Translations under genes and position numbers: made by a program
Notes under the pieces: model-generated
The model's input: the letters and a program-made list of their open reading frames with translations, nothing else
Database searches by the model: none
What the model was told of the DNA's origin: nothing
Part shown: positions 1 through 64,000 of the stretch, piece after piece
How the letters are laid out: the number at the start of each line of letters is the position of its first letter
Numbering within the stretch: position 1 is the stretch's first letter
NCBI GenBank assembly: GCA_937864265.1
Contig: CALMIR010000201.1
Coordinates: forward strand, 1 to 64,000
Direction of reading: 5' to 3'
DNA from: an uncultured Saprospirales bacterium
GTDB lineage: Bacteria; Bacteroidota; Bacteroidia; Chitinophagales; Saprospiraceae
DNA: 64,000 bases

Positions 1-249
1 TTTCCGCGCTGATCCGTTCTATCCGCTCTTTCCGCGTTCCCATACCGCACTTGATGGCATACGGATGACACAGATGAGGCGGATGAACACGAATTAGCAT
101 TTTCCAGGAGATAGCGCTCCGCTGGAGCGCGCTAGCCGGGCTATATCCAGGCAACAAGGATAACACTCCGCTGGAGTGTCCGGGCTTGAGCCTATTTCCG
201 CGCTGATCCGTTCTATCCGCTCTTTCCGCGTTCCCATACCGCACTTGAT
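1..249. repeat. 55-bp direct repeat pair with small palindromes between
   Basis: Positions 1-55 and 195-249 carry the same 55-bp sequence, beginning TTTCCGCGCTGATCCGTTCT. The first copy starts at the window edge, so the array probably continues upstream. Between the copies, 115-177 holds small palindromes of the form CTCCGCTGGAG linked by a GCCGGGCTATATCC segment, which recurs at 7137-7204. Both 55-bp copies are followed by a 'cacttgat' tail that also appears in the 257-bp array at 7213-8241, so these repeats look like one REP-like superfamily. There is no credible coding content. Confidence 0.8.
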
Positions 250-269
250 AGCACACAGATGGCCTAGCC

Positions 270-440
270 ATGCTCACACCCCTCACCTCACACCCCTCAC
301 TCTCACTCTCACCCTCACTCTCACCCTCACCCTCACCCTCACCCTCACCCAATTTCCCCTTACTTTCTTACTTTCTTACTGCCTTAGTGTTGCCATCACA
401 CCCACACCCACACCCACACCCACACACACACACACTCACA
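270..440. repeat. Simple-sequence tract, (CACCCT)n then (CACACC)n and (CA)n
   Basis: Strongly strand-biased C/A/T simple sequence. Hexamers of the CCCTCA type run from about 280 to 350. A short CTTACTTT repeat follows near 360-380, and then CACACC and CA repeats from about 398 to 438. Open frames across it translate to runs of Pro-Thr-His and are artefacts. Such tracts are prone to slippage, so length may vary between cells or be misread in sequencing. The sequence shows no function. Confidence 0.85.
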
Positions 441-574
441 CGACAGCACTAGAGTAAAACAGCAGGTGTTTTACAAATAAATGATAAGCGACAAAAGCAT
501 ATTTGCCAAGCATATGCAAAACTTAACACCTCACTCCCGCAAGCTTCCTTACTTTTACCCCCAAAATCAAAACC

Positions 575-2089
575 ATGAAGAAGCGGTGGATAGGGGTAGC
601 TGGCTTTATAGCCTGTTTTATCTGGTACTGCAAAAGCGACCCATCGGCACAACAACTACCGGGGGAAGCCCTTTCCCGGCAATACTGCAGCAGTTGCCAC
701 CAGTACCCGGAACCAAATCTATTGGACAAAAGTACCTGGCAGCAATACATATTGCCCCGCATGGGCTATATGATGGGCATCTATGACGGGCAATTCCACC
801 GCGATTCGCTGATTGAAAAAGGGGCAGGCGGAGAGCGCGTCAAAGCAGCGAATGTCTTTCCAGCACAAGCTCTCCTGTCTGAGACGAAATGGCAGGCCAT
901 TGTATCCTATTATTTGGAGAATGCCCCAGACAGCTTGCCGCATTTGGATGCAGTCGCGCCCCAGCCGCTGTCTCTTTTTAAAGCACAATTCCCGGCCTAT
1001 TTTTTATCGCCGCCCAGCACGACCCTGGTGGACGCCTTTGAAGGCGGTATCTATGTTGGCGATGCACACAGCCAGTCTTTGTATGTTTTTGATCAAAAAC
1101 TGAACTTGCAGCAACAGGCCAAACTCGGCCAGGGGATCGTCAGCCTGATGGCTTTTCAGGAAGCGTTTTTGGTCACTTTAATGGGCTCTTTTTCGCCAAC
1201 GGATGCGCCATCGGGAAGTTTGATAGCCTTGCCCACGCAAGCCGGGCTTTCGCCCAAAATCGGCATCCGGGACTTACAACGGCCGGTGCACACGGCTTTT
1301 GGCGACCTAAATGGCGACCAAAAAACCGACTTGGTGATTGCCGAATTTGGAAAATGGACGGGGCAACTGGCTTGGTGGTCGCTCAATGAACAAGGGAGCT
1401 ACGATGCGCACCCACTTCGATCAAAATCGGGTGCCATCCGATCGGTGTTGCAGGACATGAATGGGGATAAACACTTGGATATTGTCGCTTTGTTTGGACA
1501 AGGCGATGAAGGCATTTTTGTTTATTACAACGATGGTCAGGGGCGGTTCTCCGAAAAACGCCTGCTCGCTTTTCCGGCCAGCTACGGCTCCAGCTATTTC
1601 GACCTGTTCGACTTCGACGGGGACGCGCTGCCCGACATCATTTATACTGCCGGGGATAATGCCGATTATCCGCCATTAGTGAAGCCCTATCACGGCATCC
1701 GGATTTTTAAAAACGAGGGAGAAGGCCAATTCCGGGAAGTTTTGTTTTATCCTTATCCTGGTGCGTACAAAGCCATTCCGACCGATTTCGATCAGGATGG
1801 AGATATAGATATAGCAGCCATTTCATTTTTCCCCGATTTTGCTCATCAGGGGCCCGGTTTTATCTATTTAGAAAATCAGGGAGACGGCGAGTTTTCACCC
1901 AAAACCTTTCCCCAAGCAGCGATGGGACGTTGGATTACCATGGATGCCTCCGATGTAGATCAAGATGGGGATACGGATATTGTGCTGGGTTCATTGGCAT
2001 TTGAGGTTGTCCCCGATGGAGGCGAGTTGGCCAAGTGGGTTGAAAACGGAATCCCTTTTGTTTTGTTAGACAATCAATACATTCACTGA
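575..2089 (+). CDS. Secreted c-type heme + FG-GAP/VCBS repeat protein
   Basis: A 504-residue exported protein. The N-terminus is a short hydrophobic signal with a Cys at residue 19 (IWYC), a loose lipobox, so it may be a lipoprotein. A CSSCH heme-binding motif follows at residues 38-42, as in a small c-type cytochrome domain. The rest carries at least five FG-GAP/VCBS calcium-type loops of the form DxNGDxxxD (for example DLNGDQKTDL, DMNGDKHLDI, DFDGDALPDI, DFDQDGDIDI, DVDQDGDTDI), which predict a beta-propeller. Families with this make-up are surface or periplasmic proteins of unknown substrate in Bacteroidota. The gene runs into the XdhC gene after 5 nt, suggesting co-transcription, though no functional link is obvious. 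The axial Met and the redox role are not proven. Confidence 0.75.
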   Translation: MKKRWIGVAGFIACFIWYCKSDPSAQQLPGEALSRQYCSSCHQYPEPNLLDKSTWQQYILPRMGYMMGIYDGQFHRDSLIEKGAGGERVKAANVFPAQALLSETKWQAIVSYYLENAPDSLPHLDAVAPQPLSLFKAQFPAYFLSPPSTTLVDAFEGGIYVGDAHSQSLYVFDQKLNLQQQAKLGQGIVSLMAFQEAFLVTLMGSFSPTDAPSGSLIALPTQAGLSPKIGIRDLQRPVHTAFGDLNGDQKTDLVIAEFGKWTGQLAWWSLNEQGSYDAHPLRSKSGAIRSVLQDMNGDKHLDIVALFGQGDEGIFVYYNDGQGRFSEKRLLAFPASYGSSYFDLFDFDGDALPDIIYTAGDNADYPPLVKPYHGIRIFKNEGEGQFREVLFYPYPGAYKAIPTDFDQDGDIDIAAISFFPDFAHQGPGFIYLENQGDGEFSPKTFPQAAMGRWITMDASDVDQDGDTDIVLGSLAFEVVPDGGELAKWVENGIPFVLLDNQYIH

Positions 2090-2094
2090 AAGCA

Positions 2095-3123
2095 ATGAAG
2101 GATTTATTACCACAAATTAGCCAATGGCTTCAGGAAGAAAAAGCAATGGCGATGGCCTTTGTGCTGAATACTTGGGGTTCAGCCCCGCGGCCGCTCGGCT
2201 CTTTTTTGTTGATGACGAGTGATATGGAAATGGCCGGCTCTGTAAGTGGGGGCTGCATTGAGGGTCAGGTGCTAAAGGCGGCACAAGACAGTTTGGAAAC
2301 GGAGCTGTCGCAACGGCTCCAATTTGGCGTAAGCAACGAAGAGGCCTGGGCTTCGGGATTGAGCTGCGGAGGGGAGGTATCGGTTTTTGTCAGCCCTTTT
2401 TTTGCGCAAAGCGCAGATGGGAAACAGGTCTGGGAGGCACTCAACTCCGCCCTTACGGAAAATAAGCCCGCCATTTTACTGACCTCCTTGAGCGAAAAAG
2501 CCGCGCACACGCTTGTATTTCCCGATGGAAAATGGGTTGGACATGAGCCGAACGAAGCCCTTTTGCAACAGGCACTCACGGCCTTTGCCCATCGCTACCA
2601 CCAACTCATTTCCGAAGGGGAAGAGGAGTATTTTGTGCATGTATTTCCGCAAAAGCCGCAATTGATCATCATTGGTGCAGCTCATTTGGCAGCCGATCTG
2701 GTCCAGTTGGCCGCCAGTTTTCAGTTTGAAACCATCGTCATTGACCCTCGTGGCATTTTTCTGCACAAAACCACCTTTGCCCAGCCACCCGATCAATTGC
2801 ACAATCAGTATCCTTCGGAAATTTTATCGAACATGGAGCTAAACGCGGATGTCTTCGCCGTGGTGCTGTCTCACGATCCTAAGATTGACGATAATGCTTT
2901 GCAGGTGTTACTCCGCTCTGAAGTGGCCTATATCGGCGCGTTGGGCAGTCGAAAAACACATGCCAAAAGGCAGGCCAGGCTTTTGGAAGCCGGTTTTACG
3001 GAAGTGGAAATCGCCCGCATACATGGCCCAGTAGGGATAGCCATCAACGCGGTCACGGCGCGCGAGATCGCGCTGAGTATTATGGCTGAAATTATTCAGG
3101 TGAGGAATAGGTCGGTTGCATAA
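2095..3123 (+). CDS. XdhC/CoxI family molybdoenzyme maturation protein
   Basis: 342 residues with the usual two-part XdhC layout. The N-terminal XdhC_CoxI domain (about residues 10-90) has the GSAPRPLGS segment, SVSGGCIEG and the SCGG motif. The C-terminal Rossmann-like domain (about 185-330) has IIIGAAHLA, the conserved VVLSHDPKIDD, and IGALGSRKT. XdhC proteins bind sulfurated molybdenum cofactor and pass it to xanthine-dehydrogenase-type enzymes. No such enzyme subunit is in the window, so the partner may lie elsewhere. The start lies 5 nt after the upstream stop. The last 32 bp overlap the convergent MATE gene. Confidence 0.9.
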   Translation: MKDLLPQISQWLQEEKAMAMAFVLNTWGSAPRPLGSFLLMTSDMEMAGSVSGGCIEGQVLKAAQDSLETELSQRLQFGVSNEEAWASGLSCGGEVSVFVSPFFAQSADGKQVWEALNSALTENKPAILLTSLSEKAAHTLVFPDGKWVGHEPNEALLQQALTAFAHRYHQLISEGEEEYFVHVFPQKPQLIIIGAAHLAADLVQLAASFQFETIVIDPRGIFLHKTTFAQPPDQLHNQYPSEILSNMELNADVFAVVLSHDPKIDDNALQVLLRSEVAYIGALGSRKTHAKRQARLLEAGFTEVEIARIHGPVGIAINAVTAREIALSIMAEIIQVRNRSVA

Positions 3124-4474
3124 CAGGCTCTTTTAGGTTGAGGCGCATTTCCCGGCGCAGCCAAAAGTAGGTCACAGAAGCTGCCAATACATCGGCAATG
3201 GGAAAAGCATACCAGATGCCGTCCAATTTGAAATAAAGGGGAAGTATCAATACCAGTGGAATCAGAAAAAAGCCCTGCTTACTCATGGTCAGCATCAGTG
3301 CAGGGAAGGCTTTCCCAATGGCCTGAAAATAAGCCGAGCCAATCAATTGGATGCTGATGAGGGGCGTGGCCAAAAAGACCAGTTTCAAGGCAGGAGGCGT
3401 AGTTGTCAACAAACCTTTATCGTAGGTAAAAAGGCTTACAATTGGGGTAGCAAATAGGAGGATGCCACTAAATAGAATGATGGCTATACCCGAACCCGAA
3501 AGCAACGAATAATTGATCGTATCGCGCACCCGCTGCACGCTTCCTGCGCCGTAATTGTAGCCTGCAATGGGCAAAAAGCCCTGCGTGATGCCCAATACCG
3601 GGAAATTGGCAAACATCATAATCCGGCTGATGATACCATAAACAGCTACCGCTTCTTCGTTGCCATACTGAAATAAGGAATGGTTCAAGACGATGGCCAG
3701 AATGCTGATGGTGCCCTGACGTGCCAGGGTAACCCCACCAATAGCCGCAATCTCTCTTAAAATGGTGCCCTCCAGTTGGATGTACTTTTTATTCAGGCGC
3801 AATTCTGAACGCCCTGAGAAAAAATACCACCAGGTGAAACCTGCGCTCATGTAATAAGACAGTGTCGTAGCCCAGGCTGCCCCCGCCATGCCCCAGTCAA
3901 AAACAATGATAAAAATGGGGTCTAAAATGATATTCGCAACGGCTGGAATCATCATAGACAGCATCGCCATTTTAGGAGCGCCTTCTGCCCGCATCACGTT
4001 GTTGCTCATCATGCTCCAAGCCAGACCCGGTACCCCTAGGAGCAATATATTGAAATAGGTCTTGGCAGGTGCCAGAATATCGCCCTGCCCCCCGAATAGC
4101 TTTAAAATGGGAATGGTAAATAAAAAACCGGCCAAAACTACCGCAATGACCAATACCAATACGATCGCCGCCATATTGCCAAACGTGTGAAAGGCTTTCT
4201 CTTTTTCACCCGAACCGAGCGCTCGGGAAATGATCGAACTCCCCCCTACCCCAATGGCCATGCCGATGGACGAAATCAAAAACGAGATGGGCATCACGAC
4301 GGTGATGGCAGCTATACCCAAGGGGCCAACAAATTGTCCGACGAAAATGGTATCCACAATAAAATAGATGGACATGACTAAAATACCTATGGAGGCAGGG
4401 ACGGCCATCTTGATAAGGAGGCGTGGAATGGGCAGGACGCCCAGTTCAAGTGAACTTTGCTTTGGTGTGCTCAT
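3092..4474 (-). CDS. MATE family multidrug/Na+ efflux transporter
   Basis: A polytopic inner-membrane protein of about 460 residues with roughly 12 hydrophobic segments and the two-fold MATE fold. It starts with the LGVLPIPRLLIKMAVPASIG helix, and the half-repeat continues with FVGPLGIAAITVVMPI. It would export cationic drugs or metabolites in exchange for Na+ or H+; the substrate cannot be told from sequence. An upstream in-frame ATG at 4546 would add 24 residues unlike the family. The ATG at 4474 (MSTPKQSS) fits MATE N-termini better and is used here. The 3' end overlaps the convergent XdhC gene by 32 bp. Confidence 0.9.
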   Translation of the reverse strand: MSTPKQSSLELGVLPIPRLLIKMAVPASIGILVMSIYFIVDTIFVGQFVGPLGIAAITVVMPISFLISSIGMAIGVGGSSIISRALGSGEKEKAFHTFGNMAAIVLVLVIAVVLAGFLFTIPILKLFGGQGDILAPAKTYFNILLLGVPGLAWSMMSNNVMRAEGAPKMAMLSMMIPAVANIILDPIFIIVFDWGMAGAAWATTLSYYMSAGFTWWYFFSGRSELRLNKKYIQLEGTILREIAAIGGVTLARQGTISILAIVLNHSLFQYGNEEAVAVYGIISRIMMFANFPVLGITQGFLPIAGYNYGAGSVQRVRDTINYSLLSGSGIAIILFSGILLFATPIVSLFTYDKGLLTTTPPALKLVFLATPLISIQLIGSAYFQAIGKAFPALMLTMSKQGFFLIPLVLILPLYFKLDGIWYAFPIADVLAASVTYFWLRREMRLNLKEPVMQPTYSSPE

Positions 4475-4625
4475 AGAGAATAGTACAAAAATGCCCGATT
4501 TTAGTTGAAACGGGGTTGTTAAAATTGTCTTATAAAAAGACGCCATGCGCTACCTGTTTTGCTATTTTTTGTAAAAAAGATCACATCCAACCTTGACAAA
4601 GATCACCGAACATGTTCCATCTGTA

Positions 4626-4656
4626 TTTGTTATTATTAGTGAAAGTCCTTGCTTTG
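4626..4656 (+). promoter_or_regulatory. Candidate Bacteroidota promoter for dps
   Basis: A -33-like TTTG at 4626-4629 is followed, after 19 nt, by TTGCTTTG at 4649-4656, one mismatch from the TAnnTTTG -7 consensus. The implied start of transcription (about 4662) precedes the ATG at 4698 by about 36 nt. An 11-bp inverted repeat (TTATTATTAGT at 4630-4640, its complement at 4682-4692) encloses the -7 box. Confidence 0.5.
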
Positions 4657-4697
4657 GACATTTTTTTGTAAAATCATCTTTACTAATAATAAGTATC

Positions 4698-5189
4698 ATG
4701 AATTACTTGGGATTAGAGCAAAACGCTATAGCCAGTACCGCAAAAGAGCTCAACTACCTGCTGGCAAACTACCATCTCTATTATCAAAATTTAAGGAATT
4801 TCCACTGGAATATTCAGGGAGAAAATTTCTTTGAATTACATGCCCAGTTTGAGAGTTTATACAATGATGCGCTTCAAAAAATAGATGCCATCGCCGAACG
4901 TATTCTCACATTGCGCCACCGCCCTTTGAGTTGTTTTTCTGACTACATCAGCCAGAGTGAAATTGACGAAAGCCATCAAGTGGATTCAGATGAAGCAATG
5001 ATCAAGATCATTTTGGAAAACCACCGCATTCTCATCATAAACATGCGTCGCATCATGGCTTTAGCAGCTGATTGCAGTGATGAGGGTACGATTGACATGA
5101 TCGGGGGATTCCTGGAAAATCTGGAGAAAAAATCATGGATGTTGGATGCTTGGTCTGTGCGAAAATTGCAGACTGCCCCTGTGTTATAA
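4698..5189 (+). CDS. dps: Dps family ferritin-like DNA-protection protein
   Basis: 163 residues, the normal Dps length. The four-helix ferritin fold is seen with the ferroxidase-site residues of helix A/B: H in NFHWNIQG, then the E and D positions of FFELHAQFESLYNDALQKID. Dps dodecamers oxidise Fe2+ with H2O2 and protect DNA during starvation and oxidative stress. A longer frame exists from 4593, but its first 35 residues are unlike Dps, and the candidate promoter overlaps that extension. The ATG at 4698 is therefore preferred. MnSOD elsewhere in the window fits the same stress theme, but the two are not linked. Confidence 0.9.
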   Translation: MNYLGLEQNAIASTAKELNYLLANYHLYYQNLRNFHWNIQGENFFELHAQFESLYNDALQKIDAIAERILTLRHRPLSCFSDYISQSEIDESHQVDSDEAMIKIILENHRILIINMRRIMALAADCSDEGTIDMIGGFLENLEKKSWMLDAWSVRKLQTAPVL

Positions 5190-5357
5190 CAACACACAGT
5201 GATGCTTAGCAACTAAGCAGTGAGTAACTCGGTTCACATTAACCAGGATACTTTTGCCAGAAGTTGGGGTATATCTAGTTCAATGCCCTACTTCTGGTCA
5301 AAAGGGTCTGTCTGCCTATTTTGAAGCCCCATCTTTTTTTCACTTTACATTAAAAAA

Positions 5358-5687
5358 ATGGCACTTAATCAATATGACACGTTGGTTCAGGCGGAGCAGG
5401 TACTCCGAGAACGCAACTTTAAAAACAGTTTCAAATTAGAAAACAATAAAATGGTATGTCTGGAAACGGGTAATGCCTATTCTTCCGATGAAATGGCCAT
5501 TGTGGAATACCATCGGTTTGAAGGAGAAACCAATCCGGGAGATATGTCCATCCTTTTCGCAGTATTGTGTTGGGACGGGGAAAAAGGGCTCATTGTTTCC
5601 AGCTATGGTCCAAAATCAGATATGGAACTGTTCGAGTTTTTGAACAAAGTCAAAATAGCCCGCAAGGAGCAGAATGAATATGCCTAA
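5358..5687 (+). CDS. Small conserved Bacteroidota protein (unknown function)
   Basis: 109 residues with no signal peptide or membrane segment. It has the EYHRFEGETNPGDMSILFAV segment, which resembles a family of short Bacteroidota proteins often labelled, without biochemical basis, as phosphoribosylpyrophosphate synthetase. It is far too short for PRPP synthetase and lacks its PRPP loop. The function is unknown. The gene stands alone between dps and a patatin gene, and a TTCTTTGACAA-type inverted repeat begins 8 nt after its stop. Confidence 0.7.
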   Translation: MALNQYDTLVQAEQVLRERNFKNSFKLENNKMVCLETGNAYSSDEMAIVEYHRFEGETNPGDMSILFAVLCWDGEKGLIVSSYGPKSDMELFEFLNKVKIARKEQNEYA

Positions 5688-5694
5688 AACAATA

Positions 5695-5742
5695 GTTCTT
5701 TGACAATTCTTTTGCTTCAATTTACAAAAATTGTCAAAGAAC
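5695..5742. repeat. Short TTCTTTGACAA-type inverted-repeat element
   Basis: A perfect 14-bp inverted repeat, GTTCTTTGACAATT (5695-5708) and AATTGTCAAAGAAC (5729-5742), encloses 20 nt. It may act as a terminator for the gene ending at 5687. The arm sequence matches the ends of longer elements at 17168-17271, 22502-22603 and 59832-59932. Confidence 0.75.
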
Positions 5743-5811
5743 CAAAAAATAAAGGAGTCGGCAGTGCCAACTCCCTATCCCTAAGGTTTAGTCAATAGCT
5801 TCCGCATCTTA

Positions 5812-7011
5812 TTAAGCCGCTTCTGCCTGCTCCTCCTCTGCGATGAAGTTTTGTAAGGCTTCACTGGCTTTTTCAATTCCGTGATCCAGGCGGGTTTTTA
5901 TCAAGGTTTCATTGGCCACCAACATATCGCCTAGTATGCTGCCTTCGGGTTGAATCACGATGGAACGGAAAGCACGAAGTGGCTTCACGATGCGCATGTT
6001 GTCAATATTGCTTTCTTTGGTAAGTTGCAGACCGGAATTTCCAGCTTGCTTGACCAAGTCGTTCACCCTCAGGAACAATTCCAAGTCATTGTTGAAAATT
6101 TCGCTCAGCGTGATTTCGGTCATACTACGCAAGGCAATTTGCATCACATTGGCCTGATCGAAGTTTTCTTCTACAATTTCACCATTGTTGCAATTGATGA
6201 CGACCAACACGTATTCTGTATCGGCAGTAGCGCGGCGGTCAATGGCTTCAATGACATCGGCCAAGGGGCTGTTGTTGCGGATACCGCCATCCACGCTGTT
6301 GCGGATGATACGCTGATTCGTTCGGATTAACTGTACAGGTTCCCAAACAATGGGCATCACAGTAGAGGCCAGTACGCCGTTGATAAAATCATCGTTGGTC
6401 AAAAAGTCGTGGTGCGAAACGCCGCTGTACAGGCCTTTGTCCAAATCCACTAAACCGCAAAGGAATTCACAATCCTTGATTTGGTCTTTGTCGAAGTGCT
6501 TTTTCAGCTTTTCCTGTAGGGGCGAATTATCTGCCAGGCTTTTGAAGTTTTTGGTGCTGGCCTTTAATTGCTGAGCCGCTTCTGCCATTACCTTTTGCAA
6601 AAACCGCTGCCGGGCTTTTTTGGACAACAGCATGGAAATGCCATCCCAGATATTAGCCTTTAGCTCAAAATCGGGAAGAAAATGGCGAATCAGTGCTTCG
6701 ATGTTGAAATCAAACTTGGGTTTGTCGCCTTTGGCTTTGGTATCGATGAATGGGGAAGTGTAAATTTCTTCCACCCCATTCTGGGCTACTTGTTTCCAAA
6801 GTTCTTCCATTTCGGCCATCTTGTTCATGGCGACCATACCGCCATTCAAAGAGCCTACTGAAATGCCTGCCACAATGTCGAAATGCATGGGTGCACCGCT
6901 CGGATCGAGTAAGTGCCAGTTTTGCTCTAAATGTTTCAATGCGCCTACCTGAAAGGCTCCTTTGAACCCACCGCCGCTGAGTACCAGGGCATACTTCCTT
7001 TTCATAATCAT
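5812..7011 (-). CDS. Patatin-like phospholipase
   Basis: About 399 residues. The N-terminus has the oxyanion-hole sequence LVLSGGGFKGAFQVG. The nucleophile elbow is GISVGS (GxSxG serine), and the dyad aspartate lies in SVDGGIRNNSP (DGG motif). Together these define the Ser-Asp catalytic dyad of patatin lipid acyl hydrolases. There is no signal peptide, so it probably acts in the cytoplasm or at the inner membrane. The true start may be the third codon (7005), giving MKRKYALVLSGGG; the alternatives differ by two residues. The C-terminus is rich in Glu and Ala. Substrate and role are unknown, and no defence partner adjoins it. Confidence 0.85.
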   Translation of the reverse strand: MIMKRKYALVLSGGGFKGAFQVGALKHLEQNWHLLDPSGAPMHFDIVAGISVGSLNGGMVAMNKMAEMEELWKQVAQNGVEEIYTSPFIDTKAKGDKPKFDFNIEALIRHFLPDFELKANIWDGISMLLSKKARQRFLQKVMAEAAQQLKASTKNFKSLADNSPLQEKLKKHFDKDQIKDCEFLCGLVDLDKGLYSGVSHHDFLTNDDFINGVLASTVMPIVWEPVQLIRTNQRIIRNSVDGGIRNNSPLADVIEAIDRRATADTEYVLVVINCNNGEIVEENFDQANVMQIALRSMTEITLSEIFNNDLELFLRVNDLVKQAGNSGLQLTKESNIDNMRIVKPLRAFRSIVIQPEGSILGDMLVANETLIKTRLDHGIEKASEALQNFIAEEEQAEAA

Positions 7012-7136
7012 CTAATTTTGGGGTTTACATTATGCTGTGTATGCCTATTCATACATACAGAAAAGGAAATGTTACTGGATGGGAGATTTTTTTTTCCTAT
7101 ATTTTACGACAAGGATGCACTGGAACTGGAATAAGA

Positions 7137-7204
7137 TAGCACTCCGCTGGAGTGCGGGCTGGCCGGGCTATATCCGGGCAACAAGGATCGCACTCCGCTG
7201 GAGT
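7137..7204. repeat. Dispersed palindromic repeat, second copy of the 115-177 sequence
   Basis: It carries two CACTCCGCTGGAGTG palindromes separated by a GCCGGGCTATATCCGGGCAA segment. The 115-177 copy has the same order with a few substitutions. It immediately precedes the 257-bp tandem array. Confidence 0.75.
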
Positions 7205-7212
7205 GCAGACAA

Positions 7213-8241
7213 GCGTCGGTTTGACTTCGAGTCAAGCCGACGCTCAATGGAAAAACACGCGCTGTTGGTGCGCCTTGGTATGATCCAAAGTCTCCTTCGG
7301 ATACTGGTTAGGACAAGAGTAGGCTTCGAGTCAAGCCGTCACTTGATGGCAGCGCACGATACTATATCACCCTTTCAGGGTTTTGACCACGCTTGTACCC
7401 AGTATTATAAAAATGCCACCGCTTCGCGGTTCAATGCTGTTATGTTTCGATATGCTAGAGGGAGGGTAAGCGTCGGTTTGACTTCGAGTCAAGCCGACGC
7501 TCAATGGAAAAACACGCGCTGTTGGTGCGCCTTGGTATGATCCAAAGTCTCCTTCGGATACTGGTTAGGACAAGAGTAGGCTTCGAGTCAAGCCGTCACT
7601 TGATGGCAGCGCACGATACTATATCACCCTTTCAGGGTTTTGACCACGCTTGTACCCAGTATTATAAAAATGCCACCGCTTCGCGGTTCAATGCTGTTAT
7701 GTTTCGATATGCTAGAGGGAGGGTAAGCGTCGGTTTGACTTCGAGTCAAGCCGACGCTCAATGGAAAAACACGCGCTGTTGGTGCGCCTTGGTATGATCC
7801 AAAGTCTCCTTCGGATACTGGTTAGGACAAGAGTAGGCTTCGAGTCAAGCCGTCACTTGATGGCAGCGCACGATACTATATCACCCTTTCAGGGTTTTGA
7901 CCACGCTTGTACCCAGTATTATAAAAATGCCACCGCTTCGCGGTTCAATGCTGTTATGTTTCGATATGCTAGAGGGAGGGTAAGCGTCGGTTTGACTTCG
8001 AGTCAAGCCGACGCTCAATGGAAAAACACGCGCTGTTGGTGCGCCTTGGTATGATCCAAAGTCTCCTTCGGATACTGGTTAGGACAAGAGTAGGCTTCGA
8101 GTCAAGCCGTCACTTGATGGCAGCGCACGATACTATATCACCCTTTCAGGGTTTTGACCACGCTTGTACCCAGTATTATAAAAATGCCACCGCTTCGCGG
8201 TTCAATGCTGTTATGTTTGCGCTGTGCTAGAGGGAGGGTAA
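7213..8241. repeat. Four tandem 257-bp repeats made of small hairpins
   Basis: Units begin at 7213, 7470, 7727 and 7984 and are essentially identical, except that unit 4 differs near 8217-8226 and is 1 nt longer. Each unit opens with an inverted repeat, AGCGTCGGTTTGACT/AGTCAAGCCGACGCT with one G:T pair. A chain of shorter palindromes follows, such as ACCCTTTCAGGGT and CCGCTTCGCGG. Because 257 is not a multiple of 3, the 97-residue frames seen across it change phase at each unit and are not genes. The flank after unit 4 ends in GCCGACACTTGATGG, a partial fifth start. Confidence 0.9.
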
Positions 8242-8333
8242 GTGAGCCGACACTTGATGGACAAAGGTAAAAAACCAGAAACCATACCTAGCTCCAGCCT
8301 AATTAGAAACCTAGCTTTGCTTTAGTCTTGCAC

Positions 8334-9326
8334 CTACTGCCCTCTTCGCCAATAAAACAAAGGCTTGGGATAGATTAATGTTCCGTACTCATCTGTGATA
8401 GGCACACATGGTGCGAAAGCTTCTAACTGGCAATAAATCGTCCCTATGCGCAAGTCCACGTACCACTTTTGGATGGCTTTGTAATAGGTCATATCTTGTA
8501 GCGTAAAATGGCGGTTGATGACTTCCAAAGACTCGGTATAGGTCTCCGGATCCACAGTAATAACCGTGTCGGTGGAAAAAAACAGATTAGAAGCAAAAGC
8601 GGGGTCGATTTTGCGAGCCGGGTAATCGCTGTTGTAGTACGAGGGGGGATTGGATTCAAACAATCCGCGGTATAAGCGGTTTTTCAGCCCCGTTCGATTG
8701 GCACCAAACTGGTTTTCGGACACGAAATAATTGATTTGCGCGATCAGCGGCACGTTTTTATCTTGAATTTTGGGTGCCTTATCTTTGGCAGCAGGCAGGG
8801 CAAACCAAACCCTTCCCTCTAAGTCGGGGCGGTCGCCCAATATGTCCTGATCGCCTATGCGCGGCGAAATAGCCAGCAAGCGAGATTCCAATATCTCCGA
8901 CTTTTCGTTGTAATGCCAAGACTGCCGTACCTTGAAAGCATCGGCCTCCTCCAACACGTGAACGGATACAATTCTCATTTCTTCCTCATACGTTACCGGG
9001 TCGAACAAGACAATGGTATCCGTAATCAGGAGCCGATCCAATGCTTCTTCCTGACCGATAGGTTGGCTTAAATCCGCATCGCCATAAGCCTTCCATTGCC
9101 CGGAGCGCATTTGCTGCTTGATCCATGCTACAAATGGGGTTTTGCTGTAATGGGTCGCATCGCTTTGTACAATCTTGATAGGTGTAAATTCCTGTTGGAT
9201 ATCCCAGTCGTCGCAATCTGCTTCAAAGCAAACATAGTGCTCGACGATCATGGTGGTGGAATCGGTTTTCTGGGCGAATGACAGTGCTGTGGGTAGTAGG
9301 AATAACAGGGCAATGAAGGATTTCAT
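8334..9326 (-). CDS. GldN/PorN-like secreted protein with internal duplication
   Basis: 330 residues with a clear signal peptide (cleavage likely after SFAQ). Two similar halves carry the pattern 'D-T-hydrophobic-DPxTY...xxKxxQxWxxxxxxxxxxxRLLAISP': around residues 95-155 (DTIVLFDPVTYEEEM) and 245-305 (DTVITVDPETYTESLE). This pattern and length resemble GldN/PorN, the periplasmic ring component of T9SS and gliding machinery. It is not beside gldKLM, so it may be a stand-alone paralogue. An inverted-repeat terminator lies upstream on the same strand and belongs to the TIR gene, so this gene is probably transcribed separately. Confidence 0.45.
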   Translation of the reverse strand: MKSFIALLFLLPTALSFAQKTDSTTMIVEHYVCFEADCDDWDIQQEFTPIKIVQSDATHYSKTPFVAWIKQQMRSGQWKAYGDADLSQPIGQEEALDRLLITDTIVLFDPVTYEEEMRIVSVHVLEEADAFKVRQSWHYNEKSEILESRLLAISPRIGDQDILGDRPDLEGRVWFALPAAKDKAPKIQDKNVPLIAQINYFVSENQFGANRTGLKNRLYRGLFESNPPSYYNSDYPARKIDPAFASNLFFSTDTVITVDPETYTESLEVINRHFTLQDMTYYKAIQKWYVDLRIGTIYCQLEAFAPCVPITDEYGTLIYPKPLFYWRRGQ

Positions 9327-9391
9327 ATTTTGGTTTTTGATATAAAAAAGGCATTTGTATAAACCCCATTAGGATGAAAATATTGTGTGGT

Positions 9392-9438
9392 AAAAAAATG
9401 AATCGCTGGAAATTTGTAATTGTTCCAGCGATTCATTT
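9392..9438 (-). terminator. Rho-independent terminator of the TIR-like gene
   Basis: A perfect 16-bp inverted repeat (9396-9411 with 9423-9438; arms AAATGAATCGCTGGAA and its complement) has an 11-nt loop. On the minus strand a T-run follows it (the A-run at 9392-9398). It lies 26 bp beyond the stop of the minus-strand gene at 9464. Confidence 0.9.
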
Positions 9439-9463
9439 GCTAAAATAAAGCTATAACCTTGCC

Positions 9464-12406
9464 CTACAACCTCATCCCTAACACCTTAAAGCCCTCCCGG
9501 CGATGAACCAAGCCTGGATATTGGCTAGCCAAGGCCTGCACCTGTGTCTTTATCTCTCGGGAATTAAACGGTTCTGATAAAAGCAGGTTTTCGGGATGTT
9601 CTCCATTTTTTCCAGTTGCCTTAAACCAGTTGATTTTGCCTTTTTCCAGCAATTCGTTGATGGGGATGTGCAACCATTTTTCGTTCTCTATCACTTCGTA
9701 GTACACCAAACAAGTCCTGATCATATTTGCCACCATTTCCCGGTCGTGTATGTTGTTATTTGCCGGATAGACATTTATATCTCTTCTGTACCGCTTTAGC
9801 AGCTCGGCATGCCGTTTATTCAAAATAGATTGCAATACCTGGCTTTCCCCTTTTTGTGCGTCTTTGCCTTTTAACTGCAATAGCTGTCGCAAATGACCCA
9901 AAGCATCGAAGCCCAGATTTGTGTCGTATGCCCCATTGCTAAGGGTTTTTGCTTGCAGGTCAATATCCAGCCATTTGAATTTGCGCTCCTCAACCAACTC
10001 CTGGTAAACCAAATTGTAATATTTTTCATTTCTGGTGAGGGCAAAACAAGAGATACACCGGCTAATGATACCCGGCAAGCGATAGCGCTGCGCCTCCTTT
10101 CCGTTGGTTATTTTTTCATAAATGGGTGCCACTTCCAGGCGATACAAATTGTCGGCAGCTTGTTTTTCAAATGATGCACGCTGCTCTGGTTTTATTGCCA
10201 AGGCTTTATCTACAAGCTCCTGAACAGGAATGTCCAGCCTTTTGCAGGGGCCATAAGGGTACAACTGCGACTGGTACAGGTCGAACCACAATACCAGACT
10301 ACTACCGCTCAATTCTTTCAACAGTTCATCAATACAATACCCATTCTGGTCAACCAGATAGAGGTGGTACCATTTCTCGAGGCAATCGAATAAAGCCAGG
10401 CGGTTGGCATCCAGCGCTATGCTGAGGTTATGGATACTTTCTTCCGTGGGTGCTATACCTCTGCTCAAAGTCCAATCTTCGATGAGGCCGTCTTGTTTCA
10501 TCCGAAAAGCCGACATAACCCTCATTTGCTCTTCCATCGAGCTTTTCAAGTCATTGCACTGCCGCTTCAATTGAAGATGTGCGGAATGATAAACACCTTT
10601 CCTGATGCGTTCGATTTTGGTATGGATGCCAGCGTCTTGCTCGCCGCGCAATCGCAGCGCATGCCGCAAGTGGGTCAATGCATCGAATTGAATGCCGTGG
10701 TAAGGAATCATTTTACCCTGTTCATCAAATCCAAACCAAGGCAGTGCTCCATCGCTCAATTCTTCTATCAGTACATCCAAAAAACGAGGGTCTGTTGAAG
10801 CGGTAAAGGCAATTTGGGCGGTTTGCAACAAATCCACCATAGCGCCCCGGAATGATTCGAAGGCCTCTCCCTTTTCCAAAATTTGCACGCACAAGTTCTC
10901 GTAGTTCAGGCGCAATTTTGTGAGCAGGTTATCCCAAGCCTTATTGGCCATGGAAGTATCGGTAATTCTCATGTAATCGCGCACCATTTCCTGGAATAAG
11001 TTGCCTAAAGCATTCCTGGCGTTATAACCTTGCAAATCTTCCAAGTACCAGCCCTCGCTCGCCACTTTTACAGGTCGAATCCATTTGGCATAGCCCATGC
11101 CCAGCAATTCCTGCGTGGCATACTCCAAAAATCCACTAGCCGATTCAAAGTGGCGATGGATGTCAACATGAAGTTCCAAGAGCTTTTCCAGCAGGTCTTT
11201 GTTGGCAGTTCCTTCTTGCAGGTTGTTTTGATACAGTTGCATCAAAGCCCTAGCCAATTCTTTTCCGATTAAGGCATGGTTATAAGCTGGCAAATCACTT
11301 TGATGGGGTAATTGCTGCAAATTTTGATCAAAGTAGCATAGCATTTTTAACGTATTGCCCCCATGCAGGGCTTCACGGATGATCTGATCGGCTCCTTTGG
11401 CCGCCCAAAGTCCTAAAAGCCGGTATTCGTACCAGCTTTTATCGGTGACGGGGGCATCGTTCCAAAGTTGTTCGGCGATATCCCAAGCCTGATCGTATTG
11501 ATCGGTACACAAAGCCTGGCAAAACGAGTCGTACCGTTTTTGACAGACTGCCGCCTCCGTTTGCGAAAGCCCAATTGGAATTTGTAAGGACTTTTCGCTA
11601 TCAAACAGGGGAAAAACAACCGATGAAGCGAAATGTGCCTGACCGTTTAATTGTAAGCACCAAGTTGGGAATGCTTCCTTCCAGTTGGGGATGAGATCGC
11701 TTGGATGAAGTTCGAATATCCATTTTTCCAAGACCCGATCCAACTGTTGATACCATACGTGGGGATAAAAGGACAGGCTTTTTGCCGGACTAAATTGGTG
11801 GCTCTTCAGGTATTGCTCCCGCAAGTCCTTTAAGGCATACAAGGCTGGGGAAACGACCAGCAATTGTTCCATGAGATGGGAAAAGCGCAAAAAACCCCTT
11901 TGGTGCAAAAGGAGCTTGAGCCGATCCTGCAAATCAACAAAAGTCAGGTATTCCGGATGGTCATAGACATGTAGAATAGCTTGCCGAAGGTATTGAACCA
12001 TAGCGCTGAATGTCCTGCTATCCATTTCTTTAGCTACGTACAAGGGCTGGCGCCAGCCCTGAAAAACAGGAAGATTGGACAGACCTTTGAACGCCTTAGG
12101 GTCGATAGGTCGAATAGGTAAGCCGAAAACTTCTACCTGCTTGGCCGCAAGCAAATCCAGGATTTTTTTCAGCTCCTTTTCGTGGTCTGCGATTAATCCG
12201 GGGCTGAGCAGCAATACAACGATATCTGCTCGATCTAGCGCTTGCTGAAATTGATCCTCCTCCCTGGCATGCGCCCCGATTTTACCTCGGTGCCAGAGTT
12301 GGAGTCTTTTTTTTTCGCTCAGATACTGTAGCTCTTTTTCAAAGGCCGAGCGGCATTCTTTTTCATCAATGGCGTTGAGCAATAGTACTTCTACTGGCTT
12401 TCTCAT
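9464..12406 (-). CDS. TIR-like domain protein with repeated C-terminal modules
   Basis: 980 residues from the ATG at 12406; an earlier ATG at 12475 would add 23 residues outside the TIR fold. Residues 2-140 look like a TIR domain: a hydrophobic first strand (VEVLLLNA), WHRGKIGAH resembling box 2, then DRADIVVLLLSPGLIADHEKEL, the strand-D/helix region where bacterial TIR NADases keep a catalytic Glu. The remaining 840 residues are soluble and mostly helical. A module of the form 'LxxELxxxxxxxWF' recurs near residues 542, 690, 798 and 915. Two of these continue with FDALxHLRxxLxLxG. Bacterial TIR proteins often cleave NAD+ during anti-phage response or build signalling scaffolds. NADase activity here is inferred only. 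The gene is monocistronic with its own terminator. Confidence 0.55.
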   Translation of the reverse strand: MRKPVEVLLLNAIDEKECRSAFEKELQYLSEKKRLQLWHRGKIGAHAREEDQFQQALDRADIVVLLLSPGLIADHEKELKKILDLLAAKQVEVFGLPIRPIDPKAFKGLSNLPVFQGWRQPLYVAKEMDSRTFSAMVQYLRQAILHVYDHPEYLTFVDLQDRLKLLLHQRGFLRFSHLMEQLLVVSPALYALKDLREQYLKSHQFSPAKSLSFYPHVWYQQLDRVLEKWIFELHPSDLIPNWKEAFPTWCLQLNGQAHFASSVVFPLFDSEKSLQIPIGLSQTEAAVCQKRYDSFCQALCTDQYDQAWDIAEQLWNDAPVTDKSWYEYRLLGLWAAKGADQIIREALHGGNTLKMLCYFDQNLQQLPHQSDLPAYNHALIGKELARALMQLYQNNLQEGTANKDLLEKLLELHVDIHRHFESASGFLEYATQELLGMGYAKWIRPVKVASEGWYLEDLQGYNARNALGNLFQEMVRDYMRITDTSMANKAWDNLLTKLRLNYENLCVQILEKGEAFESFRGAMVDLLQTAQIAFTASTDPRFLDVLIEELSDGALPWFGFDEQGKMIPYHGIQFDALTHLRHALRLRGEQDAGIHTKIERIRKGVYHSAHLQLKRQCNDLKSSMEEQMRVMSAFRMKQDGLIEDWTLSRGIAPTEESIHNLSIALDANRLALFDCLEKWYHLYLVDQNGYCIDELLKELSGSSLVLWFDLYQSQLYPYGPCKRLDIPVQELVDKALAIKPEQRASFEKQAADNLYRLEVAPIYEKITNGKEAQRYRLPGIISRCISCFALTRNEKYYNLVYQELVEERKFKWLDIDLQAKTLSNGAYDTNLGFDALGHLRQLLQLKGKDAQKGESQVLQSILNKRHAELLKRYRRDINVYPANNNIHDREMVANMIRTCLVYYEVIENEKWLHIPINELLEKGKINWFKATGKNGEHPENLLLSEPFNSREIKTQVQALASQYPGLVHRREGFKVLGMRL

Positions 12407-12935
12407 AGTATGAAATAGGGTCTTTGGTTGCACCGGGCCGAGGCGCCGGGCGGTTGAATAATTCAAAGGGGACACCAGTTCATTATCAGCAATCCATCAA
12501 AATCGTGTGTAGTCTTTACAATACGGTACTGTGGTAAAAACCAGAACAGGGCATCCAAAAACAGACTGACGCCTTATTTTTGAGCAATCATTCCTGGATT
12601 TTACCGCTACTGGTTTGAAACTAAGTTTTGTGTTGATCCTATTGTGTAACGCTCCGAGAAGGTAGAATGGCTAGAAAAATAACAATATGCGTTCGACGGC
12701 ATATGAGCAAAAGAATATTCTACCCCCCTAATGATAATTTTTAAAACCTTCTGTGGTTTGAAAAAGTTCCACAAAAGAAACATTTTGTCAATGTTGCTAA
12801 ATACCTGTTATTTAAACGTCTCCAAAAAACAATATATTACCTCGATACCTTACTGCTTGGTTTTTATTTAAAAATACTTGCTTTCTCCAGTTCAGGCATC
12901 AAGTCCGGCAAAGCTTTTATATCTTTGCCCGCCAT
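12407..12935. other. Intergenic region with a nested stem-loop (12660-12723)
   Basis: 529 bp between the divergent TIR-like and permease genes. I found no convincing ORF. At 12660-12723 an outer 8-bp stem (GGTAGAAT/ATTCTACC) encloses an inner 6-bp stem (ATATGC/GCATAT), so the stretch could fold as RNA or act as an operator. Near the permease, 12920-12927 reads TATCTTTG, a perfect TAnnTTTG box, but it is only 9 nt from the ATG, so transcription from it would be almost leaderless. Confidence 0.45.
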
Positions 12936-14243
12936 ATGAATGTTTCTTATTTCATAGCCAAAAAAGTAGCCCGTTCCGGGCAACAGTCCTTTTCGCGGCT
13001 GATCATCCGCATCGCTATCATAGCCATAGCGTTGAGCGTATCCGTTATGATTTGCGCCAATGCACTGATCCGGGGTTTTAAAAATGAAATCAGCAGTAAG
13101 ATTTTTGGCTTTTGGGGGCATATCCACATTACCGATACCGACATCAATGGCTCTTTGCTGGAGGCCTTTCCGATTAATAAGAACCAGGCATTCTATCCGC
13201 ACATGGATACCATTCGGCAAATTCGCTATCCACTCGGCAATGACTGGCTGGGGCAAACGGAGTCCACTTATCAAAAATCAAAAGGCGGCATCCACCACAT
13301 CCAGGTATTTGCCATCCGACCGGGCATCATCGAATCGGGAAAAGGCGATACCAAGGAAATTGAAGGCATCATCCTCAAAGGGGTCGGCAATGATTTTGAC
13401 TGGTCGTTCATACAATCTTATATCAAGCGCGGTCAGGCATTAAGCCTGCCCGACACGGCCATGTCGAACGACATACTCATTTCCGAACAAACGGCCAAAC
13501 GGCTTCAAGTGGATACCGGTGCTACCTTTCTGGTACATTTTGTCGAAAAAGGGGAACAACTCCGTCGGCGATTTAAAGTATGCGGCATCTATAAAACCGG
13601 GCTGGAAGAATACGATAAAAAATTTGCCCTGGTGGATATTCGGCAAATACAGCGCTTATTGGGTTGGTCGGCAGAGGAAGTAGGTGGATTTGAAGTTTTT
13701 GTGGACGATCTGGATGATTTGGATCCGATTTCAGACTACATTTATTATGAAGTGTTGCCCAATGACCTCTACCCGGAATCCATCCGCCGCAAATTCCCGG
13801 AGATTTTTCAATGGCTTGATCTGCAAGACATCAATGAAGTGGTCATTTTGACTTTGATGGTCATCGTGGCCATCATCAACATGATCACCGCGCTGATGAT
13901 CCTGATTTTGGAGCGAACCAATATGATTGGCATATTGAAGGCCCTGGGTAGCAGTAACTGGGCCATCCGCAAGATTTTTCTGATGTATGCTGGTTATATT
14001 ATCCTTTGGGGGCTGTTTTGGGGCAATTTACTGGGTATTGGCCTTTGCCTGTTGCAGGACAAATTCCATTTTATCCAACTCTCAGAAGAAAACTACTACT
14101 TATCCACAGCACCAATTGACCTGGATATGTGGACGGTTTTAATCATCAATGCAGGCACTTTGCTCATTACCTTAGTTTTTCTCATCCTGCCTTCTTATCT
14201 GGTAACGTACATCAGCCCAGTCAAAGCCATCCGTTTCAAGTAA
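12936..14243 (+). CDS. FtsX/LolC-type ABC transporter permease
   Basis: 435 residues. One N-terminal membrane helix (about residues 22-45, preceded by RSGQQSFSRLIIRIA) is followed by a periplasmic MacB-PCD-like domain (about 46-295). Three C-terminal helices (about 300-425) include the FtsX-family stretch MILILERTNMIGILKALGSS. Families of this topology, including LolC/LolE, work with a LolD-type ATPase to release lipoproteins or move substrates out of the inner membrane. No ATPase gene is adjacent. A paralogue sits at 60861-62081. MazG-like NTPase follows 50 bp downstream on the same strand. Confidence 0.85.
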   Translation: MNVSYFIAKKVARSGQQSFSRLIIRIAIIAIALSVSVMICANALIRGFKNEISSKIFGFWGHIHITDTDINGSLLEAFPINKNQAFYPHMDTIRQIRYPLGNDWLGQTESTYQKSKGGIHHIQVFAIRPGIIESGKGDTKEIEGIILKGVGNDFDWSFIQSYIKRGQALSLPDTAMSNDILISEQTAKRLQVDTGATFLVHFVEKGEQLRRRFKVCGIYKTGLEEYDKKFALVDIRQIQRLLGWSAEEVGGFEVFVDDLDDLDPISDYIYYEVLPNDLYPESIRRKFPEIFQWLDLQDINEVVILTLMVIVAIINMITALMILILERTNMIGILKALGSSNWAIRKIFLMYAGYIILWGLFWGNLLGIGLCLLQDKFHFIQLSEENYYLSTAPIDLDMWTVLIINAGTLLITLVFLILPSYLVTYISPVKAIRFK

Positions 14244-14293
14244 GCACCCATAAACCTCAAATACCATCACCAACAGCACATCTAACAATTATC

Positions 14294-14767
14294 ATGGACA
14301 AACTCGATTCCCTTAATCAGGTGGCCGAATTCCACCGCACGTTCAAGCACCCGATTGAAACTAATCCGATTATTCCCGCGCCTGAGAGGTGCCAACTGCG
14401 TGTAGCGCTGCTGGCCGAAGAGTTGAAAGAATTGGAGGAAGCGATCAACGAGGGGGATATAGTAGGCGTTGCCGATGCGCTGTGCGATTTGCAATACGTA
14501 CTTTCCGGCGCTGTACTGGAATTTGGCCTGGGAGAAAAATTTCGTGTCTTATTCGATGAAGTGCAGCGCAGTAATATGAGCAAAACCTGCAAAACGCTGG
14601 CCGAAGCTGAAGCTACCGCCAAATACTATCTGGAAAAAGACGGAACAGAGAGCTATATCCGCCAAGAAGGAGGCTTATACCTCGTTTACAGGCAATCGGA
14701 TCATAAAACGCTCAAATCCATTTACTATTCACCTGCCGATCTCAAATCCATTTTAAGCGAAAAATAA
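14294..14767 (+). CDS. MazG-like all-alpha NTP pyrophosphohydrolase
   Basis: 157 residues. It shows the Mg-binding signature of all-alpha NTP-PPases: EELKELEEAI followed by DALCDLQYV (EExxE ... ExxD type, with Asp in the second helix). Such enzymes cleave NTPs to NMP and pyrophosphate for house-cleaning or in histidine biosynthesis. The nucleotide specificity cannot be read. About 50 C-terminal residues beyond the helical core (from YYLEKDGTES) look beta-rich. An ATG at 14129 lies in frame but inside the permease gene. The ATG at 14294 gives the family-like N-terminus. Confidence 0.75.
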   Translation: MDKLDSLNQVAEFHRTFKHPIETNPIIPAPERCQLRVALLAEELKELEEAINEGDIVGVADALCDLQYVLSGAVLEFGLGEKFRVLFDEVQRSNMSKTCKTLAEAEATAKYYLEKDGTESYIRQEGGLYLVYRQSDHKTLKSIYYSPADLKSILSEK

Positions 14768-14790
14768 AAGGTGGCTTTGTAAAGCAAGCC

Positions 14791-14821
14791 AAAAAAAGGC
14801 CCCGACTGAGGATGTCGGGGC
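14791..14821 (-). terminator. Hairpin terminator (minus strand)
   Basis: An 8-bp stem GCCCCGAC/GTCGGGGC (14799-14806 with 14814-14821) has a 7-nt loop. Read on the minus strand it is followed by a T-rich run (the A-run at 14791-14797). It could end transcription from the small minus-strand gene at 15111-15272. On the plus strand it lacks a T-run. Confidence 0.65.
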
Positions 14822-15110
14822 ATCTCACTAACGCGCTCTCTCTGATAGAGTGAAGAAAATTATTGGTAGTGCATCAAAAATACACACTTTTATACATTAA
14901 AACCAAATTTTTTAGCCAATAGGTGTTAAAAAATTAGGATTTTATATGGGATAATTGCAAATGTACGTTTACTAACGCCCTTGAAAGGACTTTTTTACTC
15001 CGATTATCGCCAATAAAGCAGGTAAAAAAGCTCAAACAACAGCTTGGTGAAGCAACCATAAGAAACAATTTGCCGAAACTACAGCCAAAGATGCCTCTTG
15101 GAGGGCAAAA

Positions 15111-15272
15111 CTACATGGCGTTTAAAGCCTTCACCAGGTACGTCAGCGAAAAAGGCAATGCCAACCAAAACCATTCATCTGCATAAATGAGCATGAGTAT
15201 CAAAACGAGGGTTGATACTAAGAATAGAATCCAGTCCAAGCCGGAAGATTTTTTTGTGGTACTTGCTTCCAT
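15111..15272 (-). CDS. Small two-helix membrane protein (53 aa)
   Basis: A short gene. The sequence starts MEASTTKKSSGLDW. A long hydrophobic stretch follows (residues 15-30, ILFLVSTLVLILMLIY), then ADEWFW, then a second hydrophobic part (LALPFSLTYLV) ending LKALNAM-like. Support comes from a perfect -7 box, TACCTTTG, on the minus strand at 15295-15302, about 22 nt before the ATG, and from an intrinsic terminator downstream at 14791-14821. Both features are typical of real transcription units in this phylum. The function is unknown. Confidence 0.65.
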   Translation of the reverse strand: MEASTTKKSSGLDWILFLVSTLVLILMLIYADEWFWLALPFSLTYLVKALNAM

Positions 15273-15650
15273 GAATTGTAACGATGTTTTGCCGCAAAGG
15301 TAAAAATTTCCAGGAAATAGGCAATGATTAAGCCGTAAACCTGTCAGGAAAAAGTGAGTTTCCCAATCTGTTCTGATGCAAATGGTAAAAGTAATATACG
15401 AGGTAAAAAAGAATGGGCAATTTATTGTTGGGTGCTTTCGTTAAGGATTTTGTTATGGGATATTGGGTTTATTCATCAGAAAATCAGGTGTGACTAAATA
15501 ATAGTCTGCCAGTCCAAATAACAAAAAAAGCCCAAGTCCAAAAATTTAACACGAAACTGGGTAACAAAAACCAAATTTCAAGTTACTTATGATAAAGCTC
15601 AGCGGAACGGGCTGAGGAATTATCCCGTGAATTAAAAAAATGATCCAGTT
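15273..15650. other. Intergenic region, minus-strand promoter at 15295-15302
   Basis: Apart from the TACCTTTG box (minus strand, 15295-15302) I see no gene. A 5-bp inverted repeat (CTCAG/CTGAG, near 15598-15616) lies shortly upstream of the DUF4783 gene. No clear promoter for that gene was found. Confidence 0.45.
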
Positions 15651-16034
15651 ATGAAAAGTCTGTTGTTTTTGGTTCTATTTTCGAGCGCTGCTTTTTGGGA
15701 AGACAGCGCGAACCTAGCCAATATCACCAAAGCGATTCAAGACGGCAACGCCGATGCTTTGGGAACTTATTTTGACACTTCTGTTGAAGTGGCAGTGCCA
15801 GGACAAGAAGGTATGTTCAACAAGACGCAGGCCATCGGCTTAGTCAAAACCTTCTTCTCCAAAAATAAACCGACTTCCTTTAGCCAGGTGCACAAAGGCG
15901 CTCCACCAAACAATGATTCGCAGTATTGCATCGGCAATTTGGTAGCAGGTGGCAGTACCTTCCGCGTCTATATTTACATGAAAAACTCAGGCGGCTCCGC
16001 GCTCATCCAAGAGCTGCGATTTGATAAGGAATGA
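15651..16034 (+). CDS. DUF4783 family protein
   Basis: 127 residues. A short signal peptide ends near SSAAFWED. The body is an NTF2-like fold typical of DUF4783: 'NITKAIQDGNADALGTYFD', 'VEVAVPGQEGMFNKTQA', then a C-terminal beta sheet with RVYIYMKN and LIQELRFDKE. The family is found in Bacteroidota, is predicted periplasmic, and has no known function. A long perfect hairpin begins about 11 nt after the stop and may terminate the transcript. Confidence 0.85.
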   Translation: MKSLLFLVLFSSAAFWEDSANLANITKAIQDGNADALGTYFDTSVEVAVPGQEGMFNKTQAIGLVKTFFSKNKPTSFSQVHKGAPPNNDSQYCIGNLVAGGSTFRVYIYMKNSGGSALIQELRFDKE

Positions 16035-16044
16035 CCGAGCGATT

Positions 16045-16231
16045 CCAGCTACGGCTCAACCAAAAGTTGAGCCGTAGCTGGATGAACGTCCAGTGGACGT
16101 TCAAGCGAGGGAACTCCGCCCCCTGGCGGAGCTTGCAGTACCCCCCTTTAGTACCTCTTTTCAAAGGCTTCCGAGTCATTTCTTCAAGATGAACGTCCAG
16201 TGGACGTTCAAGCGAGGGAACTCCGCCCCCT
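16045..16231. repeat. 16-bp hairpin plus two 44-bp direct repeats
   Basis: 16045-16060 and 16066-16081 form a perfect 16-bp stem with a CAAAA loop. A 44-bp sequence at 16081-16124 recurs exactly at 16188-16231. Inside each copy lie the palindromes AACGTCCAGTGGACGTT and, in the first only, CTCCGCC...GGCGGAG. The region separates two convergent genes (ends at 16034 and 16247) and probably stops transcription from both sides. Confidence 0.85.
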
Positions 16232-16246
16232 TTCAACTAAAATTAC

Positions 16247-17107
16247 CTACCCACAAATTTTCAATCCTTCCGCCAGCGCAGCCAGTTTGTCTTTGTAGGT
16301 AGGAATAAATTCCTGGGCAACATAGCCTTTGAAGCCCGTTTCGTGTATGGCCTTGATAATGGCCGAATAGTTCAGTTCCTGACTCGCATTGATTTCATGG
16401 CGACCTGGAACGCCCCCTGTATGGTAATGCCCGATGTAGTTATGGTATTTGCGGATGGTCGCAATGACATCCCCTTCCATGATTTGCATGTGGTAAATAT
16501 CGTACAGGAGTTTGAAATTTGGAGAGTTGATCATTTCGGCTAGCCCGGCGCCCCAAGCGGTGTGGTCGCACATATAATCGCCGTGATCTACTTTGCTGTT
16601 CAGCAACTCCATTTGAATCAGCACCCCTGCCTCTTCCGCTTGTTTAACTAAAGGGCGCAAACCAATGGCGCAATTGATCATTCCTTGATAATCGCTCATG
16701 CCCCGGCGGTTGCCACTCATGCAAATCACGCTGGGAATGCCTGCATCAGCAGCCCGTTTGATCAGCGTTTGGTAATCCGCTTGTAAGTTCGCGTGATTTT
16801 TAGGATCGTTGAAACCGTCGATCAGGCTAAGGTTATCTGGCTGTCCCATGGCACAGGTCAGCCCTCGGGATTGAACAACAGCCCATTCTTCGTGCTTTAG
16901 CAATTCTATGCTTTTCAGCCCAATGTCCTTGCCTCGATCGGCCAGCTCCTCTAGCGGGATATCGCCATAGCACCAGCGGCAGGCGCTGTGGTTGGTTGCG
17001 GATAAGCCCAATTGCTGTTCAGCTTCTTGGGTAGCCTGTACAGATTGACCTATAGCCAAGGTGCCGATAGTCAGTGCGGCGTTTTTCATAGCGGCGCGAC
17101 GGTTCAT
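16247..17107 (-). CDS. Exported hydroxypyruvate isomerase-like TIM-barrel protein
   Basis: 286 residues from the ATG at 17107. The N-terminus (MNRRAAMKNAALTIGTLAIG) has paired Arg and a weak hydrophobic stretch, suggesting Tat export. The rest is a xylose-isomerase-like TIM barrel. Metal-site residues include the Glu in IQMELLNSK, Asp and His in LLYDIYHMQIMEGD, the HTGGVPGRHEI loop, and Glu in YVAQEFIP. Hydroxypyruvate isomerases interconvert hydroxypyruvate and tartronate semialdehyde, but related exported barrels act on other sugars. The substrate is therefore uncertain. A longer frame from 17179 was rejected because it places the signal internally. Confidence 0.8.
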   Translation of the reverse strand: MNRRAAMKNAALTIGTLAIGQSVQATQEAEQQLGLSATNHSACRWCYGDIPLEELADRGKDIGLKSIELLKHEEWAVVQSRGLTCAMGQPDNLSLIDGFNDPKNHANLQADYQTLIKRAADAGIPSVICMSGNRRGMSDYQGMINCAIGLRPLVKQAEEAGVLIQMELLNSKVDHGDYMCDHTAWGAGLAEMINSPNFKLLYDIYHMQIMEGDVIATIRKYHNYIGHYHTGGVPGRHEINASQELNYSAIIKAIHETGFKGYVAQEFIPTYKDKLAALAEGLKICG

Positions 17108-17167
17108 AAGCTGGTATTTTTGTGGGAGTAAGATACAGTATTTTTTACTTTGCTTGATGCAAAAGAG

Positions 17168-17271
17168 GTTCTTTGACAATCTTTGCGGTTTTCAGCAACT
17201 CGTTAATACAAAAATCTACTTCCTTCTGACGGTATCTTACTATCCGTTCGTTCTATAATGTGTCAAAGAAG
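17168..17271. repeat. About 104-bp element with TTCTTTGACA terminal inverted repeats
   Basis: It begins GTTCTTTGACAATCTTTGCG and ends TGTCAAAGAA, giving 10-bp perfect terminal inverted repeats. It lies just upstream of the isomerase start, within the 368-bp gap 17108-17475. Its left end closely matches the left end of the element at 59832-59932. It has no coding capacity. The rest of the gap (17272-17475) holds nothing I can assign. Confidence 0.7.
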
Positions 17272-17475
17272 TTGAGATCTTTTAGCTGCTCTATTCTTGT
17301 CACAATTTATCAGGTCTTTCCGGCAGCAATCATAAGACATGTTCAGTTTAATGCCAATTCTCAATGCCATACAGCGCGTCACAATTTTCGCATTTTAACA
17401 CTTGACTGGCTTTGGAAAAAGGTGCTAATTACAGGCGTTATGTTTATTGTTTGATGTATTAAACCACTTAATACC

Positions 17476-19499
17476 ATGAAAAACACACCTTTTTTCATTT
17501 TGGCTGTTTTGGTATTGGTCTTTGCCTGTGAAAAAGACCTGCCTTTACCCCCCCTAATGACACATTGTTAAACAACAGCAATGACCCTATTATTTACCTG
17601 GCTGATGAAAATATCAGTTTGAGCCAAATCATTTTGGGCGAAACACGCCCCAATCCTTACAGCCGCGCGAATATGACGGCTGCCTGGAATCGCTTGTACA
17701 GCGATGATACGGAGTTGCCGGTGACCGACTATTATGTGCGCTTTTGTCCTGCCGATTTTACCCAACTGGCTGCCTTGGTTAATCTTGACTTGGTGCTTTT
17801 TGAGTTCCCACTTGGGCAAACGGTGGAACAGATGGGCGATTATTACCTGCCGGAAAATCCCGATCCAAACTTTATTCCATGCCTTTATACCATGATTCCG
17901 GTTGGTTTTGAATTTCCTCAAGTGCCTTATACCATACTTGATGAACTGGTACTGGCACCTTATAATTCTGACTTAACCTTTACTTCTTTCCTTATGCAAG
18001 GGTTAGAGCATGAAGGGCATCCTGATATGAATCCGCGTGCGCCGCTATTTTGTGACCCCGCTTGTGAAAATTTTATTTGTTGCGTATGGCAACAGGGAGA
18101 GGGGTGTGAATTTGATCATGATACCCCGACATTTTGTTATCATCCTAACCTGAGTGAAGTATGTAACCCCTGGACGGCAGGAGACGATTGGCCTGCTTGC
18201 CTGGAATGGGAAGATGACGAAGACGACGAGGAAGGCGCACCATGTGGCACCAATGTATGCGGCTGTGCCATTAATTGTGATGTAAGACAGCCAGGAGGAT
18301 GTGTACAAGTAGAAGATACTGAATTGGGTATGGAAGGGGTACAAAATGTCAAAGTCATTTGGTGGGATGGCTGGTTCAAGATCAAAAAAACTTATACCAA
18401 TGAAATGGGTTGTTGGAACTTATCGGGTCATCGGGAAAGGGGCAAAGGGTATATGTGGGTAGAATTTAAGAACCATAGGGCCAAGATCAGAAGCGGGCTG
18501 GGGAATACGATAGAATTGTGGCGCCTGCTTATGCCGGTAAAAGACTATGTGGGCCAGTTTGGTGGCGGGGTTTATAATAATATTTACACGCAATACGGAT
18601 TTTCCAACGTTGCAGGCTCTACGGGCCAACGCTATTGGGGCGCAGCCAGTATTATGAATGGCCTAGCGGAATTTGAAGGTTATGCACTGGAAGATGGCAT
18701 TGCATTGCCTCCTTTTGGAAACGATGGCATACGCCCATTGGATGTATTTATGACCATGAATGGAGAGACAGCCAATGCTCCAATGCTTCATAAAATGGTT
18801 GCCCAAATCCCTGGTATTTTGGATGTGGGCTTCCTGGCCAGCCCGTTTTTTGTAGGCAATTCCGATGGCATTTTTAGTTTGATGGGGGTCGATATATACG
18901 ATCCTGTTTTCAATGAGGGTATTGTAGAATTCCTATGGGATATGAGACTGGATGCGAATTACGATGATTCAGACCAATTCAGAGAAGATATTTACCACGA
19001 AACGGCCCATGCTTCTCATTTCGCACAGGTAGGTGAGCTCTACTGGGTCGGGTTGATCAATGCAGAAGTTTGGGCTGGGGGCTGGGGAAATGAGAACAGC
19101 TTTGATGCCGGACGAATTGCTGTTTGTGAATCCTGGGCCGAACATATTGGCTGGAGTTATGTACATAGGAGGTATGGAATGAATACTAGTATAGGTGAAA
19201 CATGGGAAGAACTTTTAGAAAGAACCCGAAACGATTCTCCCAATCATATCCCAATCGGTCTATACCATGACCTGATAGATGCTATACCGGATATAAACAA
19301 TGCATTTGACTGGGACGGCGGAGGCAATGGTATGATCGTTGACCAGGCAGCCGGATTTAACAATGATATATTGTTTTCCTTGTTGCAACCTAATGTAAAC
19401 AGTCCGTTAGATTTTATTACTATCCTGTTGGGCAGCAACTGGGTGAACGCTACAGGAAATACACAGCAAGATGTCCAGAATTTATTCAACAGCTATTGA
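17476..19499 (+). pseudogene. Lipoprotein zinc metalloprotease, frame broken at a C-tract
   Basis: An ATG at 17476 begins a lipoprotein signal (MKNTPFFILAVLVLVFAC, lipobox VFAC) that runs LPLPP and meets a stop at about 17572. The main frame continues one phase away, through NDTLLNNSNDP, to 19499. A run of seven C at 17548-17554 lies at the joint; eight would join the two parts into a single protein of about 674 residues. Domains include a Cys-rich carboxypeptidase-regulatory-like region (about residues 255-330) and a zinc site HETAH with a following Glu in CESWAEHIG, as in gluzincin proteases. The break may be phase variation, ribosomal slippage, a decayed gene or a read error. Without repair only a TTG start at 17565 remains, and it would lack a signal. 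Confidence 0.75.
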
Positions 19500-19573
19500 T
19501 CTATTGTTCTAAACGCCCAATCGGATTTCTGGCTCAAGCTATGGAATCCGATTGGACACAAAAATACTATTCT

Positions 19574-20251
19574 ATGGCACGTTTTTTCAGCTCATTGTAT
19601 TTTATCGGCTTATTCCTGCTCGGCCTTTTAGTATTTCCCACTTGCAATAAAAACTGCGAGGATGTATCGGGTGATTATGATTTTGAACTCCCTGTAAGCC
19701 TTAGCCCAGCCAGGGATACTTATCGTATTGGCGATACGATATACGTTAGTTCGATATTTGCCGACGTCGTATTGGATCGCAATAGTCAAAACAGCTATGT
19801 ATTAGAAAATTTTTTATTCTTTCCGAAAACATATATCCATAAGATTGATACTTTTCCCGCTAGGGATGGGTTACCCAATTTTGAAGTTATTCTTGATCCA
19901 AATCAAGATTATTATTTCTTTTATTATTCCGATACCACTTCGTCTTTACTTGGAGAATATTTGTATTCCAACCAGGAATACAGCCTCTCCTACAAATTTA
20001 TTCCTTTGAAAGCAGGGTTGTATTATTTTACACAAGGTTCTAGTCTGTATCCTCGTGGCGAAAACCAGGAATTTCCAGGTAAATGTCCACGACATGAATC
20101 CGATGCCTCATGTATCCTCAATGGCGGCGGCGATAATAACGTGGACTTTCTCAGCCGTAGCCCCGATCCGCACTACAACGATTGGATTCTCCAAAAACCG
20201 GAGAGTCGTTATCATCGTTTTGCGGGCTATTGCTTTTATGTGGTGGAGTAA
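19574..20251 (+). CDS. Lipoprotein of unknown function
   Basis: 225 residues from the ATG at 19574. The signal is hydrophobic (SLYFIGLFLLGLLVF) with lipobox FPTC, so the protein should be lipidated. The mature part is beta-rich with many Tyr and Phe and no recognised domain. It contains YRIGDTIYVSS, often seen at the start of Ig-like secreted domains, and four Cys in the last third. It starts 74 nt after the metalloprotease gene on the same strand, and the two may be co-expressed. The earlier ATG at 19496 adds a non-signal extension. Confidence 0.6.
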   Translation: MARFFSSLYFIGLFLLGLLVFPTCNKNCEDVSGDYDFELPVSLSPARDTYRIGDTIYVSSIFADVVLDRNSQNSYVLENFLFFPKTYIHKIDTFPARDGLPNFEVILDPNQDYYFFYYSDTTSSLLGEYLYSNQEYSLSYKFIPLKAGLYYFTQGSSLYPRGENQEFPGKCPRHESDASCILNGGGDNNVDFLSRSPDPHYNDWILQKPESRYHRFAGYCFYVVE

Positions 20252-20260
20252 CCTGACCCA

Positions 20261-20389
20261 GTGTCGGCGGAACTCGAAGTTACGCCGACACTTACAGGCT
20301 TGGCTAAGCGTCGGCGGAACTCGAAGTTACGCCGACACTTACAGGCTTGGCTAAGCGTCGGCGGAACTCGAAGTTACGCCGACACTAGC
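20261..20389. repeat. 47-bp tandem repeat, 2.7 copies, each a hairpin
   Basis: Units start at 20261, 20308 and 20355. Each contains GTCGGCG...CGCCGAC arms around AACTCGAAGTTA and a linker (CTTACAGGCTTGGCTAA). The linkers are identical, so this is not a CRISPR array. It separates convergent genes (ends at 20251 and 20402) and probably acts as a bidirectional terminator. Its core GTCGG/CCGAC arms resemble those opening the 257-bp units at 7213-8241. Confidence 0.9.
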
Positions 20390-20401
20390 TGCCAATCGGC
20401 T

Positions 20402-20998
20402 TTAAAACTTCAGCCCCACACTCAACGTGAACATATTGTTTTTACCTTCCGCGTCGGCAAAAAAGTTATTCAAGCCTATTTCGTAATTGGCATCGACAGT
20501 GAGGAACAAAATATCCACACCAGCACCCACATTGGCACCTAGTGTGAAGGTATTCAAATCGTTTTTGTCAAAGCTGAATCCCGCTTTTTCATCTACCCCT
20601 ATCACGTAAGTAGGCACAATCCCGCCTTTGATGTGCAAGCCCAGCAGGCCGTCATCGCCCGTGATGTGGATGCCCAGGTTGACGGGTAACTTCATGTTCT
20701 GGATGGTCGTTTCTTCTTGAAACTTCACTGGATTGTTATCGCTTACGTCCTGAATCAAGCGGGCGGTATAGCTGTAATAGTGCAGCCCCGGATTCAAAAA
20801 CAAAACGCCGTCGCCAATGCGAAAGTCCAAACCGGCATTCCAACCGACTCGAGCTTCTGCGCGGAGGTCTTGCAGCTTGGCATCAACACCGGAAAAATTC
20901 AGACCGACTTTTGGCAGGACTTTGACCTGCGCCATAGCGGGCACCGTGAATAAAGCAAGGGCTATAACAAGGGAGAAAAATTTTGCAGATTGTTTCAT
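20402..20998 (-). CDS. Outer-membrane beta-barrel protein (PorT-like fold)
   Basis: 198 residues with a signal peptide (cleavage after AMAQ). The mature part alternates hydrophobic and polar residues in strands such as GWNAGLDFRIGDGVLFLNPG and ends LSVGLKF, a terminal aromatic strand typical of outer-membrane barrels. It belongs to the broad Bacteroidota family of small 8-strand barrels, whose roles are mostly unknown. Confidence 0.8.
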   Translation of the reverse strand: MKQSAKFFSLVIALALFTVPAMAQVKVLPKVGLNFSGVDAKLQDLRAEARVGWNAGLDFRIGDGVLFLNPGLHYYSYTARLIQDVSDNNPVKFQEETTIQNMKLPVNLGIHITGDDGLLGLHIKGGIVPTYVIGVDEKAGFSFDKNDLNTFTLGANVGAGVDILFLTVDANYEIGLNNFFADAEGKNNMFTLSVGLKF

Positions 20999-21120
20999 GA
21001 TACGGTTTTTATTGTTGTGATGCTGCTATAACGCTCCCTGATTTTCAATTCTTATTTGTTTTTCGTTAAAGTGTGGTTAAAGGCCACTAAAAAGGTGGGG
21101 GATAAACGCTTTAAAATGCC

Positions 21121-21128
21121 TATTTTTG
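21121..21128 (+). promoter_or_regulatory. TAnnTTTG -7 box upstream of the TlpA-like gene
   Basis: TATTTTTG matches the consensus exactly and lies 17 nt before the ATG at 21146. It lies inside the 30-codon upstream extension (ATG at 21056), so it favours the later start. I could not find a matching -33 element. Confidence 0.4.
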
Positions 21129-21145
21129 AGGAAAATTTTCATGCC

Positions 21146-22495
21146 ATGATACGTAAATTTATTGGGGGACTAGTGCTGGCCAGCCTTTTGATGGGATTTT
21201 CAGCCCCCACCGACAATTCGATTGACCTGATATGCCAATTCAATAATTGTAAAGAAAAACTGGTACTCTTTCAATTCGATGGCGCTGCTTTTCGCCCTGT
21301 TATCAATGGCGAAACCCAGGCAGATGGCAGCACTTCTTTTAAAGTGCCCAAATCGGAGCCTAGCTTTTACTATGTCGGCACCACTACCCAAAATATGATC
21401 CCCATCGTGTTGGGACAAGAAGAAGAGGTCATTATGACGGGCAACTGCGGCAATATCCGCAACGCCAGTTTCCAAAAGTCTGACTTCAACAACCAATACA
21501 ATGCGCTAAAAGCGCAAATCAATCAATTGCAGCAAGAAGCGGGTATGCTGGCCCGCGCCTACCAACAGAACTTTGGCGCCAACCAGGATTCTATTGTACT
21601 AAAAATGAAAGCACTAGACGACAAAAAATTGACCCTCCTGGAGGCTCAAAAAGGAAACGATTTTTTCACAGCGGTAGTCGCCTTAAACACCTACCTCAGT
21701 TTTCAAAACAACACACTTGGCTACAACAATGAAGTCGAATATTTTGCCAAGGAATTTTTCCGATATGCCAATTTTAAAAACCCGGTGTACGATCGGCTAC
21801 CCTGGGTTTATGAGGCTTTTAAAAACTATACCAATACCCTGGCCAGTGTGCGATTGCCCGATGCCAAGCAAAAAGAATGCCTGGATAGGAGCCTGGGAGC
21901 CATCGAAGCGGGTCGCCCGGCTTATAAATATGCCCTTGCTGGCGTTATCACCTTGCTGAATGAGAAAAAAAGCCCACTGTTCACCCAATATGCCGAACAG
22001 TTTGTCCAGGTTTTTCAGGAAAGCGACCCTGCCGCCGCTTCGGATATGCGCAAGCAGTTGGATCGGGCTAAAAGCTTTATGCCAGGTGGCGAAGCGCCTA
22101 ATTTTACTCAAAAAACACCTGAGGGAGAAGATTTGTCCCTTTCTGATTTGCGGGGAAAAGTCGTGTTGCTGGATTTTTGGGCCAGTTGGTGTGGCCCCTG
22201 CCGGCGGGAAAACCCCAATGTCGTTCGATTGTATGAAACCTATAAAGACAAGGGCTTTGACATTTTGGGCGTTAGCTTGGATCGGGAGCGCGAGCGTTGG
22301 CTGGCTGCCATCCAGCAAGATGGATTGACCTGGAATCACGTGAGTGACCTAAAAGGCTGGCAAAATGAAGTAGCCGGTATTTACGGGGTATCGTCCATTC
22401 CTCACACCGTATTGTTGGATGCCGAAGGCAAAATAATTGCTAAAAACTTACGGGGAGAAGCTTTGGCGTTAAAGCTGGAGGAACTGTTTAAATAA
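21146..22495 (+). CDS. TlpA-like periplasmic thioredoxin with DUF4369 domain
   Basis: 449 residues. After a signal peptide (ending near GFSAPT) comes a DUF4369-like beta domain (about residues 25-120), a helical linker with coiled-coil character (about 120-305), and a C-terminal thioredoxin domain with the active site WASWCGPCRRE. A cis-Pro loop follows in VSSIPHTVLL. Proteins of this plan reduce disulfides or help cytochrome maturation in the periplasm. The TTCTTTGACAA-type element begins 7 nt after the stop. The family is common in this phylum. Confidence 0.9.
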   Translation: MIRKFIGGLVLASLLMGFSAPTDNSIDLICQFNNCKEKLVLFQFDGAAFRPVINGETQADGSTSFKVPKSEPSFYYVGTTTQNMIPIVLGQEEEVIMTGNCGNIRNASFQKSDFNNQYNALKAQINQLQQEAGMLARAYQQNFGANQDSIVLKMKALDDKKLTLLEAQKGNDFFTAVVALNTYLSFQNNTLGYNNEVEYFAKEFFRYANFKNPVYDRLPWVYEAFKNYTNTLASVRLPDAKQKECLDRSLGAIEAGRPAYKYALAGVITLLNEKKSPLFTQYAEQFVQVFQESDPAAASDMRKQLDRAKSFMPGGEAPNFTQKTPEGEDLSLSDLRGKVVLLDFWASWCGPCRRENPNVVRLYETYKDKGFDILGVSLDRERERWLAAIQQDGLTWNHVSDLKGWQNEVAGIYGVSSIPHTVLLDAEGKIIAKNLRGEALALKLEELFK

Positions 22496-22501
22496 ATCTA
22501 T

Positions 22502-22603
22502 TTCTTTGGCAAATCCCATGGAGCTTGGCAAACCAATTTTGCGGGTCACTCCACTAAATTGTAGGCAAGTGCTCGCGTACTTCCACATGGATTTGTCAAA
22601 GAA
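22502..22603. repeat. About 102-bp element with TTCTTTGRCAAAT terminal inverted repeats
   Basis: The left end TTCTTTGGCAAATCCCATGG and the right end (complement reading TTCTTTGACAAATCCATGTG) pair over about 16 positions with one or two mismatches. It lies directly after the TlpA-like gene, in the 238-bp gap before batD. It has no coding capacity. Confidence 0.65.
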
Positions 22604-22733
22604 TCAATCATCTTTTTATTGGTAATACTAGCGGTGGGCAGTGGGTGGTGAACTGTAATTACTGAACCACCATTGGTATGGAATGAAATGGATGATTAAA
22701 CCAAAGCCCCCTCTACGCACCAATCACCACCCA

Positions 22734-24467
22734 CTACTCTTTCCCCAACTCCAACTTCGAGATGGCATCCGATGCTTTTTCATACACAGCAGCCATGCCC
22801 ACTTCATCGCTTTTTCCGGCAAAAAGCGCCAGTTCACATTTTTGAAACACTTCCATCAACTGTTCAATCAGGGTTTCGGAAAAGCCCTCGGAGCGCAAGC
22901 GAGCGGCTACGTTAGCTTTATTCAGACCTGAAAGCGGGATGTGCAGCTTATCGCAAAGATAGCCAAACAGTGCTTTTGATATTTCGTCGTAAAAACTGCG
23001 GCTTTCCCCAGCCTTTTGATAGGCTTCTGCTTGCGCCAGCCTTTTTTGTGCCGTTTTTTTGGCCTGCCGAAACCTAGTTTCTTCTTGCGATATTTGCCCT
23101 TTTTGGAACTGCCATTGCTTGAAAAGTTGCCAGCCCGCCAATAAGGCAAAAGGCAAGAGTCCTAAAATCCAAAACAATGGCGAAGCAAAAAAAGAACGCC
23201 CCATTTGGCTAAGCTCCGTATCCGACTTAATGGCTTGAAGTTCGGTTATTGATTGTTTGCTCCCGGGGTCTGTTTTTTCAACTGCAGCTGAATTGTTAAT
23301 GCCGGGTCGAACCGACAAGGCGATAGGCTCGTTTTGAACGACAACATACTGGGCGCTGTCTGGGTCAAAATAGGAAAAAGCCGGACTGATCTGGTATTCA
23401 CCCGCCGTTTTGGGCAATAGGATGTACTCAAAGACCTTTTTTCCTGCAAACGAGGTGCCGCTTTCGTAAAAAGATTCGTCCAAAATTTTTGGATCGTACA
23501 ATTCCAAGCCTTCTGGTATTTCAAGAGCAGGCGCTTGTACCCTTTTTATATCGCCATCTCCAGCTATGGCCAGGGTGAGCGTAATGGCATCATCTGTGGT
23601 AACCCTGTCCTGGCTTACCGCTGCGGTCATTTGAAAAGACCCAACTGCCCCACTGAAAACAGGCGGCGAATCGGCGGGAAGTGAGCGAACCTCCAGACTG
23701 ACTGCTTCGGTAGAAATGGGCATGCGCCTTACCTCAGGGGTTGAAAAAAAACTTCTTCTCCGCGCTCCGCCATCTTTGAGAATACCCAATTGTACATTTA
23801 AAGGGCTTATCGTAAGCTGGCCTGCTTGCTGAGGAAAAAGGGCAACCCGCTTGAGTACCTTGGTCACATATTGTACGCCATTGATCACTTCCTTGATGAC
23901 CCGCCCATCGAAACGCCGGACATCTTGCGCGAAAAAGCCCTGGTAATCCGACTCTTCCAAGATGTTGAAACTTTCGATATCTACAGAAGTATAAAGCTTA
24001 TAGTCTAAAATCACCTGCTGGCCGACCCAAGCTTTTTCGGTGCTTAGCTCCGCTACGATGAAAACCTCTTGTTCGGCTTCTTTTCCCTCTACTACCTCTA
24101 TGGTGATGGAATTGGTTTTCAGCCTCTTACCTTTTACTTCAATCGAAGCTGGCCCAAGGGTGAATTTCCCCGTTTTTCGCGGCTGTAGAGTATAAATAAA
24201 ACTCATGCTCTGGCTCATCACGCCGTTGACCATAGTAGTGCGCGTAGAACGGGAGGGGCCTGCGACGATGATAAAATCTTGAAAAGCAGGGCTTATAAAA
24301 TTCGAGCCGTTCGCATTTTGAAGCGTAAAGCTCACATCAAAATAGCTGTTCTTAACGACTTGCCGAGCGTCCGTTTCTGCAAAAAAAGCCACATTACCCT
24401 GGCTGAATGCACTGGCGTGACTCAGCAGCAGCAGGAATAGTAAAGTTGCTTTTTTAGTCCTTTTCAT
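22734..24467 (-). CDS. batD: BatD protein
   Basis: 577 residues: a signal peptide, then a DUF4381/BatD-type N-terminal Ig-like repeat (about residues 25-145) with the GPSRSTRTT segment, further beta domains, and a membrane helix (about 430-450, SPLFWILGLLPFALLAGW). A cytoplasmic helical tail has the YQKAGESRSFYDEISKALFGYL motif. BatD is the largest Bat protein and is thought to form an envelope complex with BatA, BatB and BatC that supports aerotolerance. The gene is last in the operon, and its start overlaps the stop of the upstream short batD (TGATG). Confidence 0.9.
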   Translation of the reverse strand: MKRTKKATLLFLLLLSHASAFSQGNVAFFAETDARQVVKNSYFDVSFTLQNANGSNFISPAFQDFIIVAGPSRSTRTTMVNGVMSQSMSFIYTLQPRKTGKFTLGPASIEVKGKRLKTNSITIEVVEGKEAEQEVFIVAELSTEKAWVGQQVILDYKLYTSVDIESFNILEESDYQGFFAQDVRRFDGRVIKEVINGVQYVTKVLKRVALFPQQAGQLTISPLNVQLGILKDGGARRRSFFSTPEVRRMPISTEAVSLEVRSLPADSPPVFSGAVGSFQMTAAVSQDRVTTDDAITLTLAIAGDGDIKRVQAPALEIPEGLELYDPKILDESFYESGTSFAGKKVFEYILLPKTAGEYQISPAFSYFDPDSAQYVVVQNEPIALSVRPGINNSAAVEKTDPGSKQSITELQAIKSDTELSQMGRSFFASPLFWILGLLPFALLAGWQLFKQWQFQKGQISQEETRFRQAKKTAQKRLAQAEAYQKAGESRSFYDEISKALFGYLCDKLHIPLSGLNKANVAARLRSEGFSETLIEQLMEVFQKCELALFAGKSDEVGMAAVYEKASDAISKLELGKE

Positions 24468-25069
24468 CAGAGCTTATAGGTTTTCCGCTTTTTGGCAGGT
24501 TGTTGTTCTTCGGGCATCATTTTTCCTTTCAGCTCTTTTTCCAGTTCCTTCAAGTCAGGAAAATCGGGAAAATCAGGAAAAGAGAAGTCAAAGGTATTCC
24601 AATCTAATTGGAACGGACTCGCACCAAAATTAAATTGTTCTAAGGGATTGCTCTCCTCGGGAAGTTTTTTCTGCTCAATGCCATCTGGATTGGGCCATAC
24701 AGTGATTGGAACGGCGTAGGTTTCCAAAAACTGACCGTCCACCATGGCTGTTGCTGGATGGATGAAAAAATCGCCTGGCCGGCGAGGCTTGAGGTAAAAG
24801 GTCTGAGCAGAAGATTGTTCCATTGCTCCATTGACAATACTGACTCGGTTGGAAAAATTCGGGCCTCCTACCACTTCAAAGTCATCAAAACTGGGTAATA
24901 CCAGTTCTTTTGCATCGACATTTTTCAGCGTAAAAGTAACACTAAAGACATGCCCCATCAGTACAGAATCACTACTGACGCTGGCACTCAAGCTCGTGCC
25001 GGATTCCTGCGCCCAAAGCGAAGAAATCCCCACAATAATAGCGACGATTAATACGGATAATCTCTTCAT
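24467..25069 (-). CDS. Short BatD-like protein (N-terminal domain only)
   Basis: 200 residues. It has a signal peptide and a single domain clearly related to the first part of the downstream BatD: SFDDFEVVGGPNFSNRVSIVNGAMEQS compares with the FIIVAGPSRSTRTTMVNGVMSQS stretch. It has no membrane helix. The tail is rich in Asp-Phe-Pro (FPDFPDFPDLKELEKEL). It ends on the ATG of batD with a 1-nt overlap, implying translational coupling. It probably arose by partial duplication and may be a periplasmic partner. Confidence 0.75.
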   Translation of the reverse strand: MKRLSVLIVAIIVGISSLWAQESGTSLSASVSSDSVLMGHVFSVTFTLKNVDAKELVLPSFDDFEVVGGPNFSNRVSIVNGAMEQSSAQTFYLKPRRPGDFFIHPATAMVDGQFLETYAVPITVWPNPDGIEQKKLPEESNPLEQFNFGASPFQLDWNTFDFSFPDFPDFPDLKELEKELKGKMMPEEQQPAKKRKTYKL

Positions 25070-25113
25070 AGGTTCTGATTTTTAAAAAATTTGCGTTTGA
25101 GTCAATTGACGAA

Positions 25114-25914
25114 TTACCAATCTTTTTCTTTTTTTTGGGTGTTCTGGCCTTTTTTCAATTTTTCCATCACTTTCATTTCCTCGTCCTCTACAATCTGCAA
25201 CAAGCGACGCGCTTCTTCTTCACTCAATTGGGCTGATTGGGGTTGTTCGCTGCCATTTTGTTGCTCCTCCTGTTGGTCTTGCTCTTCTCCTTGTTCGTTT
25301 TCCCCTTCCTGCCCTTGCTGAGCTTGCTGTTGTTGCTCCTGTTGCTGGTCTTGTTGGTCTTCGTTGGGGTTGCTTTCACTTTGTTGCTGGTCTTGTTGGT
25401 CTTGCTCTTGTTCCCGGTTTTGGTCTTTTTCCTGCTGCTCTTTTTTCTGTTTTTCCATTTGCAATTTGAGCAGTCGTTGGGCCTGAGCCAAGTTGTATTT
25501 GGTCTCTAAATCGGCCGGATGGAGTCGGAGTGCATTTTTATACGCCTCGATGCTTTCCTCCAGTTTTTGCTGCTGGTAATAGGCATTGCCCATATTGTGG
25601 TAGGCGTTTGCTTTAATACCAGGGTCTTTTTCTGTGGCAACAACTTGTTCATAGCGCCGCACAGCCTCATCATACCGCTCCTGGTTATAAATAGCGTTCC
25701 CTAAATTGTACCGTCCTTGGGAGCTGGGTTCTTTTTCCAGCGATTTGCGGTAGCGCTCCTCTGCTTCGGTATAGTTTTGACTTTTGTAGTTTTTGTCTGC
25801 TTCCAGCAAATGCTTATGGGCGGATTGGGCCACTAGCGCATTTTCCATGCCCAATAACAGGCATGAATACAACAAAGTAGAATATAAAATGGCCGAAAAA
25901 TATTTTTTTTCCAT
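25114..25914 (-). CDS. batC: BatC-like TPR protein with Gln/Glu-rich tail
   Basis: 266 residues. An N-terminal hydrophobic segment (residues 5-25) is followed by about four TPR repeats (34-160; for example YNLGNAIYNQERYDEAVRRY, YHNMGNAYYQQQKLEESIEA). The tail is extremely rich in Gln, Glu and Asp and disordered, and ends in a basic KKGQNTQKKEKDW. BatC proteins combine TPRs with a membrane anchor and help assemble the Bat complex. Spacing to the next gene is 44 nt and to batB 134 nt. Confidence 0.8.
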   Translation of the reverse strand: MEKKYFSAILYSTLLYSCLLLGMENALVAQSAHKHLLEADKNYKSQNYTEAEERYRKSLEKEPSSQGRYNLGNAIYNQERYDEAVRRYEQVVATEKDPGIKANAYHNMGNAYYQQQKLEESIEAYKNALRLHPADLETKYNLAQAQRLLKLQMEKQKKEQQEKDQNREQEQDQQDQQQSESNPNEDQQDQQQEQQQQAQQGQEGENEQGEEQDQQEEQQNGSEQPQSAQLSEEEARRLLQIVEDEEMKVMEKLKKGQNTQKKEKDW

Positions 25915-26048
25915 CTGTCAATTCATTCAAGTAGTGTGCAAAAAATCACTTCCCAATTTATCAAAGTCCTTAACCTAGCGAATACACTTAAAATGAACCG
26001 TTTAGCCCGCTAGGGTAAGGACAAAATCGGACAATTACTTTTTCTGCG

Positions 26049-27083
26049 TTACCAACGATCAAACAATCCTTTTCCTGTTGAAAGTCGGCTTTTCCGATAA
26101 GGAATCATAAATTCTATAAGCAACAACAATAAACCCAAGCCAATGAACCACTGAAAATGGCTCTGATATTCTGTAAAAATGCGTTCTTCCAACTCCTGTT
26201 TCTCCATTTGGCTGATCCCTTCTTTGAGGGCGTTTAGTACCACCTGACTGTTGCTGTTGAGATTAAAGTATTGGCCATTGGCTTCCTTGGCAATACCGCG
26301 CAGCACTTCCTCATTCAGCTTGCTCACTACCGGATTTCCCGTTTGGTCGCGCTTGTAGTTTTCCCGGCCATTTTCACTGACCGGTACAAAACCACCTTCC
26401 TCCGTGCCTACGCCGACTGCAAAGATAAGTACCCCTTCATTTTGAGCTTCCTGGGCTTGTTTAAGGGCATTTTCTTCGTGTTCCTCGCCATCAGAAATGA
26501 TGACTAAAGCTTTGTGGCTTTGATTTTTTTCGTCGTAAGAACGCCGCGCCAGTTCTATCGCCTCGCCTATATTAGTACCCTGGTCGGGGAGAATTTCTGG
26601 CGATGCGCTGCGCAAAGACAAATCGATGATGCCATAATCCGTTGTTACTGGCGATTGTAAAAATGCGGAGCCGGCAAAAACGATTAGCCCTAAACGCTCT
26701 CCTTTTAAACCGTCCACCAGATTTTGAGCAAAGCGCCGTGCGCGATCCAGACGGCTCGGCGCTATGTCTTGGGCAGCCATGCTTTGGGATAAATCCAGGG
26801 CGATAATGACATCGACGCTTTTGCGTTTTACAGTTGCCAGCTTGCTTCCGAATTGCGGATTGGCCCAGCCTACGATCAATAATGCTAAAGCCGCTATTAG
26901 AAGACTGAATTTGAGGTAATGCTTGTATCTGGAAAATGCCGGCATCAGTTGCTCTACCAATTCCTTGTTTCCAAAACGCAGGAGTGCCTGTTTTCTGGCA
27001 AGCCAGGTGAGCCAGAAAAACAAGATCAAGGCTGGCAATATTCCCAAGACATATAAATGTTCAATATGTTCAAATCGAAACAT
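26049..27083 (-). CDS. batB: BatB, VWA-domain membrane protein
   Basis: 344 residues with two N-terminal membrane helices (about residues 10-30 and 57-75), a von Willebrand A domain (about 85-290) and a C-terminal helix (about 308-328). The MIDAS motif is complete: DLSQSMAA (DxSxS), a Thr near QSPVTTDYG and Asp in IISDGEEHEE. BatA and BatB form large envelope complexes in this phylum. The spacing to batA (21 nt) fits one transcript. Confidence 0.9.
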   Translation of the reverse strand: MFRFEHIEHLYVLGILPALILFFWLTWLARKQALLRFGNKELVEQLMPAFSRYKHYLKFSLLIAALALLIVGWANPQFGSKLATVKRKSVDVIIALDLSQSMAAQDIAPSRLDRARRFAQNLVDGLKGERLGLIVFAGSAFLQSPVTTDYGIIDLSLRSASPEILPDQGTNIGEAIELARRSYDEKNQSHKALVIISDGEEHEENALKQAQEAQNEGVLIFAVGVGTEEGGFVPVSENGRENYKRDQTGNPVVSKLNEEVLRGIAKEANGQYFNLNSNSQVVLNALKEGISQMEKQELEERIFTEYQSHFQWFIGLGLLLLLIEFMIPYRKSRLSTGKGLFDRW

Positions 27084-27104
27084 AATGATCGTTTGCGCTT
27101 TTGA

Positions 27105-28109
27105 TTACGGAATGGTTCGAAATACCGTGTAACGGAGTACAAGCTCCACAAGTAAAAAAAGGATTCCCCAAAAAGCAAACGGATGAAAAACCTCGCTATA
27201 CCGCTTTAACACCGTTACTTCTATAAGGGTTTTTTCCAACTGGTCGATCTTGTTGTAAATTTTCTCCAGGCTTTCGGCGGAAGTCGCCCGAAAATATTCA
27301 CCGCCAGTCATGGCAGCTATTTCCTGAAGCAAGGCTTCATCTATTTCAACACGTGCCAACCCAAAAATATAACGCCCATCTGTCCGCCTGCTTACCGGGG
27401 TAAGGGCATCTCCAGTAGAACCTACACCAATGGTATAAACTTTAATCCCCAGTTTTTGGGCTATACCCGCCGACATCAGCGGATTGATGTATCCAGAGTT
27501 GTTGACGCCATCCGTCAATAAGATCACGACTTTGCTTTTGGCTTCGCTTTTTTCCAAATGGCTAACAGCAGTTGCCAGTCCCATGCCTATGGCGGTGCCG
27601 TCTTCTAATATGCCGCATTGCAACTGCTGCAAGAATTCCGTCAATACACGGTGGTCGCTGGTCAGCGGACATTGGGTGAATGCCTCTCCGGCAAACACGG
27701 CCAGACCGATGCGGTCATAAGCTCTTTTCACCACAAATTCCCCGGCTACCCGCTTGCTTACCTCCAGGCGGTCGGGTTTAAAATCCTGTGCTAACATGCT
27801 ACTCGACAAATCTATGGCCAGCATGATATCAATCCCCTCCGCGTTTACTTCTTCCTCTTTTTGTATGGCCTGAGGACGCGCCATAGCAACAACTAAAGCC
27901 GTGAAAGCAAGCGTGCGTAAAATCGGTAAAAGCCCGCGCAGCCTGCCCTTCCATGAAGGCAGGCTGCTGACACTTTCCAGGCTGGGCATCCTAAGGGCAG
28001 CGTGGTAGCGCGTGTATTTTTTCCAATACCAGTAGGCTATTAGCGGTAATAATAGCAGGAGTAAAAAAAACTCCGGGTTGACAAATTGTATGTTGTCGCT
28101 CATCATCAT
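27105..28109 (-). CDS. batA: BatA, VWA-domain membrane protein
   Basis: 334 residues with the same plan as BatB: N-terminal helices, a VWA domain with MIDAS residues (DLSSSMLA; LTDGVNNSG) and a C-terminal helix. Three consecutive ATGs (28109, 28106, 28103) make the exact start unclear; the last gives MSDNIQF and avoids overlap with the upstream stop at 28106-28108. It works with BatB in the inner membrane and periplasm. Confidence 0.9.
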   Translation of the reverse strand: MMMSDNIQFVNPEFFLLLLLLPLIAYWYWKKYTRYHAALRMPSLESVSSLPSWKGRLRGLLPILRTLAFTALVVAMARPQAIQKEEEVNAEGIDIMLAIDLSSSMLAQDFKPDRLEVSKRVAGEFVVKRAYDRIGLAVFAGEAFTQCPLTSDHRVLTEFLQQLQCGILEDGTAIGMGLATAVSHLEKSEAKSKVVILLTDGVNNSGYINPLMSAGIAQKLGIKVYTIGVGSTGDALTPVSRRTDGRYIFGLARVEIDEALLQEIAAMTGGEYFRATSAESLEKIYNKIDQLEKTLIEVTVLKRYSEVFHPFAFWGILFLLVELVLRYTVFRTIP

Positions 28110-29062
28110 ACCGACGCCTCCTCCTCTTTTGTATGTTGTATAAAGGCCCTTACGTTTTCCATGGCCTCTCCATGAAAACTGGATGGTGGCTGTGCTTTCG
28201 CAAATTTTACCAGATCGACCGTTTGCAAAATATAGCGCAATTTTTCTTGCCAGGATTTTTCCAATTCCGCTTTTTGCAATTGGGTTAATATTTCATCGGT
28301 GGTCGATTCGAGTGCTTGTATCTGATAGCGCTTTTCCAGGTATTCTCTGAAAATATGGGTCAACTCCGTGTGATAGTCTTTAATCTGCCCCTGTTGCCAA
28401 AGTTTACGATGCTCCAAGTGCTGCAATCTTTCTAAAGCCTGTTCGTGTGCAGGTACGATTCTTATCGGCCCAACCTCCTTTATCTTATCCTTCCTCTTGT
28501 TGGCCAAGGCAATTATAAGTACAAGCAGGCCGATAATCCCTAATACGAGCAACCAAAACCAATAATCCTGAATTTTTTTAGGCTCCTCGATGATGTCTTT
28601 GATCGGCATCAAGCGCAAAGAATCCTGATAAACAGGCAAAGGCGTGATCTTCAAGCCCAACTCGTTGGTAGAATCCGTTTTTGTTGCTCCATTAAGCGTG
28701 TAAGTGACATACACCGGAGGAATAAAATAATATCCAGAATCGAAGCTAGTAATAGTCAAATGTTTTTCCAGGAGCAGCGTTCCAGCGTCTCCTTTGTTTT
28801 CAAGGCTCTCCGTATTCAATACCTCGATTTCTGGTACCGTTCTTAGCCCTGACAAATCAACTTTATCAATACTGGCTTCTTTAGGGTAGCGTACAAAAAC
28901 ATGCAGCCCCGTTTGATCTCCAATGAGCAGTTCGTTTTTGTCGAGGGCTGCGGATACGCTAACTTGGGCACTCATCAACACAGGTGCCAAACTGCTGATA
29001 AAACAGCACACCCAAATCAAGCATTCCGCTTTTAGACGTAATATGGTATCAAACCTGCTCAA
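28106..29062 (-). CDS. BatD-like/DUF4381-type membrane protein of the Bat operon
   Basis: 318 residues. It has a signal peptide or first helix, a beta-rich periplasmic domain (about residues 35-160) with VDLSGLRTVPEIEV, a membrane helix (about 170-190, FWLLVLGIIGLLVLIIAL), and a cytoplasmic helical domain (about 200-318) with HTELTHIFREYLEKRY, as in DUF4381. Genes of this type commonly sit between DUF58 and batA. Its start overlaps the DUF58 stop by 4 nt (ATGA). Confidence 0.75.
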   Translation of the reverse strand: MSRFDTILRLKAECLIWVCCFISSLAPVLMSAQVSVSAALDKNELLIGDQTGLHVFVRYPKEASIDKVDLSGLRTVPEIEVLNTESLENKGDAGTLLLEKHLTITSFDSGYYFIPPVYVTYTLNGATKTDSTNELGLKITPLPVYQDSLRLMPIKDIIEEPKKIQDYWFWLLVLGIIGLLVLIIALANKRKDKIKEVGPIRIVPAHEQALERLQHLEHRKLWQQGQIKDYHTELTHIFREYLEKRYQIQALESTTDEILTQLQKAELEKSWQEKLRYILQTVDLVKFAKAQPPSSFHGEAMENVRAFIQHTKEEEASV

Positions 29063-29928
29063 GAAGCGCGTTTTTTAAAAAAATTCAACAAAGCATTCAC
29101 ATAGGATTCGTTGGTTCGAATGTTGACCGTATCTGCTCCACTTTTGCCAAAGGTGGACTTGAAATAATCCAGGTGCTTTTTGTGCCAGGCCTCATATTGG
29201 CGTCGTACTTTAGCCGAGCCTGTATCCAGCCATTGCAATTGGCCCGTCTCAGCGTCGTACGCCCGAATGAGCCCGACATTGGGTAATGCCTCTTCTTTGG
29301 GATCGATGATATTTACACCGATCACATCGTGTCGCTTAGCGGCTACGCGCAAGGGAAATTCATACCCGGAACTTAGGAAGTCAGACAAAATGAAGCAAAT
29401 GCTCCGCTTTTTAACTACATTATTAAAAAACTCCAGTGTTGAGCCGATATTCGTACCCTGGCCTTCCGGTTCAAAGTCAATCAACTCCCGGATGATCCTG
29501 AGAATGTGCTGTTTGCCTTTTTTGGGTGGAATAAATTTTTCTACTTTGTTGGAAAAAAAGAGTACCCCTACCTTATCGTTGTTGTTGATCGCCGAAAAAG
29601 CCAGCACGGCGCATATTTCTGTGATGATCTCGTTCTTCATCTGGGATACCGTCCCAAAAAAAGCAGAACGGCTAAAGTCGATGAGCAGCATCACTGTAAG
29701 TTCCCGTTCCTCTTCAAATATTTTGATGTGAGGGTCGCCCGTTCGAGCGGTAACATTCCAGTCGATATTGCGCACATCGTCGCCAAATTGGTAGTTTCGC
29801 ACTTCGCTGAACGACATGCCCCGCCCTTTAAAGGCGCTGTGGTATTCTCCTGAAAACAAGTGTTTACTCAAGCCTTTTGTCTTGATCTCAATTTTTCGGA
29901 CTTTCTTGATGAGTTCGCTTGTTTCCAC
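29059..29928 (-). CDS. DUF58 family protein (Bat operon)
   Basis: 289 residues, soluble, with the DUF58 signature GMSFSEVRNYQFGDDVRNIDWNVTARTGDP-type sequence near residues 35-65, followed by a degenerate VWA-like fold (LLIDFSRSAFFGT). DUF58 proteins nearly always follow a MoxR ATPase, as here, and are proposed to act with it on the VWA partners. The gap to moxR is 93 nt. Function at molecular level is unknown. Confidence 0.9.
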   Translation of the reverse strand: METSELIKKVRKIEIKTKGLSKHLFSGEYHSAFKGRGMSFSEVRNYQFGDDVRNIDWNVTARTGDPHIKIFEEERELTVMLLIDFSRSAFFGTVSQMKNEIITEICAVLAFSAINNNDKVGVLFFSNKVEKFIPPKKGKQHILRIIRELIDFEPEGQGTNIGSTLEFFNNVVKKRSICFILSDFLSSGYEFPLRVAAKRHDVIGVNIIDPKEEALPNVGLIRAYDAETGQLQWLDTGSAKVRRQYEAWHKKHLDYFKSTFGKSGADTVNIRTNESYVNALLNFFKKRAS

Positions 29929-30021
29929 TTCTCTTATTTACAATGATTTTGGTTGAAACCACGAGGATTTAAGCCAGGTGAATAAAATGGGGCAGGCGGG
30001 GCAGACAAATCATCAATCGCC

Positions 30022-31020
30022 TCAAGGCACCTCCACCCGATCCAGAATTTTATTGATGATATCCTCCTGGCTGATGTTTTCTGCTTCTGCTTCATAGGTA
30101 ATGCCAATGCGGTGGCGCATCACATCGTGGCAAATGCTGCGCACATCTTCCGGGATCACGTAACCCCTGCGCTTTAAAAAGGCATGTGCCTTAGCCGCTA
30201 AAGCCAGGTTGATGCTTGCCCGGGGCGATCCGCCATAATTGATCAGGGGTTCTAAATTCCGCAAACCGTACTGCCCCGGCGTTCGGGTGGCAAATACGAT
30301 GTCCAGGATGTATCGCTCAATTTTTTCGTCCATGTATATTTTGCGAACCGATTGCCGGGCTTTCAGGATATCGCCAGGGCCAACTACCGTTTTTACAGAA
30401 GTGCCTAATTGATCATCGGCCAGGTTGCGGCGAATGATTTCCCGCTCTTCTTCTAGTTGGGGATAGTTGATTTTTACTTTCAACATGAAGCGATCCACCT
30501 GGGCTTCTGGCAAGGGATAGGTACCTTCTTGCTCAATGGGGTTTTGGGTCGCCAGCACTAGAAAAGGCTCCTCCAAAGGAAAGGTTTCATTGCCGATGGT
30601 CACTTGTCGCTCCTGCATGGCTTCCAACAAGGCGCTTTGTACCTTAGCTGGTGCCCGGTTGATTTCATCGGCCAATATGAAATTAGCAAATATAGGCCCC
30701 TTGCGCACCGTAAATTCATGCACACTTGGGTTATAAATCATTGTGCCAATAATATCGGCTGGCAATAAATCAGGGGTGAACTGAATTCTGCTAAATCGCG
30801 CGCTGATGGCCTGTGACAGCGTTTTGATAGCCAATGTTTTAGCCAGGCCCGGCAGCCCTTCCAGCAACACATGCCCTTTGGTGAGTAAGCCCAGCATCAA
30901 GCGTTCGATCATCTTTTGTTGGCCAACGATCACCTTGCCAGTTTCTTCATTCAGTTTTTCAACAAAAGCGCTGTCCAGGTATATTTGTTGATTTAGGGCT
31001 TCAATATCAATTCCCTGCAT
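30022..31020 (-). CDS. MoxR-family AAA+ ATPase, head of the Bat operon
   Basis: 332 residues. Walker A is GLPGLAKT, Walker B is ILADEINRAP, sensor-1 lies in VLATQNPIEQEGTYPLPEAQVDRFM, and an arginine finger follows in PQLEEEREIIRR-type sequence. MoxR ATPases are chaperones that help VWA proteins mature. The operon order moxR-DUF58-(BatD-like)-batA-batB-batC-short batD-batD, all on the minus strand, is the usual Bat layout, with the short batD as an extra member. The gene starts just downstream of a 214-bp divergent intergenic region. Confidence 0.9.
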   Translation of the reverse strand: MQGIDIEALNQQIYLDSAFVEKLNEETGKVIVGQQKMIERLMLGLLTKGHVLLEGLPGLAKTLAIKTLSQAISARFSRIQFTPDLLPADIIGTMIYNPSVHEFTVRKGPIFANFILADEINRAPAKVQSALLEAMQERQVTIGNETFPLEEPFLVLATQNPIEQEGTYPLPEAQVDRFMLKVKINYPQLEEEREIIRRNLADDQLGTSVKTVVGPGDILKARQSVRKIYMDEKIERYILDIVFATRTPGQYGLRNLEPLINYGGSPRASINLALAAKAHAFLKRRGYVIPEDVRSICHDVMRHRIGITYEAEAENISQEDIINKILDRVEVP

Positions 31021-31234
31021 ATTATTTTGTCGTTGAATTTACTAAAGTGGAGCAAATAAGCACAGATAAAAGAATTAATGAATATCTTTTATCAACCTTT
31101 GTAACGCCTAAAATCAGGTTTTGCTGTTTTCGGGCGCACAAATTTGCTAATTTTTTTGGACATTGAATCAAGCTATGGAAACCTTTATTGATAAGTTTAA
31201 AGCTTATTAATAAAAATTAACAAAACTTAACAGT

Positions 31235-31924
31235 ATGAGAAAATCAAATCAATTCACCATTTCGCTCATGGTGATGGGACTAGGACTATTGACTTCTTCT
31301 CTTTTTTCACAAAGCCTTTCTAAGGAAGCGGCTTGGGCTAAGGCCAAAGAGCAAATTAAAGAGCTGCATGAGGGTACACTCATTGTGCGCATTCCTACCC
31401 AGCATAAAAAAATTGCTGCGCTGGAGGAATTGCTTCAAAACAAGGAACTCTCTCCGGCAAATCGCAAACGACTGGAAGATCAATTGGAAACAACCCGCCA
31501 GGAAGCTCAAAATTTTTCCCTTTATGTGCTAGAAGCTTTTGATACCGTTTATGATTTTTCAAAGGTGTTATTCATGTATGATACCGATATGGCAGCCCTC
31601 CAATCCTCCAACCCTAGCGGTTTTTTTCTGAACCGAGAAGGTAAAGCAGATGCCTCCATTGTGCTGGATCAACCCAACTTTTATCTGTTGCGCTTCGGTT
31701 TCTCTACGGGCGAGGCCACCAGCCATACAGATGCGATGATCATTACGGATGCTACGATTACCGATTTACAAAAACCATTTCCTTATGAAGTACGCCTCAC
31801 CGATTTCATTTCTACAGTCGGTCGAGTGTTGCCTGCTCCTGAGCAGGAGAAAAAAGACATTGCCCGCGCTGTAGCCAAACTAAATCGCAACTTGCATAAA
31901 TTTTTTGTAAGAATGGTATATTGA
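31235..31924 (+). CDS. Secreted protein of unknown function
   Basis: 229 residues with a signal peptide (cleavage after LFSQ). The first third is helical with charged coiled-coil character (KEQIKELHEGTLIVRIPTQHKKIAALEELLQNKEL). A beta-rich part with VYDFSKVLFMYDTDM and FFLNREGKADAS follows. I do not recognise a domain. It is divergent from moxR, and a perfect 18-bp palindrome lies 23 nt after its stop. Confidence 0.55.
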   Translation: MRKSNQFTISLMVMGLGLLTSSLFSQSLSKEAAWAKAKEQIKELHEGTLIVRIPTQHKKIAALEELLQNKELSPANRKRLEDQLETTRQEAQNFSLYVLEAFDTVYDFSKVLFMYDTDMAALQSSNPSGFFLNREGKADASIVLDQPNFYLLRFGFSTGEATSHTDAMIITDATITDLQKPFPYEVRLTDFISTVGRVLPAPEQEKKDIARAVAKLNRNLHKFFVRMVY

Positions 31925-31946
31925 GTGATCATGAGGCTTGACAAGA

Positions 31947-31964
31947 ATAGCGAAATTTCGCTAT
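31947..31964. promoter_or_regulatory. Perfect 18-bp palindrome ATAGCGAAATTTCGCTAT
   Basis: It lies between the stop at 31924 and the next gene. It could be a hairpin terminator without a T-run or an operator for the downstream gene. No copy elsewhere was noticed in this window. Confidence 0.5.
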
Positions 31965-32049
31965 CCATTTGGAACTGTTCTAAAACAAATCATGTTGGCA
32001 TTTTAGGTGGCTTATTGCCACCGCTTGTTCCATATTAATGCTCGTTGTC

Positions 32050-32559
32050 ATGGCTAAAGTCCGATCGCCTTTTAAGTGGGGAAGTCTGTGGGGTACGGTT
32101 AAAAAAACTGCCGAACCACAGCAGAAAAAACTTAAAGAAAAAGTACTTGACAAATTTGTCACGGCCTTAGCTACTGCCATTTTCTTGCTGATCGGATTGG
32201 TGCTCGGCTTTCCCAAGATCAATGCTTGGTACAATCGCCAAGTAGAACGCCAGCTAAACCCGCCAAGAGAAGTTTACTTTGAAGGTTGGGTCAATGAAAA
32301 ATACACTTTAGCGCCACTAGAAGGTGTTATTGTAAAGATCAAAACAATGGACAAAGAACAGGCTACTACGGATAAAGACGGCTATTTTATTTTTGAAATG
32401 GAAGTCCCTCCCGGCGATCATCTCTACGAATTCATTTTGGTAAAAGAGGGCTTTGATGCAGAACCTTTTCCGGATATTCCTGCTCCCCAAACCAAAGGAG
32501 ATACGACGCAGCACTTTTTTCAAATAGAAAAAAGCGAATTTTCGCAGACTGAATTTTAA
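32050..32559 (+). CDS. Membrane-anchored protein with regulatory-like beta domain
   Basis: 169 residues from 32050 (or 173 from 32038, MLVVM). A single helix (about residues 36-58, LATAIFLLIGLVLGF) is followed by a periplasmic beta domain with the carboxypeptidase-regulatory pattern APLEGVIVKIKTMDKEQATTDKDGYF. The N-terminus is basic and cytoplasmic. Function is unknown. A related anchored protein follows at 32673, and the two may act together. Confidence 0.5.
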   Translation: MAKVRSPFKWGSLWGTVKKTAEPQQKKLKEKVLDKFVTALATAIFLLIGLVLGFPKINAWYNRQVERQLNPPREVYFEGWVNEKYTLAPLEGVIVKIKTMDKEQATTDKDGYFIFEMEVPPGDHLYEFILVKEGFDAEPFPDIPAPQTKGDTTQHFFQIEKSEFSQTEF

Positions 32560-32588
32560 AAAAACTTTGCGGAAAAAATGTCTAAAGT

Positions 32589-32621
32589 CTTGACTTTTGT
32601 ACAATTATGTACTTATATTTG
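32589..32621 (+). promoter_or_regulatory. Candidate promoter upstream of 32673 gene
   Basis: A CTTG at 32589-32592 (one mismatch from TTTG), a 21-nt gap and TATATTTG at 32614-32621 (matches TAnnTTTG). It is 51 nt before the ATG at 32673. Confidence 0.4.
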
Positions 32622-32672
32622 GAGTTTATGTATCATAATTCCCAATAACACCCAAATCCCTTAGTTGCCAAT

Positions 32673-33365
32673 ATGATGAATCAATTTAAAATTCCCGTAG
32701 CCCTTTTGGCCCTGTTGCTCTTAGTCATAGGCATCACCTTCTTTTCCTCCCATCCGAATAAGGTCAATTATGAAATAGAAGGTTTGGTAGAAGTACAGGA
32801 GAGTTCGCCCATCAGCGTAGATGTCTATGTTACCGATGATCCCGAGATCACACCTGCTGATTGTTCTAAATTACACCGCACCTCCACGTTTGAAAATGGC
32901 CGTTTTTATACAGAGTATGCTGCTGATGCCAATAGCAAAGTTTTCTTGTTTTTGGTAAAAGAGGGTTATGTACCTGTAAGACATGTGCTGAATACCGCTT
33001 TACAAAATGGGAAAAGTCAAAAAATAGGTGAAAAAATTCTTATCGCGGGCAAGACAGAACGCTTGGGCTTGGAGCACGATTACGGCGATGCCCCTATTCC
33101 TGTGTTGCAGACTTACAAGGATGAATGCGGCAGTACGCCAAATGTTCGCGTAGCACAAAATGAAATTGTCTATTTGGAAAATATCAAATACTTGGATAAA
33201 GTGCGTTGTGCTGTTGCTCAGAAGCCTGCGTTTCAAGCCAATATTTTTACCAATAAACAGACCTACAAAAATATTTATATAGAATCTGCTTTCGCTGTTG
33301 CGGTGGTTAAGAATGACCCCGAAAACAAAAACCCCCAAATCACTCAAAATTCTAACGGGGAATAG
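32673..33365 (+). CDS. Membrane-anchored protein of unknown function
   Basis: 230 residues with one N-terminal helix (residues 8-25, PVALLALLLLVIGITFF) and a periplasmic remainder that is beta-rich and Cys-containing (DCSKLH, DECGSTP, VRCAVAQ). The VNYEIEGLVEVQESSPISVDVYVTDDP region resembles a carboxypeptidase-regulatory-like fold, as in the preceding gene. It is convergent with the metalloprotease gene at 33499. No family is recognised. Confidence 0.5.
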   Translation: MMNQFKIPVALLALLLLVIGITFFSSHPNKVNYEIEGLVEVQESSPISVDVYVTDDPEITPADCSKLHRTSTFENGRFYTEYAADANSKVFLFLVKEGYVPVRHVLNTALQNGKSQKIGEKILIAGKTERLGLEHDYGDAPIPVLQTYKDECGSTPNVRVAQNEIVYLENIKYLDKVRCAVAQKPAFQANIFTNKQTYKNIYIESAFAVAVVKNDPENKNPQITQNSNGE

Positions 33366-33432
33366 GCAGTTTTAGAATTATCGCCCCTTGCTTGGCTTTC
33401 GGCCAATCCTTTTTCGCAATCCCAGTAGCAAC

Positions 33433-33476
33433 AAAAAAAACAACTCTGACGAGCATAGTACCCGCCAGAGTTGTTT
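33433..33476 (-). terminator. Rho-independent terminator of the metalloprotease gene
   Basis: An 11-bp stem (AAACAACTCTG with CAGAGTTGTTT, 33438-33448 and 33466-33476) is followed on the minus strand by an eight-residue T-run. It lies 23 nt past the stop of the minus-strand gene at 33499. Confidence 0.9.
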
Positions 33477-33498
33477 GTATTTAAAGGTATCTTTAGCT

Positions 33499-36400
33499 TT
33501 ATTGACCGACAATCAATTTCTCCGACAATCGGAAATCTTTGCCTTCCAAGTGAACAAAATAGATGCCCGCAGCCCAATCAGCCACATTCAGTTGAATTTG
33601 TTGGGTTCCTTTCACCTCATCCAAATTGCGGAAAAACACCCGTTCGCCCATCAGATTGGTCACAGAAACGTGGACGTTTTCTGAATTTGCTACATGATAG
33701 CGCAGGGTTAATTCTCCCTTAGCAGGGTTGGGGAAAAGGCGCAATTCATTAAGATTAGCCGCAGTATAGCTACTCAAACCTGGCAAAGCAGACCCCGTAC
33801 ATCCCAATATAGCCACATCGTCCAGATACAATAAATCTGAATCATCGCTGGCGATATTGCGAAAACGTATTTGGGTGTTGCTGCTGAAAGGCCCTAGTAT
33901 GACTGCTTCTGCATCTTCTCTTATAAAGTTGGAAAAATCAGTCCCCAAAACCCAGTCCTCTGCTACCTGAAAAGAAGCGCCACCATTGGTAGAGTATTCC
34001 AGTACAAAGCTTTCTGTATTTTCAAAACCACGTATGAAATAGGTAAACGTCACTTTCAATTCTGTGTAAGCCGACAAGTCTAATCCATTTGTAGTCAGCA
34101 CAGAAGTGGGCGAATCGTCTTTCAAGCGAACACAGTACGTTCCGCTATATGCAAATGCCTGATCAAATGGGCTGCTGCGGCAATCGTCTTCATTGCAGTT
34201 CCAGATACCGAGACCCGCTTCAAAGTTATTGAAGTTATACACAGAAAACTCCGAATCTAAACACGTACCCATTGTGCTACATGGTGCGCAATCGGGTCCG
34301 CCACAGTCCACACCGGTTTCATTGCCATTTTGAATGCCATCGTCGCAGCTTGGGCAAGCTGGGCAAAAAGCACCACCGCAATCCACACCGGTTTCATCAC
34401 CATTTTGAATGCCATCATTGCAGAAAGTACAGGGGGGACAAACGCCGCCACCACAATCCACGCCAGTCTCGCCACCATTTTGAATACCATCGTTACAAGT
34501 ATCGCAAGGTGGACAGAATGGGCCGCCGCAATCCACGCCGGTCTCGCCGCCATTTTGTACCCCATCCGTACAAGTGGGGCCATTCTCGCCGATGCAGCCT
34601 GTTACTACAATATCATCCAGATATACCAAATCGTTGTCATCTGTTGCATCGCAACGGAAGCGCAGGCGGGTAGCGGAAGTAAATGGGCCGGGAATGATCA
34701 CTTCTGGATTTTGGCGCTGTAAGTTGTTGAAGTCCTGGGTATAAACCCATGCTTTAATCGTGCTGAAAGTAGCACCCCCATCCTGCGATATTTGTAACCA
34801 GAAGTCCTGTGTGTTATTGTCAAAATTGCGGGCAATAAAGGAGAAGTTCACTTTGAGCTCTTGATAGGCTGCCACGCTAGGAAGCGCGTTTGAGGTTAGG
34901 GTTGAGGTAGATGTATTGTCTCGAATATAGACCGCATAAGAACCTGTGTTTGCAAAAGCTGGCGTCAAATTGCAATCTACGCCTCCGCTAGCCCAGTTGC
35001 CAAAAGTACCTTCAAAACCATCGCTGATGACCACCAAATTGCAACCTGCACAGGGCGCACAAGAACCGCCGCAGTCCACGCCAGTTTCATCGCCATTTTG
35101 TAAGCCATCGTTGCAGGATGTACAAGGTAGGCAATCGGGGCCGCCACAGTCAACACCCGTTTCATTGCCGTTTTGAATGCCATCGGTACAAGTGGCCGGT
35201 GGAGGTACAATCGATGAAACGCAGAACCCAATAGATACCGCATCATCGAACTGCCCGCCTGATGCCAAAACAGCACCCGTGGCATTATTGGTAAGGGTAA
35301 AAAAACCATTGCCAAATCCGCAGCAAATACCGTCTCCAAAAGAATCATATAAGCTGAGGGTATAGCAGCCGTTGGGCAAGCAAATAGGCTCATTGACCGT
35401 AGAGCCATCCGGTTGATTGCCATAAGGCCCACCAGAATCCCAAATTCCGCCATTGGCATCTGTTATCTGCCAGGTGGTTTCTTCGGGGTAATTATCGAGC
35501 TTGATAGTCAGGGTGAGGTTATTGTTACAAGGACAGCTTGGGCAGTTGGTGCCACCGCAATCAACCCCTACTTCACTGCCGTTTTGAATGCCGTCGGTAC
35601 AGGTAGGGCAGGCTGGGCAATTGGGGCCGCCACAGTCAACACCCGTTTCATTGCCGTTTTGAAATCCATCGTCGCAGGTAGGCGGGCCGCAGGGGGCCAA
35701 ACAGGTAGCATTTGTGATCACATTGCGTATAACATTGCCTGGTTGAGTGCCAAATCCTAGCGAAAGGTTGATGCCAACACTCGTTAAATGGCAGTAAGAC
35801 ATAATGGTGCCGCCTCCTGCCGGATTGCCTGGAACGGGGCAACTTCCTTCAGTTGAGCCCGCGCAGCCATCAATAGCCGTATTATTGCCATTCCAAACAC
35901 AAGCATGGGTGTGGCGAGAGCCGAATAGGTGCCCAAATTCATGGGTCACAACTTCTATCGTCCAAGAATAGGTAGGGACGACCGCAAAAGTTGAGTTAAT
36001 GGATGAAAAACTCATACTGGCAGCGCGATTGGAGTTGCAAATACCATTAAAACCCGCTGCTATGCCCCCGCTGGCTTTGTAGGATAGCAATTGAGCCAAA
36101 TCGCCCGGCCAGGAAGTGCGGAAGCTTTGAAACTGGCTCAACATACCGCTGCTAGAGGAGCTGCTGTATGGACTTGCTGTACTCCACAAAAAAAGCTGAG
36201 AAATAACGGTATTGATACTTTCATTGGCATACAAAGTAGAAACCTGATTAAAAATCCCGGTCACATAATTGGTTGTGCCTTGTGTACCACCTTTGTTGTT
36301 GAATATGTCGTTGTCCACTTCAAAGTAAAGTCCAACACAATCGGACAATGCCCTGCCTGGAGGTAAATCCATGAGTTCTTTTCTGCCGTACTCATGATCG

Positions 36401-36993
36401 TCGTCTGGGGTATCACAAGAAATGCCCAGGGTTTGTAAAATCTGCTGATCTGGATAAAAAATGTACGGCGCATCTGCTTGTCTGCCTTGCAGCTTCCCTA
36501 AGACATAATTGCCCAATTCTGGATGGCTGATCAAGCCCATAACATCGTTGTCAAAAAAACTCAAAGCGGCAATGGACTGGTTTTCGCCTTTAATGATGCC
36601 TCGATAATGCAGCCCTCTATCAACTGCGGCGGGCGCATTGGTGCTGCTTAAAATGACTTCAAAATCATAAGCAAAAAGATCAACCTCAACCAGTTCTATT
36701 TCAACCATTTGCCCCAATCGGGTGGTGGATGGAAAGCGAAATAGGAGCTTGGCAGGGCGATTGGTTCTGAGCTGGTTTAAAGCAGCTGCATTCAGCGTCA
36801 ATAGGTCGTATTCTGACATATTGACTTCTGGTATGGCCGTTCGGTTAGCACTTTGAGCAAAAAGCTGAACCGATTTGAATGGGCTGCCTTGCTCTTTTGC
36901 AGCAGCAACGCTATTGGCCGGCCTAAGCTCGGATTGGCCGTGAAGTTGCCATTGGCTGAAAAATAGGAATGTGAGTAAAAGAAGGGATCTCAT
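33499..36993 (-). CDS. T9SS-secreted metzincin protease with Cys-rich repeats
   Basis: 1164 residues. After a signal peptide and a propeptide-like region (about residues 30-205), a reprolysin-like catalytic domain carries THEFGHLFGSRHTHAC near residue 356 (HExxHxxGxxH zinc site). Eight Cys repeats of the form CxDGxQNGxETGVDCGG follow in three groups. Between and after them are two similar beta-sandwich domains with YLDDIVVTGC and YLDDVAILGC endings. A T9SS type A sorting domain (FPNPAKGELTL ... GIYFVHL) ends the protein. It is expected to be exported and anchored on, or shed from, the cell surface. It is monocistronic with its own terminator. Substrate unknown. Confidence 0.9.
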   Translation of the reverse strand: MRSLLLLTFLFFSQWQLHGQSELRPANSVAAAKEQGSPFKSVQLFAQSANRTAIPEVNMSEYDLLTLNAAALNQLRTNRPAKLLFRFPSTTRLGQMVEIELVEVDLFAYDFEVILSSTNAPAAVDRGLHYRGIIKGENQSIAALSFFDNDVMGLISHPELGNYVLGKLQGRQADAPYIFYPDQQILQTLGISCDTPDDDHEYGRKELMDLPPGRALSDCVGLYFEVDNDIFNNKGGTQGTTNYVTGIFNQVSTLYANESINTVISQLFLWSTASPYSSSSSSGMLSQFQSFRTSWPGDLAQLLSYKASGGIAAGFNGICNSNRAASMSFSSINSTFAVVPTYSWTIEVVTHEFGHLFGSRHTHACVWNGNNTAIDGCAGSTEGSCPVPGNPAGGGTIMSYCHLTSVGINLSLGFGTQPGNVIRNVITNATCLAPCGPPTCDDGFQNGNETGVDCGGPNCPACPTCTDGIQNGSEVGVDCGGTNCPSCPCNNNLTLTIKLDNYPEETTWQITDANGGIWDSGGPYGNQPDGSTVNEPICLPNGCYTLSLYDSFGDGICCGFGNGFFTLTNNATGAVLASGGQFDDAVSIGFCVSSIVPPPATCTDGIQNGNETGVDCGGPDCLPCTSCNDGLQNGDETGVDCGGSCAPCAGCNLVVISDGFEGTFGNWASGGVDCNLTPAFANTGSYAVYIRDNTSTSTLTSNALPSVAAYQELKVNFSFIARNFDNNTQDFWLQISQDGGATFSTIKAWVYTQDFNNLQRQNPEVIIPGPFTSATRLRFRCDATDDNDLVYLDDIVVTGCIGENGPTCTDGVQNGGETGVDCGGPFCPPCDTCNDGIQNGGETGVDCGGGVCPPCTFCNDGIQNGDETGVDCGGAFCPACPSCDDGIQNGNETGVDCGGPDCAPCSTMGTCLDSEFSVYNFNNFEAGLGIWNCNEDDCRSSPFDQAFAYSGTYCVRLKDDSPTSVLTTNGLDLSAYTELKVTFTYFIRGFENTESFVLEYSTNGGASFQVAEDWVLGTDFSNFIREDAEAVILGPFSSNTQIRFRNIASDDSDLLYLDDVAILGCTGSALPGLSSYTAANLNELRLFPNPAKGELTLRYHVANSENVHVSVTNLMGERVFFRNLDEVKGTQQIQLNVADWAAGIYFVHLEGKDFRLSEKLIVGQ

Positions 36994-37318
36994 TGATGAA
37001 TGACGTTTTTGTTTAGTTAAAAAAAAGTTGGTGGATTAAAACTAGCAGGTTTCATTTAGAAAGGCGGGGAGAAGCTAAAATGGGCAAACGTGCGGGAGGT
37101 AAAAACGTTACAAAGGAAGTATTTTTTTTCTCAGAAGTGTTAAATAATTAGCGCTTTGTAGGGGGCGTGACACTTAACATGTCAACCTGGTGAGGATGTC
37201 CTTATATAGCGCTTTTGCTCGATACCCACAGTTTTTCCATTTATTTTCTGCCATTTGTTTTTGTGTCTTCATTGAAAACCGATAATTTTATCGGAGCAAA
37301 ATAATCTCCAATTAGCTC
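36994..37318. promoter_or_regulatory. Divergent promoter region with 16-bp palindrome at 37279-37294
   Basis: The 325-bp gap between two divergent secreted-protein genes holds CCGATAATTTTATCGG at 37279-37294, a perfect palindrome 24 nt before the downstream ATG. The placement suits an operator or an RNA stem. I could not identify a clear TAnnTTTG box for either gene and saw no ORF. Confidence 0.45.
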
Positions 37319-40300
37319 ATGAAAAGAAAAATTACACTTTACGTTTTACTACTCATGCACAGTTGCCTACTAGCTCAAATGCAAGTGAATGCCGTGCAAA
37401 ACAATGATCAGGTGGATAGCCTGGTTCGACATATTCTTGCTGACCCCACTATTTCTGTGATTGATGTGCAATATGCTGGCAATTTTCAGCAATTGGGGAG
37501 GTTCGCTGATCTATCGGAAGCCATTGGCTTAGAAAGCGGGCTGATTATGAGTACCGGTGCTGCTGAAGATGCAGCAGGATTCTCTCCCAGTCAAGCTAGT
37601 ACAGCCTTTGCCGGGCCAGGAGACATAGATTTGACCTATCTCTCGGGAGGGCTTGTTCCTCCTGCTTTCACTTACGATGCTGCTGTAATAAGTTTCTCTT
37701 TTATACCCAGCGGCACACAGTTGAGTTTCGACTACATCTATGCTTCGGAAGAGTACTTAAATTTTATTTGCAGCAATTATGCTGATTTTTTTGGCGCTTT
37801 CATCAGCGGCCCCGGTATTGATGGTGGAAATTTGTTTTCTCAAAATGCCATCAACATGTCCACTATTCCAGGTACAGTAGATGTTCCAGTATGCTGCCAT
37901 ACCATTAATGATGGTATGGCAGATGTGAATTTTGGAGATGGGGGTTGTACCTCATTGAGTGAAGATTGGCAGAGCTTTTCCTATTTGTTTCAAGGAGAAA
38001 TCGCTGGCCAGGAGTATGCTGGATATTCTGTCTTGATGCCGACTAGAACCATTACTGTAATACCCGGTCAAATTTATCACCTCAAACTAGTGATTGCAGA
38101 TAGTGGCGATGAGGGTTTTGATTCCAGCGTTTTTTTAAAAGCAGGCAGCCTGCGTTCAGGAAACACCCCGACACTGGATTCCATTGCAATAGTTATTGAT
38201 ACAGCTATTTGTGATGGCGCCTCTTTGTTGCTTCCCAATAACAGCATTTACGAATACAACGGCCCTGGGCATTTTACCGACGATCTAATACTGATAGCAG
38301 GCGATACCGTTTGGCATGTTGAAGTCAATTTAATGGTACATCCTACATATTCGATCTCCTCATTTTACAGCCTTTGCGCAGGCGAAAACATCGAAATAGC
38401 GGGGTACACCTATGATAGGGACACCAGTTTTATGCTGTATTATCAAACGGAGCATGGGTGTGATAGCCTAGTACAGGTTGAAATTGATTATTTGGAGAAT
38501 AACCTAACTAGCATAATGGCTATTCCTGGGCAACTTTGTGTAGGTGAGCATCTTGATATAATTTTCGGTAGGGATTTTACCTGGAATTACAATGCCAATT
38601 ATGAGCGGGATGAAGACATCCCATTGCCTGATGGCACTGGTACCATTTATGAAACAGCTATTCAACTCGACCAATTCCCCCCAGGAGCAGTCATTCAAGC
38701 AAGCTCAGTTGAAGATATTAAAATTTGCATCAACATTGAACACTCCTGGCTACATGATCTGGAAATCAGATTAATTTGCCCCAATGGCACGCCGATTATT
38801 TTACATAATTACCTGATAACCGACACACAAGGTGCAGGTGAAACTTTTCTGGGCATTCCTTATGAATTCGACGATTGGAATACCCCCAATCCTCCCAGCC
38901 CGGGCATAGGCTGGACTTACTGCTGGACGGCGGGTGCGCCTAATGGCACTTGGCGGGAGTACGCGACAGCTAATCAGCCCGGCACCTTACCCGAAGGCGA
39001 TTATAGCCCTTACGATTCTTTTGACAACCTCATTGGTTGCCCCTGGAATGGAGCATGGATCTTGCAAGTGGGCGATTTTTGGAGCTCGGATAATGGTTGG
39101 ATTTTTAATTGGAGCATTGTTGTTGAGGGGGGAAACATACCCGTAATGAGAGGCTGGCTACCATCCGAGGAGGCGATGATTAGTGGGGATTCCTTATCGT
39201 TTACAGCCAACGAGGCAGGAACGTATGATTTCACCTACGTCGTAGAAACTGCCAATTGTGATATAGATACGACTTTTCATATTGAGGTGTTGCCTACAAT
39301 AGATACAAGCTTTTATGATATCAGTTTGTGCTATGGAAGCATCTTGGAAAATGTGCCCATTTATGATTCTGGTACTTATTCTTTTTCCTATTCAAGCATT
39401 GGAGGGTGTGACAGTGTGCTGCAATACGTAGTCAGCCTGCTTCAAACAGACTCATTAGCACTTTACAGCAGCACTTGTAACCCATCTGAGGCAGGTACAT
39501 TCACCAGTGTTTTTGTCAACCAATACGGCTGCGACAGTACAGTAACTTATGTCGTGGAATTGGCTTTACCGGAAGCGGCTTTTTCAACCAGTACGAATGG
39601 CTTGGAGGTATCTCTTGAAGCCGCCAATGCTAACGATCCCGGGCTGGCTTTCGCCTGGAATCTGGGCAATAATGACTCTGCCATTGCTGCTTCGCTGACT
39701 TATACTTACAACCTGCCTGGATGCTACCCGATCAGCCTTGAGGTATCCAACGATTGTGGCACAGTTGCCAATACTCAGGATGTTTACTTGCCGCCCCTCA
39801 TTCAAGCCAACTCCATTACCGCTTTCACTGAAACGACCGCGCTAATACCCATCACTTTACCCCTGGGCAGCTATCAACTCAGCCGTTTCAATTTCAATAT
39901 GGAACTGCTGGATGCCAACGTTGCCAACTTTGTAGGCCTACAAGACCACGGCTTGAATGATATAGGCACTTTGGCCTATTCTATTTTTGGAAATACGGTT
40001 TTTGGCGAATGGCTCATCGGTACAGCGGGAGGACATGACTTTATGCCCGGTGACACCCTGTTCTTCATCGAGCTTGAGTTGGGGCAACCCTATACAGCAA
40101 CAAGCATCAACATCCTTTCCAGCCAGGGACAGTTCTGGAAAAACGGGGCTATCACCGCTTATCAAGATTTTGATTTGCAAAACGGCGCTATTTTGGTAAC
40201 TGGCCCAGCTAATGTATATGGCTATGTGACGCTCGCGCCTTACCATCCGAATTTTCCGCAAGGAATATTCTTTGCCCAAATGGACATAATGGTAGAAGGT

Positions 40301-41470
40301 TTGGCCTCTGATACCACGTTGTGGACGAATCAAGCCGGCTGGTACAATCCCGGAAACGCTATATGGGGCGACCAACTCCATATCACCCCTTCCAAGGACG
40401 GCGACCCGGCGGAAGGGCTTTCCACGCTGAGCATTTTGCGCTTGCTGCGCCACATCAACGGCCAGTTTCCACTTCAATCGCCCTATCCCATCATTGCGGC
40501 AGATGCCAATTGCAATGAAATCGTCGATTACAATGATGCTCTTCGAATTCGGGATGTCATTTTGGAAAATCTGCCCGACTTTTCGCCTTGTCCTGATTGG
40601 GTTTTTACCCTGAGTGATTATGTGTTTCCCATACCAAACCATCCTTTCCCTTACCCCAACGTAAAGGATATTGCCATAACAGCGCCCGACATGCCGCTCA
40701 ACGATTGGTACGGCATCAAAGTAGGCGACTTGCTAGGTGAGGCCGAGGGGCAAGAGCGCCCAAGTTCAGAAGATACCCTCTTTTTCAACATCAATAATGG
40801 TGTTTTCACCACTGGGGAAACCATTGCCTTGGAATTAAAGACGACGGGCTTCGATGCCTTTACAGGCTATCAAATGGGCCTGGCCTTTGATACCAGCTTC
40901 CTTTCCTTCTCTGCCATTGTACCGGGTGCTGTGCCGGATTTGGAATTGGCCAATTTTGGTTTGACACAAGTCAACGCAGGGACGATTAACAACAGTTGGT
41001 ACACCCCCAGCCTCCAACCCGAAACCCTCGAAGATGGCAGCGTAGCTTTCACCCTGGTTTTTCAAGCCAAACAAAACATCGAGGACATCTCCCAACACCT
41101 GCACCTCAGCGATGCCAACCTAAGCCCAGAAGCTTATGACGCGTTTTTTGAACGCATCGGGCTGGCACTGGTTTTTGACCCGGTGGTCAACAGTAAAGAG
41201 CAGCCGCATTCTGGCATTGAGCTGTATCAGAATCAGCCCAATCCATTTCGCGAGGCTACCCGCATTGGCTTTTTCTTGCCAGAGGCCGCCTGGGCTCAAG
41301 TGGAAATAAGGGACGTTTCAGGCAAGATCGTTTGGCAGCAATCGGCGCATTACGGTGCGGGCAGGCAGGAATTGGTTTTTGATGCCCACCAGCAGCTTCC
41401 CGCAGGGGTGTATCAGTATAGTCTGATCACCGACCGGGGGCGTTGGAGCAAGATGATGGTGGTGGAATAG
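37319..41470 (+). CDS. Giant T9SS cargo with choice-of-anchor L, P-like, PKD and dockerin-like parts
   Basis: 1383 residues. After the signal peptide comes a choice-of-anchor L domain (about residues 30-280; IMSTGAAEDAAG, IYASEEYLNFICSNYADFFGAF). A proprotein-convertase P-like domain follows (about 440-605; INIEHSWLHDLEIRL, NGAWILQVGD). There is then a PKD-like domain (about 745-820; AFAWNLGNNDS ... LPGCYPISLEV), cohesin-like beta domains, a dockerin-like segment (about 1040-1085; ADANCNEIVDYNDALRIRDVI) and a C-terminal T9SS type A tail (YQNQPNPFREATRIGF). It is likely a surface adhesin or enzyme scaffold. It has no protease motif. Confidence 0.85.
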   Translation: MKRKITLYVLLLMHSCLLAQMQVNAVQNNDQVDSLVRHILADPTISVIDVQYAGNFQQLGRFADLSEAIGLESGLIMSTGAAEDAAGFSPSQASTAFAGPGDIDLTYLSGGLVPPAFTYDAAVISFSFIPSGTQLSFDYIYASEEYLNFICSNYADFFGAFISGPGIDGGNLFSQNAINMSTIPGTVDVPVCCHTINDGMADVNFGDGGCTSLSEDWQSFSYLFQGEIAGQEYAGYSVLMPTRTITVIPGQIYHLKLVIADSGDEGFDSSVFLKAGSLRSGNTPTLDSIAIVIDTAICDGASLLLPNNSIYEYNGPGHFTDDLILIAGDTVWHVEVNLMVHPTYSISSFYSLCAGENIEIAGYTYDRDTSFMLYYQTEHGCDSLVQVEIDYLENNLTSIMAIPGQLCVGEHLDIIFGRDFTWNYNANYERDEDIPLPDGTGTIYETAIQLDQFPPGAVIQASSVEDIKICINIEHSWLHDLEIRLICPNGTPIILHNYLITDTQGAGETFLGIPYEFDDWNTPNPPSPGIGWTYCWTAGAPNGTWREYATANQPGTLPEGDYSPYDSFDNLIGCPWNGAWILQVGDFWSSDNGWIFNWSIVVEGGNIPVMRGWLPSEEAMISGDSLSFTANEAGTYDFTYVVETANCDIDTTFHIEVLPTIDTSFYDISLCYGSILENVPIYDSGTYSFSYSSIGGCDSVLQYVVSLLQTDSLALYSSTCNPSEAGTFTSVFVNQYGCDSTVTYVVELALPEAAFSTSTNGLEVSLEAANANDPGLAFAWNLGNNDSAIAASLTYTYNLPGCYPISLEVSNDCGTVANTQDVYLPPLIQANSITAFTETTALIPITLPLGSYQLSRFNFNMELLDANVANFVGLQDHGLNDIGTLAYSIFGNTVFGEWLIGTAGGHDFMPGDTLFFIELELGQPYTATSINILSSQGQFWKNGAITAYQDFDLQNGAILVTGPANVYGYVTLAPYHPNFPQGIFFAQMDIMVEGLASDTTLWTNQAGWYNPGNAIWGDQLHITPSKDGDPAEGLSTLSILRLLRHINGQFPLQSPYPIIAADANCNEIVDYNDALRIRDVILENLPDFSPCPDWVFTLSDYVFPIPNHPFPYPNVKDIAITAPDMPLNDWYGIKVGDLLGEAEGQERPSSEDTLFFNINNGVFTTGETIALELKTTGFDAFTGYQMGLAFDTSFLSFSAIVPGAVPDLELANFGLTQVNAGTINNSWYTPSLQPETLEDGSVAFTLVFQAKQNIEDISQHLHLSDANLSPEAYDAFFERIGLALVFDPVVNSKEQPHSGIELYQNQPNPFREATRIGFFLPEAAWAQVEIRDVSGKIVWQQSAHYGAGRQELVFDAHQQLPAGVYQYSLITDRGRWSKMMVVE

Positions 41471-41544
41471 TTTTTATTTTTGGCGCAGATCAGATAATTC
41501 AGGGGTTTTGCGTAAGCTTTTCCTCCTGAAAAGCGTTATTGCTA

Positions 41545-41557
41545 TCCTGATTCAGGA
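41545..41557. promoter_or_regulatory. 13-bp palindrome TCCTGATTCAGGA
   Basis: A perfect 6+1+6 palindrome 38 nt upstream of the HD/PycTM gene start. It could be an operator; the gap 41471-41595 shows no other element. Confidence 0.4.
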
Positions 41558-41595
41558 ATATTTTCTAATTTCCCTGCCTACAAACAGAAAAGCCA

Positions 41596-42828
41596 GTGCA
41601 AAATAATATTCTGGAGCTTGCCGAGTCTTATGTCCAGCAGTTTTTTGAGGAAAAAATTGCTGGCGAATTCGTCTATCACGATTTTTTACATACCCGCTAT
41701 GTCGTAGAGGCCGCTATTCAAATAGGTGTTGCTGCCAACTTGAGTGATAAGGAAATGGAGCATTTGCAATTGGCAGCCTGGTTTCACGATACGGGTTTTT
41801 ATAATGGCCCCGATAGCCATGAGAAGCGGGGGGCGGCATTGGCGGAAGAGTTTTTGCTCAAACACGATTACCCCCTAGAGGAAATCAACGTGGTGCGAGA
41901 TTGTATCCTAGCTACTCAACTCCCCCAACAGCCTGGCAATTTACTGGAGCAAATCATGTGCGACGCCGACCTCAGCCACCTGGGCAATGAATTGTACTGG
42001 GATCGCTGCGGCCGGGTAAGGCAGGAAATGCTATTGACGCAAAGCCGCATCATGTCGGAACAGGAATGGGTAGATTTTGAATTGGACTTTATGCTTCGCC
42101 ATTCTTATCATACAGAAATAGCCAGAAAATTCTACGAAAAGCGCAAAAACAAGCACATCAAACAATTGCGCAAACAAAAAATCCGGCTATATCCCGATTC
42201 GGAGGAAGTACAGGAAGCAGAATTGGCACAACTGGAAAAACTGGAGAAAAAAAAGAAAAAGAAAAAAAAGGACGTCTTCACATCGGATATCGAGTTAAAG
42301 CAAATCAACCTGGGGCGCGGCGTTGAAACCATGTTCAGAACCACTTATCGCACCCATGTCAACCTCAGTTCTATTGCCGACAATAAGGCCAATATCATGC
42401 TCAGTATCACGGCTATTGTCATTTCGATCGTAGTCGCCAACTTGGTGCCCAAATTTTCCGACAACCCTAAGCTCATCGCGCCTACTTTTGTCTTGCTGGC
42501 CGCCTGTCTGGCTTCTCTGGTTTTTGCCATTTTATCTACCCGGCCAAAGGTAACCGAAGGGCGTTTTACCCGCGAAGACATTGAGCACAAACGTTCCAAC
42601 CTGCTGTTTTTTGGCAATTTTTACAACATGAGCATGGACGACTTCCATTGGGGCATGATGGAGATGATCAAAGACAGTGACTTTCTGTATAGCTCTATGA
42701 CCCGCGATTTGTACTTTTTGGGTATCGTGCTGGCCAAAAAATACCGCTACCTGCGCTTCAGCTACAATATTTTCATGTATGGCCTGATACTGGCCGTTAT
42801 TTGTTTTGGATTGGCTTATATGCTGTGA
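41596..42828 (+). CDS. HD domain + Pycsar-effector-like (PycTM/DUF5706) membrane protein
   Basis: 410 residues from a GTG start. The N-terminal HD phosphohydrolase domain (about residues 5-175) has H28-D29 in FVYHDFLHT, H64-D65 in WFHDTGF and a distal Asp in MCDADLSHLG. A basic linker follows with a run of eight Lys, encoded by a long purine tract at about 42244-42271. The C-terminal part (about 240-410) has three membrane helices, including ITAIVISIVVANLV and FVLLAACLASLVFAI, and resembles the PycTM effector region of Pycsar systems. Classical Pycsar pairs the effector with a uridylate or cytidylate cyclase, and no cyclase is adjacent. HD plus PycTM fusions of this kind occur in Bacteroidota; their role is unproven. 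It converges on the AAA/DUF4276 pair 46 bp away. Confidence 0.75.
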   Translation: MQNNILELAESYVQQFFEEKIAGEFVYHDFLHTRYVVEAAIQIGVAANLSDKEMEHLQLAAWFHDTGFYNGPDSHEKRGAALAEEFLLKHDYPLEEINVVRDCILATQLPQQPGNLLEQIMCDADLSHLGNELYWDRCGRVRQEMLLTQSRIMSEQEWVDFELDFMLRHSYHTEIARKFYEKRKNKHIKQLRKQKIRLYPDSEEVQEAELAQLEKLEKKKKKKKKDVFTSDIELKQINLGRGVETMFRTTYRTHVNLSSIADNKANIMLSITAIVISIVVANLVPKFSDNPKLIAPTFVLLAACLASLVFAILSTRPKVTEGRFTREDIEHKRSNLLFFGNFYNMSMDDFHWGMMEMIKDSDFLYSSMTRDLYFLGIVLAKKYRYLRFSYNIFMYGLILAVICFGLAYML

Positions 42829-42873
42829 TTGGGAATGGGTACGGACTGTTGATGATCCGTTTCGCAATGTGAT

Positions 42874-43443
42874 TCATGGAATCTGCATGAGCTTGTGAAA
42901 ACCGCTAACAAACTGATTAAAACTTACAGACCGATTTGTATCAAAATTGATTACAGTTCCCATCTTTTTAGCTGCGCCTATTTTACTAAAATCTTTAGTT
43001 AAATTTTTCATTTCTTCACTGCCTGCCAGCCTATCAGGATTTCGATATTTAGCTTTATTTTGGAGTGCTGCCGAATTTACCTTTGGATACACAAGCTCAA
43101 CACCTGGTAAATCACCCAAGTACCAATTTTCTAATTCAAGGCAAGCAATTCTAACTACTGTTGGAATTTGTGCGTTACATTCCTGAAGTATTCGGTTCTT
43201 TAATTCAAGACAATCATTCGAGTCCTGATCATGGATTATAAAAACCCTCACTCTTTTTGGAAAATTAGGATAGGCTCTCATTTTCTTTGGGATTGATTTC
43301 ATCAGATGTGATTTGCCGGAGTGGGTTCTAATGAAACAATTTTCATCAAGAATGTACGCTGGTGGTAATATCCTTGGCAGAAACCCCCGTAAGAATGCCT
43401 CCATGGAAGCTTCCTCTGTCAATATTTCAATTTGATCGCTCAT
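42874..43443 (-). CDS. DUF4276 family TOPRIM-like protein (partner of AAA ATPase)
   Basis: 189 residues from the ATG at 43443, one nt after the upstream stop, so tightly coupled. Acidic residues fit a TOPRIM-type metal site: Glu at 10, 11 and 15 in ILTEEASMEAF, then IIHDQDSND (D72, D74), then LELENWYLGD (E105, W107). DUF4276 proteins usually follow an OLD-like AAA ATPase, as here, and are suspected nucleases. The plan matches the RloB proteins at 56213 and 58685. Substrate and activity are inferred, not shown. Confidence 0.7.
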   Translation of the reverse strand: MSDQIEILTEEASMEAFLRGFLPRILPPAYILDENCFIRTHSGKSHLMKSIPKKMRAYPNFPKRVRVFIIHDQDSNDCLELKNRILQECNAQIPTVVRIACLELENWYLGDLPGVELVYPKVNSAALQNKAKYRNPDRLAGSEEMKNLTKDFSKIGAAKKMGTVINFDTNRSVSFNQFVSGFHKLMQIP

Positions 43444-43444
43444 A

Positions 43445-44629
43445 TCAACGGGGATTGCTTCCGAAAAAATAATTCTCCTTCCAAAGATAGCCCAGTTTTT
43501 CTCCGGCGTTATACAATGCAATTATATCATTGAAATCTGAAGCTCGTTTTATTTCCGAGTAGCCGTCTTTTTTTACAATCCAAAATACTTCTTCTGGTGT
43601 GGCCTCATTAATTAAATCAGGAGAGTGAGAAGTTATGAAAACCTGTCCTCCTTTCTGAGCGTAGGTTCTAAACTCTTCCAACAATTCATTTAGCAATATT
43701 GGATATAATTGATTTTCAGGTTCTTCTACACATAACAAAGGATGAGGCTCAGGGTCATAAAGCAATACCAAATACGCAAACATTTTGATTGTTCCGTCTG
43801 ACACAAAATTGGCTATAAACGGATCCTTAAATGACCCATCTTTGAATCGAAGCACGATACGGCCATCAACAGTGGATTCTGCCGACACTTCTTCTACACC
43901 TGGAACCCGATGCTTCATCTTCTCCAGAATAGTCTTAAAGATGTCTCTATGATTCTCAAAAATGTATTGCGCCACCAAGGGCAGGTTTTCACCGGAGGGG
44001 GATAAATGCTCGGCATATCCCGCTTCACGACTTGGCCTAGCATCCGAAATATGAAAATCAGAAACATGCCAATTTTCTATAAAACTTCGAAACGTACTGG
44101 CTGCTTTAAAGCGTTCAAATTGCCCCAAGCCTTTGATAGCCAATATATCTGACGAGCCGAGCTTTTGGTATTCCCTTTCCAGTTCTTCATCAGGCTTGTC
44201 AAAATCTTCTTCATTTGTGATAGCAGTCCCCTCACCCCGGCTAAAATCCAAAAAATGGTATGGCGACCCATGTGCACCGCGCTTATAACGCAAAATCTCC
44301 CTAGAGATATAAGGTTTGCCTTTTTCTTCGCCTATTTGTAATACATAAGTAACTAACCGATTTCTACCTGCTATATTCAAACGAAATTGAAGTTCAATTT
44401 CAATCAGGCCACTACATCCCCTTGAAATGACTTCCTTGAATCCACCCCGTTTGATCAATGCTTGTCTAATGTTGTTTTTTAGGGCATCACTCAAAAACCC
44501 CAATACGTCAAACAAGGTCGTCTTTCCAACACCGTTTGCGCCAACAAAAATGCCCAACTCAGGTAAATTACTGAGTTCAACATCCCTAAATGCTTTGAAA
44601 TTCTTGAGTCTTATGCTTTCTATCCTCAT
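43445..44629 (-). CDS. OLD/ABC-type AAA ATPase (AAA_21)
   Basis: 394 residues. Walker A is GANGVGKT (residues 30-37) in the ABC-like MRIESIRLKNFKAF start, Walker B is LLCVEEPENQLYP, and a His switch is in FITSHSPDLI. The fold is that of SMC/OLD-type ATPases, which dimerise on ATP. Together with the DUF4276 gene it resembles two-gene ATPase plus TOPRIM defence systems such as RloAB-like or PARIS-like pairs, although the partner family differs from that in PARIS (DUF4435). The operon stands between the HD/PycTM gene and the SurA cluster. Confidence 0.85.
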   Translation of the reverse strand: MRIESIRLKNFKAFRDVELSNLPELGIFVGANGVGKTTLFDVLGFLSDALKNNIRQALIKRGGFKEVISRGCSGLIEIELQFRLNIAGRNRLVTYVLQIGEEKGKPYISREILRYKRGAHGSPYHFLDFSRGEGTAITNEEDFDKPDEELEREYQKLGSSDILAIKGLGQFERFKAASTFRSFIENWHVSDFHISDARPSREAGYAEHLSPSGENLPLVAQYIFENHRDIFKTILEKMKHRVPGVEEVSAESTVDGRIVLRFKDGSFKDPFIANFVSDGTIKMFAYLVLLYDPEPHPLLCVEEPENQLYPILLNELLEEFRTYAQKGGQVFITSHSPDLINEATPEEVFWIVKKDGYSEIKRASDFNDIIALYNAGEKLGYLWKENYFFGSNPR

Positions 44630-44767
44630 GGTACAAACATTTTACACTTCGACTGTTGGCATGTAGGCATTCATCTGGGCTTTCAGCAATTACATGCTCA
44701 CAATGGCTGGCGTGAGTTCATCTGTGTCTTTGTCTTTGTAAGATAAACCCGGTACTAAACCCCAGCC

Positions 44768-46132
44768 TCAAGGTCTCGTCCTAACCAGCGTTTTTGAGCT
44801 GCGCCGCCACTTCTCCAAATTTGGGCAATCGCCGTACATCAGGTCTAGCTTGATGTACGTGCTTTCCACCTTTTTGGTGATCCAATCGGAAATGAATTCA
44901 TTCTTTTTAGAATCGATGGCCGCTTGCTGAATTTTAGAGTAATCCTGTTTGAGGTTGGCCTTGTGCGGTGCGGTACGAGATTGGAGTTGCACGATCCGGT
45001 AGTATATTTCGCCGGTGGGATCGCGGAATTCAAAAGGCGCAGAAATGCCCTTGACCTCCATCGTGTCGATGGTAAAATAAATATCCGGCTCCAGATCGCC
45101 GGTTTCAAAGAAAGTATTGCCTGTGGCGGGGTTTACCATGCGCCCGTCGTTGTTATAGCTCTGCACGTTTTTATCAGAAAATTGCTTGACCGCCTGTGAA
45201 AAAGACATCGAATCGAGCAAGATCAATTGGCGCACGGAATCTAAATGTGCCTTGGCCAAATCCAAGTCGGTATCCGTTATTTCGGGCTTGATGAGGATGT
45301 GGCGAACCCGGATCGAATTGCCCCGGCGTTCCATCATTTGGATGATATGGAAACCAAATTCGGATTCCACCACTGGAGAAATTTCGTTGGGTTCCAGCTT
45401 AAAAGCCTCTGCTTCAAATTCGGGTACGTAGCGGCCGCGTTTGGCCCAACCCAAATCGCCGCCTGCGCGTGCAGAGCCATCATCTGAATGCTTAGCCGCC
45501 AATTCGGCAAAATCGGCACCTGCTTCTACCTGTTGCTTGAGGTCTTCCAGTAATTTGACCGCTTTCTGTCTTTCTTCCAGATTGACAATGGGCTTGAAAA
45601 CAATTTCCCCCACTTCTACCTCCGAATTGAAATACGGCAAACTATCGCGTGGAATAGATTCAAAGAAAGCTTTTACCTCTGAAGGCGTCACCGTAACACT
45701 GGAAATGACCTGCCCCCGCATGCGCTCAATAAGCAGTTGGTTGCGCAAATCTTCCCGAAATTGTTCTTTGACCTCATTGATGCTTTGGCCGTAGTAGTCC
45801 TCAAACTGGGTGACATCGTTGTTCATAAAGCTCAAAATACGTTCTATACGCGCGTCCAACTGGTCTTCTACTTCGGCATCGCTTACTTCAATACTGTCGA
45901 GCTTGGATTGGTTGAGCAATAGCTTATTGGCCATCAATTGATCGACAATAACACAGCGGGCATCTTTGGGCAAGTTGCCATTTTGAGCCTCCATCAGGGC
46001 GAATTGTTCTTCTACTTCAGAAAGCAAAACCAATTCACCGCCAATAATGGCCACCACTTTGTCGATGACTTCCCGTTGGGCGATGAGTTGGGTACAACCA
46101 ATCAGCAACAGGAGGCAAAGTATATTACGCAT
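44768..46132 (-). CDS. SurA-like periplasmic peptidylprolyl isomerase
   Basis: 454 residues with a signal peptide (ending near LIAQ). A SurA N-like domain (about residues 22-145) precedes two parvulin-type rotamase domains: the first is well formed (ADFAELAAKHSDDGSARAGGDLGWAKRG, about 205-275), the second divergent (about 280-390). SurA-like proteins help fold outer-membrane barrels. It is the last gene of a three-gene cluster of related chaperones on the minus strand. Confidence 0.85.
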   Translation of the reverse strand: MRNILCLLLLIGCTQLIAQREVIDKVVAIIGGELVLLSEVEEQFALMEAQNGNLPKDARCVIVDQLMANKLLLNQSKLDSIEVSDAEVEDQLDARIERILSFMNNDVTQFEDYYGQSINEVKEQFREDLRNQLLIERMRGQVISSVTVTPSEVKAFFESIPRDSLPYFNSEVEVGEIVFKPIVNLEERQKAVKLLEDLKQQVEAGADFAELAAKHSDDGSARAGGDLGWAKRGRYVPEFEAEAFKLEPNEISPVVESEFGFHIIQMMERRGNSIRVRHILIKPEITDTDLDLAKAHLDSVRQLILLDSMSFSQAVKQFSDKNVQSYNNDGRMVNPATGNTFFETGDLEPDIYFTIDTMEVKGISAPFEFRDPTGEIYYRIVQLQSRTAPHKANLKQDYSKIQQAAIDSKKNEFISDWITKKVESTYIKLDLMYGDCPNLEKWRRSSKTLVRTRP

Positions 46133-46184
46133 GAGTTAAAATTTAATCGTTCTTTTCTTAAAAATGGCCAAAGAAGGCGTTTTG

Positions 46185-47060
46185 TCAATCAATATAGGTC
46201 TGAATGTTGTTTCGCCGCAGCTCTCTTTGGTACATCGCATCGATGGTTTTCTCCATAAGAGAGTCCTTTTTGCTGCGGAGAATCACTTTTCTGGCCTGTT
46301 CTTGGATGTAAGCCAATGGGGCTATATCCTTCCGTTTTTTTACTTCAAAGACGCGCAAAAAATAGCGATGGCTTTCATCCTTTTGGGAAAACTCCCGCTT
46401 AGCGCTAACGTTGTCGGGCGTAACAGTTCCTGGCGGCATGGCAGAAGCGACTTCTTCGACTTTGTACCAATCATTTTCATTCAGCAAGTATGCTTCTGCA
46501 AACTGGCCGCAGTATTCCACCAATTTTTCCCGATCTCCAGATTTTTCGCTGTCCCACCAGCGTTCGAAATCGTTGGGAATGTCGGTGGAGCTCGGTATTT
46601 TAATAAAAAAACAACGCATGATGGGGGTCTCCAATTGGTATTGCTCCTTATTGCGCTCGTAGAAGTCCACCAGTTCCTGTTGAGAAATGGTGGAATCCAA
46701 TAATTCTTCCATCAGTGTTTGTTCGTAGCTGTACTTGAGCAAGGAGGCGCGGTAATCCCGAACCAACTTGTCTATGTTCAAGTCTTTTGGCGCATTGCGT
46801 TCGGCTTCATCTAGCAAAAGCGCTTCCCTAATCCAACGATTGACATAGTTTTCGATGAATTCCAGGCTGTCTTTTTCAGCAATACCTTCTGGTATCATCT
46901 CATCCAATTCGGATAGGTATAGGGCTTTGTTGTGTACTTTAGCTAAAAGGGTATCTTCGCCCGGTTTGTCTTTTTCACCAAATTGACAAGATGCCAAGCC
47001 GAGCAAACAACACCAAATCCCTATCCAATAATGGCGAACAAACAACTTCGTGCGGATCAT
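46185..47060 (-). CDS. Lipoprotein related to SurA N-domain, no rotamase domain
   Basis: 291 residues. The lipobox is LASC near residue 25. The body resembles the SurA/PpiC helical N-terminal and C-terminal parts (IENYVNRWIREALLLDEAERN; YIQEQARKVILRSKKDSLMEKTI), but I find no rotamase core between them. Its place between two PPIases is typical for the phylum and suggests a co-chaperone. It starts 2 nt after the upstream gene's stop. Confidence 0.65.
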   Translation of the reverse strand: MIRTKLFVRHYWIGIWCCLLGLASCQFGEKDKPGEDTLLAKVHNKALYLSELDEMIPEGIAEKDSLEFIENYVNRWIREALLLDEAERNAPKDLNIDKLVRDYRASLLKYSYEQTLMEELLDSTISQQELVDFYERNKEQYQLETPIMRCFFIKIPSSTDIPNDFERWWDSEKSGDREKLVEYCGQFAEAYLLNENDWYKVEEVASAMPPGTVTPDNVSAKREFSQKDESHRYFLRVFEVKKRKDIAPLAYIQEQARKVILRSKKDSLMEKTIDAMYQRELRRNNIQTYID

Positions 47061-47062
47061 CC

Positions 47063-49036
47063 CTATTTCTTCACCATTTTGTCAAAAACCTTTTGATCTA
47101 CTTTGACGCTGTATTCATTGCGCAATTGCTCCACCCACTGCTCTTCTAGGTAATCCTGGTAGTCGGCGACAACATAGCCACGGGCTTCATCCAGCGTTTT
47201 CATAGATTCTGGCAGGATTTCTTCTATTTTCAAAAATTTCAGCACCTGGTTTTTCGCGTTGTCTTCTGTTTGTGAAAGCGCGCCGGCTTTCCATTCCATC
47301 CCTTTTAAATCGGGGTTTCGACTGCGCTCAAAGGTTTTCTTTTCAACGCTCAACACAGGAATTTCGCCTGTATTGAACTTTTCCAATGTTTCGCTAGAAC
47401 CATGGCTGGCCGCAAAATCCCTCACAGCCGCAATTTGATCCGCAGCCGATTTGTTGAGGCGATAAATGCTGGTTACCGCACGAGGCTCCCAACGGTATTT
47501 GCCATATATCTTTTGATAAAAATCCGCCAAGCCTACCGTGTCCTTAGACGCTTTGTCCCAAATCAGCATTTTGGTTGCCTCAAATAGCAAAATACCTTCT
47601 TCGTACTCGCGCATCAGCGATTTGAAGTCGGGATACTTTTTCTCCAACTGTGTTTCTTCAAATTTCATGCAGTTCTCATTCAGGAAATCGGCATAAAGCT
47701 CATTGACCACTTCTGGTATAGAAATATCGGCGCCTTTGCGGATGCGTTTTCTGGAAGCGCGTTCCATATAATCCACGAAATCAACCAAACTCACTTTAAA
47801 GTCGCTACCCAGGGTAAGCAGGGTCTTGTCTGGTAGCTCCGACTTAACAGGTTTCCAGCGGAAAGTCAGGAAAGTATCGTTCAGGGTAGCTGCGTATTCC
47901 TCCCGTACTGAAGGGTATTCTTTCAAATTGCCTTCCTTCTTGATTTTCTCGACCATCGCCGTTTTAGAGGCTTCAAAGCGCGGATCGGCCTTTACCAATC
48001 CTTCTAAACGACTCTTGCTGATGTCATAAGGTTGTATGCCGGGTCGGCTGATTCGTTTGACGATGTGCCAGCCTACACTCGATTGAAATGGCTGGCTGAT
48101 CTCGCCGTCGCTGGTCAAAGCAAATGCAGCGCCTTCAAAATCGGGTGTAAATTTGTTGATCCCAAAGAAACCGATGTACCCGCCTTTAGGGGCAGTGCGG
48201 CTGTCTTGTGAATGGGTTTTGGCCAAAGTTTCGAAGTCAGCACCGGCTTTCAGCGCCTGATAAATGCTATCAATGCGTTTTTTCATCTGATCGCCGTTGG
48301 TTTCGTCGCTGCGCAAAAGAATGTGCGCCGCCTCGATTTCTCCCCTTGCCGGGCGCTTCTCATTTACCTTCAAAATATGGTAACCGATATCGGTGCGAAT
48401 GGGATCGGAAAGGGTTTTTAGCGGCTGTTTATAAGCCGCGACCTCAAGTTGGTAAAACCCTTTCGGAAATAGGGCGGTAACATAGCCAATATGCCCTCCG
48501 TTTTTGGCTGCCGATTTATCGTCAGATACTTCTTTGGCTACTGCAGCAAAGTCTTCTCCTTTGGCGATGCGCTGCTTGGCTGCCATCGCTTTGTCATAGG
48601 CTGCTTTTTCTTCGTCCGCTGTGGGGTCTTGTTTTACCGCTATCAGGATGTGGCTGATGTCCACATCATAGGTTGAGTGGTCATAAGCTTCGCGAATCAG
48701 TTTGTCTGTTACTTCTTTATCGATGAGATAAGAATCGGCCAACTGCCGGCGATAACCCGCCAATTCGTTTTTTAACTGAGGTATGGTATCCAGGCGAAGT
48801 GCTTTGGCCTTTTGTACTTTTAGTTTGAACTTGATGTACAAGTCCAGGTATTCGTCCAGCGATTTTTTGGAAAAATCGGCCTTTTCTCCATTGGTCTTGG
48901 AGTAGATGTAAACAAATTCTGATTGATGGACTGGGGTATTTTCCACCGTGAACAGCACTGGATCGTTTTGTTGTGCTTTGACTACGGTTACTACCATCAA
49001 GAAAATCCCCAATAAGAGGAAATTGCGCTTTATCAT
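47063..49036 (-). CDS. Periplasmic PpiC-type isomerase with two rotamase domains
   Basis: 657 residues with a signal peptide (ending KAQQ). Two complete parvulin domains lie at about residues 125-230 (SHILIAVKQDP ... KNGGHIGYV) and 235-335 (AHILLRSDETN ... PKGGYIGFFG). A long C-terminal region with helices follows. It is the first gene of the chaperone cluster and is preceded by a perfect TAnnTTTG box on the minus strand at 49106-49113. Confidence 0.85.
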   Translation of the reverse strand: MIKRNFLLLGIFLMVVTVVKAQQNDPVLFTVENTPVHQSEFVYIYSKTNGEKADFSKKSLDEYLDLYIKFKLKVQKAKALRLDTIPQLKNELAGYRRQLADSYLIDKEVTDKLIREAYDHSTYDVDISHILIAVKQDPTADEEKAAYDKAMAAKQRIAKGEDFAAVAKEVSDDKSAAKNGGHIGYVTALFPKGFYQLEVAAYKQPLKTLSDPIRTDIGYHILKVNEKRPARGEIEAAHILLRSDETNGDQMKKRIDSIYQALKAGADFETLAKTHSQDSRTAPKGGYIGFFGINKFTPDFEGAAFALTSDGEISQPFQSSVGWHIVKRISRPGIQPYDISKSRLEGLVKADPRFEASKTAMVEKIKKEGNLKEYPSVREEYAATLNDTFLTFRWKPVKSELPDKTLLTLGSDFKVSLVDFVDYMERASRKRIRKGADISIPEVVNELYADFLNENCMKFEETQLEKKYPDFKSLMREYEEGILLFEATKMLIWDKASKDTVGLADFYQKIYGKYRWEPRAVTSIYRLNKSAADQIAAVRDFAASHGSSETLEKFNTGEIPVLSVEKKTFERSRNPDLKGMEWKAGALSQTEDNAKNQVLKFLKIEEILPESMKTLDEARGYVVADYQDYLEEQWVEQLRNEYSVKVDQKVFDKMVKK

Positions 49037-49105
49037 ATCACTTTACTTATGGATGATGAAACGAAAGAATCGGGCGATTATTGATACCGCCCCTGAAATC
49101 GGCCA

Positions 49106-49113
49106 CAAAAATA
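49106..49113 (-). promoter_or_regulatory. TATTTTTG -7 box for the chaperone cluster
   Basis: Minus-strand reading TATTTTTG matches TAnnTTTG. The distance to the ATG at 49036 is about 70 nt. No clear -33 element was found. Confidence 0.4.
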
Positions 49114-49131
49114 GCAAGATGTTTGGTAATA

Positions 49132-49527
49132 TCAGTATAAGTAGTAATCATAAGTGGCAGGCGGGGCGGCCAAATAGCTTTTCATGCTTTCTCTGGCTTG
49201 TATATGTTGGGGATGCTGCTGGTAGAGTTGATAGTCTGCTTCGTTTTTGAAAGTAGTTTGGAACAGCAGCTCGTACTGCCCCATAGCACGGAGGTCGCCC
49301 AAGTTTTGAAAAGTATTTATTTGTAAGTCCTGAATTTCCCGGATGCTTTTCAAGCTGCGCAGGGTGTTTACAAAAGTATCCCGTTGGGCTGGACTAAGGT
49401 CTTCGCGCAAGTCTAAAAAGACCAGGTGGATCAACCGCCTGGCCTGGTCAGCGGCTGGTTTTTGAGTGGTATGGCAAGCTGTTAAGCAAAACAGACTTAG
49501 GATACTGGCGGCAAATAGGGCTTTCAT
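49132..49527 (-). CDS. Dabb-domain lipoprotein
   Basis: 131 residues from the ATG at 49527. The signal ends in lipobox LTAC at about residue 17. The mature part is a stress-responsive A/B-barrel (Dabb) domain: LIHLVFLDLREDLSPAQRD, GQYELLFQTTFKNEADYQLY and the closing HPQHIQARE. The earlier ATG at 49692 is not supported, because the lipoprotein signal would then be internal. Role unknown. Confidence 0.75.
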   Translation of the reverse strand: MKALFAASILSLFCLTACHTTQKPAADQARRLIHLVFLDLREDLSPAQRDTFVNTLRSLKSIREIQDLQINTFQNLGDLRAMGQYELLFQTTFKNEADYQLYQQHPQHIQARESMKSYLAAPPATYDYYLY

Positions 49528-49744
49528 CGTCGTTGGTGTTTTTTGTACGGCAATAATAGTATTTTTGGAGGGGTTTTTAGTACTTTGATAAATTCTCGTT
49601 ATTTGACAATTGTTGTGGGAACCTGGTACGATTCGATGGGGCAATTGATCCGCTACGAAAAGCAATTCCTGACAAAATAATCCTTTCTTCATCTAGCAGG
49701 CGAGGCAAAATACCCGGCCTCGCCTGCCTCAAATGATTCCAAGC

Positions 49745-50439
49745 ATGAAAAAAAGCACCCTATTGCTCATTTTTTTCCTTGCGCTGCTTATGGCCACTGC
49801 TTATGGCCAAACCTATATTGGCCCAGTTCTAGGCATAGAGCATACCCAATTATATACGGATGAAGATTATCAAGCCATATTTAATCAGTTATTCTTTTGT
49901 CCTATTAGAGGCGAGATCACTACTCAGCAGCCGCTGTTCGGCATTAATGTGGAGCAGCATTTGAGTAACCGTTTTTTCTTACAGGGCAACTTTTATTTTT
50001 CAAAAAGAAAATATTTTAACGAGGAATACACTAATTTTTGCCCTCATCTCAAAGAGCGCATTATATACCGACATTTTAATGGCGCTATGTCTATAAATTG
50101 GCGCATGCTAGAGAGATGGACAGTTGAGTCCGGTATCTATCAATACCAGCATTCAAATTTAAAAATCACCTATGACAGCCCCGATTCCAATCTCGAAGAC
50201 AGTACTTACATATTTGATTATCGGGAAAAAGCGTACGGCGTTCTTTTGGGTGCATCTTATCGGTATCCCAATTATGTAGTGCAAATTACCATTTCATCGA
50301 AGTTACAAAACGGCACAACAATATGCAATTAGGCGAACAAATACACCCGCCTTATTCGCTTACCCTCAGCTTCGGCTACCTCTTCAAAGTCATAGACAAC
50401 AAGAAGCGGCGCAGTCGGGTGGATTGTCCGAGGTTTTGA
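49745..50439 (+). pseudogene. Outer-membrane beta-barrel protein, frame broken near its end
   Basis: From ATG 49745 (MKKSTLLLI signal, cleavage after AYGQ) the frame runs to a stop at 50332. Read one phase away from 50302, the next 45 codons give NNMQLGEQIHPPYSLTLSFG followed by YLFKV, the usual terminal strand of a barrel, and stop at 50439. The joint is the A-tract CAAAAC (50307-50310); one extra A would join the two parts into one 231-residue protein. A truncated barrel without its last strand would probably not fold in the outer membrane. The cause may be a real mutation or a read error. Confidence 0.65.
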
Positions 50440-50476
50440 ATGGGGAAGCAGTGGGCGGATACGCCGGGAGAAGCGG

Positions 50477-50501
50477 GGAAGGCATCTTGGCAATGCCTTC
50501 C
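50477..50501. terminator. Hairpin between convergent genes
   Basis: GGAAGGCAT and ATGCCTTCC form a 9-bp stem with a 7-nt loop. No T-run follows on either strand, so termination is possible but weakly supported. Confidence 0.4.
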
Positions 50502-50520
50502 GCCAATGGAATAAATTTTT

Positions 50521-51153
50521 TTAAAATTTAGACGCGCCGGCATTCGCCTTATTGTAGCGCTCTGTTACTTCGTGCCAATTGATCACATTGAAAAAAGCCG
50601 AAATATAATCTGGTCGGCGGTTTTGGTAATTCAGGTAGTAAGCGTGTTCCCACACGTCCAACCCCAAAATGGGCGTGCCGCGCTCGGGTACGACATCCAT
50701 CAATGGGTTATCCTGGTTAGCGGTGGAGCAGATGAATAACTTATCGGCTTCGTCCACGCACAACCATGCCCAACCTGAGCCAAATCGCGTAGCTGCTGCT
50801 GCTGCAAACTGGCTTTTGAAAGCATCAAAAGAGCCAAAATCGCGCTCGATAGCTTTGTGAATGTTCATTTGAGCGGAAGGTTCACCACCACCATTGGGCG
50901 CCATAACTTCCCAGAAAAGGTTGTGATTGAAAAACCCGCCAGCATTGTTACGTACAGCTAGGGAGTGGTTGGATACGTTCGCCAGTATTTCCTTTATACT
51001 TTTTCCTTCTAGTTCGGTGCCTTCAATGGCGGCATTTAGGTTATTGGTATATCCGGCATGATGCTTGGTATGATGAATTTCCATGGTACGGGCATCAATA
51101 TGTGGTTCCAAAGCATCGTAAGCATAGGGTAAATCAGGTAATTTGAAAGCCAT
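50521..51153 (-). CDS. sodA: Superoxide dismutase, Mn-type signature
   Basis: 210 residues. Metal ligands are placed as in Fe/Mn SODs: His in [11 protein letters not shown] (residues 27-31), His in FNHNLFW, and Asp/His in DVWEHAYY. The NNAGG (with Gly) before the second ligand and STANQDNPL (with Gln) are marks of manganese enzymes. In iron enzymes the Gln is in the other position. Cambialistic behaviour is possible. The enzyme converts superoxide to H2O2 and O2 in the cytoplasm. It is divergent from fumC. Confidence 0.9.
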
Positions 51154-51259
51154 AGTTCAGTTTATTTTGTTTAAAATGTAAACGCGACGCAATATAATAA
51201 GTTTGGAGTCAACGGGGAAAATATCGACCCCTGTGCCAAAAAAATTGAGGCATTCGGCT

Positions 51260-51267
51260 TACCTTTG
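51260..51267 (+). promoter_or_regulatory. TACCTTTG -7 box for fumC
   Basis: Matches TAnnTTTG exactly and lies 46 nt upstream of the ATG at 51314. A second box, TAAGTTTG, is at 51198-51205. A clear -33 element was not found for either. Confidence 0.45.
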
Positions 51268-51313
51268 CGGCGCTTTTGATAGTTCAAAAAAACAGAATAA
51301 CCAGAGAAAAGAC

Positions 51314-52696
51314 ATGGAATACCGCAAAGAAAAAGACAGCATGGGCTACATTGATGTGCCTGCTGATAAATACTGGGCCGCACAAACGCAGCGCTCTTCC
51401 GAAAATTTTAAAATTGGCGGCCACCTGATGCCCAAAGAAGTCATTCGGGCTTTTGCCGTTTTGAAAAAAGCAGCAGCCTATACCAATCTGGAAATCGGCG
51501 TACTGGATAGTGACAAGGCCGAAGCCATCGCAACAGTATGCGATGAAATTCTGGCTGGCCAATTGGATGACCAATTCCCGTTGGTGGTATGGCAAACTGG
51601 CTCAGGCACCCAATCCAATATGAATGTCAACGAAGTGATTGCCAATCGGGCACACGTATTAAAAGGAGGCAGCCTGACGGATGCTAAAAAGTTTTTGCAC
51701 CCCAACGACGACGTCAATAAATCGCAGTCGTCGAATGATACTTTTCCGACAGCCATGCACATAGCCGCTTATCAAATACTGGTAGAAGTTACCCTGCCGG
51801 GCATGGAGATCCTGCGCCAGACCCTCAAGGCAAAAGCCGATGCCTTTATGGATGTGGTGAAAATTGGCCGTACCCATTTCATGGATGCGACCCCGGTGAC
51901 GGTGGGACAAGAACTATCAGGCTTTGTCGCTCAGTTGGATCACGGCATGGCTGCCATCAAAAACACGCTGAAGCATTTGGCAGAACTGGCGCTAGGAGGA
52001 ACCGCGGTTGGTACCGGGCTTAATGCGCCAAAGGGCTATGCCGAAAAAGTGGCTGCCCACATCGCTTCATTGACCGGGTTGCCATTCGTGACCGCACCCA
52101 ATAAATTTGAAGCACTGAGCACCCACGATGCCATCGTAGAAACCCACGGCGCTTTGAAAACAGTAGCTGTTGCCCTTATGAAAATAGGCAATGACGTGAG
52201 GATGCTGGCCTCTGGGCCGCGCTGTGGCATTGGCGAATTGCTGATCCCGGAAAACGAACCAGGATCGTCCATCATGCCGGGAAAAGTCAACCCAACCCAA
52301 TCGGAAGCCCTTACTATGGCCATGGCACAGGTACTAGGCAATGATGTAGCCATCAATATTGGCGGTATGAGCGGGCATTTCCAACTCAATGTGTTCAAGC
52401 CCATGATCATTTTCAATTTTCTGCAATCTGCCCGCTTGATCGGCGATGCCTGCCGCAATTTCGAGGAGCATTGCGCCATAGGCATTGAACCCAATTACGA
52501 CCGCATCCGCGAAAACCTGAATAATTCCCTGATGCTGGTAACGGCCTTGAATACCAAGATCGGCTACGACAATGCTGCTTCCATTGCGAAAAAGGCCCAT
52601 GCGGAAAACAAAACATTGAAACAGGCCGCCCTGGACTTGGGCTTGCTTAGCGCCGAACAGTTTGACGAATGGGTGAGGCCGGAAGAGATGATTTAG
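51314..52696 (+). CDS. fumC: Class II fumarate hydratase
   Basis: 460 residues from the ATG at 51314; the 51203 frame adds a nonsense-like leader. The signature [20 protein letters not shown] is present, with [24 protein letters not shown] and the catalytic pair region in [13 protein letters not shown]. The enzyme hydrates fumarate to malate in the TCA cycle without iron-sulfur clusters. It is divergent from sodA, so both may share stress-linked regulation. Confidence 0.95.
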
Positions 52697-52979
52697 ACAG
52701 GTGAGTGGCAAAGCCCAAAATTGGAGTGACTTGGCCGCAGATATCCGTCAAAAGAAGTAATTTTTTGTTGAAATGATGCGTTTCAGAAAATATTCCGTTA
52801 ACAAAGCGTAGCTTTGTATCGTTTTTTTTTGTTACTTTGAAGAAATATTCTGAATTGCCAGCAGACCAAACAGTAATGTGTGTTCTTTTTGCAGATGCAG
52901 GGTAGTTTATTCAGGCGATCTTCGCCTTAATCATGTAAGATAATTTTTTAATTTTTTTCACCATTTCAATTTTTTTAAG
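52697..52979. other. Leader region of the RRM gene with small hairpin
   Basis: 283 bp, AT-rich toward the gene. ACAAAGC GTA GCTTTGT (52801-52817) is a 7-bp inverted repeat. Then a run of T leads into TACTTTG (52833-52839), one base short of the -7 consensus. A leader of over 130 nt would follow. Such leaders are common in cold-response RRM genes, but nothing specific is proven. Confidence 0.35.
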
Positions 52980-53468
52980 ATGAACATTTTTGTTGCCAGG
53001 CTCAATTTTGACACAAGCAGTGAGACCCTGGAAAGTTTATTTGCAAATTATGGCGAAGTATCTTCTGCCAAGGTTATTATGGACCATGTTACTGGTAAAT
53101 CCCGTGGCTTCGGTTTCGTAGAAATGCCGAACGATGACGAAGCTCGTCAGGCTATCAACGATCTGAATGATACCGATGTGGATGGAAACACAATTGTAGT
53201 AAAAGAAGCAGACGACAGAAAATCACGTGGTGGCGGTGGCGATAGAGGTGGATTTGGTGGCGGTGGAAACCGTGGCGGTGGATATGGCGGCGGTGGAAAC
53301 CGTGGCGGCGGTGGAGGATATGGTGGCGGCGGAAACCGTGGCGGTGGTGGAGGATATGGTGGCGGCGGAAACCGTGGCGGCAGCAGGGGCAGCAGCTCTT
53401 GGGAAGATCGCCGCGATCGCGATGGAGATGGTGGATATGGTGGCGGTAATCGTCGCAATCGCTACTAG
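52980..53468 (+). CDS. Glycine-rich RNA-binding protein (RRM)
   Basis: 162 residues. One RRM domain (residues 1-78) has RNP-2 IFVARL and RNP-1 KSRGFGFVEM. A Gly/Arg-rich tail (about 85-162) is built from RGGGGGYGGGGN-type repeats, a low-complexity RGG region that can bind RNA. The layout is that of plant and bacterial cold-induced RNA chaperones. The tail DNA is repetitive, so copy number may vary. A strong terminator follows. Confidence 0.9.
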   Translation: MNIFVARLNFDTSSETLESLFANYGEVSSAKVIMDHVTGKSRGFGFVEMPNDDEARQAINDLNDTDVDGNTIVVKEADDRKSRGGGGDRGGFGGGGNRGGGYGGGGNRGGGGGYGGGGNRGGGGGYGGGGNRGGSRGSSSWEDRRDRDGDGGYGGGNRRNRY

Positions 53469-53490
53469 TAGAGATTAATACAACCATTAA

Positions 53491-53525
53491 ACGGGCAGTG
53501 ACAAAATCACTGCCCGTTTTTTTTT
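53491..53525 (+). terminator. Strong rho-independent terminator
   Basis: ACGGGCAGTGA and TCACTGCCCGT form an 11-bp stem with a five-nt loop (CAAAA). A run of nine T follows directly. It lies 22 nt after the RRM stop. Confidence 0.95.
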
Positions 53526-53651
53526 TAGAAAAAAACACATTTCTTTAAAGTAATTTTTGCTGCTCCTCGTCTTCCCTATTGTAAGTCTTAATAAAGGTTG
53601 TCCTTACTAGACTTATCCAATCAAATTTCAAACCTTTAAATCACGAATAAC

Positions 53652-53927
53652 ATGCGAGTGGTATTTGTTGCGCTGTCGCTATTGGCAGGGGTAGTATTCT
53701 TTTTTGTATTGGCAAAGCTCTTGTTGTGGGGAGTGGCCTTGATGGCGCTGATCGGTCTTTTCCGTTTTGTCGCCATGAAAGCTTCCGGTGCCCAGCACTG
53801 GCAATACGGCAAAGCAGCCATGTATAAGGAAAGATTTCGGCATTGGGAAAATCGTTCAAACCTAGACTTTTCCCCATTTTCCAACTCCGACGAAACGTTC
53901 CGTTACCGGACAATCGTCATCGAGTAG
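53652..53927 (+). CDS. Small membrane protein next to hsp20
   Basis: 91 residues. One or two hydrophobic segments (residues 3-22 and 26-45) precede a soluble tail rich in aromatic and charged residues (HWQYGKAAMYKERFRHWENR). No family recognised. It is 28 nt upstream of hsp20 and is probably in the same transcript, which suggests a stress role. Confidence 0.55.
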   Translation: MRVVFVALSLLAGVVFFFVLAKLLLWGVALMALIGLFRFVAMKASGAQHWQYGKAAMYKERFRHWENRSNLDFSPFSNSDETFRYRTIVIE

Positions 53928-53955
53928 TTCACTAACTTAAAAAAAACAGAAAAAC

Positions 53956-54345
53956 ATGTGTAGATCACGTTATCATCACGGTGCTCATCATGCAGGTCGG
54001 CACGCCTGGCACCATCATTTTTCCGGTGTTCCGGTCAATATCCGCGAATTTGACGACTCCTATGAACTGAGTCTTTTTGCACCGGGGCTGACTCGGGAAG
54101 ACTTCAAATTGCAATTGGTCGATCGGCTGCTGGTCATCAGCGTTGAAGGAAAAGAAAATCCTTTTGAAGCAGGCGTCTGGAAGCGCCGCGACTATCAAAT
54201 ACGCGATTTTGAACGCAGCTTTGAGTTGAATGAAAAAATTGACTTGGACAGCATCAGCGCTTCTTATGAAGCAGGGGTACTACTGGTCAAGCTCTCCAAA
54301 CTGGCCGATCGGGTGACGCTGCGCCGGGAATTGGATCTGGTTTAA
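53956..54345 (+). CDS. Small heat-shock protein (Hsp20/alpha-crystallin)
   Basis: 129 residues. A short His-rich N-terminus (HHGAHHAGRHAWHHH) precedes an alpha-crystallin domain: VNIREFDDSYELSLFAPGLT, FKLQLVDRLLVISVEG and the closing VLLVKLSK. The protein lacks a clear IxI tail. Such proteins hold unfolded proteins during stress. The His-rich head might bind metal. A hairpin follows 20 nt after the stop. Confidence 0.85.
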   Translation: MCRSRYHHGAHHAGRHAWHHHFSGVPVNIREFDDSYELSLFAPGLTREDFKLQLVDRLLVISVEGKENPFEAGVWKRRDYQIRDFERSFELNEKIDLDSISASYEAGVLLVKLSKLADRVTLRRELDLV

Positions 54346-54365
54346 ATGAATTTTGTCGGGTATAA

Positions 54366-54402
54366 ATGCCGGAGCCGCTGGTTTGCAGCGGCTCCGGGCT
54401 TT
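54366..54402 (+). terminator. Hairpin 1 of an identical 33-bp pair
   Basis: The sequence CCGGAGCCGCTG-GTTTG-CAGCGGCTCCGG forms a stem of about 12 bp, followed by GCTTTT. It lies 21 nt downstream of the hsp20 stop. The core 33 bp (54366-54398) recur exactly at 56912-56944. Confidence 0.8.
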
Positions 54403-54434
54403 TGGCATCAGTAATACAGAAAATACAGTTCGAA

Positions 54435-54572
54435 TCATCCCGATATAATCTGCTTTTCTATTGAATCGTAATCATACCGAGCTATAACTGATGTTTCTGA
54501 TTTATAAAAATCAATAACTTCTAAACTAGATTTATTATCCTCATAATAGTACTACGGATTACATGATGCCAT
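54435..54572 (-). pseudogene. Remnant small ORF with in-frame TAG
   Basis: On the minus strand an ATG at 54572 reads MASCNP, meets TAG at 54552-54554, and then continues open for 38 codons (YYYEDNKSSLEVIDFYKSET ...) to TGA at 54435. The open part is acidic and Tyr-rich. A 58-residue ORF of similar make-up sits in the same position and orientation before the second ATPase (56956-57132). The two are not clearly homologous. It may be chance in AT-rich DNA or a decayed gene. Apart from this and hairpin 1, the gap 54346-54864 shows only a candidate -7 box, TATACTTG, at 54831-54838. Confidence 0.3.
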
Positions 54573-54864
54573 CATTCATGAGGTTGAAAGTCTTTTTTTC
54601 TTTCATTAAATCTTTGTTTTTAAGTTAATAATCCTATGTACGGTCGAATTTTTAAAAAGTTTCCTTAAAAGACGATTAAGCCCGATGCTAACATTTTAAG
54701 CACAAGACACTCCTCGCTTAAAAAACGTTTACTGCTTTTGTACGAGTCCTGCCAACTCAACTTAGCGTTATTTTTTCACACAAAAACATTTTTTAAACAA
54801 CAAAATTGCCTTTAATTCGATTTTTTAATTTATACTTGTGAATATTTCACGAGAATCTCCAAAT

Positions 54865-56238
54865 ATGCTTATCCGATTTGTTCTTGAAAATGTACTGTCC
54901 TTTGGCGAGCGGAAAGAATTTAACATGCTGCCCTATACCCGCTTGAATACCCTGATGCACCATGTTTACCCTATCCAAGACATTGGCTTATTGAAAATGG
55001 CAGCCATATATGGCGCAAACGGTGCAGGAAAATCTAACTTGATCAAAGCCATCCATTTGCTAAAAAGGTTGGTGACCGATAGGGACTTGCCGATTAACCT
55101 GAAAGAAAGCCAGTTCAAATTTAACGAACAGCCCGACAAAAGTCAATTGCTGGCCATTGAGTTCTTGCAAGACAACAAAGTCTATTATTACGGTATCGAA
55201 TTAACCAGGGGGATTATATCGACGGAGGAGCTTTATGAGTCGGGGCTTGGCAAAAAACCGGATACCCTTCTTTTTGAACGAAAGACAGACTCTAACAAAA
55301 AAACGACGGCTCGTTTTATGGCTGAGTTTGAACAAGATGAAAAAAGTCAGCTTTTAAAACAAGTGCTGCTGGAGGAGTTTGTACAACCCGAAAAGCCCAT
55401 GTTTAAAATTCTAGCCAATAGAGATAACCGTTTTTTGAGTGAGGTAAAAAAGGCTTACCAATGGTTTGAGGATACTTTGCAGATCATCATGCCGGAGGCC
55501 AAGCCACCTGTATTAGCACATCATTTAGATCAGGATGCACAGTTTAAAAAATATGCGGAAGAACTGATGCGCTCTTTTTCTACTGGTATTGTCCACCTCG
55601 AAACAGAAAAAAAGGAGATTCGCGAATTCTTTGGGGAAGACGACAAAGAGGAAGCAGAACGTTTGAGCCGCTATGTGGATACCGCGCCAGGTCAAATGAT
55701 CAGTTTGCGTGCGGCTGGGCGCGATGAAAAAGTTATAGTAAAAGAAAACGACAAAGTATGGGTCAAAAGCTTAAAGCTGGCTCATATAAACGAAGGTGGG
55801 CAACCTGTTTGGTTCGACCTGGCAGAAGAATCTGATGGAACCATCCGCTTGCTAGATTTTGTACCTGCGCTGAAAGAAGTCATAGCCAGTCCCAAGGTAT
55901 TCCTCATTGACGAGATAGAACGGAGCATCCACCCGCTTTTGATTAAAGAGTTATTAAAAAAATTCTCGCTTGACCCTGCTACTCAGGGGCAACTCATATT
56001 TACTACCCATGAATCGAACTTGCTGGATCAGTCTATCTTCCGGCAGGATGAAACCTGGTTTGTGGAAAAGGATACTTATGGCTCCAGCGATTTATATACT
56101 TTAAGTGCTTTCAAAGAACATAAAACCATCGATATCCGCAAAGGATATTTGAGTGGGCGTTATGGTTCTATTCCTTTTTTAGCTAACCTGACCGATCTAA
56201 ACTGGCACGAGTATGTTGATTCAAAACAGGCTGTTTGA
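54865..56238 (+). CDS. RloA-like AAA ATPase, module 1
   Basis: 457 residues from the ATG at 54865; a GTG at 54838 overlaps the TATACTTG box and adds nine residues. Walker A is GANGAGKS (residues 50-57), Walker B is FLIDEIERSIHP, a His switch is in FTTHESNLLD. The C-terminus carries YLSGRYGSIPFL, a motif shared with module 2 (YLRGKYGAVPFL). The protein is of the AAA_15/RloA type. RloA and RloB genes are found beside restriction loci and are counted as candidate anti-phage pairs. The stop overlaps the start of the RloB gene by 26 nt, so expression is coupled. Confidence 0.85.
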   Translation: MLIRFVLENVLSFGERKEFNMLPYTRLNTLMHHVYPIQDIGLLKMAAIYGANGAGKSNLIKAIHLLKRLVTDRDLPINLKESQFKFNEQPDKSQLLAIEFLQDNKVYYYGIELTRGIISTEELYESGLGKKPDTLLFERKTDSNKKTTARFMAEFEQDEKSQLLKQVLLEEFVQPEKPMFKILANRDNRFLSEVKKAYQWFEDTLQIIMPEAKPPVLAHHLDQDAQFKKYAEELMRSFSTGIVHLETEKKEIREFFGEDDKEEAERLSRYVDTAPGQMISLRAAGRDEKVIVKENDKVWVKSLKLAHINEGGQPVWFDLAEESDGTIRLLDFVPALKEVIASPKVFLIDEIERSIHPLLIKELLKKFSLDPATQGQLIFTTHESNLLDQSIFRQDETWFVEKDTYGSSDLYTLSAFKEHKTIDIRKGYLSGRYGSIPFLANLTDLNWHEYVDSKQAV

Positions 56239-56890
56239 GAAGGAAGCGCCCGACCGCAATGCGTCATGCATTTACCTGTTTTGTGAGGGCATCAAGCGGG
56301 AACTTGAATATTTCCGTTTTTTCCAAAATAAAGACTCCAGACTGAAGGTGGAAGTCTATCCGTTCAGTCCAAATGAGGACAACTCTCCACGGGGACTTAT
56401 GGATATGGCTAAAAAATGCTTTTTCATCAGTGATGAAAACCTTTCTGTGAAGTATGAAATCCAGGAAGAAGATGAAGTGTGGATTGTCCTAGATAGTGAC
56501 CCGGACAAGTGGGACAGTAGAAGAACCCAAATAGAAGAGGTGAAAAAATTTTGTATGGAAAATAAAGGCTGGAATGTGGCAGAAAGCAACCCCTGTTTTG
56601 AAGTTTGGCTTTATTACCATCGGTCAAATGTAAAAGCAGAATTTGAAGGAGAGGGAAGTTGTAAAAACTGGAAGCAATTGGTTGACCAGGAGTTTAAGGG
56701 CGGTTTCGATAGCAGGAAGCATCCTATTAACATAGAAACAGCCACCAATAATGCGAAATTAAACTACGCAGTAGATGAGAACGAAAAACCACTTGTAGGT
56801 TCTACCGCCGTTTTTCGTCTCGGCCATAATCTGCTGAAGCTATTGAAACCCAAAATTGATAAGGCATTGAAAAAAATGCAAACCAGTTGA
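56213..56890 (+). CDS. RloB-like TOPRIM-type protein, module 1
   Basis: 225 residues. Conserved acidic sites are CEGIKRELEYF (E25, E30), VWIVLDSDPD (D94, D96), and ESNPCFEVWLYYH (E130, W132, H136). These match the RloB family, whose TOPRIM-like fold suggests a metal-dependent nuclease. The gene overlaps the ATPase by 26 nt. The 33-bp hairpin copy starts 22 nt after its stop, so the module ends here. Confidence 0.8.
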   Translation: MLIQNRLFEKEAPDRNASCIYLFCEGIKRELEYFRFFQNKDSRLKVEVYPFSPNEDNSPRGLMDMAKKCFFISDENLSVKYEIQEEDEVWIVLDSDPDKWDSRRTQIEEVKKFCMENKGWNVAESNPCFEVWLYYHRSNVKAEFEGEGSCKNWKQLVDQEFKGGFDSRKHPINIETATNNAKLNYAVDENEKPLVGSTAVFRLGHNLLKLLKPKIDKALKKMQTS

Positions 56891-56911
56891 TCTTGACAAG
56901 AGTAGGCTTTT

Positions 56912-56944
56912 ATGCCGGAGCCGCTGGTTTGCAGCGGCTCCGGG
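56912..56944 (+). repeat. Hairpin 2, identical 33-bp copy
   Basis: The same 33 bases as 54366-54398. It lacks the following T-run, so it is a weaker terminator here. The preceding 15 nt (GACAAGAGTAGGCTT, 56894-56908) also occur in each 257-bp unit at 7213-8241. Confidence 0.85.
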
Positions 56945-56955
56945 TTCCTAAAATA

Positions 56956-57132
56956 CTAAAAGTATAACTTCAGCTTTTGCCTAGAAGCATCATCGGAATA
57001 TAATATTTCGTTACTTTCGTAATTGATTTTCGGCTCGGCAGAAGGCGATAATTTAGAAATAATTATTATTGACTTTATATCATCTATATAGCTTTCATCT
57101 ACATAATCAACGTAGATACTAGACGTAGCCAT
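56956..57132 (-). CDS. Small acidic protein (58 aa) divergent from module 2 ATPase
   Basis: MATSSIYVDYVDESYIDDIK begins a 58-residue soluble, acidic, Tyr-rich product ending RQKLKLYF. It has no predicted helix in the membrane and no known domain. It is transcribed away from the second ATPase. A near-consensus CATTTTTG lies about 20-25 nt upstream on the minus strand. It might be a small regulator or antitoxin-like partner; that is inference from position alone. The rest of the gap 56891-57368 holds hairpin 2 and a TATTTTTG box at 57333-57340. Confidence 0.4.
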   Translation of the reverse strand: MATSSIYVDYVDESYIDDIKSIIIISKLSPSAEPKINYESNEILYSDDASRQKLKLYF

Positions 57133-57332
57133 GATTATGAGTTGTTAGCAAAAATGATGATTTTTTTTTCATAAATTCAAATTTTGGTTAAAGAATCAAT
57201 TCTTCCGGGCCTTAGCCCTTCTCATTTTAAAGCGCCAGTTCCCAAAACTTTCCTACGAAACTTCAGATCAAAAGTTTCAACCCCAATTGAAACAAAAAGC
57301 AAGTAAATAGCGTTATTCTGTAAAATAATGCG

Positions 57333-57340
57333 TATTTTTG
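57333..57340 (+). promoter_or_regulatory. TATTTTTG -7 box for module 2
   Basis: Exact TAnnTTTG match, 28 nt upstream of the ATG at 57369. No -33 match was found. Confidence 0.4.
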
Positions 57341-57368
57341 CAAATATCTCGCATTAAAATAACTTATT

Positions 57369-58682
57369 ATGCTAGTATTGTTTTCGGTTAAGAACTTTAA
57401 AACCTTCAAAGACAAAGCGGTTTTAAACTTGGTAGCATCCAATTATGAAAAAAGCGAAGACCTAGAAGGTGAGCCATTGCACACGGATAGCCAGTTCAAT
57501 CTAAAAATATTGAAAAGTGCCGTGGTATATGGCGCCAATGCCAGCGGCAAAACAAAACTGGTAGAGGCTCTTGGCTTTATGAAGCGGTTTGTACTGGACA
57601 ATCATAGTGTCAAAGGGCAACCCATTCCTGTAACCCCCTTCCGATTGAACACGGAAACAGAATCGGCACCATCTGAATTTGAAGTGGCATTCATACACAA
57701 TAAAGTCTTGTATCGCTATGGGTTTGAAGCTGACAGCGAGCGAATTTGCGCCGAATGGCTCTATTATCGCCCAAAAACCAAAGAAATTGAACTGTTTTAC
57801 AGAGAGCTTCAGGAGTTTGAAACCCATGCACGCAACTTTCCAAAGGGTAACCTCGTAATCAAACAAGAGTTGGTCGCAGAAAACGCATTGCTACTTGCCG
57901 TAGCCGCCCAATTCAACGACGACATTTGCAATCAGGTAATGGAATGGTTTGGAACACTCAAGGTTATATCGGGGGCAAATGAGGAGCGCTACAAGGCATA
58001 TACTATGAAACAAACGCAAATCCCTGATAGAAAAAGGAAAATACTGGAGTTATTGAATGCCGCTGATTTGGGCATCGAAGACGTTCAACTCAAGAAAATG
58101 AATGCGGATCAACTCCCTCCCGATTTACGCGACATCATCTTTCAAAAAATGGCCAATGCCGGGTCAGAAGCCATGAGCGGCGTAGAAACAACACATAAAA
58201 AAAGGGATAGCTCCGGCCAGTTTGTCGAGCATGTTCAATTCTCGATGGAGGAGGACGAATCTAATGGTACAGAAAAATTCTACATTTTAGCCGGACCAAT
58301 ACTTGATGTCTTAGAAAATGGCTACACCCTGGTGGTGGACGAACTGGATGCCAAACTCCATTCCAACTTGGTAGCGCGTCTGGTGTCCCTTTTTCATTCT
58401 AACGCATTGAATCCCAAGAATGCCCAACTCATTTTCAATACACACGATACCAATCTGCTCAGTGCCGATTTGTTCCGCAGAGATCAGATATGGTTTACGG
58501 AAAAAAACAGGTACGGCGAAGCGGAATTGTTTTCACTGGCCGATTTCAAATCAGCCGATGGGGTGAGAAAAAATGAAGCCTACGAGAAAAATTACTTGCG
58601 TGGCAAATATGGGGCAGTGCCTTTCCTCGGCTCTTTTAGATATCTCACAGAATTGGTTTCAAGCGATAATAGAATAGATTAA
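57369..58682 (+). CDS. RloA-like AAA ATPase, module 2
   Basis: 437 residues. Walker A is GANASGKT (residues 55-62) in an N-terminus of the form MLVLFSVKNFKTFKDKA. Walker B is LVVDELDAKLH and the His switch is in FNTHDTNLLS. The C-terminal YLRGKYGAVPF motif is shared with module 1. The two ATPases are clearly paralogous but diverged in the middle. The stop is 2 nt before the RloB start. Likely dimeric and ATP-driven; the trigger is unknown. Confidence 0.85.
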   Translation: MLVLFSVKNFKTFKDKAVLNLVASNYEKSEDLEGEPLHTDSQFNLKILKSAVVYGANASGKTKLVEALGFMKRFVLDNHSVKGQPIPVTPFRLNTETESAPSEFEVAFIHNKVLYRYGFEADSERICAEWLYYRPKTKEIELFYRELQEFETHARNFPKGNLVIKQELVAENALLLAVAAQFNDDICNQVMEWFGTLKVISGANEERYKAYTMKQTQIPDRKRKILELLNAADLGIEDVQLKKMNADQLPPDLRDIIFQKMANAGSEAMSGVETTHKKRDSSGQFVEHVQFSMEEDESNGTEKFYILAGPILDVLENGYTLVVDELDAKLHSNLVARLVSLFHSNALNPKNAQLIFNTHDTNLLSADLFRRDQIWFTEKNRYGEAELFSLADFKSADGVRKNEAYEKNYLRGKYGAVPFLGSFRYLTELVSSDNRID

Positions 58683-58684
58683 GT

Positions 58685-59347
58685 ATGGCTAAAAAAGGTA
58701 AAAAGCAGCAAAACCTAAATGACAGAAGGAAAGAGAAGAACTATAATTCAGAGGGAAAAGGAAAGATAAAGAGGAAAGAACCTTCTTTCTTAATCGTTTG
58801 TGGAGGTGTGAATACAGAGCCTTCTTACTTTGGTGGCTTTAGATTTGAGGCCTTCGGTTTCGGCTGCGATGCCCGTTCTGTGGTAACAGAGGCAGAGAAA
58901 AAGGCAAGGAAAGAGGAATACGACCAAATTTGGTGTGTTTTTGACAAAGACGACGATCCTCATTTCAACGAAGCCATAAAAGAAGCAGAAAAAAAAGGCT
59001 TTAAAGTCGCTTATTCCAATCAGGCTTTCGAATACTGGATCATTCTACACTTTGATGATCATCAAGGCGGGCCAATGCACCGCGATCAATACCATGATAA
59101 GGTAAACCAGTTATTGAAACCATACAATGTGGCTTATGACGGTAAAGGAAGCAAAAAAATCTCCGATCAGCTTTTTGAACTTCTTGATAGCAGGGATGAA
59201 AAAACAGGGAAAGAACGAATTCGGCTAGCTATTGAGCGCGCCAAACGCATCTACAACCGATACGACCATACCAATCCCTCAGCCGAAGAATCTTCCACCA
59301 CAGTTTTTGAACTTGTAGAAGAAATATTAAAGTTTCGAAAACCTTAG
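58685..59347 (+). CDS. RloB protein, module 2
   Basis: 220 residues with a very basic N-terminus (about residues 1-32, rich in Lys) that suits nucleic-acid binding. RloB motifs are GGVNTEPSYF (E45), VFDKDDDPHF (D87, D89) and SNQAFEYWIILHF (E116, W118, H122). The family is predicted to be a metal-dependent nuclease of TOPRIM type. It is translated with the upstream ATPase. It converges on the HMA gene 6 nt away. Confidence 0.85.
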   Translation: MAKKGKKQQNLNDRRKEKNYNSEGKGKIKRKEPSFLIVCGGVNTEPSYFGGFRFEAFGFGCDARSVVTEAEKKARKEEYDQIWCVFDKDDDPHFNEAIKEAEKKGFKVAYSNQAFEYWIILHFDDHQGGPMHRDQYHDKVNQLLKPYNVAYDGKGSKKISDQLFELLDSRDEKTGKERIRLAIERAKRIYNRYDHTNPSAEESSTTVFELVEEILKFRKP

Positions 59348-59353
59348 CCCTTT

Positions 59354-59551
59354 CTACCCAACCAGCCGATAATGCCCCACCGCATCCTGCAACACCGCTG
59401 TATCAATCGGTTCCTTCATTTTCACTACGGCCTGTCCGGGGTTCAAAGTCACTTCTACTGCCTCAACGCCTTCTACCGACTCTAGGGCAAATTTTACGCT
59501 GGCTACGCAGCCATTGCAGGTCATGCCCTGCACTTCAAACTGTTTTTCCAT
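59354..59551 (-). CDS. Heavy-metal-associated (HMA) domain protein
   Basis: 65 residues, one HMA ferredoxin-like domain with the metal-binding motif GMTCNGC (Cys 12 and 15). It resembles CopZ-type copper chaperones. No copper ATPase is adjacent. It converges with the rloB gene. Confidence 0.9.
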   Translation of the reverse strand: MEKQFEVQGMTCNGCVASVKFALESVEGVEAVEVTLNPGQAVVKMKEPIDTAVLQDAVGHYRLVG

Positions 59552-59831
59552 GGTTAGAAATCTTTTTAAAAAAATTTCCCTTTTTGTGAATCTATTTTGA
59601 AACAGCGACGTATAAAAAAAACATTAAACTGTTTTACCCATCAAATAGGCACATCAAGTATTTTGGCTTTGACCAAAGGTACTTGAACATTTCATTCCGT
59701 AAGTAGCCATTTCAGATCAAATATATATGCCTGCATTGCATAGTGAACAAATGCAAGGCAGATAAAGATGCAATAATCAAGGGGAAAATTAATCTGGGGA
59801 TTCCGAGCTTTCGGAGTCCTCTTTTTTTTCG

Positions 59832-59932
59832 TTTTTTGACAATTTTTGCGGTAAAAAGGCTTAGCTAAAATCATTGTTTGCCTGCTTTCCATTAAGGCTT
59901 TTGCTTCAAATCACAGGAATGGTCAAAGAACC
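59832..59932. repeat. About 100-bp element with TTTTTTGACAA-type ends
   Basis: The left end (59832 onward, TTTTTTGACAATTTTTGCGG) closely follows the left end at 17168 (TTCTTTGACAATCTTTGCGG). The right end is GGTCAAAGAACC. The gap 59552-59938 (387 bp) otherwise holds nothing I can support; a 66-codon frame at 59692-59892 is basic, has no gene-like features and overlaps this element. Confidence 0.6.
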
Positions 59933-59938
59933 TTTTTT

Positions 59939-60157
59939 TTAAGGCAATAGGCGAGCAAGATACCGAACCAACAGTACCCAAGGAATCGCATGCACAACAA
60001 AATCCACCCAATCGATCCAGCCCATATCCACCGCACCGCCTCTGATCCATTTAATTTTTCCCCATATATGCGGCTCTGGATAATACGGTGCCAAGCCAAG
60101 CGTCAGGCAAAGCGCCAGGATGATACGCCAGTCATTCAAGTATTGAGTCCCTTTCAT
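59939..60157 (-). CDS. Small conserved membrane protein
   Basis: 72 residues from the ATG at 60157. Two hydrophobic segments (residues 9-21, ILALCLTLGLAPY, and 51-66, VVHAIPWVLLVRYL) flank the PEPHIWGKIKWIRGGAVDM loop. This layout, with a P-H-I-x-GK motif, occurs in short Bacteroidota proteins sometimes labelled as RND transporter parts without evidence. Function unknown. A terminator lies upstream on the same strand. Confidence 0.6.
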   Translation of the reverse strand: MKGTQYLNDWRIILALCLTLGLAPYYPEPHIWGKIKWIRGGAVDMGWIDWVDFVVHAIPWVLLVRYLARLLP

Positions 60158-60249
60158 GGTTTTCGTTTTTGTCCTGTAAAAGTAGGAAATTATATCCTGC
60201 CCTGAAGCCGCAATTGATTTGTTGCTACACCTAAGGTTAGTGTTATGGC

Positions 60250-60281
60250 AAAAAAAATGCCCGGCGACAGGGCCAGGCATT
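60250..60281 (-). terminator. Rho-independent terminator
   Basis: On the minus strand a stem AATGCC...GGCATT, extended by a GGC/GCC part after one mismatch, is followed by a T-run of eight. It lies about 35 nt past the stop of the gene at 60316-60663 and ends that transcript. Confidence 0.85.
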
Positions 60282-60315
60282 GCGAAATTATTATGGCTAC
60301 AAATTTACATTCGGT

Positions 60316-60663
60316 CTAACTGGCCTCTGTGCGGAAAAGGAAGCTGATCTGGTAAATCGCTTCCAGAGAATACTCAATCGCCTTCAGGTTTATTTTTTTG
60401 TGATTGATGCTCTCGATGATCCATCCTTTCAGATAGCCATTATCTGTTTCCACCTGTGTGATTTCCAGATAGCCTTTCTCGTTGATGATGAATTGAACGT
60501 TAACCAACTCTACATCAATGCCATTTTTGATCAATTCGGGGCTTTGGATGAGCCGGGTAATTTCTTTGCGCAAATAATCGCTGATCGCTGTTGGACTGGC
60601 TAAAGCAGTGGTACCCACTAATAAGCAGATGACAAAAGCGAAGCTTAAACGAGCGTTTTTCAT
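60316..60663 (-). CDS. Small secreted protein of unknown function
   Basis: 115 residues from the ATG at 60663 with a signal peptide (cleavage after ALAS). The part VELVNVQFIINEKGYLEITQVET resembles TonB-C-like beta folds in short Bacteroidota secreted proteins, which have no assigned role. It is monocistronic with its own terminator. Confidence 0.6.
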   Translation of the reverse strand: MKNARLSFAFVICLLVGTTALASPTAISDYLRKEITRLIQSPELIKNGIDVELVNVQFIINEKGYLEITQVETDNGYLKGWIIESINHKKINLKAIEYSLEAIYQISFLFRTEAS

Positions 60664-60860
60664 AACAGTTACTTTTTTGTTTAACAATCGGGTTGTGAAT
60701 GATTTCTTGATCAAACATCAGCCAAATGCTGTGCCAAATATTATAAGTAACTGATTTTCAGAATCGAATCATTAAGCAGGCACTATTAAAACGGAATACA
60801 CCTGTTCAAGGCTGAACAGTAATTGTCCGTTTTTGAACAGGTTGGGTGCTATGTCTTGGT

Positions 60861-62081
60861 TTACTCTTCGCGCATCATAGGAGGTACACGTACGGCTCGC
60901 AAGGCAGGAGCTAAGGATGCCAGTAGGCCAATGAGCAATACCGTAAGAGCGACTACTATAAAATCTACCCCTCGCAAACTAATGGGATACGCTTCTACGA
61001 TAAAATTGCCGGGAACGGTTATCAAACCAACCGTTTTTTGCAAAATATACAGGGTGATGGCTATAATATACCCGATAAATAGCCCAATAGCACACAACAG
61101 TAAGCCTTCTGAAAGAAAAATATCGCGTACCGTGGTATTGAAAGCCCCCATGGCTTTAAGAATGGAAATGTCTTTCTGTTTTTCCAACACCATCATCCAC
61201 AAGGCGCCAATCATATTGAACAATACGATGATGAGCATAAGTCCTACTATGGCGTAACTCAGCCATTTTTCCACCTGCATGAGTCGAAAAAAAGCCTCTT
61301 CCTGCTTGTAGCGATCTTTTACTTCAAAGGAGTCTCCTAGAAGGTTTTGAATTTTTCCGATAGCAACCTCGGTAGAACTGCCTGCTTTTAATTTCACTTC
61401 TAAAGCGCTCAAGGCGTTTTCATAGCCTAGTATTTCCCGAACAAAATCGAGGGATGTCAGTACGTACTGATTATCGAAATCGGTTTGAATCACAAATGTT
61501 CCGCCTGGGTAGATAAACCGGCGCCGAAACGGCTGCTCCAAAGGATTGCGCGATTTTTCGCGCTTGGGCAGGTAAATCCCCATTTCCGAAAGGCGATCGC
61601 CTACATTAACGGCTAGCTTGTTGCGCATGCCCAAGCCAAGAACCGCTGTTTGCCTGGCACCGTCTTTAAAACCATATTGCCCTTCAAGTACCGTACTATC
61701 AATATTTACGACTTGTCGAAAATTTTCGTCCACGCCTTTTAAAATCCCGAAATCCTGGTTGTTTTTATATTCGAAAAAAGCGACTTCTTCCAGCGTTTGG
61801 GCGACGGCTTCTACTTCATCGATTGCCGCCAATTGGGTGATGATGGTAGAATCCAGTTCAAAAGTCTTTCCTTTTGTCGGCGTTACTTTAATATCTGGGT
61901 TGAAACTGCTGTACATTTCAGCAATTAAATCGTCGAAACCATTGAATACAGATAGGACTAAAATAAGGGCAGCAGAGCTAACAGCAATGCCCAACACCGA
62001 AATACCCGTAATAATATTGACGGCATTCGTGGTTTTTTTGGCAAATAAATACCTGCGGGCAATGCGAAGCGATAGTAGCAT
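60861..62081 (-). CDS. LolC/LolE-type ABC transporter permease
   Basis: 406 residues from the ATG at 62081. It starts with the typical MLLSLRIARRYLFAKKTTNAVNIIT-like helix region, followed by a periplasmic domain (about 50-270) and three C-terminal helices (about 275-400) with the FtsX-type KQKDISILKAMGA. LolC/E permeases extract outer-membrane lipoproteins with the ATPase LolD, which is not nearby. It is a paralogue of the permease at 12936-14243. The start 13 codons upstream is less likely. Confidence 0.85.
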   Translation of the reverse strand: MLLSLRIARRYLFAKKTTNAVNIITGISVLGIAVSSAALILVLSVFNGFDDLIAEMYSSFNPDIKVTPTKGKTFELDSTIITQLAAIDEVEAVAQTLEEVAFFEYKNNQDFGILKGVDENFRQVVNIDSTVLEGQYGFKDGARQTAVLGLGMRNKLAVNVGDRLSEMGIYLPKREKSRNPLEQPFRRRFIYPGGTFVIQTDFDNQYVLTSLDFVREILGYENALSALEVKLKAGSSTEVAIGKIQNLLGDSFEVKDRYKQEEAFFRLMQVEKWLSYAIVGLMLIIVLFNMIGALWMMVLEKQKDISILKAMGAFNTTVRDIFLSEGLLLCAIGLFIGYIIAITLYILQKTVGLITVPGNFIVEAYPISLRGVDFIVVALTVLLIGLLASLAPALRAVRVPPMMREE

Positions 62082-62136
62082 AATCTTGCTTTGTATGATT
62101 TCAAACCTTGTAATGTGCAAAAAACTACTGCCCGAT

Positions 62137-63270
62137 TTACAACCTCCGCTGCACAGCTTCCACCATCCCCTTTTTCCAAGTGTAAAAATCGCCTGCCAGA
62201 ATGTGCTTCCGGGCTTCTTTTACCAGCCAAAGGAAAAAGCTGAGGTTGTGCAAACTGGCAATTTGTGCGCCGAGCAACTCTTTGCTGTGAATCAAATGTC
62301 TCAAGTAGGCTTTCGAATAAAAGCGGCTTGTTTCACAAGGCCCCGTTTCGTCAATAGGCGAAAAATCGGACTTCCATTTTTGGTTTTTTATATTGATGAT
62401 GCCATTGGCGGTATAGAGCAATCCATGTCGGGCGTTGCGAGTCGGCAACACACAGTCGAACATATCTATACCCAGAGCAATGCATTCCAGTAAATTTTCA
62501 GGCGTTCCTACGCCCATCAGATAACGCACCCGCTCTTTGGGTAGTATTTGGCATACCAAATCGGTCATCTCGTACATATCCGCCGCCGGTTCCCCAACCG
62601 ACAAGCCACCGATAGCATTCGCCGGACGGTCAAAAGAGGCGATGTATTCCGCAGAGGCTACGCGCAAGTCTTTATAAGTACTGCCCTGAACAATGGGAAA
62701 GAGGCACTGGCCGTAGCCGTAGATCGGTGCTGTTTGGTCAAAATGCTGGATACAGCGCTTCAACCAACGATGGGTTAGTTCCATCGATTCCTTTGCGTAG
62801 CGATACTCGCATGGATAAGGGGTGCACTCGTCAAAAGCCATGATGATATCGGCGCCGATGATGCGTTGTACCTCAATCGCATATTCCGGGCTGAAAAAAT
62901 GTTTTGAGCCATCAATATGGGAGCGAAAGGTAACTCCTTCGTCCGTGATTTTTCTGTTGTGGCTCAGGGAATAAACCTGATAGCCGCCGCTGTCCGTCAA
63001 AATGGGTTTTGACCATCCATTAAACCGATGCAGGCCACCTGCTGCTTGAATGACTTCCACACCCGGCCTTAAATATAAATGGTACGTATTGCCTAAAATG
63101 ATTTGTGCCTGCACATCTTTTTCCAACTCCCTTTGGTGCACGCCCTTCACAGTACCCGCTGTTCCTACTGGCATAAATATGGGCGTTTCGATAGCGCCAT
63201 GATCTGTCTCGATAAGCCCCGCTCTTGCAGCGCTTTCCAAATCCTGATGTAAAAGGGTAAATTTAAACAT
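62137..63270 (-). CDS. tgt: tRNA-guanine transglycosylase
   Basis: 377 residues from the ATG at 63270. Motifs include the N-terminal TPIFMPVGTAGTVKGV, the substrate-site region MAFDECTPYP and GGLSVGEP. The usual zinc site, CxCxxC followed by a His, is only partly kept: the residues read GPCETS before RFYSKAYLRH, so one Cys remains where three are expected, and the distal His is in LHNLSFF. The enzyme exchanges guanine for preQ1 at tRNA position 34 in queuosine synthesis. It follows rodA closely on the same strand. Confidence 0.9.
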   Translation of the reverse strand: MFKFTLLHQDLESAARAGLIETDHGAIETPIFMPVGTAGTVKGVHQRELEKDVQAQIILGNTYHLYLRPGVEVIQAAGGLHRFNGWSKPILTDSGGYQVYSLSHNRKITDEGVTFRSHIDGSKHFFSPEYAIEVQRIIGADIIMAFDECTPYPCEYRYAKESMELTHRWLKRCIQHFDQTAPIYGYGQCLFPIVQGSTYKDLRVASAEYIASFDRPANAIGGLSVGEPAADMYEMTDLVCQILPKERVRYLMGVGTPENLLECIALGIDMFDCVLPTRNARHGLLYTANGIINIKNQKWKSDFSPIDETGPCETSRFYSKAYLRHLIHSKELLGAQIASLHNLSFFLWLVKEARKHILAGDFYTWKKGMVEAVQRRL

Positions 63271-63285
63271 AGACCTACGGCTCAA

Positions 63286-64000
63286 CTATAGACGATGCTT
63301 GTCTAATTTAATCAAAACAGCTATCATAATGGTAAAACCCAAAAGAGAGGATCCCCCTTTGCTGATAAATGGAAGAGGAATGCCAATAATAGGCATAATG
63401 CCCATTGTCATGGCTATATTGATGAAAAAATGCAGAAAAATAATGCCAGCTATGCAATAGGCATAGCTTCTGCTAAATACAGATCGCTGGCGTTCCGCCA
63501 ATATGGTGATGCGGTACAAAAGCAATACAAAGAGAACCAATACCGCTAATACACCTATAAACCCCTGTTCCTCTCCTATGGTACAAAAGATAAAATCGGT
63601 TGATTGTTCCGGCACATAATTTAGCCTGGTCATTGTACCTTGTAGAAAGCCTTTGCCGCTTAAGCCTCCCGAACCAATGGCTGTTTTCGATTGAATCAGG
63701 TTGTACAAAGATCCTCTTTCATCACATTTATCTGGCTGTAGCCACACGTTGATCCGGTCTTGTTGATGGGGTTTTAGGACATTATTGAAAGCGTAGTTAG
63801 AAGCAAATACCAATCCTGTACCTGCTATAAAAGCCATTCCCAACAACAAAGCCAATCGACCATTCCTATTTTGATATTGTAAAAAACTCAAAGTCAAGAA
63901 GAGTACTCCTGCCCCTGCGATCAAAAAGAACAAAGATTCCGGCTCACTATTCAGTAGAAAATATGCGCCGATGGCAAGAAAGCCCAATCCGATCATCAAG
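63286..64000 (-). CDS. rodA: RodA-type SEDS peptidoglycan polymerase, 5' end missing
   Basis: The frame is open to the window edge; 237 residues of the C-terminal part are present, with about six membrane helices. SEDS motifs include GSGGLSGKGFLQGTM, NYVPEQSTDFIF and IGEEQGFIG, and the pore-side PLPFISKGGSSLL. RodA builds lateral wall glycan with PBP2. The stop is 15 nt before the tgt start, so the two may form one transcript. Confidence 0.85.
   Translation of the reverse strand, partial: LMIGLGFLAIGAYFLLNSEPESLFFLIAGAGVLFLTLSFLQYQNRNGRLALLLGMAFIAGTGLVFASNYAFNNVLKPHQQDRINVWLQPDKCDERGSLYNLIQSKTAIGSGGLSGKGFLQGTMTRLNYVPEQSTDFIFCTIGEEQGFIGVLAVLVLFVLLLYRITILAERQRSVFSRSYAYCIAGIIFLHFFINIAMTMGIMPIIGIPLPFISKGGSSLLGFTIMIAVLIKLDKHRL

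Follow-up and report, generated by a model that had tools for sequence, protein, structure and literature searches.

An AbiL-type gene pair between identical hairpins behind hsp20 in an uncultured Saprospirales bacterium: a probable insertion with duplicated target

How short defence systems without a recombinase enter and leave genomes is, to our knowledge, not settled. The question is raised by a locus within the 64,000-nt stretch of DNA analyzed here (hereafter, the window), which belongs to an uncultured Saprospirales bacterium (contig CALMIR010000201.1). There, two predicted defence gene pairs of the AbiL type follow an hsp20 gene, and the first of them (module 1) lies between two identical hairpins. 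Because the flanking hairpin occurs nowhere else in the genome, we consider it likely, with a probability of roughly 0.6, that module 1 was inserted at the probable terminator of hsp20 and that the hairpin was duplicated in the process.

Two diverged gene pairs between hsp20 and an HMA gene

The hsp20 gene (53956–54345, plus strand), encoding an Hsp20/alpha-crystallin protein (Pfam HSP20, 1.7e-13), precedes the first hairpin. Module 1 comprises an AT-rich leader (54399–54864, 30% GC), likely a promoter region, followed by aaa1 (54865–56238, 457 aa) and rloB1 (56213–56890, 225 aa), while module 2 consists of an AT-rich leader of 31% GC (56945–57368), aaa2 (57369–58682, 437 aa) and rloB2 (58685–59347, 220 aa), all on the plus strand. 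A gene for a heavy-metal-binding HMA protein (Pfam HMA, 2.5e-11) lies convergently on the minus strand (59354–59551), 6 bp from the rloB2 stop codon. Within the leader of module 2, a putative ORF of 58 aa was also observed on the minus strand (56956–57132).

In both pairs, the RloB/AbiLii-type gene is located directly downstream of the ATPase gene, and the tight packing of the genes noted in a preliminary description of the locus was borne out by a 26-bp overlap between aaa1 and rloB1 and a 2-bp gap between aaa2 and rloB2. That description had also assigned both ATPases to the AAA_15 family. They are indeed ATPases, but AAA_21 ranked first in Pfam for both (PF13304; 1.9e-34 for aaa1 and 5.8e-30 for aaa2), AAA_15 being the second match and, in module 2, falling under its cut-off; AAA_21 is the better family name. 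Their translations contain the AbiLi-type Walker A motifs GANGAGKS and GANASGKT, as well as the shared YLxGxYGxxPF motif pointed out earlier, in the forms YLSGRYGSIPF and YLRGKYGAVPF. The partners matched the RloB family, as had been claimed (PF13707; 2.7e-25 for rloB1 and 1.1e-43 for rloB2), and rloB1 is predicted to encode a TOPRIM-type effector. In the rloB2 product, the alignment places a Gly at the Glu position of the TOPRIM motif (CGG for CEG), so the nuclease of module 2 may be altered or inactive.

Both pairs were assigned to the AbiL type by Pfam and by PADLOC (4.6e-78 and 1.3e-100 for AbiLi, and 9.7e-19 and 2e-30 for AbiLii, in modules 1 and 2, respectively), and they are predicted to be phage-defence modules, a role suggested by their family. 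As in AbiLi-AbiLii of Lactococcus lactis, an ATPase gene is followed by a RloB-family gene. AbiL is presented in an excerpt of PMC10440598 as a bicistronic, plasmid-encoded system that causes abortive infection via AbiLii. Unlike AbiL, the window pairs are chromosomal and stand as two diverged pairs in tandem, one of them between duplicated hairpins, and the RloB protein of module 2 lacks the motif Glu. PARIS (AriA-AriB) likewise has separate genes for an ATPase and a TOPRIM-type effector, and the PADLOC AriA model matched both window ATPases (2.4e-33 and 6.6e-28). The AriB-type effector family is DUF4435. Unlike in PARIS, the effectors of the window matched RloB only in Pfam and AbiLii only in PADLOC, and no effector of the AriB type was found in either module. 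Further, the partners share the RloB family name with RloA/RloB of restriction-linked loci, although no restriction-modification family was detected among the scanned window neighbours.

Judging from identities of 25% between the ATPases and 26% between the RloB proteins, the two modules are anciently diverged. Since their upstream stretches are not homologous either (local score of 23 vs. a random mean of 23.6), a recent tandem duplication was ruled out, in agreement with the preliminary description. The repeated acquisition next to hsp20 that was proposed there found no support in the comparison with relatives: the window's genus is represented by one genome, and the locus was not shared by the 12 relatives fetched, whose hsp20 regions gave no match to the modules or to HMA at E <= 1e-5.

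The hairpin pair around module 1

An exact repeat comparison within the window confirmed that the hairpin at 54366–54398 recurs on the same (plus) strand at 56912–56944, 2,546 bp away, with identity at 33 of 33 positions. The hairpin has a 5-nt loop on a perfect 12-bp stem, and the number expected from shuffles of the window was 0. Copy 1 (fold of −28.1 kcal/mol, z −6.4) is likely the terminator of hsp20, as CTTTT follows it directly; behind copy 2, a U-run is absent. The two copies bound exactly module 1, which supports the earlier proposal that recombination between them would precisely remove this module.

The distance from stop codon to hairpin is 20 nt for hsp20 and copy 1 and 21 nt for rloB1 and copy 2, and similar terminators can recur, as seen in G055. 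Both observations would also suit two ordinary terminators that owe their identity to chance, convergence or gene conversion, without any insertion event. We regard this as very improbable, given that the loop and the flanking bases are identical too, that kin of the relative G151 (see below) have empty sites, and that no third copy of the stem turned up in the 6.29 Mb of the window's own genome. Here, a search of all 6,288,132 bases (211 contigs) for the stem pattern, with the bases of the 5-nt loop left free and a maximum of three mismatches, returned only these two places, and the pattern with up to two mismatches was absent from all 395 other genomes of the order. The hairpin is therefore not a common terminator; a hairpin widespread in the genome, together with both modules in all relatives, is what the preliminary description had named as evidence against its own reading. 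In the viral contigs searched, no exact match to the window hairpin was detected.

A DNA transposon or insertion sequence was rejected as the source of module 1. There is no transposase, the large ORFs between the hairpins being the two module genes only (Pfam AAA_21 and RloB), and there are no terminal inverted repeats, the sole inverted pair at both unit ends being the self-complementary hairpin. Like integron cassettes with defence genes, the unit is short and bounded by direct repeats. However, its repeat is present in two copies genome-wide, no attC-like repeat array was found in the window, and the scanned neighbours gave no match to an integrase; an integron cassette was likewise rejected. 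This differs from an AbiL-type pair of Christiangramia (L038), which is located in an integron-like array whose repeat of ~127 bp is present 10 times in near-full and once in partial form.

The Christiangramia pair, together with the direct repeats at both ends and with targets that are gene 3′ ends and terminators, would be in line with a recombinase that is provided in trans and integrates the unit site-specifically; the repeats would then be attachment-site cores, which often lie at gene 3′ ends. We judge this to be quite unlikely, as the unit is devoid of a recombinase, none of 10 scanned neighbours matched one (4 of the 10 being without any Pfam family), and both the sequence and the length of the repeats (20–122 nt) vary from locus to locus.

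Flanking repeats and empty sites at other loci

Flanking repeats were detected at 19 of 163 modules (14 of 112 in a first set and 5 of 51 in a second one), whereas among the control gene pairs 20 of 531 had them (p = 4e-4); taken by itself, the second set, tested against gene-anchored controls, did not reach significance (p = 0.06). No flanking repeat was found at the threshold for 144 of the modules, including module 2 of the window, which was scored once in this survey, for module 1.

A third pair in the window's genome (L118) lies between copies of a 75-bp repeat, 97% identical, which represents the 3′-terminal part of the next gene, including its stop codon, and, apart from matches of up to 20 nt, occurs only in these two places. 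In the window and at L191, L178, L170 and L118, the copied stretch begins at most 22 nt from the rloB stop codon or includes it, and at L082 the repeat is found ~80 nt behind rloB. Not all repeats are hairpins, since those of L118, L058, L288 and L315 folded no better than shuffled sequences. L178 is a weak case, because similar hairpins recur nearby.

The relative G151 contains comparable insertion units for which kin show the empty site, and it is the one genome from which both of the following cases stem. It carries two AbiL-type pairs (L191 and L175), each between hairpin copies, one copy being partial. L191 is flanked by exact 35-bp repeats (32-nt hairpin) and corresponds to an insert of 2,085 bp that contains the ATPase and RloB genes only. 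Within this genus of six genomes, both neighbours were joined by one hairpin, with no pair, in three (G452, G056 and G460), while two had no match to the left gene. At L175, where only half of the left hairpin copy is present and the repeat lies ~60 nt behind rloB, both flanks and one hairpin without the pair were observed in two genomes (G056 and G460).

The left copy at L191 ends like G460 (GCTTTTC) and the right one like G056 (GCATTTTC), as if two alleles had met. This could reflect a Campbell-type homologous integration. In that case, a circle bearing the module plus a single copy of the same terminator or gene end would first have been excised from this locus in a sister strain and then have re-entered by a single crossover. 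Such a route would also explain why the repeats are the target's own sequence and bound the module alone, and related modules were indeed found on small plasmids of about 4.9–5.1 kb. Nevertheless, it accounts for spread within a site and not for the first duplication at a new one, the repeats differ by locus, and 33–40 bp is short for RecA-dependent exchange; we therefore consider it unlikely.

Another indel between G151 and G056, of 1.6 kb and with gene content of an unknown kind, is flanked by repeats as well, namely a 129-bp alignment overlap and a 20-nt hairpin pair. The flanking-repeat pattern may thus not be special to defence modules.

A proposed route of entry and exit

In the reading that we favour, insertion with duplication of the target, bare two-gene defence units without a recombinase of their own would insert at gene ends and duplicate the target, and module 1 would have arisen in the same way as the units of G151. 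The order before insertion would have been hsp20, hairpin, module 2 and HMA. More tentatively, since the unit carries no recombinase, the duplication may have come from the target, most likely through a break or a template switch at the hairpin that left the copied stretch on both sides. The duplicated hairpin would supply rloB with a ready-made terminator, and recombination between the copies would make the unit removable. As for function, AriA of PARIS holds AriB inactive and releases it on phage infection, according to an excerpt of PMC12409363; the ATPase would similarly restrain the RloB nuclease, which would stay inactive until phage infection triggers its release.

A broader proposal, which we put forward as a possibility rather than an expectation, is that bare two-gene defence modules are mobile in their own right without encoding a recombinase. 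They would enter at terminator hairpins or gene 3′ ends and leave a copy of the landing site on either side; the toxin gene would thereby gain a terminator, and the module a built-in exit through recombination of the two copies. The AbiL pairs of Bacteroidota would then be "terminator cassettes", a mobile class between insertion sequences and integron cassettes.

Insertion units of 2.1–2.5 kb with a duplicated landing site can be read at these loci, and the G151 case offers nearly closed genomes along with kin that retain the empty site (G056, G460 and G452). It is now testable which activity cuts or copies the hairpin, and whether the unit can leave again. Among the best matches listed in the open-licence PMC literature, no natural defence module that duplicates a terminator was described in the titles or the opening lines of the abstracts; a duplicated terminator appeared there as a laboratory construct (PMC8880864, excerpt).

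Two diverged gene pairs and the hairpins around the first

Both gene pairs of the window were assigned AAA_21 and RloB domains by Pfam, and the best PADLOC matches were AbiLi and AbiLii in each. In line with the preliminary description, the genes of each module overlap or nearly touch: aaa1 (54865-56238) and rloB1 (56213-56890) share 26 bp, while 2 bp separate aaa2 (57369-58682) from rloB2 (58685-59347), all on the plus strand. The divergence of the modules was also confirmed, as protein identity is 25% (ATPase) and 26% (RloB) and the leaders, of 466 and 424 bp, aligned no better than randomised sequence, which rules out a recent tandem duplication. In rloB2, the glutamate of the TOPRIM motif is replaced by glycine (VCGGVNTE), as at three other surveyed loci (L072, L112 and L284); glutamine occupies this position in L058, L061, L063 and L064.

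The 33-bp hairpin ATGCCGGAGCCGCTGGTTTGCAGCGGCTCCGGG at 54366-54398 recurs at 56912-56944 without mismatch, as had been proposed, and the copies lie 20-21 nt 3′ of the stop codons of hsp20 (copy 1) and rloB1 (copy 2). It is not a common terminator, a possibility initially raised for checking: its stem was found at these two places only among the 6,288,132 bases of the organism's own genome (up to 3 mismatches) and in none of the other 395 order genomes (up to 2 mismatches). Neither was an exact match to the hairpin detected in viral contigs. Because of this absence from the rest of the genome, the 395 order genomes and the viral contigs, one of the copies most likely gave rise to the other. The interval from hairpin copy 2 to module 2 contains a 58-aa ORF on the minus strand (56956-57132).

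The genus of the window organism is represented by one genome. At the family level, hsp20 was matched at E ≤ 1e-15 in 66 of 199 genomes, its own included; the hsp20 regions of 12 relatives (L120-L131; up to 20 kb, some ended by a contig end) gave no module or HMA match at E ≤ 1e-5.

Empty sites in relatives of a genome with two modules

Genome G151, a relative of the window organism, carries two modules, at loci L191 and L175. In three genomes of its genus (G452, G056 and G460), the genes to the left and right of the L191 module are joined by one hairpin, with the left gene 85-94% identical (in two frames in G460) and the right gene 96-98%; the left gene had no match in two other, less complete genomes of the genus. 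Positions 4610-5096 and 7143-8618 of L191 aligned with adjoining stretches of another locus, L203, and the 39-bp overlap is the repeat. At the L175 site, both flanks and one hairpin were present in G056 and G460, and the right flank with one hairpin in G452, where the left side differs. Loss in these relatives via recombination between the repeats, instead of gain in G151, would also fit; under either reading, the hairpin is the point of clean entry and exit of the unit. In both G151 modules, rloB (L191, 6485-7138; L175, 6531-7094) has a premature stop codon and the ATPase gene is open.

Other large indels were compared over 400 kb of G151 and G056. Flank alignments overlapped by at most 12 nt in 8 of 11, and by 27, 67 and 129 nt in the other three, the last also with a 20-nt hairpin pair around it; such flanking repeats are therefore not limited to AbiL units. 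The 129-nt case (G151:C2:1293826-1295920) is a 1.6-kb stretch of three genes, absent from G056, and its hairpins differ by 1 mismatch. A gene pair that we take to be DUF262-like plus AAA (G151:C2:1353792-1357006), also absent from G056, separates a gene from its likely terminator, with no duplication.

Frequency and nature of the flanking repeats

A first set of modules comprised 80 aaa2-family loci from the genome_contigs collection (the best among at least 569), all 39 aaa1 matches at E ≤ 1e-40 outside the own genome (396 order genomes searched), the window and L118, which holds the own genome's third module. Exact direct repeats of at least 17 nt, with copies on both sides of the module within 1.5 kb, occurred in 11/122 modules vs. 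2/268 shifted controls. When the 600 bp before the ATPase gene were locally aligned with the 500 bp behind rloB, a score of 38 was reached in 14/112 modules vs. 11/572 random windows. RloB was matched at E ≤ 1e-10 in 63 of 395 genomes across the phylum; a second set of 60 such regions, 53 of them usable, gave 6/53 (5/51 without two loci common to the first set) vs. 1/280 controls. A stricter, gene-anchored control of 531 same-strand gene pairs from the same DNA yielded 20 positives at this score, 14 of which are accounted for by an integron-like array and by repeats recurring over the G151/G056 stretches. Against it, enrichment was approximately threefold (19/163 pooled, p = 4e-4; first set alone, p = 7e-4; second set alone, p = 0.06), and the majority of modules have no such repeat. 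One AbiL-type pair (L038, Christiangramia gaetbulicola) is itself within an integron-like array, whose ~127-bp repeat is present 10 times in near-full form and once in partial form within 13 kb.

Repeat sequence varies between loci. Hairpins were found in the window (fold z -6.4), L191 (-5.8), L178 (-8.7, with similar hairpins recurring in the locus), L170 (-2.1), L082 (-3.3) and L175, where the left copy is half. Gene ends are repeated in L118 (75 bp taking in a 205-aa gene's stop codon, at only these two places in the own genome) and L058 (the final codons of the upstream ORF together with its stop). The repeat of L286 folds well (z -3.7) and that of L109 somewhat (z -2.3); folding of the remainder was not unusual. 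The copied stretch includes the rloB stop, or begins no more than 22 nt from it, in the window, L191, L178, L170 and L118, and lies ~60-80 nt behind rloB in L175 and L082. The L118 pair (3149-5131, contig C148), 36% identical to aaa1, is convergent to a presumably 2OG-oxygenase-like gene, whose 3′ end recurs beyond the far side of the pair.

Possible insertion mechanism and wider occurrence

The two module genes are the only large ORFs between the repeats, and ORF, repeat and Pfam analysis of this unit detected neither terminal inverted repeats nor a recombinase. Ten neighbouring genes were also without a recombinase match: six belong to other families (e.g., superoxide dismutase and fumarase) and four were matchless. 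Since the repeats are target-derived and of varying length, we infer that the target is probably copied in the course of insertion, which could proceed through a staggered break at the base of the hairpin or through a switch of template during replication. Its main rival is Campbell-type integration, in which a circle that came from a sister strain would enter by crossover; for spread within a site, the mix of alleles at L191 speaks slightly in favour of this route.

AbiL is already known, and the tandem arrangement of two diverged pairs adds a new instance of it; what is new here is the landing-site duplication together with relatives that have the empty site. Judged by title and start of the abstract, no paper in short listings of the open-licence literature describes such a duplication in nature. 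A marker gene flanked on each side by a terminator is part of a laboratory construct in PMC8880864. Among plasmid records, 181 matched aaa2, 93 of them predicted to be mobilizable, and 16 of 17 distant relatives (33%) were on plasmids of 4.9-5.1 kb from Enterobacter, Klebsiella and Escherichia.
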